This document shows, piece by piece, positions 1-35,497 of a stretch of 35,497 nt of DNA. Numbering within the stretch: position 1 is the first letter of the stretch; the number at the start of each line of letters is the position of its first letter. The notes under the pieces were generated by a model. The model saw only the letters and a program-made list of their open reading frames with translations. It was not told where the DNA came from and did not search any database. Where the stretch lies: positions 1 through 35,497 of the forward strand of contig JARGOP010000047.1 of assembly GCA_029233965.1 (NCBI GenBank), written 5' to 3'. The position numbers were made by a program, and so were the translations under genes. The DNA is from Verrucomicrobiales bacterium. Its GTDB lineage: Bacteria; Verrucomicrobiota; Verrucomicrobiia; Verrucomicrobiales; DEV007.

Positions 1-119
1 CCACCTAATTCGGTTCTGTCTTGCGCCCTGCAACCTTCTGCGGATCTACTGTTATCTCACCTTCCACGGCTTCGGCAAGCAGATTACGCGAGGGATTAGG
101 CGGAATTCCACCTAATTCC
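1..119. repeat. attC-like imperfect hairpin / repeat upstream of the integron integrase
   Basis: The 11-mer CCACCTAATTC occurs at 1-11 and again at 108-118, 107 bases apart. Between them, ACCTAAT (3-9) can pair with ATTAGGC (95-101) with one mismatch, and TCTGTCTTGC (15-24) can pair with GCAAGCAGA (75-83) leaving T19 unpaired. An outer box pair, an inner box pair and an extrahelical base is the layout of integron attC sites. The outer boxes read AAT/ATT where the family consensus needs AAC/GTT, so this may be a degenerate site, an attI component or an unrelated repeat. At 97-115 TTAGGCGG and CCACCTAA form a further near-perfect palindrome around AATT. Confidence 0.35.
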
Positions 120-195
120 ATAATCTGTCTAATTCCTTTTCAGTTTCCAATCGAAGCCGATTTAACTCTCTGGTGATCAATGTACTTTAACTGCT

Positions 196-219
196 CCCCG
201 GCGTTTTCCGCCGCCGGGG
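196..219. other. Strong GC hairpin upstream of the integrase gene
   Basis: CCCCGGCG (196-203) and CGCCGGGG (212-219) form a perfect 8-bp stem around an 8-base loop (TTTTCCGC). It is not followed by a T-run on either strand, so it is not a standard intrinsic terminator. It sits between the attC-like region and the integrase promoter and could insulate the two, or be part of the recombination site. Confidence 0.4.
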
Positions 220-245
220 ATAGGCAGAAATCGGACATTTTTCAG

Positions 246-275
246 TTGATGTATACTCAAATGAACAGGTATAGA
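246..275 (+). promoter_or_regulatory. Putative sigma-70-type promoter of the integrase
   Basis: TTGATG (246-251) and TATAGA (270-275) are separated by 18 bases and lie just before the ATG at 286. Transcription would begin about 4-6 bases before the start codon, which would make the messenger nearly leaderless. No convincing LexA-type operator is visible beside it. Confidence 0.35.
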
Positions 276-285
276 TTAGTTCCCT

Positions 286-1743
286 ATGGAAGAACATTCA
301 AACAATCTCGCGGAGCGGCGGCGAAAGTTCTGGGAGCGGTATGCGGAGCTGGTGATTCATGCGCCGGTCGCTCCTCAGGCGAAGCCCTGGTATCTAAGCC
401 ATGCCCGGAAGTTTGCCGCCCGTTTCAATCATCAGCTGCGGAATTTGACTCATTCAGATCTTGATCGGTGGTGCGGGGAACTCGGACAAGACGGTTCCGC
501 TCCCGGTTGGCAGCTCGCTCAGCAGATCCATGCGGTTTCCCTTCTCCTGCGGGATCTGATCCATCTTGACTGGGCGAAGGCATATCCGTGGGAGGAAAGG
601 ATGGATGCATTCCGGGAACTCGAGGAAGGGCATGTCACACTGGCGCGAAGAGAGTCTCTTTCCCCTCAAGTGGCAAGCCTCCTGAAATCCATTTCCGCGA
701 TCAATTTGTGTGACGAAGAGGAAAAATTCATCGCGAAACTGAAACGTGTCATGAGATCTGACGGCAAAGCCATGCGAACGGAGGAGTCCTACACCGATTG
801 GATAGTGCAATGGATGCGATTTCGCGCCTGGCATCATTCCGGGAAAGGGGCGGAGCGTGCTGCTGAAGTCTGCAGCCTGCCCTCCCTCCCGCTGGCGTCA
901 GTTGAAGAGATCCATGCTGACTGCTGCTCCTTTCTTGAGCATCTCGCGGTAGAGCGGGCGGTTTCTAAATCCACTCAGAACCAGGCCTTGAATGCGCTTG
1001 TCTACTTTCTTCGCCACGTGTTGGAAATCGATCCTTCGAAAATGGGTGAATTTACCAGAGCAAAGCCACCGAAACGGCTTCCCGTAGTATTGAGCAAGCG
1101 CGAAGTCACTGCGCTTCTCTCGCTACTCGAGGGACGGCATCGATTGATCGCGGAACTGCTGTATGGCTCGGGTCTGCGACTCATGGAGTGTATCCGACTC
1201 CGTCTCAAAGATCTGGATCTCGACCAACGTCTCCTCACGGTGCGGGGCGGGAAGGGCGACAAGGATCGGGTCGTGCCCATCGCTTCTTCCTGTCTTCCTG
1301 CACTGCTGGAGGCGATCCAATTTTCCCGCGAGGTGTGGGAAATGGATCGTTTCAACAAAGTCGCGGGCGTTGTCATGCCCACCGCCGCCCTCGAGCGCAA
1401 ATATCCGAATGCAGGGAAGGAACTCGCCTGGCAGTGGCTCTTTCCCTCGTTCAAACTTTCAACTGATCCGGCAACCGGCCTGATCCGGCGACACCACATC
1501 CACGAAAACGGGATTCAAAAAGCGATCAAACCGGCGGCACAAAAGGCTGGCATCATGAAAAAGATCAACTGCCACACCTTGCGCCACACTTTCGCGACGC
1601 ACCTGCTGAAACAGGGGGCCGACATCCGTACGGTGCAGGAGTTGATGGGTCATGCCGACGTCCGTACTACGATGATTTACACCCACGTCATCGGAAGGGC
1701 GGGACTGGGCGGGGTGAGCCCGCTCGACTTCGGGCAGGAATAG
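286..1743 (+). CDS. intI: Integron-type integrase (tyrosine recombinase) with N-terminal extension
   Basis: This is a site-specific tyrosine recombinase that should excise and integrate cassettes at attC/attI sites. The catalytic residues are in place: Arg298 (SGLRLME), His430 and Arg433 (HTLRH), His456 (MGHADV) and nucleophile Tyr465 (IYTHV). The insertion around residues 368-405, with KYPNAGKELAWQWLFPS and then HHIHENGIQKAI, is the integron-integrase-specific segment and separates it from XerC/D. At 485 residues it is about 150 longer than IntI1. The usual core-binding domain is about residues 145-250, and residues 30-110 look like an additional SAM-like DNA-binding domain. If orientation is classical, the cassette array lies to the left, outside the window. 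No Shine-Dalgarno is seen at the ATG. Confidence 0.88.
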   Translation: MEEHSNNLAERRRKFWERYAELVIHAPVAPQAKPWYLSHARKFAARFNHQLRNLTHSDLDRWCGELGQDGSAPGWQLAQQIHAVSLLLRDLIHLDWAKAYPWEERMDAFRELEEGHVTLARRESLSPQVASLLKSISAINLCDEEEKFIAKLKRVMRSDGKAMRTEESYTDWIVQWMRFRAWHHSGKGAERAAEVCSLPSLPLASVEEIHADCCSFLEHLAVERAVSKSTQNQALNALVYFLRHVLEIDPSKMGEFTRAKPPKRLPVVLSKREVTALLSLLEGRHRLIAELLYGSGLRLMECIRLRLKDLDLDQRLLTVRGGKGDKDRVVPIASSCLPALLEAIQFSREVWEMDRFNKVAGVVMPTAALERKYPNAGKELAWQWLFPSFKLSTDPATGLIRRHHIHENGIQKAIKPAAQKAGIMKKINCHTLRHTFATHLLKQGADIRTVQELMGHADVRTTMIYTHVIGRAGLGGVSPLDFGQE

Positions 1744-1773
1744 CGAGACGAATCATTCCCGAACGGCTGCGGC

Positions 1774-2262
1774 TCACGCCTCCCTGTTCACCTCTTTCAA
1801 AAACCCCTCCAACCGCGCCCGCGTGAATCGTTGAAGGATGAGGCAGGGCAGGTTGGAGAGAAAGGCGTAGACGATCATGACGATCGCGGCGACGGGCCAG
1901 GGGTTCCAGAACAGGGTGAGGAGGATCCCGGGAATCTGTGCGTAGTGGGCGGCTTCGCCGCGACAGGTTTCGGCAATAAAGGCACGCAGGTAGACGGGGT
2001 CTTTATCGCCGAGTTTCCCCTTGGCGAATCCATCGAACCAAGGCGCGGCGTCGGGGAGGAGATGTTTCCAGCGGCGAATGCGAAAGAGACGCTGGTAGAG
2101 GTCCCCGCCCGCTTCCGGGGGGCGGATACGGAAAAGCGCCGACTGCGGGTCAAAGCGGTCCCGGTCCATCCGGGTATAGATCCACGAAATGCTCAGATGG
2201 ATCGCAGGGATGCCAACGACGTTCAGGAGAACGATCCAGACATTGGAGAGATCAAGTAACAT
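1774..2262 (-). CDS. crtO: CrtO-like glycosyl-C30-carotenoate acyltransferase
   Basis: This small membrane protein of 162 residues matches Staphylococcus aureus CrtO (165 residues), which esterifies the sugar of glycosyl-4,4'-diaponeurosporenoate with a fatty acid in the last step of staphyloxanthin synthesis. Shared features are RRWKHLLPDA near residue 63, an ETCRGEAAHYAQI segment near 96-108, and the C-terminal NLPCLILQRFTRARL. There is a hydrophobic N-terminal helix and a second membrane segment around 110-145. Its start overlaps the end of the upstream glycosyltransferase gene by 11 bases, which suggests translational coupling. It is the last gene of the leftward operon. The acyl donor and the exact product are not readable from sequence. 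Confidence 0.82.
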   Translation of the reverse strand: MLLDLSNVWIVLLNVVGIPAIHLSISWIYTRMDRDRFDPQSALFRIRPPEAGGDLYQRLFRIRRWKHLLPDAAPWFDGFAKGKLGDKDPVYLRAFIAETCRGEAAHYAQIPGILLTLFWNPWPVAAIVMIVYAFLSNLPCLILQRFTRARLEGFLKEVNREA

Positions 2263-3361
2263 TGCGCCCTTTCCACTGCACGGCCCCGCCTTCCTTCCGG
2301 CGTCTCAGGGCGCGGAAGAAGACGGCCTGATAAAAAGCCAGGCCCACCGGGAAGAAGAGCGCGCTGAAGACACTGAAGTTCCCCGCATTCTTGAGGAGAT
2401 AGAGCGACTGAATCACCCCGAGCAGGTAGAGCCCGAGGATGACGTAGAGAGCCGCGACGGAAGCCAGCGGAATGAACGCCAGGGCGATGACGCTCATGAT
2501 GAGTCCGGAAAGCCAGATCGAGATGCCGATGAGAGCGCTCTTCGGCGTGTTATCGGCACCGGAGACAATGCCTTTGCTCCAACCGGCTACGAGGTCGCTA
2601 GAGTTTGTCGGGAACATTCGCATCCAGATGGTGCCGCGCCCGAGATAGCAGCGGCAGGTGTAACCGGCTTCGGAGAGGAACCGGGAGAGGTGAAAGTTTT
2701 CGAGGACCTCGTGTTTGACGGGTTCATGACCCCCGACTTTTTCATATTGTTCGCGCGAGATGAAAAGCGCCTGCCCGAAAAGACCGACCTGCTTCGCCCC
2801 GGAGCCCTTGAGGGTAAAGGCATTCATCCCGAGAATCATGATGACATTGAAGAAGGCGGAGAGTTGCTCGTAGAGGTACCTCACACGGTGGTAGGGGCAG
2901 ATGGAATGAACGCTCGACGGGTCGTTCGAAAGATCGGCGATGCGCAGAAGGCCGCCGGCTTCGAGAACGGTATCGGCGTCGAGGAAGAGAAACCAGTCCC
3001 CGGTCGCGGCCCCGGCTCCCTGCCGACAGGCCCAGGGTTTTCCATACCACCCGGCGGGGAGGGGCTTGCCATCAATGACTTTGGCCCCGAGCGAGGTCGC
3101 GAGCCCGGCGGTGTTGTCAGCAGACTGGTCGTTTACGACGATGATTTCGTGAGCGGCGAATTCCTTATCCTGCAGTGAGGGAAGGAGGCGGGAGAGGTTT
3201 TCCTCTTCGTCGCGGGCGGGGATGATGATAGAAATTTTCACGAGCGGCCTCGGCGCTCCGGGAGCCAGCGGAGGAACGGTCCGGAAACGGGCGGAAAGGA
3301 TCCAGCCGAAGATCCAGCAGAGGAAAACGAGACTGAGAAAGATCCAGAGGAAGAGGTCCAT
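2252..3361 (-). CDS. crtQ: CrtQ-like carotenoid glycosyltransferase (GT2)
   Basis: This 369-residue family-2 glycosyltransferase resembles 4,4'-diaponeurosporenoate glycosyltransferase. An N-terminal membrane anchor (residues 2-23) precedes the GT-A domain, which has IIIPARDEEENL near 45, VVNDQSADNT near 76, the metal-binding DADT near 128 and GLFGQALFIS near 190. Two or more hydrophobic segments follow at about 290-350. In staphylococci the enzyme attaches glucose to the carotenoid carboxyl group; Rubritalea makes xylosyl esters, so the sugar here is open. It starts 92 bases after the oxygenase gene stops, and its 3' end overlaps the acyltransferase start. Confidence 0.82.
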   Translation of the reverse strand: MDLFLWIFLSLVFLCWIFGWILSARFRTVPPLAPGAPRPLVKISIIIPARDEEENLSRLLPSLQDKEFAAHEIIVVNDQSADNTAGLATSLGAKVIDGKPLPAGWYGKPWACRQGAGAATGDWFLFLDADTVLEAGGLLRIADLSNDPSSVHSICPYHRVRYLYEQLSAFFNVIMILGMNAFTLKGSGAKQVGLFGQALFISREQYEKVGGHEPVKHEVLENFHLSRFLSEAGYTCRCYLGRGTIWMRMFPTNSSDLVAGWSKGIVSGADNTPKSALIGISIWLSGLIMSVIALAFIPLASVAALYVILGLYLLGVIQSLYLLKNAGNFSVFSALFFPVGLAFYQAVFFRALRRRKEGGAVQWKGRNVT

Positions 3362-3452
3362 GAAGCAGTACGCCGGACGAGGTTACGAATGGGATACCGG
3401 CGTCACGCCGCGTTTTTCACCAGCAGCACCGGCGGAACGCAGGTGACACGTT

Positions 3453-4970
3453 TCACGACATTTTCGCTTCCTGCTTCAGGACGCGGTCGGCCACTTTCTG
3501 CCCGCAGAGGATGACCATCGGCATCCCGCCCCCGGGGTTGACGCTGCCGCCGGTGAAGAAGAGGTTCCGGTATTTGGAGGACTGCTTCGGCGCTTTGAAA
3601 GCCTGGTTCTTTTTCCAGTCGCTGACGACGCCGTAGATGGAGCCGCGATTCGAATTGTACATGGCCTCGATATCGACGGGCGTAAGAACGTCCTCCACCA
3701 CGGTATGCTTCCGGAGATCGGTCAGACCCATGCGCTCCAGCTTGTTGATGACGCGATCTTTCAGCGCCATGTAGTCTTCGTGGGTGTGCGGCTTGTCGGG
3801 ATTGATCGGGGGGATGTGCGGAAGGATCTTGATGTTGTCGTGGCCTTCCGGGGCCTTCGATGGATCGGTCCGGGTCGGGGCGACGAGGTAGATCGTCGGA
3901 TCCTCGGGAAGCTCGCCTTTTTGGAAGACGGTGTCGAAGTGCTTGTTCTGATTCTTCGAATAGAAAAAATTGTGGTGCGCGAGCTGGTCGTAAATCTTGT
4001 CCGTCCCGAGGTGAATGACGAGACCGGAGCAGGCGGGCTCAAATTTCTCAAGTTTCTTCGTGAACTCCAACGGTTCACTGAGAAGCTTCCTGTAAGCCGG
4101 CAGGACTTCCATGTTGCAGACGACGTAGTCGGCATTGATCGTCTCGCCGTTTTTGAGGGTCACGCCGGTGACGTCTTTGCCGGACTGATTGATCGTCTCA
4201 ACCTCGCTGTTGAACCGGATCCGGATCCCGATATCGGAGACGAGCTTGTCGAGCCCGCGGGCAAGATTGTACATGCCGCCTTTCACATACCAGAGACCGT
4301 AGTCGAACTGGATCAGGGACATCATGTTCATGTAGCCCGGCGCGTCTTTCGCGGAGGAGCCGACATACTTGATGAAGTATTCAAAGATGAGACGGAGATA
4401 CTCGTCATCGAGCTTGTTGTAGATGGACTCCGACATGGTGTGACCATGATCCATCTTAAAAATGAGACGCCAGCCGTAGTGGCGCAGCATTTCCCAGACG
4501 TTGTCGAGGCCCTTGTCAAAATAGCCCTCATCGGTGAGCGCATACTGCTCGCGTCCGTATTCGAGAAAGGCCTGAAACTGCTCCCAGTTTTTGTCGAGAT
4601 CCCCGGGGAGCTTTTCGAGCTCCTTTTTCATGAGATCCATTTCCTCGTAGAGATCGAGGACGAGGCCGTCTTCAAAGAAGTTCCGCCAGTGGGGGGTGAC
4701 CGACTGGAGCTGCACGTAGTCCTCCATTTTCTTTCCGGCCCGTTCCCACAGACTCTCGAAGAATTGAGGCAGGGTGAAAATGGAAGGACCAAGGTCGAAA
4801 CCGAAACCATCGATCTCCTTGAAGTTCAGCTTGCCGCCGACTTTTTCATTCTTCTCGACGATCTCAACGTCGAAGCCTTCGCCCCGCAGGGAGATGGCAG
4901 CGGATAGACCTCCGAGACCGGCACCGACGACAACGACTTTTTTCCCTCTCGGGGAGGCGGTTTCGCTCAT
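3453..4970 (-). CDS. crtP: CrtP-type 4,4'-diaponeurosporene/diapolycopene oxygenase
   Basis: This FAD-dependent CrtI-family enzyme oxidises a terminal methyl group of the C30 carotenoid chain to an aldehyde. The dinucleotide-binding fold is at residues 11-47 (VVVVGAGLGGLSAA). Similarity to staphylococcal CrtP runs end to end: GFGFDLGPSIFTLP, YFIKYVGSSAKDAP, LAHHNFFYSKN, ILPHIPPI, GLTDLRKH and the C-terminal FAD segment GGSVNPGGGMPMV. These blocks separate it from CrtN and phytoene desaturases. The 505-residue length is normal (S. aureus CrtP 497). Its ATG overlaps the TGA of the upstream desaturase by four bases, so the two are probably translationally coupled. Confidence 0.87.
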   Translation of the reverse strand: MSETASPRGKKVVVVGAGLGGLSAAISLRGEGFDVEIVEKNEKVGGKLNFKEIDGFGFDLGPSIFTLPQFFESLWERAGKKMEDYVQLQSVTPHWRNFFEDGLVLDLYEEMDLMKKELEKLPGDLDKNWEQFQAFLEYGREQYALTDEGYFDKGLDNVWEMLRHYGWRLIFKMDHGHTMSESIYNKLDDEYLRLIFEYFIKYVGSSAKDAPGYMNMMSLIQFDYGLWYVKGGMYNLARGLDKLVSDIGIRIRFNSEVETINQSGKDVTGVTLKNGETINADYVVCNMEVLPAYRKLLSEPLEFTKKLEKFEPACSGLVIHLGTDKIYDQLAHHNFFYSKNQNKHFDTVFQKGELPEDPTIYLVAPTRTDPSKAPEGHDNIKILPHIPPINPDKPHTHEDYMALKDRVINKLERMGLTDLRKHTVVEDVLTPVDIEAMYNSNRGSIYGVVSDWKKNQAFKAPKQSSKYRNLFFTGGSVNPGGGMPMVILCGQKVADRVLKQEAKMS

Positions 4971-6550
4971 ACAGAAACGGGTGTTTTGGTGTAGGAAAGG
5001 CCGAAGGAATCGGAGATCAGGTTCGATGAGATACGTGCCGACTCAAAAATCGTAGGCAGTCCGCTGCCGGGATGGGTGCCGCCGCCGACAAGGTAGCAGT
5101 TCCGGAATTCTTCGAAACGGTTCCGCGGCCTCATGAAGGCGAGCTGGCTGAGGCAGTGCGACAAATTGAAGGTCGCGCCCTTGAAAATATCGAGCTCGGT
5201 TTCCCAGGTCTTCGGCGTGTAGATCTTTTCGACTTCGATGTTTTCTTCGAGGTCGTCCATGCCGAGACGCTCCGCGAGGGCCCGCATCGTCAGTTCACGG
5301 TAGCGGGCCTGCGCCTCGTCCCAGTCGATGCTTCCATCCAGATTCGGCGTCGGAACAAGTACGTAGAGACTGGACTTCCCTTCCGGCGCGAGGGTCGGGT
5401 CCGTGACGCTGGCGTTGCGCAGGTAGAAAGAAATGTCCGCAGACTCCTGACAGGAATTGAAGATCTCGGTGATGTTTTTTTTGTAATCCCTCGCAAAAAC
5501 AATCGTGTGATGCGGGAGATCATATTTCTTCTTCACGCCGAGATGCATCATGAAGGTCGAGCAGCTGTATTTCATCGATTTCAGCTTTTCGGTCGTGTAT
5601 TTCTTCAACGCTCCATCCGGCACGAGCTTTGACATCGCCTGGGCGAAGTCGGCGTTGATGACGACGCTGTCGGCCATGACCTTCTCGCCATTTTCCAGCT
5701 CAACCCCGGCGACCTTGCGACCATCGAGGATCAGTTCCTTCACCGGCGTTCCCGTGTGAATGTGGGCCCCACAGTCGGCGGCCGCTTTTCCAAGCGCTTC
5801 GGGAATCTTGCTGAGGCCGCCGATGGTGTGGAAGATGCCGTGCTCGTGCTCCATGTAGGAAAGCATCGCGAAGGCTCCGGGACACTCCCAGGCGGACATC
5901 CCGAGATATTTGGACTGGAAGGAGAAAAGGAGCGCGAGCTTGTCGTCGGTGAAATATTTCTTGAGGTTGTCGAAGACGGTGGTCCCGAGCGAGAGATGCG
6001 GCAGCGCCGAGAGCAGCGTCGGATCAAGGGCGCTTACGGGACTCGAGAAACCGCGCTCAAAGGCGGGAAGGAGGCAGTTGAGACGGGATTTCTCCCGCTC
6101 TAAAAAACGATCCATCCCGGCGGATTGGCCCGGAAAGAGGCGTTCGATCTCTTTCTTCGTGTCTTCCACATTGTCTCCGGCGCGGAAAATCTCGTTATCG
6201 TAGCGGAGCTCATACATGGGGTCGAGCCGGACAAAATCGAGGTAGTCCTCCGAGGACTTCCCGGCTTCGGTGAAGATGCGGTCGAGAAGCGACTTCATCA
6301 TGAGAAACGTCGGCCCGATGTCGAACTTGTAGCCGTCGATCTCGTGGGCAGCGGTGCGCCCCCCGAGACGATCATGTTTCTCAAAGAGATGAACTTCCAC
6401 CCCGCGGCTCGCGAGCAGCAAAGCACTGGCCACCCCGCCGGGACCTCCGCCAATGATGATAACCTTTTTCCGGCCGCCGCCTGACCCGTCAGAATCTGGT
6501 CCTCTCATATTTTCTGAAATGCCTGTCTGTTGTCTCCCTCTCATCCTCAT
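4967..6550 (-). CDS. crtN: CrtN-type C30 carotenoid (diapophytoene) desaturase
   Basis: This CrtI-family flavoenzyme should introduce the conjugated double bonds into dehydrosqualene or squalene. It has the nucleotide-binding motif VIIIGGGPGGVASA at about residue 30, then FDIGPTFLMM, SCSTFMMHLG, SSLYVLVPTPN and the C-terminal GGTHPGSGLPTI, which follow CrtN rather than CrtP. It is first in the leftward operon. The listed ATG gives about 26 residues before the fold; internal ATGs at 6544 and 6508 are equally possible because no start has a convincing ribosome-binding site. Desaturase versus oxygenase is assigned by similarity blocks, and substrate (squalene or dehydrosqualene) cannot be told. 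Confidence 0.82.
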   Translation of the reverse strand: MRMRGRQQTGISENMRGPDSDGSGGGRKKVIIIGGGPGGVASALLLASRGVEVHLFEKHDRLGGRTAAHEIDGYKFDIGPTFLMMKSLLDRIFTEAGKSSEDYLDFVRLDPMYELRYDNEIFRAGDNVEDTKKEIERLFPGQSAGMDRFLEREKSRLNCLLPAFERGFSSPVSALDPTLLSALPHLSLGTTVFDNLKKYFTDDKLALLFSFQSKYLGMSAWECPGAFAMLSYMEHEHGIFHTIGGLSKIPEALGKAAADCGAHIHTGTPVKELILDGRKVAGVELENGEKVMADSVVINADFAQAMSKLVPDGALKKYTTEKLKSMKYSCSTFMMHLGVKKKYDLPHHTIVFARDYKKNITEIFNSCQESADISFYLRNASVTDPTLAPEGKSSLYVLVPTPNLDGSIDWDEAQARYRELTMRALAERLGMDDLEENIEVEKIYTPKTWETELDIFKGATFNLSHCLSQLAFMRPRNRFEEFRNCYLVGGGTHPGSGLPTIFESARISSNLISDSFGLSYTKTPVSV

Positions 6551-6636
6551 TGTAAGGCCAGTAGGGCTGGTTATTCTTCGATTCGGGTCTGTGCGAAGTC
6601 GACTATTTTTTTCGACTGTGGAGCGGTTCAGAGCTA

Positions 6637-8064
6637 ATGGTGGGAAGCATTCCGCACAATTTGCTCAACTCCTGTATGTCTGATTCGCCTCCTGACCCTG
6701 TCGATTACGATTTGAAGGCACTTCTGGAAGCTCAGCGTGCGTATTTTCGCCTCGGATCGACCCGATCGATCGATTTCCGCAGGGAGCGCCTCAAGGGGCT
6801 CGAGGCTGAGCTGGTGAAACGGAGCGATGACCTGCTCGCCGCGCTCGCTTCCGATCTCGGAAAACCAGCGCTCGAAGCCTACGTTTCCGAGGTTTTCTTC
6901 AGCATCGCTGAGATCCGGCTCGTCGTGAAAAAGCTCTCGCGCTGGGCCAAACCGAAGCGGGTCGGGAATCCTTTCTACTATTGGCCGGCTCGCAGTGAGG
7001 TCCGCCGCGAACCCTACGGGACCGCGTTGATCGTCGCGCCCTGGAATTATCCGGTCCAACTTTCGCTGAGTCCTCTCGTGGCGGCAGTCGCGGCCGGAAA
7101 CACAGTCGTCCTGAAACCATCCGAACTCGCTCCGGCCTCATCGACGATTCTGGCTGAAATTATCAAAGCCGCGTTTAACCCCCAGCACGTCGCGGTCGTG
7201 GAAGGCGGTTCGGAGCTGGGCAAAGAGCTTCTCAAACACTCTTTCGATTATTGGTTCTACACCGGAAGTGAGCGGGTCGGTCGTCTCTACGGTGAAGCAG
7301 CGGCGCGCTACCTCGCCCCGATCACCCTGGAGTTGGGGGGGAAATGTCCCGTTGTCGTCGCCGATGACGCTCCCATCGAAACCACGGTGGAGCGAATCAT
7401 CACCACCAAATTCTTCAACGCGGGCCAGACCTGCATCGCCCCGGATTTTGTGCTCGTGCCCAGTCATCGACACGAAGCGTTCGTGGCGGCCGCGAAAGCC
7501 GCGCTCGAAAATGCCTACGCCGACAATCCCCGCGAAAACCTCGCCCGCATCGTGAATCACGACCACTACGAACGGATCCGTTCGCTCATTCCGCTGGAAG
7601 CGATTCGCGTCGGGGAAGATGATCCCGAAGACCGCTTCCTCGCCCCGACTTTGATCCCTTATTCGACCTGGGAGTGCCCCGTCATGCAAGAGGAGATCTT
7701 CGGCCCTGTCCTCCCGATCATCCCGTATCACGACATCGACGGGGAAATCGGTCGTCTCAGCCGGATGCCGTCGCCTCTCGCGCTCTACCTCTTCTCACGT
7801 CGCGACGATTTTCTCGAAGCGATTGCCGCCGCCGTTCCGTCGGGTTCGGTTTGTTTCAACGATGCGATCAAACAGGCGACCAACCTTGAGCTTCCTTTCG
7901 GCGGCGTGGGTGCCAGCGGGATGGGGCGCTATCGTGGCAAAGCGGGATTTGAAGCCTTTTCCTATCAGCGTGCCGTCACGAAACGCTGGTTCTGCAAAGA
8001 CCCCTTTCTCGTGAAACCACCTTACGGCAATCGCCTTGGGAGTTTGCGAAAGTTGATGAAATAG
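6637..8064 (+). CDS. aldH: Class 3 aldehyde dehydrogenase, probable C30 carotenal dehydrogenase
   Basis: This NAD(P)-dependent aldehyde dehydrogenase is of the class 3 type. The catalytic Cys266 (NAGQTCIAPDF) and general base Glu232 (LELGGKCP) are intact, and the N-terminal half has APWNYPVQL and KPSELAP. It resembles the staphylococcal AldH that oxidises 4,4'-diaponeurosporenal to the acid, including the fatty-aldehyde-type C-terminus (LPFGGVGASGMGRY, then LVKPPYG). It is divergent from the crtN operon, with only 86 bases between them, so a shared control region is likely. An alternative start at 6676 (MSDSPPDP) removes 13 residues and fits homologue length better. A general fatty-aldehyde role cannot be excluded. 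Confidence 0.85.
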   Translation: MVGSIPHNLLNSCMSDSPPDPVDYDLKALLEAQRAYFRLGSTRSIDFRRERLKGLEAELVKRSDDLLAALASDLGKPALEAYVSEVFFSIAEIRLVVKKLSRWAKPKRVGNPFYYWPARSEVRREPYGTALIVAPWNYPVQLSLSPLVAAVAAGNTVVLKPSELAPASSTILAEIIKAAFNPQHVAVVEGGSELGKELLKHSFDYWFYTGSERVGRLYGEAAARYLAPITLELGGKCPVVVADDAPIETTVERIITTKFFNAGQTCIAPDFVLVPSHRHEAFVAAAKAALENAYADNPRENLARIVNHDHYERIRSLIPLEAIRVGEDDPEDRFLAPTLIPYSTWECPVMQEEIFGPVLPIIPYHDIDGEIGRLSRMPSPLALYLFSRRDDFLEAIAAAVPSGSVCFNDAIKQATNLELPFGGVGASGMGRYRGKAGFEAFSYQRAVTKRWFCKDPFLVKPPYGNRLGSLRKLMK

Positions 8065-8097
8065 AAACCATTCGCTCACCGGGGTGTTTCAATTCCC

Positions 8098-9423
8098 ATG
8101 AGAGTCTTCCCAGTCTGTTTCCCCGCAGTTCTCGCCCTGTTTCTCACCACTTCCCTCCGGGCGCAGGAAAAATCAACCAAAGGCAAAGGACGCCCCATGC
8201 CTCTGCAAGGTGAAACCCTCCCCGATATCTCCGGATTCGACGAGGAAGGTAATGCCTTTCCCCTGAGACAGAAATTGAAGGGCAGACACGGCGTCATTGT
8301 TTTCGGCTGTCTGACATGACCTCCTTTCATACGCAACGTCCCCGGTCTGGAGGCAATCTATCGTGATTACAAGCCAAAGGGTGTCGATTTTTACTTCGTC
8401 TACAAGGCACTCGCCCATCCTGAAAAGGACGGGCTCGTGCAACCCGTGACTCTTGCAGAACGGCTCAGCCACATCGAAAAAGCAAAGAAGCAGCTGGGAA
8501 CGACGATCCCCTGGATCGCCGACTCGATGACGAACGAACTCAAAAACGCCCTGGGCGATCGAAACAATTCCGAAATTGTGGTGACACCTGACAGCATCAT
8601 GACCGTCGCCCGCGACTGGAGCGATCCTGCAGCGCTGCGTATCGATCTGGAAAAACTCGTCGGCAAAGCTGACACCCTGACGCAGGTTTCTGAACTGGAT
8701 CTGAAAGTTGTCGACGATGTCTCAGATCACCCTGACATTCCCACACGAATTGTTCCGCGGTTGGACCGACCGGACGATTCCGAAGCTCTCCTCGTCAAAG
8801 CGACCGGTGAAGGACCTCACTACCTGAAACTGCGGACCGAGGCCGAAAAGTCGGTTTCGCGCGGTTCAGGAGGAACCCTCCACCTGAGCTTTCAAATGGA
8901 TCCGATTCATGAGGTTCACTGGAACAACCTCGCTCCCCCCATGAAATTCACGATCGATGCTCCGGAGGGAGTCACGATTGATCCTCCCTCCGGAGAAGCC
9001 GCGAAAGTGACCGCAGCGGAATCTGATTTGGACCCCCGGGAGTTTCTCGCCCAAATCACAGGAGGCTCAGCCGACGCACCCCTCACCGTCACCGTGGATT
9101 ACTTCGCCTGCGACGACGCAGGAAAGTGGTGTAAACCGGTGACTCAGATTTTCGAAATCACGCTGGAAGTGGACCGCAACGCGGGCCGGGTTCAGCCGCC
9201 GGGCGGGCGGTCGCAACGCGGAAAAATGAAAGGTGGCCCCGGCGGAGGACGCGGGATGCCGGACCCTGATCAGATCCTGAGCCGATTCGACACGAACAAT
9301 GACGGCAGCCTCACCAAAGACGAGGCGACTGGCCCGATGGAGCGGCGGTTCGATCAGGTGGATGTAGATGACGACGGCATCCTCACCGGCCGGGAACTGA
9401 AAGCTTTTTTCGAAAACCGCTGA
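8098..9423 (+). CDS. Secreted deiodinase-like selenoprotein with DsbD-like segment and EF-hands
   Basis: I read one frame from ATG 8098 to TGA 9421-9423, with an in-frame TGA at 8317-8319 as selenocysteine 74. Residues 1-22 are a signal peptide. Residues 64-190 follow iodothyronine deiodinases: VIVFGCLTUPPF at the active site, FVYKALAHPEKDG containing His107, a LAERLSHIEKA helix, and IPWIADSM. The deiodinase signature normally reads FGSCTUPPF, so the TGA lies exactly at the Sec position; Cys71 gives a CxxU redox pair. Residues 225-358 resemble the DsbD N-terminal domain, with Cys338 and Cys345. After a Gly/Arg-rich linker come two canonical EF-hand loops at 398-409 and 422-433. A role in extracytoplasmic thiol/selenol redox chemistry is inferred; iodothyronine as substrate is not implied. 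Automated callers would split it or start at 8437. Confidence 0.82.
8317..8354 (+). promoter_or_regulatory. Candidate bacterial SECIS element downstream of the UGA codon
   Basis: Starting at the UGA (8317-8319), CCTCC (8320-8324) can pair with GGAGG (8349-8353). Alternatively CCCC (8340-8343) pairs with GG-GG across an A bulge to present GGTC (8344-8347) in the loop, the same loop bases as the E. coli fdhF SECIS. The loop begins 24 bases after the UGA, within the usual bacterial range. The stem is short and alternative pairings exist, so the fold is tentative while the position is right. Confidence 0.45.
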
Positions 9424-9482
9424 GGCTTTTCCCGGCCCTTCCTGTCACACGGAACGAGGATCGTCCCGCTACGTCCTTGTCA

Positions 9483-10085
9483 TCATCCACGACTCCGCTC
9501 CAACACGACCATCATCAAGGTCGAGAGCATGATACGAAGCTGGTCTCCATCGTCAATGGCCCCCACCTGTTCGAGAATGAATTTCCCCTCCCAGAAGGCG
9601 GGCTGCTTTTTGATGCACACCAACACCTCGCCCGTGTCGATGCGTTGGATGAGATAGGTCGGGTTGAAGAAGTAGCCGGCAAACGCCCCGATGATGGGGA
9701 TCTCTCCGAAAACGCTGTCCATCACTTTAATCCATCCGTTTTCCTCGCGGATTTCATACTCCGGCGTCTCGTGATCGAGAATCTCATAATGCGCTCTCCA
9801 GAGAGATCGCATCCCCTTGCGGCGGATCGCACCGAAGGCCTCTCCCGCGTTCGTGTAGAAGGTGTACTTCGCGGAAAAATCGATGATCCGGTCCGCTTTG
9901 ATTTCGCAGAGTTTTTCCGTTCGCGTCTCGTCGGTGAAGACCTCGACCGCTTCCTTGAGCTTGAACAGTTTCTGCTTCACGTAGCAGACCGTTTCCCCGG
10001 CAGCGTTTGTGACCCTGAGCTGGGGAGCGAGGGCGACGATTTTGAAGGTGAGTTCCAGGGGATACTGCATCGCGAAGTGAATCAC
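9483..10085 (-). CDS. LURP-one-related (tubby-like fold) protein
   Basis: This 200-residue protein has the pattern of LURP-one-related/scramblase-like proteins: alternating short strands with AGETVCYVKQKLFKLKEAVEVF near residue 30, a GEAFGAIRRKG strand pair near 88 and a hydrophobic C-terminal helix (LRIMLSTLMMVVLE). Members of this fold form a 12-stranded barrel around a buried helix; the biochemical role in bacteria is not established. An ATG five codons downstream (10070, MQYPLEL) may be the true start. It is convergent with the upstream selenoprotein gene and has no clear operon partner. Confidence 0.6.
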   Translation of the reverse strand: MIHFAMQYPLELTFKIVALAPQLRVTNAAGETVCYVKQKLFKLKEAVEVFTDETRTEKLCEIKADRIIDFSAKYTFYTNAGEAFGAIRRKGMRSLWRAHYEILDHETPEYEIREENGWIKVMDSVFGEIPIIGAFAGYFFNPTYLIQRIDTGEVLVCIKKQPAFWEGKFILEQVGAIDDGDQLRIMLSTLMMVVLERSRG

Positions 10086-10146
10086 AGGGGGTCACGGAAA
10101 GCGATTTCCAATTTCGTTTCACATCTCAATCTGCTAAGACAGATCC

Positions 10147-11631
10147 ATGCCCCACCCAACCCTCTTCATTCATCGACCTAACCCTGTGAAGTCTCTGCTC
10201 TTGAGCCTTGCTTTTCTCAGCGCCTCTTTATCCGCCGAAGAAAAGCCGAACGTCCTCTTCATCTCGGTCGATGATCTCGCTTCTTCGCTGGGCTGCTACG
10301 GGGACCTCATCGCGAAGACACCGCATATCGACCGGCTGGCCGCGACCGGGGTGCGCTTTGACCGGGCCTACAATCAGCTGCCGCTGTGCAATCCGACGCG
10401 GGCCAGTGTCATGACGGGGCTGCGGCCGGACACCCTCAAAGTCTACGATCTCGACCGGCACTTCCGGGATGAGGTTCCCGACGCCGTGACCCTGTCGCAG
10501 CAGTTCATGAAGGCCGGCTACTTCGCCGGTCGTGTCGGCAAAATCTATCACTACAATGTGCCCGCCAGCATCGGGACCGACGGCTTCGATGATCCGCCTT
10601 CGTGGCAGCTCACCGTGAATCCCAAAGGCCGCGACAAAGACGAGGAGAATCTCATTTTCAACGCGGAGCCCCATCGCAAGATCAGCGCCGCGCTGAGTTG
10701 GCTCGCCGCTGAGGGAGCGGACGAGGAGCAGACCGACGGGATGATCACGACGGAAGCGATCCGGATCATGGAGGAAAAAAAGGACGAGCCTTTCTTTCTC
10801 GGTGTCGGATTTTTCCGGCCTCACACTCCTTTCGTCGCGCCGAAGAAATACTTCGAAATGTATCCGCTGGAAGAGATGCGTCTGCCTTATGCTCCGGAGG
10901 GGGACCGTGACGATATTCCAACCGCGGCTTTCGCCCACAACTGCCCGATTCCGAACTACGGACTCGATGAGCCGACGCTCTTGAAAGCGCTCCAGGCCTA
11001 CTATGCCTGCGTTTCCTTTGTCGATGCACAGGTGGGCCGTCTCCTCGATTCGCTCGATGAGCTGGGCATTGCCGACAAAACTATTGTCGTGTTTTGGAGC
11101 GATCACGGGTATCACCTCGGAGAGCACAATGGCATTTGGCAAAAGCGAACCCTCTTCGAGCAGTCGTCCCGGTCGCCGCTGATTTTCCGGGTTCCGGGAG
11201 CCGGGGGGAATGGCACCCCGAGTCCCGCCATCGTTGAGTTTGTCGACATTTACCCGACCCTGACGGAAGCGGCCGGCATCGAGACGCCGGACGGGTTGGA
11301 AGGTCAAAGCCTCATGCCCCTGATCGAAGATCCCAATGCCGAGTGGGACAGCTACGCGATCACCCAGATACTACGCCCCGCTGATGACCGCCTCGAAACG
11401 CCGGTGATGGGAACGAGCATCCGCACGGATCGATGGCGCTACACGGAATGGGCGGAAGGGACCGCGGGCGTTGAGCTTTACGACCACTGGGCAGACCCGA
11501 TGGAATTCGACAATCTTGCGATGAATCCCACAGAGGCGGACCGGGCTGTGATGGACCAGCTACAGCCGCTCCTGCGAGCGAAAGCGAGCGGGAAAGTGCC
11601 GACGACGCCGTTTCATGAGCCGAGGCTGTGA
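10147..11631 (+). CDS. Secreted type I sulfatase (iduronate-2-sulfatase-like)
   Basis: This alkaline-phosphatase-superfamily sulfatase has [11 protein letters not shown] as its first metal-binding strand (Asp-Asp), the formylglycine site [11 protein letters not shown] (Cys81, converted to formylglycine by a dedicated enzyme) and a second metal site [13 protein letters not shown] around residue 315. Such enzymes remove sulfate esters from extracellular glycans and are abundant in marine Planctomycetes and Verrucomicrobia. The N-terminus holds a signal peptide ([15 protein letters not shown]). A GTG at 10186 gives a cleaner signal peptide (VKSLLL) and is a likely alternative start. It matches the iduronate-sulfatase-like subgroup but the glycan substrate is unknown. 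No formylglycine-generating enzyme is in the window. Confidence 0.87.
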
Positions 11632-11637
11632 TCACTC

Positions 11638-11970
11638 CGGTGTCGTCGGAGCGGAAGCCGGCGAGCGAATAATCGGTGGCGCACGCTTCGAATCATCCAT
11701 GTCGATCGTGGACCGGAAATCCCCTTTCGCAGGCGGGATGTAGTAGGTGCTTACCTTCGACCTTGGCAGTGATGCGGGCGAACTCTTCGCGGATCCGGGT
11801 TGGTTCGCAGCGCGTCGAGGAAAAGCATCGGCGCCTGATCCGGATGCGCCGTTAGTCCGGCGACCAGCGTGTTGTCGGCGTATTCACAATCGGACGCTGA
11901 TTCCGAGGCATGAAGAGCCGTCAACGGGGAAGAAAGCGGGGGCCAAAAGACAAAACGCAAGCTTCATCTG
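11638..11970 (-). pseudogene. Probable decayed secreted-protein gene with frameshifts
   Basis: No intact gene covers the stretch between the sulfatase and tRNA-Gly. On the minus strand three frames carry protein-like text in order: MKLAFCLLAPAFFP (signal-peptide-like, from 11967), then YADNTLVAGLTAHPDQAPML with FLDALRTNPDP, then EEFARITAKVEG, and finally a tail VSTYYIPPAKGDFRSTIDMD and PPIIRSPASAPTTPE ending at TGA near 11638. At least two frame changes would be needed to join them. I do not recognise the family. It could instead be non-coding sequence with chance open frames. Confidence 0.35.
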
Positions 11971-11984
11971 ATGAATTGAAGAAG

Positions 11985-12058
11985 TGGAGCGGGTAGTGGG
12001 AATCGAACCCACATAACTAGCTTGGAAGGCTAGGGCTTTACCACTAAGCTATACCCGC
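11985..12058 (-). tRNA. tRNA-Gly (anticodon TCC)
   Basis: Read on the minus strand, the acceptor stem GCGGGTA pairs with TACCCGC, the anticodon stem is CTAGC/GCTAG around loop CTTCCAA, giving anticodon TCC for glycine, and the T-arm is GTGGG-TTCGATT-CCCAC. The 3' CCA is encoded (11985-11987). Length with CCA is 74 bases, normal for tRNA-Gly. Confidence 0.95.
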
Positions 12059-12101
12059 ACTCGCATACGGTGCCTGAACTTTATAAAACCTTCAATTAAA
12101 T

Positions 12102-12116
12102 TTTAGAAATTCTAAA
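12102..12116. other. AT-rich perfect palindrome in a promoter-like region
   Basis: TTTAGAA (12102-12108) and TTCTAAA (12110-12116) are perfect inverted copies around one base, within a very AT-rich stretch (12080-12130) between tRNA-Gly and comEC. It may lie in the tRNA promoter, act as an operator, or simply melt easily. A second hairpin, CTCCGG (12148-12153) with CCGGAG (12161-12166), lies 19 bases before the comEC start. Confidence 0.25.
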
Positions 12117-12184
12117 TATTAATTAAAGTTGTTACACTCAGAACCGACTCCGGTTTGACGCCGGAGAGGACGTGAAATGTAGCG

Positions 12185-14641
12185 ATGTCTTTGAAAATGC
12201 CAACTTCATTTTTTAAGAAATCTTCATGCGCGGGCTCTCCCGGGCGATTTCCCTGTCTCAAAGGCCCTATGGAGCGGGCCCAAGGCGCGATACGTCGAAC
12301 TCCACTCGGTGTGCTCGCCGTGGCTGGGATGATCGGAATTTTTCTCGCAGACCGTGAGAACTGGATCGCAGCTGCGCTGATTCTCGTGATCGGCGCCGGA
12401 TTCGTGGCCCTTCGCTGGCGGAAACGGGGACCGGTTCTGTCGCTGTTTCTCGCAGGGCTGATTTTTCTGGCGGCCTTTGCGGGGTTTCATCAGCAACGGC
12501 TTTCATCGATCGCAGCCTTTCCCCTCGCCGGAGAGCTCAGGAAAGGAAATGCCATTGAAATCAGAGGAAGCGGCTGGATCGCCGACCGGGTCGACGCAGG
12601 CGAAGGGAGCGCTTCGACCAAACTCCAGATCAAATCGATCCGGCTGAATGAGGTCGAGGTCGCCTGCGATCATCGTGTGCCGGTCTGGATCGACCAGCGC
12701 CGGACGGATCTGCATTATGGACAGCGCCTTGAATTCTCCGGTCTGCTGCGACCGCTCGAAGGTGCCCCGGCGCCGGGTGGATTTGATCCAGCCTCCTTTT
12801 ACTTTCGCGAATCCGGATCCCTCGCCCGGCTTGAAATCCGGGAAGGAGACGAGCTCAACCTCACAGCCGGATCGGAAGGGTCAAAGCTCGTCGCAAAGGC
12901 GCAGCGGCTCAGAGACCATCTCGAAGCCGGACTTTTCGCGGGAGTCTCGACCGATCAGACTCCCTATGCGAAATTGATCGCGGCGATGTCGCTCGGGGCC
13001 CGCGAGAACACGCCGGAGGATCTGGAGGAATCCTTCCGCCGAAGCGGGACGATGCATCTCTTCGCCGTTTCCGGGCTCCACGTAGGAGTGATCGCCGGTC
13101 TCTTCTTCGGGAGCCTGCTGCTTTGCCGCGTGCCGCGCCGAACCGCCGTGCTCATCGTGATTCCCCTCGTCCTGTTCTATGCTGTCCTCACCGGCCTCCG
13201 ACCGTCCGCGATCCGTGCGGCATTGATGCTCTCGGTGGTGCTGGCCAGTTTCGCGGTGAAGGAGAAGCCCAATTTGTTGAACAGCCTTGCCCTCGCCGCC
13301 CTCCTCATTCTCGGATTCGACACACAACAGCTTTTTCTACCCGGTTTTCAGCTGTCCTTCGCGGTGCTGCTTTTCATCGCACTCTTCGCAGCTCCGCTTC
13401 AAAATTGTATGTCTGTCCCTCTATTGACCGATCCCTTCATTCCGAAAACACTTCGGGGGCCGGTGCGGCGGATGAAGGATCGCTTTGTCACCGGACTGGC
13501 GATGGCTCTCGCGGTCTCGCTGGTTTCCTGGCTGGGCTCTCTCGGGCTGCTCGTCTGGCATTTTCAGAGTTTCGCTCCCGTGGGAGTCCTCGCGAACGTG
13601 TTCATGGTCCCCCTCGCTTCGCTCGTGGTGAGCCTCGCGGCGGTATCGCTCGCCTCCTTCAGCCTCCACGCCGTCTGGCTGAGCGGGTGGATCAATCAGG
13701 TTAACATCGGACTTACCCTCCTCCTCACGACGCTGGCGCAGTTCTTTGGTTCCCTCCCCGGTGCCTATCAGAACAGTGGCGACTTTTCGAAAAGAATCCC
13801 GCCTGCCTCTGACGTGCTTACCCTGGATGTCATGAGCGAACGCGGAGGCAGCGCGATGCTGCTCACCTTTCCGGAAACGGATTCCGCGCGGCGCTCCCTC
13901 TGGATGATTGACCCGGGCGGATCCGAAACCTACCGGCGTCAGATGCTGCCGCTTCTGCGGTCACGCGGCATCAATAATCTCGATGCGCTGCTTCTCACCC
14001 ATGGTGATATCGAGCACATCGGGGAGACCTCGACCGTTCTCTCGCAGTTTCAGCCCGGCATCTTGTTTGAATCCTCCCTTCCCAACCGGTCCCCGGCCTA
14101 TCCGGAGATCGATCAAATCGCAGACGCCCTTCCGGTCCAGCGCATTTTTCTGGAGCAAGGTCAGCGAATGAGGCCGCACCCAAATGCGACGATTCGTGTC
14201 CTCGCGCCGGATCCGGTGCGGTCAGGCCGACTGGCCGATGATCGAGCCCTGGTTCTCAAGCTGCAATACGGTGACATGCGAATTTTGATGACTTCAGATG
14301 CGGGATTCGAAACCGAAAAGCAGCTCCTCGAGTCCGATATCGATCTCCAGTCTGAAATCTGGATCCGCGGCCAGCATGTCGAGTCGCCCTCCGGCCTTCC
14401 GGCTTTCGTCGAAGCCGTTTCGCCACAACTTGTCATTTCGACCTCCTCTGAATTTCCGGCCACTCAGGTCATTCCGGCTTCGTTACGCACCATGCTTGCT
14501 GACTCTGAAGTTCCGCTGCTTGAGCTGGACCGGACCGGAGTGGTGAGTCTCTCCATTCGGCCTGCGCTGGTTGAGGTGGCCCCCTTTGCCACTCCGAAGA
14601 ATCGTTTCTCCATTCGAAACGAAAATTTCTCTAAGAAGTGA
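12185..14641 (+). CDS. comEC: ComEC/Rec2 family DNA-uptake channel protein
   Basis: ComEC forms the inner-membrane channel that takes single-stranded DNA into the cytoplasm during natural transformation. Domain order is complete: two N-terminal membrane helices and a DUF4131/OB-like region (about residues 40-190), the competence membrane domain with the family motif LFAVSGLHVGVIAGL near 292 and LTGLRPSAIRAALM near 338, then a C-terminal metallo-beta-lactamase-like domain from about 540. In that domain the metal-site motif usually written HPDxDH reads LTHGDIEHIGE near 600. The length of 818 residues is normal. It stands alone, with no comEA or pilus genes nearby. Internal ATGs such as 12269 could be the true start, since residues 1-28 look non-conserved. 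Confidence 0.9.
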   Translation: MSLKMPTSFFKKSSCAGSPGRFPCLKGPMERAQGAIRRTPLGVLAVAGMIGIFLADRENWIAAALILVIGAGFVALRWRKRGPVLSLFLAGLIFLAAFAGFHQQRLSSIAAFPLAGELRKGNAIEIRGSGWIADRVDAGEGSASTKLQIKSIRLNEVEVACDHRVPVWIDQRRTDLHYGQRLEFSGLLRPLEGAPAPGGFDPASFYFRESGSLARLEIREGDELNLTAGSEGSKLVAKAQRLRDHLEAGLFAGVSTDQTPYAKLIAAMSLGARENTPEDLEESFRRSGTMHLFAVSGLHVGVIAGLFFGSLLLCRVPRRTAVLIVIPLVLFYAVLTGLRPSAIRAALMLSVVLASFAVKEKPNLLNSLALAALLILGFDTQQLFLPGFQLSFAVLLFIALFAAPLQNCMSVPLLTDPFIPKTLRGPVRRMKDRFVTGLAMALAVSLVSWLGSLGLLVWHFQSFAPVGVLANVFMVPLASLVVSLAAVSLASFSLHAVWLSGWINQVNIGLTLLLTTLAQFFGSLPGAYQNSGDFSKRIPPASDVLTLDVMSERGGSAMLLTFPETDSARRSLWMIDPGGSETYRRQMLPLLRSRGINNLDALLLTHGDIEHIGETSTVLSQFQPGILFESSLPNRSPAYPEIDQIADALPVQRIFLEQGQRMRPHPNATIRVLAPDPVRSGRLADDRALVLKLQYGDMRILMTSDAGFETEKQLLESDIDLQSEIWIRGQHVESPSGLPAFVEAVSPQLVISTSSEFPATQVIPASLRTMLADSEVPLLELDRTGVVSLSIRPALVEVAPFATPKNRFSIRNENFSKK

Positions 14642-14814
14642 CGGTTCTCCCCCGTCCCAAGCCCGACCACTTTGTTGCCGGACGGCGGAACCCGGGATTC
14701 CACCTCTCATCAGTAAAAAGAGAATAGACCCCTCGATGATTCGAGATTATCTTCAGGAACGGGGAGCGAGGCATTGACTTCCCTCCGTTTCCGAATAGGA
14801 AGAAACACCCACCG

Positions 14815-15582
14815 ATGCGAAGTGACACCCTCCATGGTCCTTTTTGGATGCTTGCCGCCGGAGCCCTCCTGGTTCTCCCGCTAACGAGCTGCACCACGAC
14901 GTCGAATCTCGCGATGCTGTCGACCGCCAGTGCGCCCGCTCAAAACTCCGTCGATGTCACTGCTCCGGTCGAGTTGACCGGAGAAGCCGCTACCGCTGAC
15001 GATCTCAAAGCGGAACCGCCGGTGATCGAAGAGCCTGCGGTCCGGGAGCAGGTCGCTCAGGAACGTCCCGTCGAGGCCGGGCCTCCCATCGTTCTTACAT
15101 CCGTTCCGCGCACCTCAGTGGAAAATCGTCCCACCAACCAGATCATGATGATTCGGACGACGGCCTACAGCCACCTCCAGGCCGACAGCCTCCCCTACGG
15201 TCGCAAGAGTGCCGCCGGAAACGACCTTATGTATGGGGCTCAGGTCAGAAGTGCGGCGGCGGACTGGTCCAAATATCCTCTCGGAACCAAATTTCAAATC
15301 GAAGGCCTTCCCTACACCTATGTGGTCGATGATTATGGCAGTGCTCTCTGCGGCACGGAGACAATCGACATTTACAAGCCTGACCTGGGCGGCATCGGCC
15401 AATGGGGGGTCCGCAATCTTCCCATTCGCGTTCTTGAATGGGGAAGCTTTGAAGAAAGCGCTCAGATTCTCCGGGGCCGGACACACGTGAAGCACGCCCA
15501 CCACGTTCGCACGATGCTTCGGGAGATTGAGAAAAAAGGTAAGGCCGGCTATCTCAGCAAGCCTTCCGGCGGCAGCGCCTGA
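14815..15582 (+). CDS. Lipoprotein with 3D (Asp-Asp-Asp) domain
   Basis: The N-terminus has a lipoprotein signal with lipobox LPLTSC (lipidated Cys26). An Ala/Glu/Pro-rich linker follows to about residue 110. The C-terminal region (about 115-210) is a 3D domain like those of MltA and YuiC-type proteins: RTTAYSH, KSAAGNDL, then YPLGTKFQIEGLPYTYVVDDYGSA and TIDIY, whose aspartates form the conserved set. Such domains bind or cut peptidoglycan glycan strands, so a cell-wall role at the envelope is inferred. The nth gene begins 10 bases after its stop, suggesting co-transcription. A weak TTGACT lies at 14774, without a good -10 element. Confidence 0.75.
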   Translation: MRSDTLHGPFWMLAAGALLVLPLTSCTTTSNLAMLSTASAPAQNSVDVTAPVELTGEAATADDLKAEPPVIEEPAVREQVAQERPVEAGPPIVLTSVPRTSVENRPTNQIMMIRTTAYSHLQADSLPYGRKSAAGNDLMYGAQVRSAAADWSKYPLGTKFQIEGLPYTYVVDDYGSALCGTETIDIYKPDLGGIGQWGVRNLPIRVLEWGSFEESAQILRGRTHVKHAHHVRTMLREIEKKGKAGYLSKPSGGSA

Positions 15583-15592
15583 TCCCCCCGCC

Positions 15593-16243
15593 ATGACGAA
15601 AGCGGAACGGGCGGCTCATGTCTTCGAGCGACTCAGGGCCCTGTATCCTGAGACTCCCATCCCGCTGGATCATACCGATCCCTACACGCTGCTGATCGCA
15701 GTGCTGCTTTCCGCTCAATGCACGGACGAGCGGGTCAATAAGATCACCCCTGCTCTATTCAGCCTTGCCAACACGCCGGAGGCGATGGCGCGGGTCCCGG
15801 TAGAGGCCATCCGCGAAATCATCAAGCCCTGCGGACTTTCCCCGCGAAAATCAGTCGCGATTTCTGAACTCTCCAAAATTCTCGTCGAGAAATACAAGGG
15901 GAGGGTTCCTGAAAATATGGAGGCTCTCGAGGAACTTCCCGGCGTCGGACACAAGACCGCTTCGGTCGTCATGAGTCAGGCTTTTGGAGAACCCGCCTTT
16001 CCCGTCGATACGCACATCCACCGGCTCGCACAGCGCTGGAAACTGACCAACGGGAAAAATGTCGTCCAGACCGAGAAGGACCTGAAGCGGGCCTTTCCGC
16101 GCGAAAGCTGGAACAAGCTGCATCTGCAGATTATTTTCTACGGCCGTGAATACTGCACTGCGAGAGGCTGCGATGGTACCGTCTGCCCGATCTGTCGCGA
16201 GTTGTTCCCGGATCGGAAACGCGGGGTGAAGACGAAGAAGTAG
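15593..16243 (+). CDS. nth: Endonuclease III (DNA glycosylase/AP lyase)
   Basis: This HhH-GPD enzyme removes oxidised pyrimidines and nicks abasic sites in base-excision repair. The helix-hairpin-helix LPGVGHKTA carries catalytic Lys121, and Asp139 is in VDTHIHR; both are canonical. The length of 216 residues is normal. The start at 15593 is preferred over upstream codons in the lipoprotein gene because it begins the conserved MTKAERA segment. The C-terminal iron-sulfur loop is unusual: its four cysteines are spaced C-x4-C-x4-C-x2-C (CTARGCDGTVCPIC) instead of C-x6-C-x2-C-x5-C, so cluster binding is uncertain. Confidence 0.9.
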   Translation: MTKAERAAHVFERLRALYPETPIPLDHTDPYTLLIAVLLSAQCTDERVNKITPALFSLANTPEAMARVPVEAIREIIKPCGLSPRKSVAISELSKILVEKYKGRVPENMEALEELPGVGHKTASVVMSQAFGEPAFPVDTHIHRLAQRWKLTNGKNVVQTEKDLKRAFPRESWNKLHLQIIFYGREYCTARGCDGTVCPICRELFPDRKRGVKTKK

Positions 16244-16300
16244 TTCTCCCCCGGTACGGCGAGAGGGACGTCGGCACCCCAAGCTCTTCGTCAATCCCGT

Positions 16301-16328
16301 TTGCACTCCCGACCCGCGCACGTAAAAT
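16301..16328 (+). promoter_or_regulatory. Putative promoter of argG
   Basis: TTGCAC (16301-16306) and TAAAAT (16323-16328) are 16 bases apart, about 30 bases before the argG ATG at 16359. Both hexamers are close to the sigma-70 consensus. No ARG box or riboswitch-like structure is evident. Confidence 0.45.
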
Positions 16329-16358
16329 GCGCGCAGCGAAACACGCGCCCTTTTTCTC

Positions 16359-17663
16359 ATGAGCGAAAACATCAACAAAATCGTCGTCGCCTACTCCGGT
16401 GGGCTGGATACCTCTGTCCTCCTCACCTGGCTGCGAGACACTTACGAGGCGGAAGTGATCGCCTACTGTGCCGATGTCGGTCAGCAGGAGGAACTCGACG
16501 GGCTCGAGGAAAAAGCGCTCAACACGGGCGCTTCCGCCTGCATCATTGACGATCTCAAGGACACTTTCGCGAAAGACTTCATCTTCCCGATGATCCAGGC
16601 CGAAGCGATCTACGAAGGTCAGTACCTCCTCGGCACCTCGATCGCCCGCCCCTGCATCTCCGAAGGGATGGTCAAGGCCGCCCGCGAATTCGGAGCCGAT
16701 GCGATCGCGCACGGCGCGACCGGCAAAGGCAACGACCAGGTCCGCTTTGAGCTCTCCGTCGCCTCCCTCGCTCCCGACATCGAAATGATTGCTCCCTGGC
16801 GCCAGAAGCGTTTCCGCGACCAGTTTCCCGGTCGCGCTGAAATGATCCAGTACGCGGCCGATCACAACATCCCCGTCCAGGCTTCCGCGAAAAAGTCCTA
16901 CTCGATGGACCGGAACCTTCTTCACATCAGCTTCGAAAGCGGTGTCCTCGAGGATCCCTGGTATGACGCCACCGGTGAAGCGGATCGTGATATGTATGTC
17001 CTCAGCGTTTCGCCCGAGGAAGCTCCCGATACCCCCGAGCACGTCCAGCTTCTCTTCGAACAGGGCAACTGTATCGGCCTCGCCCTCGACGGAATCGACG
17101 ACGTGATCACCAAACTCGGCGACGTGACCAAAGAGGGTTCGCAGGGTGAGTATACCCTCTTGACTCCCTACGGCGTCATGCGCGTCCTCAACTTCCTCGG
17201 CGGCAAGCACGGCATCGGCCGGGTCGACATCGTCGAAAACCGTTTCGTCGGCATGAAGAGTCGCGGCATTTACGAGACCCCGGGCGGCACGATCCTCATG
17301 GCCGCGCACCGTCACATGGAGAGCCTCACCGTCGACCGCGAGGTCATGCACATCCGCGACGGGCTCATTCCGAAGTATGCCCAGCTCGTCTACAACGGAT
17401 TCTGGTTCGCTCCCGAGCGTGAGGCCCTCCAGGCTCTCGTCACAGAAACGCAAAAGTCCGTCACCGGCGAGGTGCGTCTCAAGCTTTACAAAGGAAACAC
17501 GATGTCGGCGGGACGCCGTTCCCCGCTCAGCCTCTACAACGAAGACGTCGCGACAATGGAAGGCGGCGCCGAGCATGCCTACAACCAGGACGATGCGACC
17601 GGGTTCATCCACCTCAATGCTCTGCGCCTGAAGAGCGAAGCGAGCCGGCGGTTGTCGAAATAA
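16359..17663 (+). CDS. argG: Argininosuccinate synthase
   Basis: This enzyme condenses citrulline and aspartate with ATP to argininosuccinate, the penultimate step of arginine synthesis. The PP-loop [12 protein letters not shown] is at residues 11-22, followed by GNDQVRFE near 127 and [16 protein letters not shown] near the C-terminus. Its 434 residues are slightly longer than the common 400-410-residue bacterial type, with the extra length at the C-terminal end ([19 protein letters not shown]). No other arginine gene is adjacent, so it appears monocistronic behind its own promoter. Cytoplasmic. Confidence 0.95.
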
Positions 17664-17731
17664 GGAGTTCCAACCTTCCGGGTGAATTGTAGTGGCAAAA
17701 AGGTGGCGATGGCCGCTACCTTCCCTATGTC

Positions 17732-18283
17732 ATGCGATCCACCCTCATGCTGCTTCTGGGAGGCGGGGCCTTCATCGGGCTCGTCCTGATCTTCATTTAC
17801 AACAGTCTCGTGGCAAAGCGGAACATGGTCCGCAATGCTTTCAGCAGCATTGATGTAAATCTGCGAAAGCGGCACGACCTCATCCCGAACCTTGTCGAGA
17901 CGGTGAAAGCGTATGCCTCACATGAAAAGGAAACCTTCACCCGTCTCATCGAGGCGCGGCAGAAGGCGGGCAGTCATGACATCACCGGGAAGGAGCGCCT
18001 GCGGATCGAGGAACAGATCGGCCCGCAGGTCCAGCGCGTCATTGCCCTCGCCGAGGACTACCCGGAACTGAGATCGAGCGATCACTTTCTCAACCTGCAG
18101 CGGAATTTGACCGAAGTGGAAGAGCAAATCTCGGCAGCAAGGCGGGCCTACAACGCGGCCGTTTACGAAATCAACAACGCCGTGGAGAGTTTTCCCTCGA
18201 ACCTCATCGCCAATGCCTTCGGATTTCAACGCCACGACTTTTTCGAAGCCCATGAATCGGCGAGAGAATCGGTGAAGATCTAG
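17732..18283 (+). CDS. lemA: LemA family protein
   Basis: This 183-residue protein has one N-terminal membrane helix (residues 5-27) and a helical LemA domain with the family pattern VAKRNMVRNAFSSIDVNLRKRHDLIPNLVETV and the C-terminal YNAAVYEINNAVESFPSNLIA. LemA proteins are anchored in the membrane with a four-helix bundle; their role is not settled. The DUF3137 gene starts four bases after its stop, so the two form a transcription unit. Length and topology are typical. Confidence 0.9.
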   Translation: MRSTLMLLLGGGAFIGLVLIFIYNSLVAKRNMVRNAFSSIDVNLRKRHDLIPNLVETVKAYASHEKETFTRLIEARQKAGSHDITGKERLRIEEQIGPQVQRVIALAEDYPELRSSDHFLNLQRNLTEVEEQISAARRAYNAAVYEINNAVESFPSNLIANAFGFQRHDFFEAHESARESVKI

Positions 18284-18287
18284 TCCC

Positions 18288-19259
18288 GTGAAGAGCACTG
18301 ACCAGATCCTATCGGCGCTGCTTCCGACTCTCGAAGAGTTGGAACCGGATCGTCTTCTCTATCAACGCCAATCGAAGATCTATCTTTCGGTTCTGCTGAT
18401 TCCTTTGGCGGCCCTTGTCATTGCCGCCTTCGCCCTTCAGGCAAATGTAGGCCTCTTTATCGCGGCCGGGATCTGGTTGGTGATCGGAATCATTCTTTAT
18501 CAAATGAAAGCCGGGAAGATCGGCGGACGCTACAAGGCCAACTACAAATCCGCTGTGATTCCGCGGCTGCTCCAATCCATTGATCACCAGCTTTCCCACT
18601 CTGCAGACAAAGGCATTCCTTCCGGGACTTTCGTGGAGAGCGAGCTGTTCCGGACCCGTCCTGATCGCTACTCCACCGAAGACCTCATCGAAGGCCACTA
18701 CGGCAAAACCTTCCTCCAGCTTGCCGAAGTCAATGCACAGCAACGAGAGACGACGACGGACAGCAAAGGGCGGACACAAACGCGATATGTGACCTTCTTC
18801 GATGGCTTGTTCCTCATCGCGGATTTTCACAAGCACTTCCACGGGCGGACTTTCATTTTTCCTGACAAAGCCGAAAAGACCTTCGGGGGACTGGCCCGCT
18901 TTTTTCAGAAAGCGGGTGGACGCCGGGAGACCGACTTGATTCAGCTCGAAGACCCGGAGTTCGAGCACCGGTTCAAAGTTTACGCGACGGACGAAGTCGA
19001 AGCCCGCTACGTTCTGAGCACTTCCATGATGCGTCGGATTCTCGACATGCAGGCGCGCTTCGGAAAAGATGTTCGGATCGCCTTCAAGGAATCCTGCCTC
19101 ATCCTTGCCGTACCGCACCGCAAACCATTTCTTGAGCCCTCAACGAGTATTCCGGCAACGAATCCGGAGCAGATTCGACAGATGCTGAATGACCTCCGCT
19201 TCTTTCTTGAGACCATCGAGGAACTGGATCTCAACACGAGGATCTGGACGAAGGAGTGA
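18288..19259 (+). CDS. DUF3137 membrane protein, LemA partner
   Basis: Translation likely starts at GTG 18288. Two membrane helices at about residues 30-70 precede a soluble domain that matches DUF3137: FFDGLFLIADFHKHFHGRTFIFPD near 170, then EFEHRFKVYATDEVEARYVLS near 225. DUF3137 genes very commonly sit beside lemA, and the spacing here is four bases. The function is unknown; an envelope-stress or membrane-complex role is only inferred from the pairing. Confidence 0.78.
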   Translation: MKSTDQILSALLPTLEELEPDRLLYQRQSKIYLSVLLIPLAALVIAAFALQANVGLFIAAGIWLVIGIILYQMKAGKIGGRYKANYKSAVIPRLLQSIDHQLSHSADKGIPSGTFVESELFRTRPDRYSTEDLIEGHYGKTFLQLAEVNAQQRETTTDSKGRTQTRYVTFFDGLFLIADFHKHFHGRTFIFPDKAEKTFGGLARFFQKAGGRRETDLIQLEDPEFEHRFKVYATDEVEARYVLSTSMMRRILDMQARFGKDVRIAFKESCLILAVPHRKPFLEPSTSIPATNPEQIRQMLNDLRFFLETIEELDLNTRIWTKE

Positions 19260-19267
19260 GGCAGCCC

Positions 19268-20638
19268 CTAGGGCTCAAGCTCCCACAGATGGATCTTTTC
19301 CGCCCGCATCGCCATGCCGCAGATATGGACGGTCATGACCATGCGGTTCGGGCGCTCATCCACCGGGAGATGCAGATAGCAGATCCCGTTGACATAGGCG
19401 GCAATCTCTTTTCCCACCTTCACGACATCCATTTGATGGCGGGGAAAAGCACCGTTGCGTGGCTTTCGCACCATCCCCTCACCTTTGATGACGAGCGGCA
19501 GGTTCAGTTCCGGTTCCGGAAACGCTCTCGTGTCCCGGACATGTCCACCTTTGACGGCGACGTGCGGGCCGACAGACTGGCTGTCACCGATACCGACATC
19601 GACGAGCGTTTTCCCGGGCGGGAGACTTGAAGAGTCTCGTTCACTATCAACCAGCAGAACCCGAATCAACGATCCCCACCGTTCATGATATCCAGTGCAA
19701 TGGGCGCTGAACGTCATCGAGAAATGAAAATCCTCAAGACCCGGGGGAAGTTCAAAGGTGGGATTGTTGAAGTGCCCCGGTGGAGCCCCGAGTCCTTTTT
19801 TCTCCAGAAATTGCGGAAGGTAATCCCGCTTCATGTCAGGAGGAGCGCTGACTGTTTCGATTTGATCCTCTCCGCGAAGATCCGCGGCGAGACGGAGGAG
19901 ATGGACGGGTGCCGGATCCTGAACTTCCATGAGATCCCAGGCTTCCAGATACGCGTCTGACACGAGAGCGCTGTCGGGATCCAGTGCTTTCAGTTTCCGC
20001 AAAACAGAGGTGTTGTGGGAAAAAAAGGCGAAGTCCTCAAGCCGGGTCGCATAGACGGCCGGGAGCACTTCAAATTCCTGGAAGACTTTATCAAAGGTCT
20101 CCTGCACCGGGATCAAATCTCCTTTTCTCCAGCTGAGATAAGCCCTGACAAAGGCATCCAGCTCATCTTCAGGGTAGCCCTTTTCGCGCGCCGCCGCCCA
20201 GGATTGTTCCGCTGCTTCAGGATCGTCGTGCATCGCCTCGAGCGCCGCGACCACCTCATCGTCCCAGGTGGTATCCTGCCGCCCGATGCCCCCACGGAAA
20301 TACTCAAGCCACGGTTTAAAAACGTAGGAACTCCGAAAGCCGAGCTTTCCGGCGGGGACGACTGCGCTCTCCGTGAACCCCCCTTTGCGAACGAAAAAAA
20401 TGACCTCTTCCTGTCGGGGGTCCCGCTTTCCAAATCCACGAATCTGCTGCTCGCCGATCTGATGGATAAAATCTCCCGGCTCGAGCCTCAGATTTTCGGC
20501 GACCGAACCCGGTTCCACGGCCTCGATCCGGACCCCCACGGCCGGCTCGTCTGTTCCCAGGGCAATCGTCTCCCAGTCGTCAGCCGACAAACGGAGGGAA
20601 ATCGACAGACTGATGATCGCAATCCAGCAGGGTTTCAT
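19268..20638 (-). CDS. Secreted PDZ-domain protein of unknown function
   Basis: A signal peptide (residues 1-19) is followed by a PDZ-like domain (about 30-95, with VRIEAVEPGSVAENLRLEPGD). The middle section (about 120-265) is helical with repeat-like packing. The C-terminal part (from about 285) looks like a beta-sandwich of laminin-G/concanavalin type, ending in strands such as IAAYVNGICYLHLP. This arrangement resembles secreted proteins common in Planctomycetes and Verrucomicrobia but I cannot name a family. It converges on the DUF3137 gene, leaving 8 bases between stops. Confidence 0.65.
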   Translation of the reverse strand: MKPCWIAIISLSISLRLSADDWETIALGTDEPAVGVRIEAVEPGSVAENLRLEPGDFIHQIGEQQIRGFGKRDPRQEEVIFFVRKGGFTESAVVPAGKLGFRSSYVFKPWLEYFRGGIGRQDTTWDDEVVAALEAMHDDPEAAEQSWAAAREKGYPEDELDAFVRAYLSWRKGDLIPVQETFDKVFQEFEVLPAVYATRLEDFAFFSHNTSVLRKLKALDPDSALVSDAYLEAWDLMEVQDPAPVHLLRLAADLRGEDQIETVSAPPDMKRDYLPQFLEKKGLGAPPGHFNNPTFELPPGLEDFHFSMTFSAHCTGYHERWGSLIRVLLVDSERDSSSLPPGKTLVDVGIGDSQSVGPHVAVKGGHVRDTRAFPEPELNLPLVIKGEGMVRKPRNGAFPRHQMDVVKVGKEIAAYVNGICYLHLPVDERPNRMVMTVHICGMAMRAEKIHLWELEP

Positions 20639-20689
20639 GGCACCGTTATCTTTCCGAAGCTGGAAGATACCAAGAAAAATCGCGCGATG

Positions 20690-21385
20690 CTACAGTCCCC
20701 ACGCGCCGCGGTCCGCTTTCTGAGCTTTCCGCTCGAGATTCTCCAGCATGTCACGGTGATCGAAAAACTTTTTCCCGTCAGGAGTCGGAACCGGGTTTTC
20801 TTTTGAGCCGGGTCCTTTCGTATGAATGCGCGCCAGCCCATTCTCGACGAGCTTCGTTCCGAGATAACTCCCGTCAGCAAGCTCAACGAAGCCATAGTAG
20901 CGATCGCCGTCATAGACTTCCTCCCAGTAGGTGTACACCGTGAAGGGCTTTCCTTTGAGCTCCCGCTCCATGAAAAGCTTCGCTGCTTTACCCACTTCCA
21001 CGATCTGCTCCGGAGAAACCCCACCCATCTCGCTCGCCTGCTCGGCGACGCGACGCCGCTGGTTCTCATAGCGGTCACTGAGATATTTCTCGGGAGCATC
21101 GACGAAGTAGAGACGCAGCTGAACCTTGCGACCGTTGAGATCAACATAGAAGCTGTCCCCGTCGTTGCCGTCGTCATTGATCAGCTTCGCTCCGACGAAC
21201 TTGTCGTAGCCGTTGACCTTTGCCGAAGCAGCGTTCCCGCCGAGCGGATCCTTTTTAAGGACCGCTGCTCCCCCACTGCCTGGCGCCGTCTCTGCTTTCT
21301 CGATCGGCCCTTTGCTGCGCTGCCAGTAGACAGAACCGGCAACGACGAGAATGAGAACGATTCGAACGAGGCGCGATTTTTTCAT
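20690..21385 (-). CDS. Thermonuclease-like (SNase) protein, exported or membrane-anchored
   Basis: An N-terminal hydrophobic segment (residues 6-20) is followed by an SNase domain from about residue 70, with DGDSFYVDLNGRKVQLRLYFVDAPE and KGKPFTVYTYWEE, and a C-terminal LVENGLARIH. The arginine in the RLYFVDAPE strand and the aspartates around it match the active-site strand of staphylococcal nuclease. It would cut DNA or RNA outside the cytoplasm with calcium. It follows aspS on the same strand but a paired inverted repeat separates them. Confidence 0.75.
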   Translation of the reverse strand: MKKSRLVRIVLILVVAGSVYWQRSKGPIEKAETAPGSGGAAVLKKDPLGGNAASAKVNGYDKFVGAKLINDDGNDGDSFYVDLNGRKVQLRLYFVDAPEKYLSDRYENQRRRVAEQASEMGGVSPEQIVEVGKAAKLFMERELKGKPFTVYTYWEEVYDGDRYYGFVELADGSYLGTKLVENGLARIHTKGPGSKENPVPTPDGKKFFDHRDMLENLERKAQKADRGAWGL

Positions 21386-21390
21386 GAGTT

Positions 21391-21458
21391 GGAGTGAGGC
21401 CTTCGGGCCTTCGTTTCATTTCTCCGGGCTATTGAGAAAGGCCTGAAGGCCTCACTCC
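21391..21458. repeat. REP-like inverted repeat pair
   Basis: GGAGTGAGGCCTTCGGGCC (21391-21409) and GGCCTGAAGGCCTCACTCC (21440-21458) are inverted copies with one mismatch, separated by 30 bases. Each arm also contains its own short palindrome (GGCCTTCGGGCC; AAGGCC-type). This paired, self-palindromic design between genes is that of REP/BIME elements moved by RAYT transposases. It could also terminate aspS transcription. No other copy was noticed in the window. Confidence 0.5.
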
Positions 21459-21464
21459 AGCGGC

Positions 21465-23267
21465 TTAGTCCTTCTTCTCCTGAACCGTCGACTTCATATA
21501 CAACTCTCGAAGCTGCTTGAAGTCCACTTCCGCCGGGCTCGAAGACATTAGGTCCATGCCTTTGTTGTTCTTCGGAAAAGCGATCACTTCGCGAATGCTG
21601 TGTTCCTGGCACGCCAACATGACGAGACGGTCGAGACCAAGAGCGATTCCTCCATGAGGCGGGGCTCCGTACTGGAATGCTCCCAGGATGTGGCCGAAAT
21701 TCCCGGCCTGCTCCTCGTCGTCGATGCCGAGAACGCGGAACATCTTTGCCTGGAGGTCCCCTTCGTGAATCCGGAGACTTCCGCCACCGAGCTCATTTCC
21801 GTTGAGGACAACGTCGTAGGCCGCGCCGCGGATCCCGCCCCACTTCGACTCGTCATCTAACAAAGCAACGTCATCGGGATGGGGACGGGTGAAGGGGTGG
21901 TGCACCGCGTTCCACTTTCCTTCCTCTTCATCATAGTCAAGCAATGGGAAATCGATGACCCAGTGAAAATCGAGCACGTCGTCCTTGCCTTCGAGCCAGC
22001 CGTTCATCGCACAGCACTCGAGACGGAGACGACCTAACACATCACAAACGGTCGACCACTTGTCGCAGCCGAAAAGGATGAGATCGCCCTCCTCGATGTT
22101 CAGATCCTTCTCGATCGCGGCGAGTTCCTCTTCGCTGAAAAACTTCACGATCGGAGAACGCCAGGTGTCATGGGCCGCGCCGCGCACCTGGATGTAGGCA
22201 AGCCCTCCCGCTCCGGCCTCTTTGGCGACCTCTTCGAGACGCTTGATCTGACCCGTGGATATGCCGGCAAACCCTTTCGCGTTGATCGCGCGAACGACTC
22301 CACCCCCTTCGATGGCGCGTTTGAAGACTCCGAATCCGGAATCCTTAAAGTGCTCGGTGACGTCGACGATCTCACAACCGAAGCGGCGCTCCGGCTTGTC
22401 GCTGCCGTATTTGTCCATCGCCTCCTGATGCGTGATGCGCGGGAAGGGCGTCGGGACTTTGATGCCGCGAGCGGTTTCGAAAACGCTGGAGAGCATCGCT
22501 TCAATCGTTGCGTAGATATCTTCTTCGGTGATGAAGCTCGCTTCGATGTCCACCTGGGTGAACTCGGGCTGACGATCAGCGCGAAGATCTTCATCGCGGA
22601 AGCAGCGGGCAATCTGGAAGTATCGCTCGACACCGGCGACCATGAGGAGCTGTTTGTATTGCTGCGGCGCCTGAGGCAGAGCGTAAAACTTACCGGGGCT
22701 CAATCGTGAGGGCACAAGAAAGTCACGGGCGCCTTCCGGAGTGGACTTCGAAAGCACGGGGGTTTCGATTTCGAGGAAACCCTGCTCGTCGAGCGTGTTC
22801 CGAATCGCCTTCGTGATCTCGTGGCGCGTGCGCAGGTTCTTCGCCATGCGCGGACGCCGCAGATCGAGGTAGCGGTGCTTCATGCGCAGGTCCTCGTTGC
22901 TGAGCTCTTTGTCGAGCTGGAAGGGAAGGACCTCCGATTTGTTGAGAATCTTCAACTCGGTCGCGACGATTTCGATTTCGCCGGTCTCGATCGCGTCGTT
23001 GAAGGTGGACTGACCGTCTATCTCGGGGCGGACTTCAACGCGACCGGTGACCTGGATGACGTCCTCGCTGCGGAGGGTGTGACTGAGGGCGGTGGCGTCG
23101 GCATTTTCCTCGGAGCGGAAAACACACTGGGTGACACCTTCGCGGTCACGGATATCCATGAAAATGACGCCATGGTGGTCCCGCACCGTATTGACCCAAC
23201 CCACGAGAATGACATTCTCGCCGGCGTCGGATTTCCGGAGTTCGTTGCAGTGATGGGTTCGGTACAT
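21465..23267 (-). CDS. aspS: Aspartyl-tRNA synthetase, bacterial type
   Basis: This class II synthetase charges tRNA with aspartate. Domain order is an N-terminal OB-fold (GWVNTVRDHHGVIFMDIRD, residues 23-41), the catalytic core with motif 2 FRDEDLRADRQPEFTQVDIE near 220 and motif 3 GIALGLDRLVML near 560, and the bacterial GAD insertion between. The 600-residue length is typical. Whether it also makes Asp-tRNA-Asn cannot be judged from what is here. It is transcribed leftward in line with the zinc-ribbon gene, 99 bases downstream of it. Confidence 0.96.
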   Translation of the reverse strand: MYRTHHCNELRKSDAGENVILVGWVNTVRDHHGVIFMDIRDREGVTQCVFRSEENADATALSHTLRSEDVIQVTGRVEVRPEIDGQSTFNDAIETGEIEIVATELKILNKSEVLPFQLDKELSNEDLRMKHRYLDLRRPRMAKNLRTRHEITKAIRNTLDEQGFLEIETPVLSKSTPEGARDFLVPSRLSPGKFYALPQAPQQYKQLLMVAGVERYFQIARCFRDEDLRADRQPEFTQVDIEASFITEEDIYATIEAMLSSVFETARGIKVPTPFPRITHQEAMDKYGSDKPERRFGCEIVDVTEHFKDSGFGVFKRAIEGGGVVRAINAKGFAGISTGQIKRLEEVAKEAGAGGLAYIQVRGAAHDTWRSPIVKFFSEEELAAIEKDLNIEEGDLILFGCDKWSTVCDVLGRLRLECCAMNGWLEGKDDVLDFHWVIDFPLLDYDEEEGKWNAVHHPFTRPHPDDVALLDDESKWGGIRGAAYDVVLNGNELGGGSLRIHEGDLQAKMFRVLGIDDEEQAGNFGHILGAFQYGAPPHGGIALGLDRLVMLACQEHSIREVIAFPKNNKGMDLMSSSPAEVDFKQLRELYMKSTVQEKKD

Positions 23268-23366
23268 GGTATTCCTGAGTCAAATGAGCCGCGGTTCGCG
23301 GAAGGCCGGGAAAATACAGCCCCTGAGCGTGGGTGCAAGCGGGGTTTGAGCCCGTGAAATCCGGTC

Positions 23367-24104
23367 TCAATAATCCCCGCGATTCTTCCCGACGGAGTCA
23401 TCGGTCCACCAGTAGAGGATGCGGCCGCAGTTTTCGCAGGTGGCGAGTTTCTTCTCGGCTTTGACGTCGACGATCGTGGATTTGGTCACCCTCGTGTGGC
23501 AGCCATTGCAGACTTCGTCGATCAAACCGACAACGGCCTGACCTGCTTTGGCCTTGAAAAGGCGGTCGTAGCTGTAGAGCAGATCTTCGTCGATGGCCGA
23601 CGCATGCTCCCCGCGAGTCACTTTCTCCGCGTCGATATCGGCGGCGAGCTTCTTCGCGAGGGACCCGAGATCTTCAATTTCCTCCGCGACGGATTTTCCG
23701 TTCTCCTCCAGTTTCGCCTTCGCGGCATTGAAAGCGTTCCGCTGCTCCTCGGCCTGCTCCATGAGTTCAATCTCTCTGTCCTCGAGGCCGACGATTTCTT
23801 CCTCGTAGCGCTCGATTTCCTTTCCCATGCGCTGAAACTCCTCGTTCTTTTTTGTCTCAAACTGCTGCACTTTCAGCTTCGTGATGCTGTCGCGGCGGGT
23901 CTCAACGTCGAGTTCGAGGTTCTTGATGGCCACCTCAACGTGCTGAAGCGCGGTCCTGGCTTCCTCTAGGGCTTTCTGATCCTCAAGGAGCTTGTCCTTG
24001 ATGTCCTCCTCTTCCTGAGGAATGCCGGCCAGTTCTTTGGTCAACGCAGCGAGCTTTTGATCGTGGTGTTGAACACGGAGGAGTTTCTCGACTTCGGGCA
24101 GCAT
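23367..24104 (-). CDS. Coiled-coil protein with C-terminal C4 zinc ribbon
   Basis: A long coiled coil (about residues 1-175, rich in Glu, Lys and Gln) is followed by a zinc ribbon whose four cysteines lie in CNGCHTRV and CENCGRILYW. This matches the C4-type zinc-ribbon family that includes CT398 of Chlamydia, for which interactions with the sigma-54 and export systems have been suggested. I chose ATG 24104 (MLPEVEKLLRVQ) because conservation should begin there; a longer frame to 24158 exists. A nucleic-acid or scaffold role is inferred only from the architecture. Confidence 0.75.
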   Translation of the reverse strand: MLPEVEKLLRVQHHDQKLAALTKELAGIPQEEEDIKDKLLEDQKALEEARTALQHVEVAIKNLELDVETRRDSITKLKVQQFETKKNEEFQRMGKEIERYEEEIVGLEDREIELMEQAEEQRNAFNAAKAKLEENGKSVAEEIEDLGSLAKKLAADIDAEKVTRGEHASAIDEDLLYSYDRLFKAKAGQAVVGLIDEVCNGCHTRVTKSTIVDVKAEKKLATCENCGRILYWWTDDSVGKNRGDY

Positions 24105-24176
24105 GATAGTGTTTTGCAAGGATTCTTCGCAACGATCGGTTCGGCAATGAAACCGCACGTCCCGCCTTTTGCCAAT

Positions 24177-24791
24177 CTAAATCAACCAATGAGGAAGTCC
24201 GCAGGAGGGTTCGATCTCGCGGGCCGTCTCAAGATGCTTTTTCCAACCGCCGTTTTCGTCTTCCGGGAGACCGAACCAGGACCGGCAGCCACCGAAGGTT
24301 TTCCGATCCGGGAGAATCCATGGTTCGTCGAGAGGGAAGGCTTTCACGACGGCGAAGGAAAGGCCGGGCTCATCCCCCCATTCGAAACGGTCACGGATGA
24401 TCTCTTCATTCCAAATATGATAGGGCTCGAGGCGGAGGACGTCGTCCCAGTCCGTGAGGCGACCCGCTTTGATCGTTTCAACATAGACCGAAAAGGCCAC
24501 CTCGCCTTCCGGAGCGGTGGGGTCGGGGATGGATCGCCCCTTCCCGTCGGCATCTGGCTTCACCTGCTTCGACTGCTCATGAAAAAGACTCGGAAAGAGA
24601 AAAAAGCGATCATGGATCCACTGAAAACCCGCTTTTCCCTCGGAAATCCCCCCTTTTCGCAGGATCACCGACTGCTCGCCGGAAGCGAGCGCATCAGAGA
24701 CCAGTTGCCATTCTTTGAAGGCGACGGGGCGCCAGTCTGGATCGGTAGGATTCATTCTCGGGAATGGTAAATGATCCGTCGGCTGATTCAT
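24177..24791 (-). CDS. DUF1802 family protein
   Basis: The 204-residue protein carries the DUF1802 pattern: AFKEWQLVSDALASGEQSVILRKGGI at about residue 24, a GFQWIHDRFFLFPSLFHEQ segment, and a C-terminal half with LEPYHIWNEEII and FEWGDEPGLSFAVVKAF. The function of this family is unknown. It is 72 bases upstream of the zinc-ribbon gene on the same strand and may be co-transcribed with it. An ATG 12 codons downstream (MNPTDPDW) is an alternative start. Confidence 0.75.
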   Translation of the reverse strand: MNQPTDHLPFPRMNPTDPDWRPVAFKEWQLVSDALASGEQSVILRKGGISEGKAGFQWIHDRFFLFPSLFHEQSKQVKPDADGKGRSIPDPTAPEGEVAFSVYVETIKAGRLTDWDDVLRLEPYHIWNEEIIRDRFEWGDEPGLSFAVVKAFPLDEPWILPDRKTFGGCRSWFGLPEDENGGWKKHLETAREIEPSCGLPHWLI

Positions 24792-24888
24792 TTTGCAAGA
24801 GCGACCAAATTTCCGCTGGAAAATGGAAAGGGATGACTTAATTTCGCTCTCTGCCGGACGGTCGACTTTGTGTCAGCTTTCTGCAGAT

Positions 24889-24961
24889 GGTGGCTGTAGC
24901 TCAGGGGTAGAGCCCCGGTTTGTGGTACCGGTTGTCGCGGGTTCAAATCCCGTCAGCCACC
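24889..24961 (+). tRNA. tRNA-His (anticodon GTG)
   Basis: The acceptor stem GTGGCTG (24890-24896) pairs with CAGCCAC (24954-24960). The anticodon stem is CCGGT/ACCGG around loop TTGTGGT, giving anticodon GTG for histidine. The extra 5' G (24889) opposite discriminator C (24961) is the histidine-tRNA G-1 identity element. The 3' CCA is not encoded. Confidence 0.94.
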
Positions 24962-25040
24962 CCGTTTTTCCTCGATTCGCGGCGATGTCTTCGCCAGGGA
25001 GAGAATCGTCAAGGCGCCCAGGGGGCGCTTCCCAACCCGG

Positions 25041-25739
25041 ATGGAGACCATCGAATCACGCATCGGCTATCATTTTGCCAATCCCCTTCTGCTCGAAGAG
25101 GCACTCACGCATCCAAGCCTGGCTTACGAGACGAAACGCCAGCGCTTCGACAATCAGCGCCTCGAATATCTCGGTGACGCGGTGATCCAGCTCATCTTCA
25201 CACATGAGCTTTTCCACCTCTTTCCGAAGTTCAGCGAAGGCAAACTGACCAAACTTCGCAGTCGCCTCGTCTCAAGGGAGGCTCTCTGCCGCTTTGCGGA
25301 AACGATCAAACTCGGTCACCATCTTCGTCTCGGAAAGGGCGAAGACACCAGTGGAGGGCGGGAACGTCCCAGCAATCTCGCCGACGCCCTCGAAGCACTC
25401 GCGGGAGCCATCTACCTCGACGGGGGGCTTGATCCGGCCCGCGCTTTCATCCTCAATAATTTTGCTCACTTCATCGAGGAAATCGCGAGGGAGCCCGGAG
25501 AGAACAATCCCAAAGGGGAGCTCCAGGAGCAACTCCAGGCTTTGACCCCCAGCAGCCCGTCCTATCGCATTATCTCACAGGAGGGTCCCGACCACGAAAA
25601 GGTGTTCGTTTCCGAAGTCACCTGGGAAGGCCTCAAGCTCGGTCGCGGAGAGGGAGCGAGCAAAAAAGAGGCGGAAGTCAACGCTGCCTCGGTGGCTCTC
25701 AAAGAGAAGCGCTGGGCGGGTTTCGAAACCGGTGAATAA
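25041..25739 (+). CDS. rnc: Ribonuclease III
   Basis: This double-strand-specific RNase processes ribosomal RNA precursors. The catalytic signature NQRLEYLGDAVIQL is at residues 34-47, with the second acidic site DALEALAGAIYLDGG near 115, and the C-terminal dsRNA-binding domain (about 155-225) ends in GEGASKKEAEVNAASVAL. The length of 232 residues is normal. Its last codons overlap the first of a series of DnaA-box-like 9-mers that continue into the downstream gap. Confidence 0.94.
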   Translation: METIESRIGYHFANPLLLEEALTHPSLAYETKRQRFDNQRLEYLGDAVIQLIFTHELFHLFPKFSEGKLTKLRSRLVSREALCRFAETIKLGHHLRLGKGEDTSGGRERPSNLADALEALAGAIYLDGGLDPARAFILNNFAHFIEEIAREPGENNPKGELQEQLQALTPSSPSYRIISQEGPDHEKVFVSEVTWEGLKLGRGEGASKKEAEVNAASVALKEKRWAGFETGE

Positions 25740-25954
25740 TTGGTGAATAACCCGGAACAAATGGGAAGTAACCGGGGTTATTCAGAAACGGGGCGAAGTC
25801 ATTCCCGAGCTTCCGGCCACTTATTGACAGTTTCGTTTCATTCTTTGTCCGTTCGTTTTCAGGCTCTTATGGATGACATCAAGAGTTATTCACGACTATA
25901 ATAAGAAGAATGATTTCCTTAAAAAATTAATCTCTTCTCTTAGGGTGTGAATAA
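25731..25954. other. Candidate replication origin: DnaA-box-like cluster with AT-rich stretch
   Basis: Six 9-mers match TTATNCACA with at most one mismatch: 25731-25739 and 25742-25750 (both TTATTCACC on the minus strand, 11 bases apart), 25778-25786 (TTATTCAGA), 25821-25829 (TTATTGACA), 25886-25894 (TTATTCACG) and 25946-25954 (TTATTCACA on the minus strand, perfect). About 0.2 such sites would be expected by chance here if bases were equally frequent. A very AT-rich run (25896-25940) resembles an unwinding element. The first and last boxes lie in the ends of the flanking genes. No dnaA is in the window. Confidence 0.4.
25745..25783 (+). terminator. Hairpin after rnc, weak terminator candidate
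   Basis: GAATAACCCGG (25745-25755) pairs with CCGGGGTTATTC (25772-25783), leaving one bulged base and a 16-base loop. It starts six bases after the rnc stop. There is no T-run after it, so termination is uncertain; it overlaps two of the DnaA-box-like sites and may be part of that structure instead. Confidence 0.3.
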
Positions 25955-26887
25955 GTTCGATTCCCTCACCTTATCCAATACCTCCGACACTCCGATCCCA
26001 CTCATCGTTTCGTCAGGAGACTGGACAATCTGAAACTGATCCGAAACAGGGGCCCAGACCTTTGGATTGGTGGGACCAAAGAGAAGGAGGCCGGGAATCC
26101 CGGTGCTTCCTGCAAGGTGGGAAATGCCACTGTCGTGCCCGAGGTAGAAGTCGAGCCGGGAAAAGGTCGCTCCGATCTCGGCGAGCGATTTGCCGTAGAA
26201 GTGGGCGAAGGGGAGGCCTTTTCCTCTGAGTTGATCGAGGAAGCGATCAATCGACTCGTATTCGGCTTCGCCGCTGGTGACAAGAAACTCGACATTCGGG
26301 CGGAGGGATCGAATTTCCGCGAGGAGGTCAGACCAGGCTTCGAAGGACCAGTTCTTCGCCGGGCTGCCGCTGCCCGGGTGAATTCCGACGCGGACGGTGT
26401 CTCTATCAGAGAGAAGCTCGGGGCGAAGTTCCGGCGGGAAATCGAGAATGAGTTGCGGCTCATCGAGAAACAGCGCCAGTTGGCTCAAGGGCTCCGCGAG
26501 CTGCACCGCAGCAGGAAGGTGGGGTTCGTCCTCGACCGGTTTGAAGGGTCCGATGAGCAGGGTCTTCACCCCGGCTCGTTCCAGATTCCCCGCGAAGAAG
26601 CCGTCGGGATCATAGAGATAGCTGACGACAACATCGAATCCGGCGAAGAAGCGGCACCAGTCCTCGTCGAGTTCACTGCGGGGATTGAAGAAATGCGCAA
26701 GCTTCGCGTCTTCGATCGAACGGGTTTCATCCACGAGTCCGGTGACTTTGGCGAGCTCTGTGATCGCCGGATAGCCGAGGACCGTGATGTGATTGTCCGG
26801 GAGTTGATCGCGCACCAACTTAATTGCCGGCATCGTGAGGATGAAATCGCCGACTGCTCCTCCGCGAATGAAGAGAATTTTTCCCAT
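25940..26887 (-). CDS. Family 9 glycosyltransferase (heptosyltransferase-like)
   Basis: This GT-B fold enzyme of 315 residues resembles ADP-heptose:LPS heptosyltransferases. It has the N-terminal ILFIRGGAVGDFILTMPAI with the catalytic-loop Asp, VGIHPGSGSPAKNWSFEAW near 165 for donor phosphate binding, and FLGHDSGISHLAGSTGIPGLLLFGPTNPKVW near 255. It would add a sugar to lipopolysaccharide core or another envelope glycan at the inner membrane's cytoplasmic face. It is last in a leftward operon, six bases after gluconokinase. Sugar specificity is not readable. Confidence 0.83.
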   Translation of the reverse strand: MGKILFIRGGAVGDFILTMPAIKLVRDQLPDNHITVLGYPAITELAKVTGLVDETRSIEDAKLAHFFNPRSELDEDWCRFFAGFDVVVSYLYDPDGFFAGNLERAGVKTLLIGPFKPVEDEPHLPAAVQLAEPLSQLALFLDEPQLILDFPPELRPELLSDRDTVRVGIHPGSGSPAKNWSFEAWSDLLAEIRSLRPNVEFLVTSGEAEYESIDRFLDQLRGKGLPFAHFYGKSLAEIGATFSRLDFYLGHDSGISHLAGSTGIPGLLLFGPTNPKVWAPVSDQFQIVQSPDETMSGIGVSEVLDKVRESNLFTP

Positions 26888-26893
26888 AATCGC

Positions 26894-27394
26894 TTATCCC
26901 AGCCACTGGCGAATTTCAGCGAGAATCTCCTCCGGTGTCTTCTCGATCGAAAGCGTGAGCATATTCTCCGAGGGCTCAGGGTCTTCCAGCGTCTCGAACT
27001 GGCTCCTGAGCAGGTCGGAGGTCATATATTCGTGATCGCGGGCGTCCATGCGCGATTTGATGAGTTCGAAGCTGCCCTCAAGAAAGATGAGCCGGAAATT
27101 CTCAAAGGAAGCGAAGAGGTAGTCGCGATAAGCCTGTTTCAGGGCCGAGCAGGAAAGCACCGGAGTCTGCCCGTCTTGAAGCGTCTCTTTGGCCGCTGCG
27201 ATGAGAATGTCAAACCAGGGCCAGCGATCATCATCATTCAGCGGAATCCCCTGCCCCATCCTCGCTTTATTTTCCGGAGGGTGAAAGGAATCCCCTTCGA
27301 GATAGGTTCCCCCGAGTGCGTTTGCGAGCCGGCTGGCGATGGTTGTCTTTCCGCAACCGGAGACTCCCATGATGACGATAAAGGGCTGGCTCAT
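26894..27394 (-). CDS. gntK: Gluconokinase
   Basis: This P-loop kinase of 166 residues phosphorylates gluconate to 6-phosphogluconate. The Walker A motif GVSGCGKTT begins near residue 9, followed by LEGDSFHPPENKARMGQGIPLNDDDRWPWF, VLSCSALKQAYRD and FLEGS, all diagnostic of GntK. I chose ATG 27394 (MSQPFIVIMG) because the motif should start at about residue 10; a longer frame upstream would overlap the preceding gene. It sits 19 bases after an enolase-superfamily gene, consistent with sugar-acid catabolism. Confidence 0.9.
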   Translation of the reverse strand: MSQPFIVIMGVSGCGKTTIASRLANALGGTYLEGDSFHPPENKARMGQGIPLNDDDRWPWFDILIAAAKETLQDGQTPVLSCSALKQAYRDYLFASFENFRLIFLEGSFELIKSRMDARDHEYMTSDLLRSQFETLEDPEPSENMLTLSIEKTPEEILAEIRQWLG

Positions 27395-27413
27395 GAGGAG
27401 AAAATACGAACGT

Positions 27414-28814
27414 TTATGATCCGTAGACCGGTGCCGGAAGTTCGCGCGGGATGTCGTCGATGCGATAGCCGAAGCCCGGACCGGACAGGGTTGAGCCATC
27501 GAGGATACCCTCTTTTCTCCGGTAGAGTCCGGGATGCGTCTCCCGCTCGGGAGCGCTCGCTTCCGGATAGAATTGCATCCCGTTGGACTCGACGCCCATG
27601 ATCGTCCCGGCGTGAGCGGCGAGGAGGAAGTGCGGAATCTGCGCGAGCATAGGATTCGTGAGGTCCTGGACCATCAGGGTCATGCCGTGCGCTTTTGCCC
27701 AGCAGAGGCTGAGAAGGGCGCCGGTCTGGGTTTTACACGTTTTCAAAGCGACACCGGACCAGCCGAGTTCGCGACCCATCCTCACGAACTTCCAGTCGTG
27801 GGCACTTTCGTCCATGAAGAGCGGTTTCCGGGCGCTCACGCTGCGGACGTCGATGCGATTCTTCTCAAGATCGTAGGGAAACGGCTGCTCGACATAGAGA
27901 ATTTTCTGGTAGGTGACAGGATCGCTGAGCTTGAGGCGGTCGAGGATTTCATTCACGTAGGCGGGATCCTCGACGGTGCAGTTGAAGTCCGTCGTTAGCC
28001 AGGTGACCCCCTCCTCCTGCGCGATCATCCCGATTTTGGAAAGGCGGTCGAAATCCCATTCGGCGTCGTTGCCGCGCAGTTTGATCTTGAGACAATCGAG
28101 GCCATCATGGCGAATCCACTCTCTCAGGAGCACGGGATATCCATCGTCCGGTTCGCTCCCGGTGAGTTCCTCCTCTGAAATCGCGTCGAGTCCACCCACG
28201 AGGTGCCAGACCGGGAGTTTCAGTTCGGGCTTTTCGAGGAGAAAATCGGACGGGTAAAGTCCGTCGAAGGAGACGTGAGCGGCTGCGGGCTCGATCATCG
28301 AGCTCAGATCGCGGCTCAGGTAGTTCGCGTTGTAGGTCTCGTAAACCGGAACGCCGTGGAGGTGGCCGTAGGCGTCGTGAATTGCGATGTCGAAGAGCGA
28401 AAAACAGACGAGGGCCGCGAGGTGGGGCATTTCAGCTCCCGGTTCGCGGGTCGCATTGAATCGGGTCTGCAGGGAGGGAAGATCGTTCTCAATGAACTCG
28501 TGACCGATCTCAATGGGGTGGCCGGAAGCGGAAGTCGCTTCGAGACCTTGAGCCAGTTGCAGGGTGAAGCTTTTCAATGCTTCATGGCGATCCTCGTAGC
28601 CGAGTTCGGAAGGCCAGACCCAGGCTACGGCCAGCGGGGTTTCACCCCAGCCTTCGGCAACGGATCCATCTGCGCCCTCAAGAACGACTTTGGCGCGGGC
28701 GCAGGTCACAGAATCGAGAACCTGATTGCCGAACTTCAGGGGAATCCTCATTTCGATGGGAATGAAGTAGAGAGAGATTTCCCGAATGCGGGCGGCTTTG
28801 GAGGATGGGTTCAT
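27414..28814 (-). CDS. Enolase-superfamily enzyme (mandelate racemase/MLE-like)
   Basis: The protein has an N-terminal capping domain (residues 1-140) and a TIM barrel. Likely active-site residues are the K-x-K of LKIKLRG near 240, Asp in TTDFNCT near 270, Glu in VEQPF near 305, Asp/Glu in FMDESAHD near 327 and Lys in LKTCKTQTG near 350. This is the muconate-lactonizing-type set, with lysines on both faces of the barrel. At 466 residues it is longer than the usual 360-400. Position next to gluconokinase suggests sugar-acid dehydration or epimerisation, but the substrate is unknown. Confidence 0.7.
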   Translation of the reverse strand: MNPSSKAARIREISLYFIPIEMRIPLKFGNQVLDSVTCARAKVVLEGADGSVAEGWGETPLAVAWVWPSELGYEDRHEALKSFTLQLAQGLEATSASGHPIEIGHEFIENDLPSLQTRFNATREPGAEMPHLAALVCFSLFDIAIHDAYGHLHGVPVYETYNANYLSRDLSSMIEPAAAHVSFDGLYPSDFLLEKPELKLPVWHLVGGLDAISEEELTGSEPDDGYPVLLREWIRHDGLDCLKIKLRGNDAEWDFDRLSKIGMIAQEEGVTWLTTDFNCTVEDPAYVNEILDRLKLSDPVTYQKILYVEQPFPYDLEKNRIDVRSVSARKPLFMDESAHDWKFVRMGRELGWSGVALKTCKTQTGALLSLCWAKAHGMTLMVQDLTNPMLAQIPHFLLAAHAGTIMGVESNGMQFYPEASAPERETHPGLYRRKEGILDGSTLSGPGFGYRIDDIPRELPAPVYGS

Positions 28815-28861
28815 GAGGGAAGCGAAGCGGAGATTTGTGAGGGGAGCAACCGTTTATCGGG

Positions 28862-30181
28862 TCACGAGTCCGCCATGAGGGCTTCGATTTCATCGGCCTC
28901 GATCGGAATGTGAGCCATGAGATCCACGTTTCCGCTGCTCCGGACGATGATGTCGTTCTCAAGGCGGATCCCGAAGCCTTCTTCCGGCAGGTAGATCCCC
29001 GGCTCGACGGTGACGCACATGTTTTCGACGAAAACCCCATCGGTCGGAGTCACGTCGTGCACGTCGAGTCCGAGACTGTGAGACACGCCGTGCATGAAGT
29101 ATTTGCGATAGGCGCGTTTTTCCTCAGGAAGATTTTCGTCTTTCCGCTCCTCCGCGACGATGTCGGCATCCAGCAACTCCAGGGCAATCAGCTCGTCCTC
29201 CATCGCACGGGCCACTTCGCGGTGATATTCCTCGCGGATTTTCTTCCCGGGGACGAGGAGTTCGTCGATGCAAAGGCGGACGATTCTGAGGACCGCATCG
29301 TAGACGGCGCGCTGCCTTTCGGTGAATTTTCCGTTCACCGGAATCGTCCGGGTGAGGTCGGAATTGTAGTTCGCATACTCGGCGGCGACATCCATGAGCA
29401 GCAACCCGCCGTCTTCGCAGACCTGATCGTTCGATAGATAGTGCAAAACGTTGGCATTGTTTCCCGAGGCGATGATGGGCTCGTAGGCAAACCCGCGCGA
29501 ACCCTGCCGGATGAACTCGTGAAGAAACTCAGCCTCGATTTCGTATTCCTTCACGCCGGGTTTGACGAATTTCAGGATTCTCGCAAATCCGTCCGCCGTG
29601 ATGTTGCACGCGGTTTGGATGAGATCGATTTCGTGTTCCGATTTCTCGACGCGAATCGCATGCAGGAGCGGGGCGAGCCTTTTGTAGTTGTGTGAGGGGT
29701 AAAGATCCTGACACCATTCGCGGAACCTGTCCTCCCGGGAGTAGTTGACCGGGGCGGCGGACCGGGCGTGCTCGTTGTAATTCAGGACAATGGTATCGTT
29801 CTCCCGGGCCAGACGGCGCAGGATGGGTTCAAATTCTTCAATCCAGCGCACTGAGGAAATGCCGGACACGCCGGTGGCCTGTTCTTTGGTCAGCTTGTGT
29901 CCCTCCCAGATCGCAATGAAGTCGGATGTCTCGCGAACGAAAAGAATTTCCCGCATGGTTTCGTCGGGGTGCCCCGGGCAGAGGATGAGAATCGTTTCCT
30001 CCTGATCGACTCCGGTGAGATAAAAGAGATCGCTGCTTTGGATAAACCGCATCGACCCATCTGCTGATAGCCAGGGAATCTCTGCAGCATGGAGGATCGT
30101 GATTGAGTTCTCCGGGAGTTCCCTGAGGAGTTTTTGGCGGTTTTTAGTAAAGAGTTCCGAAGGAATTTTCCGATATTTCAT
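28862..30181 (-). CDS. pepP: Xaa-Pro aminopeptidase (M24B family)
   Basis: This metallopeptidase releases N-terminal residues before proline. The N-terminal creatinase-like domain is about residues 1-165 (ITILHAAEIPWLSADG, SDLFYLTGVDQEE). The catalytic domain has the two metal-binding aspartates in MDVAAEYANYNSDLTRT near 245, His in HGVSHSLGLDVHD near 365, and glutamates in VTVEPGIYLPEEG and IRLENDII. The length of 439 is typical. It is first in the leftward run and 47 bases before the enolase-superfamily gene. Cytoplasmic, with no signal peptide. Confidence 0.9.
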   Translation of the reverse strand: MKYRKIPSELFTKNRQKLLRELPENSITILHAAEIPWLSADGSMRFIQSSDLFYLTGVDQEETILILCPGHPDETMREILFVRETSDFIAIWEGHKLTKEQATGVSGISSVRWIEEFEPILRRLARENDTIVLNYNEHARSAAPVNYSREDRFREWCQDLYPSHNYKRLAPLLHAIRVEKSEHEIDLIQTACNITADGFARILKFVKPGVKEYEIEAEFLHEFIRQGSRGFAYEPIIASGNNANVLHYLSNDQVCEDGGLLLMDVAAEYANYNSDLTRTIPVNGKFTERQRAVYDAVLRIVRLCIDELLVPGKKIREEYHREVARAMEDELIALELLDADIVAEERKDENLPEEKRAYRKYFMHGVSHSLGLDVHDVTPTDGVFVENMCVTVEPGIYLPEEGFGIRLENDIIVRSSGNVDLMAHIPIEADEIEALMADS

Positions 30182-30282
30182 AGCCAGAAACTCAGTGAAA
30201 GGAGTTCAATGTGATGTAGTTTGCACGGGAATTTTTGAGAAGGTGCAGGAACCCTCTCGAACACTCTGAGTTTCAACCCTAT

Positions 30283-31695
30283 ATGTCAGATATCCAGAAA
30301 CAAACGGTCATTGTTGCTGACAATGATCCCGACTTCCTTGACTGGTCTTCCAAGCATTTGGGAGCTGATTCGTTGAATATTTTGACGACATCTTCGTCCG
30401 AAGCAGCCCTGAAATTGTTCAAAGAGCACGATGCTGACCTGCTCATTGCAGAGTTCAACCTGCGCCCCGCATCCGGCGTGGAACTGCTGAAGAAGGTTCG
30501 TCTTTCGAAGCCGAATGCGATGGTGATCATGAATGGTCTCGTCAGCTCGACCAATGCCGTGATCGAAGCGATGCGTCTCGGCGCCTTTGATGTTCTTCGC
30601 CGGGAATCATTGAATTTTGAAATCCGTCAGGTCGCAGAGCGCGCCCTCCAGTCTGCGGACCGGATGAGGATGATGGAAGACATGAACGAGACCGGGTCCA
30701 TCGTTCCTCCCCAACCCACGGACGATTTGATCATCGGTCGTTCGCCGGCGATGCAGGACGTTTACAAGCTCATTGGCCGGGTTGCCCGGGCCGACGCACC
30801 GGTTCTCATCACGGGTGAAAGCGGGGTTGGAAAAGAGGTCGTTTCGAATGCGATCCATAAATTTTCCCGCCGCGCGAAGGAGGAATATGTCGCGATCAAC
30901 TGCGCCGCGATTCCCAGTAACTTGTTGGAGAGCGAACTTTTCGGCCACGAAAAAGGGGCGTTTACCGGAGCGGTGAGCCAGCGCGTGGGCCGCTTTGAGC
31001 AGTGCAATGGCGGAACTCTATTTCTCGACGAGATCGGAGACATGCCGCTCGAAGTCCAGAGCAAGCTCCTCCGTGTCCTCCAAAGCGGCGAGTATTCACG
31101 GGTGGGAGGAAACGAAAATCTGCACAGCGATGTCCGCATTCTCGCGGCGACGAACAAGCAACTCGAAGAGGAGGTGGAGCACGGCACTTTCCGGGAAGAT
31201 CTCTTCTATCGACTCAATGTCGTCCGGATTCACATCCCGCCGCTTCGTCGTCGTCGTGAAGATGTCCGGCTTCTCGCCGAACACTTTCTTCAAAAGCAGA
31301 CCGAGAAGGGCCGCAACCGTCCCATGCAATTTTCCATCGAGGCGGTGGACGTTCTCGAAGAGCACCATTGGCCCGGCAACGTGCGCGAGCTCGAAAACCT
31401 CGTTCAGCGCGCCTGCGTTTTAGCGTCTGGAAACGTTCTTTTTCCTTCCGACCTCCCCTTCGACAGCAAGAGCAAACGTGAAGAAGACAGTCGTTCCAAG
31501 CTGGAGCGTGCCGCCCGCCGTTTTCTCAACGCAGCTCTCGAGAACGAGGCGACCCCGGTGGAAATCGCGATGCGCCAACTCGTCCGCGCCGCGATGGAAG
31601 ATTCGGACCAGGACTCGAAAGCCGCTGCGAAGACGCTCGGCATGAGCGTCCCGGATCTCAGAAAGTATCTGCCATCGGGTGGCGAGAAATCCTGA
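30283..31695 (+). CDS. NtrC-family sigma-54 activator with degenerate receiver domain
   Basis: The three-part layout is receiver (1-120), AAA+ sigma-54 activator (about 145-385) and Fis-like helix-turn-helix (about 430-468). The AAA+ domain is intact: Walker A GESGVGKE, the sigma-54 contact loop GAFTGA near 228, Walker B GGTLFLDEIGDM, and the arginine-finger region LFYRLNVVRI. The receiver is not: the phospho-acceptor position is Glu57 (LLIAEFNL), the acidic pair is DN, the Thr/Ser position is Asn and the conserved Lys is replaced in FDVLRRES. It may be constitutively active or controlled otherwise. ATG 30283 fits the receiver start; a longer frame from 30235 is less likely. No partner kinase is adjacent. 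Confidence 0.88.
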   Translation: MSDIQKQTVIVADNDPDFLDWSSKHLGADSLNILTTSSSEAALKLFKEHDADLLIAEFNLRPASGVELLKKVRLSKPNAMVIMNGLVSSTNAVIEAMRLGAFDVLRRESLNFEIRQVAERALQSADRMRMMEDMNETGSIVPPQPTDDLIIGRSPAMQDVYKLIGRVARADAPVLITGESGVGKEVVSNAIHKFSRRAKEEYVAINCAAIPSNLLESELFGHEKGAFTGAVSQRVGRFEQCNGGTLFLDEIGDMPLEVQSKLLRVLQSGEYSRVGGNENLHSDVRILAATNKQLEEEVEHGTFREDLFYRLNVVRIHIPPLRRRREDVRLLAEHFLQKQTEKGRNRPMQFSIEAVDVLEEHHWPGNVRELENLVQRACVLASGNVLFPSDLPFDSKSKREEDSRSKLERAARRFLNAALENEATPVEIAMRQLVRAAMEDSDQDSKAAAKTLGMSVPDLRKYLPSGGEKS

Positions 31696-31704
31696 AAAGC
31701 GTCG

Positions 31705-31728
31705 GGATCACAGTTTGCTGTGAGATCC
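31705..31728. terminator. Hairpin between two convergent genes, possible bidirectional terminator
   Basis: GGATCACAG (31705-31713) pairs with CTGTGAGATCC (31718-31728) around a TTTG loop with two bulged bases. It lies between the stop of the sigma-54 activator and the end of the CDGSH gene and overlaps the last codons of the latter. No long T-run follows on either strand. Confidence 0.3.
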
Positions 31729-31947
31729 GTCGCAGAAAGGAAGGTTCGCGCTGTGCTTGCACTGGCAGAGAAATGCATCCCCGTCTTTTTCGGCGACGAA
31801 AGACTTCGGGGCAAAGCCGGTCCCCTTGTGGGCTCCATCACAGAAGGGCTGGTTCGCGGAGTGACCGCAAGTGCAGAAGAAGTAGGTTTTGCCCTCCTCG
31901 AGGGTGACTTTGGCGGGAGCTTTGGCAGCAATGTTGGGATCTGGCAT
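31708..31947 (-). CDS. Tandem CDGSH iron-sulfur domain protein
   Basis: This 79-residue protein has two CDGSH 2Fe-2S motifs, CTCGHSANQPFCDGAH and CQCKHSANLPFCDGSH, each with three Cys and one His ligand in the C-x-C-x8-C-D-G-x-H arrangement. Each should bind one 2Fe-2S cluster as in mitoNEET-related proteins, but without a membrane anchor. It would act in the cytoplasm in redox or cluster transfer. It is monocistronic and converges on the sigma-54 activator. Confidence 0.9.
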   Translation of the reverse strand: MPDPNIAAKAPAKVTLEEGKTYFFCTCGHSANQPFCDGAHKGTGFAPKSFVAEKDGDAFLCQCKHSANLPFCDGSHSKL

Positions 31948-32047
31948 GTCGGAGAGATTACGAGTTCAGTCGGGTTCAGGTTGACGGGAGCAGAGTAATC
32001 TGAGATGCCGGAATGCGACACCAACATTTCATGATTGAAATACTGCA

Positions 32048-34102
32048 ATGAAAACCACCCTGGGCAGATCTCTGGTCATCCTTGTGGTGGGCACCCTTCT
32101 CGGCACGGCTTTTCTGCTGGGAAGCGTCGCTTTCTTTACGACTCGCAGTTCGATCGTCAATCTGCGAAGCGATCTGCTGAAGCAGGTCGACGAGCGGGTT
32201 CAGGAGCGAATGCAGGACTATTTTGATCGGGCCGGTTCCGCTCTCAACTTTCTCGAGACGGCGGTTTTTGAGGATCTTGATATAGAAGCGGACTGGGAGG
32301 GAAAAGCGAGACTTCTGAGTTCGTATTTGAAAACGGAACCGGGCATTGTCTGGTTCTACTACGCCGATCATGAAACAGGTGCCATGTTAGGATGCAACAT
32401 TGACCTGCAGGGGCGCTACGTCATCAGCTGGGTTCATCCTGACAATGGTCGCATCGCAGAAGGCTTCCAGGTCCAGGCCGACGGGAGTCTTGCGCCGGTT
32501 GAACTGCTTCCCCGAAACCCGAACCCGTATGATCCGAGGCTGCGGCCCTGGTATCAAAAAGCGGTCCTGGGTGACGGCCTCGTCTGGACACCACCCTACG
32601 GATTTCTGAGTTCCCGGGTCATCGGAATCACGGCGGCAAGGGCGGTGCGAAATGATGCCGGCGAAGTGGTCGGCGTCCTCGGCGCTGACCTGGAGCTGGG
32701 ACGACTCGCCACTTTTCTCGATGAGTTTGAAGTCGGTGAAGCCGGAGCGGCGTTCCTTCTCCTCGATGGCGGAGCCGCCGTCGTCCCGAGCTCGTCGCGG
32801 AAAGGCGAACATGTCGAGACACTTCAGAATGCCTTCGAGAGTCGCTTGTGGGACTTTACGGACCTCGATGTCGGCGAAACGATGGAGGAAGGTTTTGAGT
32901 TTGAAAAGGAGCGTTACATCGCCCTGATTCAGCCGATCGATATTCCCGGCCCGACCCGATACTTTGCCGGGGTGGTCGTGCCCCGCAGCGAGTACCTCGG
33001 CATCGTCTATCGCAACCTCCTCATCACCCTGGTGCTCGGAATCCTCATCATTGCGATCGCCATTGCGCTCGGAGTCTGGCAGGCGCGCCGCGTTACGGAA
33101 CCTCTCGAGAAGATCAGCCGTGAACTCGAGAACATCGGGAATCTCAGCTTTCGGGACACCGGAAGCGAGATTCAGTCCAACATTCGCGAAGTGGCGCTCT
33201 TTTCGGACTCGGTCGGGAAGATGAAAGTGAGCCTGCGGGCCTTTTCCCGGTATGTGCCGCGGGATCTCGTGCGTCTCCTTCTTGCGCGCGGTGACGAAGC
33301 GAACCTTGGCGGAAGCCTCCGGAAAGTCACGGTGGTTTTCACAGACCTGGTCGGATTTACCGCGTTCAGTGAATCACTGACTCCGGATGAAGCGTTTTCG
33401 GAACTGAGTGAGTTCCTCGAAATTGTGGCAGAATGTCAGGAAAAGTATCACGGCATCACAAGCAGCTTCACGGGGGATGGAACCCTCGCCCTTTTCAATG
33501 CGCCTAAAGATCATCAGGAACACGAGCGGGATGCCTGTTTCTCCGCTCTCGATTTGCTGGAGGCGCTGCGGCGCTGCAACGCGGAACGGAAGGCAGCCGG
33601 AAAATTCGAGTTCCGGGCAAGGACCGGGATCAACACGGCAGATGTTCTGTTAGGCAACCTCGGAACCCGCGAGCGCTTTGCTTACACCGCGATCGGAGAC
33701 GGGGTGAATCTGGCGAGCCGCCTCGAGGGGTTGAGTAAATTTTACGGAACTGAAATCCTCGTCGGCTCCGATACGGCAAAGGCCGTGGCGGATGAAATCG
33801 AATGGCGACTCGTGGACCGGATTTCGGTCGTTGGTCGGCGCCAGGCGAACCTGATTTATGAACCGATGGGTCGTCAGGGTGAACTGGAGGAAGTGGTTCT
33901 CCGTGGACGTGACCAATACGAAGCGGCCCTGGAGGCCTATTTTGCAGGCGACCTCGATGCTGCGCTTGCAGGCTTTCACGAAGCGGCCCTGAATCTCCCG
34001 TTGGATCGCCCGACCCGTGTGCTGATCGCGCGATGTCAGCGATACCTGAGGGATGGACTGCCGGAGAATTGGGACGGAACTTTCTCGGCCACGCTGAAAT
34101 AG
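32048..34102 (+). CDS. Membrane class III nucleotide cyclase with dCache sensor and HAMP
   Basis: A membrane helix (residues 7-31) leads to a periplasmic dCache sensor (about 35-315, with DPRLRPWYQKAV and GVLGADLEL), a second helix (about 322-344), a HAMP linker (about 345-400) and a cyclase homology domain from about 425. The metal aspartates are in VFTDLVGFT and FTGDGTLALF, and the transition-state Asn/Arg are in VNLASRLEG. The base-recognition lysine expected four residues before the second metal Asp is Ser (TSSFTGD), while the other position is Thr as in many bacterial adenylate cyclases, so cAMP is likely but not certain. A short TPR-like tail ends the protein. Confidence 0.86.
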   Translation: MKTTLGRSLVILVVGTLLGTAFLLGSVAFFTTRSSIVNLRSDLLKQVDERVQERMQDYFDRAGSALNFLETAVFEDLDIEADWEGKARLLSSYLKTEPGIVWFYYADHETGAMLGCNIDLQGRYVISWVHPDNGRIAEGFQVQADGSLAPVELLPRNPNPYDPRLRPWYQKAVLGDGLVWTPPYGFLSSRVIGITAARAVRNDAGEVVGVLGADLELGRLATFLDEFEVGEAGAAFLLLDGGAAVVPSSSRKGEHVETLQNAFESRLWDFTDLDVGETMEEGFEFEKERYIALIQPIDIPGPTRYFAGVVVPRSEYLGIVYRNLLITLVLGILIIAIAIALGVWQARRVTEPLEKISRELENIGNLSFRDTGSEIQSNIREVALFSDSVGKMKVSLRAFSRYVPRDLVRLLLARGDEANLGGSLRKVTVVFTDLVGFTAFSESLTPDEAFSELSEFLEIVAECQEKYHGITSSFTGDGTLALFNAPKDHQEHERDACFSALDLLEALRRCNAERKAAGKFEFRARTGINTADVLLGNLGTRERFAYTAIGDGVNLASRLEGLSKFYGTEILVGSDTAKAVADEIEWRLVDRISVVGRRQANLIYEPMGRQGELEEVVLRGRDQYEAALEAYFAGDLDAALAGFHEAALNLPLDRPTRVLIARCQRYLRDGLPENWDGTFSATLK

Positions 34103-34111
34103 ATAACGTCT

Positions 34112-35140
34112 TCAACCGGTCCGGGCCCCCGGTGGGTGTTCCCCGGCCCGGACGAACTGGACGGGAGTCTCTTCGGTCGCCGCGTCTTCTCTGTCTTGCA
34201 TCGGGGGAATGTGGTGGCTCTCGACCCTTGTCAGCGGCTGATGCAGGATCGAGGTGGAGGAAAGCGGTGCTGTGGAATCATCGAGGTCCGCAAGCCGGGC
34301 ATCGGGGACTTGCGCAAGAGGACTCAGTTTATTGAGAAGTGTCAGGGCGTGCTGCGCCCCGATCGGTCGATCATCCGGATTGCGTTCGATCAACTTCATG
34401 ATCCAGTCAGAGACGATCATCGGAATATCCCGCCGGATCAGGTGAAGCGGTTTGACATCGTGGTCGAGATGATTCCGGACGGTTTCAGCAGGAGACTGGC
34501 CGTGAAAGGGCGGGGTCTGTGTGAGGCAGAAATAGAAAATGCAGCCCATAGAATAGAGATCGGCTCTTGCGTCAAGCGGTTGGAGTTCAAGTTGTTCCGG
34601 GGATACGTAATCGACGGAACCGATAATGGAGCCCTTGTGATCAACCGTCTGAAGACTGGGGCGGTCGAGCAGCTTGGAGACACCGAAATCGAGAATTTTC
34701 GCTTCAAATCCTCCGTCCCGGTTCACTCCCAACATGATGTTCCCGGGTTTGAGATCCCGGTGGAGCAGTCGTATTGTATCCGCTGCGGCCAGCGCACTCA
34801 GAGTCTGGGTGGCGACATCGAGAAAATCCGGATAGGTCAGAGTCCCTTCCTGGATGACATCGTAGAGAGATTCCCCGTCGATCAATTCGAGAACCGCGAA
34901 AGGGCCTTCCGCGTCTTCACCAAATTCGAGAAGCCGGACGACATGGGGATGCTTCAACCGGGACAGAGCCAGAATTTCGCGCTCCAACGCGTTTCTCTGC
35001 GGCTCGTTCAATCGGGTTTCACGGAGAGGCAGCAGTCTTTTCACGGCGACCTCCTCATTACTGTGAAGATCGATGGTCCGGAAGACTTCACTGACTCCGC
35101 CCTTACCGAGAGGCCCGGTAATCTGGTATCGGCTCTCCAT
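34112..35140 (-). CDS. Soluble serine/threonine protein kinase
   Basis: This Hanks-type kinase of 342 residues has the glycine loop GPLGKGGVSEVF, Lys in EEVAVKRLL, the catalytic HRDLKPGN, DFG in KILDFGVSKLL, and YVSPEQ in place of APE. The kinase domain ends near residue 275. The C-terminal tail (about 280-342) is low-complexity and polar, with no membrane helix or sensor domain, unlike PknB-type kinases. It converges on the cyclase gene with 9 bases between stops. Substrates are unknown. Confidence 0.9.
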   Translation of the reverse strand: MESRYQITGPLGKGGVSEVFRTIDLHSNEEVAVKRLLPLRETRLNEPQRNALEREILALSRLKHPHVVRLLEFGEDAEGPFAVLELIDGESLYDVIQEGTLTYPDFLDVATQTLSALAAADTIRLLHRDLKPGNIMLGVNRDGGFEAKILDFGVSKLLDRPSLQTVDHKGSIIGSVDYVSPEQLELQPLDARADLYSMGCIFYFCLTQTPPFHGQSPAETVRNHLDHDVKPLHLIRRDIPMIVSDWIMKLIERNPDDRPIGAQHALTLLNKLSPLAQVPDARLADLDDSTAPLSSTSILHQPLTRVESHHIPPMQDREDAATEETPVQFVRAGEHPPGARTG

Positions 35141-35185
35141 CCGCGCCCGCTATAGAGCATTCTCTGTACAAATCAATATCAGGAA

Positions 35186-35350
35186 ATGTTAGGGTGTGTT
35201 CGAAAACCTCTTTTTCTTGTCTCACTTGTTCCGTTCATCCTCGCCGTTCTGGGCCAGTTTGCGATCGCAGCGCTTGCCCCGTACGTCTTCTGGCTGGCGA
35301 TCGCGGCCTCGGTCGTGCTTGCGATCAGCTGCCTTATGACGGGGGTGTAA
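35186..35350 (+). CDS. Small two-helix membrane protein
   Basis: ATG 35186 follows AGGA by three bases and opens a 54-residue frame ending at TAA 35348-35350. After MLGCVRKP, two hydrophobic helices (about 9-30 and 33-51) are separated by a short proline turn. No family is recognised. It is divergent from the kinase, with 45 bases between their starts. Confidence 0.5.
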   Translation: MLGCVRKPLFLVSLVPFILAVLGQFAIAALAPYVFWLAIAASVVLAISCLMTGV

Positions 35351-35377
35351 GCAAGTGACACTGGATCCGCGATTCTT

Positions 35378-35497
35378 CTACAGATCTGCGGCGAGTCGTA
35401 AGAGAGCCATCACGGATACGGAATCGGTGATGGCTCCTTTGTCTACCCACTCGATTGCTTCCGTGAGAGGTAGCTTCTTCACCTGAAGCTCCTCAGT
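35378..35497 (-). CDS. Nudix hydrolase, C-terminal fragment (5' end outside window)
   Basis: The minus strand entering from the right end is open for 39 codons to a TAG at 35378-35380. The translation TEELQVKKLPLTEAIEWVDK, then GAITDSVSVMALLRLAADL, matches the C-terminal end of ADP-ribose pyrophosphatase-type Nudix proteins, where a short strand leads to an EAIEW helix and a final helix. The Nudix box itself lies outside the window. Confidence 0.6.
   Translation of the reverse strand, partial: TEELQVKKLPLTEAIEWVDKGAITDSVSVMALLRLAADL

Follow-up and report, generated by a model that had tools for sequence, protein, structure and literature searches.

The region at positions 8098–9423 of the window (the whole 35,497-nucleotide stretch of DNA that was analysed) is, judged by sequence comparison, almost certainly one selenoprotein gene on the plus strand, with the TGA at 8317–8319 encoding selenocysteine (Sec). 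The reading that we favour, with moderate confidence, is that its product is an exported selenol oxidoreductase of the CxxU type, re-reduced by a DsbD-alpha-like domain in the same chain. The fusion to this domain offers a lead on function: it suggests a reductase acting outside the cytoplasm, with a specified source of electrons.

The gene was recognised from two frames in the same phase, 8098–8319 and 8320–9423, which are split by a single TGA. This layout had been claimed by the sequence-only reading, and its coordinates and motifs were found as claimed. The joined protein has 441 residues and is terminated by a TGA of its own. It contains FGCLT-U74-PPF, followed downstream by FVYKALAHPEKDG and IPWIADSM. 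TGA was the ordinary stop in 12 of the 30 listed frames, a count that takes in the window along with L055 and L057, two broken copies. Since TGA doubles as an ordinary stop in these genes, the Sec reading hangs on context.

A search of genome contigs found two Verrucomicrobiales MAG loci (L024 and L025) with 67% and 65% identity in their best segments, spanning residues 1–441, and both carried TGA at the same codon as the window. For the wider homologue sample, 386 genomes of the order to which the window belongs were searched. A match at E ≤ 0.001 was obtained in 178 of them, and many of those listed matched through EF hands alone. Three loci were left out before counting: L024 and L025 duplicate the contigs of L032 and L033, and L010 is the window itself. 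All 26 non-duplicate fetched loci, window included, had TGA at the Sec codon, at approximately 39–69% protein identity to the window. One of these copies (L055) kept the TGA and had its frame broken further downstream. Furthermore, genome G355 carried FGCLAUPPF with TGA in a copy whose frame breaks elsewhere, which brings the TGA form to 27 genomes; these are related to each other and do not represent 27 independent events.

Cys occupied the Sec position in six relatives spanning both the redoxin and the DsbD-alpha-like domains (L056, L058, L060, L099, L100, and L101), and the chains of L060, L099, and L100 end without EF hands. Retention of TGA in homologues and replacement by Cys in relatives were the two outcomes of a check that the sequence-only reading had proposed. 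The protein alignment (A3) held 31 rows, 25 Sec and six Cys, after L055, L057, and L102 were left out of it and of the tree on account of broken frames. In the unrooted tree, the Sec and Cys labels were split on one branch with support of 100/100, and some long branches were flagged. Two genomes, G112 and G109, encode a Sec form together with a Cys paralogue. A separate copy, L057 (G101:C114), has TGC at the Sec codon, retains the hairpin sequence downstream, and has a broken frame; it may be a Sec-to-Cys change, possibly a fossil, or a decaying copy.

The N-terminal part of the protein contains a redoxin or deiodinase-like thioredoxin-fold domain at residues 37–168 (8206–8601, plus strand), with a PF08534 match at 3.6e-07. 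Searched as a single protein, its best redoxin-type PDB relatives were Dio3 (0.0007) and Dio2 (0.00083). With the 31-row profile, Dio3 (4tr3) reached 8.8e-08 and Dio2 9.6e-05, ahead of ResA at 0.00078. Thus, searching the joined protein against databases, as had been suggested, returned type III and type II deiodinases as the best solved relatives of redoxin type. The deiodinase model PF00837 (T4_deiodinase) scored 23.1 of 27 bits on the window protein (5.1e-05), below its curated cut-off, and matched 24 of the 31 members at E ≤ 0.01. NCBIfam NF038285 (deiodinase family protein) matched all 31 members at E ≤ 0.01 and gave the window protein 50.6 of 250 bits, below its cut-off; no NCBIfam model exceeded its cut-off for this protein.

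The active site is C71-L-T-U74 (8308–8319, plus strand). C71 was present in 31/31 rows of A3, and residue 74 was Sec or Cys in 31/31. According to the available text of PMC9141512, residue 126 of DIO1 (Sec, replaced by Cys in the mutant examined there) forms a bond with the Cys at U-2, on which recycling by glutathione depends. The window protein has Leu at U-2 and Cys at U-3, which makes its site a thioredoxin-style CxxU. The proton relay of Dio2 is given as Ser127, Thr129, Tyr157, Glu160, His162, and His182 in the available part of PMC11592359. By the Dio3 alignment and counting, the equivalents of Thr129, Tyr157, and His162 are retained as T73, Y102, and H107, and those of Ser127, Glu160, and His182 are replaced by C71, L105, and E121; the equivalence of E121 with His182 is uncertain, being in a loop with insertions. 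All six relay columns were invariant in A3. By sequence, the N-terminal domain is related to deiodinases in fold and in part of the active-site neighbourhood, yet it is no plain deiodinase. The earlier label "deiodinase-like" therefore stood for these two aspects and did not extend to the proximal Cys, three of the relay positions, or PF00837, which stayed under its cut-off.

The sequence-only reading had also mentioned additional domains, and these could be specified as a remote DsbD-alpha-like domain and two EF hands. The DsbD-alpha-like domain spans residues 226–366 (8773–9195, plus strand). In hhalign, alignment A4 (from which L059 was left out, as its match ends early) was matched to the DsbD-alpha set A6 at 72.7% and 3.2e-05, with both Cys aligned with the DsbD-alpha pair, whereas the control redoxin domain gave 0.1%. 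The Cys pair is C338 and C345 (9109–9132, plus strand), found in 29/31 and 30/31 rows of A3, respectively; L059 is without the pair and L054 has Ser in place of C338. PF11412 (DsbD_N) gave 17.3 of 25 bits on the isolated domain (0.0051), below the cut-off, and matched 8 of 30 members at E ≤ 1. In a DsbD_N search of 12 genomes at E ≤ 0.05, this gene was absent from the matches of its own genome. A PDB profile search with the C-terminal domain returned one chain at E 0.98, which was no DsbD, and the whole protein alone gave one DsbD chain at 0.76. Modelled without an alignment, the C-terminal domain was a predicted beta-sandwich with pLDDT 68.9, and the fold search gave generic beta-sandwiches with no DsbD among the matches listed. 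An AlphaFold model of the whole protein from three sequences was unusable (pLDDT 44.2).

The two EF hands are at residues 391–439 (9268–9414, plus strand). PF13405 matched them at 4.8e-07 with 29.4 of 25 bits, over the curated cut-off, and EF-hand models matched 27 of the 31 A3 members at E ≤ 0.01. Membership of the lanmodulin or XopAW families was rejected; these were EF-hand cross-matches under cut-off.

The protein is probably exported, as suggested by a probable signal peptide at residues 1–22 (8098–8163, plus strand; boundary between LRA and QE), which was read by eye; many rows of the family alignment likewise begin with a hydrophobic stretch. Given Cys at U-3, Leu at U-2, and the altered relay, redox chemistry would be expected in which Sec attacks and C71 resolves. 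The electron relay, the export, and the calcium role that we infer would fit together as follows. Beyond the inner membrane, the selenolate would attack a substrate that is either oxidised or electrophilic, and Cys71 would resolve the Sec adduct to a selenenyl-sulfide. This would be reduced by C338/C345 of the fused DsbD-alpha-like domain, and the pair would in turn be recharged by a membrane DsbD. The EF hands would bind calcium and may stabilise, place, or tune the protein. On contig C17 the genome itself encodes a candidate DsbD, a frame of 714 residues whose DsbD_N domain scores over cut-off, and on contig C95 there is a 315-residue one. Thyroid-hormone deiodination is not expected.

A more far-reaching version of this scheme is put forward tentatively. 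The protein might be a calcium-tuned, self-contained extracytoplasmic selenium relay, in which electrons pass from the membrane DsbD to the fused Cys pair and on to the CxxU site of the same chain. It could then be a dedicated reductase in Verrucomicrobiales-related bacteria, with a substrate outside the range of the known selenoprotein families.

Two other activities were weighed against the oxidoreductase reading. A periplasmic peroxidase, in which Sec reduces peroxides and Cys71 resolves as in Sec peroxiredoxins, would suit the PF08534 Redoxin match and a PF00578 AhpC-TSA match under cut-off. However, the PxxxTxxU motif given for Sec peroxiredoxins in the available part of PMC13188914 is absent, the motif here being CLTUPPF, and the best solved chains were deiodinases followed by ResA-type proteins, with the peroxiredoxin 3cmi only ninth at 0.019. 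We regard this activity as rather unlikely. Less likely again is a true reductive dehalogenase, in which the selenolate would, like that of deiodinases, strip the halogen off an organohalogen, for instance a halogenated aromatic, and the DsbD-alpha-like domain would serve solely to supply electrons. The TUPPF and AHP segments common with deiodinases speak for it, as do the retained and invariant relay equivalents T73, Y102, and H107. On the other hand, C71, L105, and E121 are just as invariant at the positions of Ser127, Glu160, and His182 (the last alignment being uncertain), and Leu72 stands where DIO1 has its proximal Cys124, as given in the available text of PMC9141512.

In the exported oxidoreductase reading, the ribosome decodes the TGA at 8317 as Sec via SelB, tRNA-Sec, and a short hairpin 3' of the codon. 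Sequence comparison shows the Sec codon, the Sec machinery, and the conserved Cys. The sel genes, whose presence had been proposed as a check, were found in the genome. Contig C131 carries selD (5156–6214), selA, and selB together, with scores of 376.3 bits for selD, 506 bits for selA, and 257.7 bits for selB (286 with its neighbour), all over cut-off. This selD has an in-frame TGA of its own, in SSCAGUASK. For selC, the 5' 54 nt of a tRNA-Sec, anticodon included, were located in the terminal bases of contig C22 (length 21253), and this piece is 100% identical to the tRNA-Sec of G112 (anticodon TCA by ARAGORN). Thus, selC is truncated by the assembly at a contig end rather than shown to be absent.

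The selC piece surfaced only when the tRNA-Sec of the relative G112 was used as a DNA query. RF01852 gave 11 matches in this genome with none over cut-off, and the eight of these that were fetched were identified by ARAGORN as tRNAs for Ser, Gly, Leu, and Tyr. A tRNA-Sec pattern search of this genome had no match, and the two halves of contig C131 yielded no tRNA with ARAGORN. Besides the end of C22 (L084), a 28-base piece resembling the 3' end of a tRNA-Sec is located near the start of another contig (L085, C146:56–84). This arrangement may mark a site of integration within selC, or simply a break in the assembly.

Across the sample, selA was detected (E ≤ 1e-30) in all but one of the 27 Sec-form genomes compared to 117 of 386 overall; the 26 include G121, where selA is a partial match under cut-off. 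The one exception, G196, does contain a tRNA-Sec match, at 60.9 bits. With 94 candidates scored per genome, RF01852 exceeded its cut-off in 17 of the 27 Sec-form genomes. It was not over cut-off in G000 (piece only), G068, G043, G175, G147, G382, G277, G321, G306, and G355. ARAGORN called tRNA-SeC in 18 of the 19 best loci, the exception being L078 of G158.

Downstream of the TGA, a candidate bacterial SECIS hairpin is located at 8337–8355 (plus strand), with the stem 8337–8343/8349–8355 and the loop GGTCT at 8344–8348. Codons +8 to +11 after the TGA, around this small hairpin, were constrained at synonymous sites. At codon +8, Ser was TCC in 15/15 loci and the remaining 11 loci had CCC. At codon +9, Gly was GGT in 21/21 and Ser was AGT in 5/5, compared to a pooled GGT share of 0.21 among the Gly codons of these genes. 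Leu at codon +10 was CTG in 24/26 and TTG in 2/26, and codon +11 was Glu GAG in 23/26. Codons -2, -1, and +5 showed a milder bias.

In a synonymous recoding test, z was negative in 26/26 loci with a mean of -1.66, and 11/26 were individually at ≤5%. The window's own copy of the hairpin is weak, with 5/7 pairs, z of -0.45, and 36% of recodings folding equally well. The pair count was based on 24 distinct 27-mers from the 26 loci; 90.5% of cells were paired, with 7 both-sided cells. The cells paired and the covariation score were equalled or surpassed by very few shuffles (2 and 1 of 500, respectively), whereas two-sided-change pairs and further pair types were no higher than in the shuffles (equalled or surpassed by 228 and 349 of 500). 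Slides of +1 and -2 gave covariation of 0.271 and 0.240 versus 0.226, but only 54.8% and 56.0% of cells paired versus 90.5%. When folded alone, the 69-nt stretch 8312–8380 was no better than shuffles (z +1.23), and an Rfam scan of 7900–9600 at E ≤ 10 had no match.

In the available part of PMC1088965, bacterial SECIS elements are described as hairpins 3' of the TGA whose small apical loop contains a G. A hairpin of this type was found at the family level, with mixed pair-count controls, and is weak in the window copy alone. The GGTCT is common to E. coli fdhF (base 22 from its TGA) and the window (base 28), and the genome's own selD has GGTCC from base 36 at the tip of a predicted hairpin.

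These comparisons also bear on whether the TGA could be something other than a Sec codon. A TGA read as Trp or another ordinary amino acid, or reassigned, would explain why the frame continues open past it; this is highly improbable, since the gene itself and 12 of the 30 listed frames stop at TGA, relatives carry Cys rather than Trp at position 74, and Sec machinery is encoded in the genome. Weaker still, to a degree that it can practically be set aside, is a pseudogene or sequencing error with a chance nonsense codon, to which the empty Rfam scan and the unremarkable local fold would lend themselves, and against which stand the identical TGA in 26/26 Sec-form loci with the flanking frame open on both sides except in L055, the Sec machinery, and the synonymous constraint after the TGA. 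Both explanations were rejected, and the earlier claim that the TGA is not a chance nonsense codon is borne out by its recurrence in every Sec-form locus.

The surroundings of the selenoprotein gene were also inspected. An aldehyde dehydrogenase lies 33 bases upstream, an arrangement found in the two nearest relatives alone; for most other loci, however, only about 1.5 kb of flank was available, so the context is uninformative on function. Positions 2252–8064 of the window hold a glycosyltransferase 2, two FAD amine-oxidase-type proteins, and the aldehyde dehydrogenase in a row, which we take to resemble a C30 carotenoid cluster. A phage-type integrase (PF00589, 1.8e-38) is encoded at 286–1743, near the start of the window.

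Other deiodinase-like genes were encountered in the same order. A second TGA-containing family (L086–L098) has FGS[HY]TU[GP]PF in 13/13 fetched loci; several members have EF hands N-terminal to the redoxin domain, and those printed retain a deiodinase-type EAH segment. The genome of the window encodes a Cys-type T4_deiodinase protein (L001, C89:52843–53298) with 70.8 bits, over the Pfam cut-off, and the motif FGSYGCDTF.

Bacterial deiodinase-like selenoproteins have been listed before. The available text of a 2005 survey reported four Sec and six Cys deiodinase-like sequences, with function only guessed to be redox (PMC1088965). A 2026 review counts 119 selenoprotein families or subfamilies in its available part and gives the deiodinase-like one as UxxC (PMC13188914). 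The same prokaryotic motif stands in a table of PMC9312934, and the available part of PMC2398784 gives none. In the available part of that review (PMC13188914), no entry of Table 1 has the domain layout described here. A literature search by title, covering open papers only, found none on such a CxxU/DsbD/EF-hand selenoprotein or on a deiodinase-like selenoprotein of Verrucomicrobia. With the present family, the record of the deiodinase fold outside thyroid-hormone biology grows by 27 genomes, a conserved hairpin, and a clade of Cys paralogues.

Compared to the iodothyronine deiodinases (PF00837; 4tr3, 9h48), the window protein has the T-U-P-P-F, Tyr, and AHP segments in common within a thioredoxin-like domain. 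It differs at the proximal Cys, which deiodinases have at U-2 (Cys124 in DIO1; the Dio2 chain has Ala, so this Cys is not universal) and for which the window protein has Leu72, with its Cys at U-3. The likeness to the N-terminal (alpha) domain of DsbD (PF11412) is remote and consists of a common Cys pair before the last strand, profile similarity, and a possible beta-sandwich, predicted from the single sequence with generic fold matches. The Cys spacing is C-x6-C in the pair-bearing Sec forms versus C-x5-C in E. coli DsbD-alpha, and the domain is fused here to an enzyme domain and in DsbD to a membrane reductase.

TsoB (NF045694), entered in Table 1 of PMC13188914 as a Rhodanese/DsbD fusion-like protein, is likewise a selenoprotein joined to a DsbD-like part. 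Compared by its description in that table, it differs in having a Rhodanese domain, a UxxxxU motif, and two Sec residues. The prokaryotic deiodinase-like selenoprotein, as far as described in the available parts of PMC1088965 and in Table 1 of PMC13188914, agrees with the window protein in being bacterial, in its deiodinase-related domain, in its TGA-coded Sec, and in having Cys relatives. Some of the sequences listed under that name may belong to the CxxU subfamily reported here. By its available description as UxxC, however, the listed family is set apart from the window protein, which has CxxU, UPPF with Phe at U+3, a DsbD-alpha-like domain, and C-terminal EF hands.
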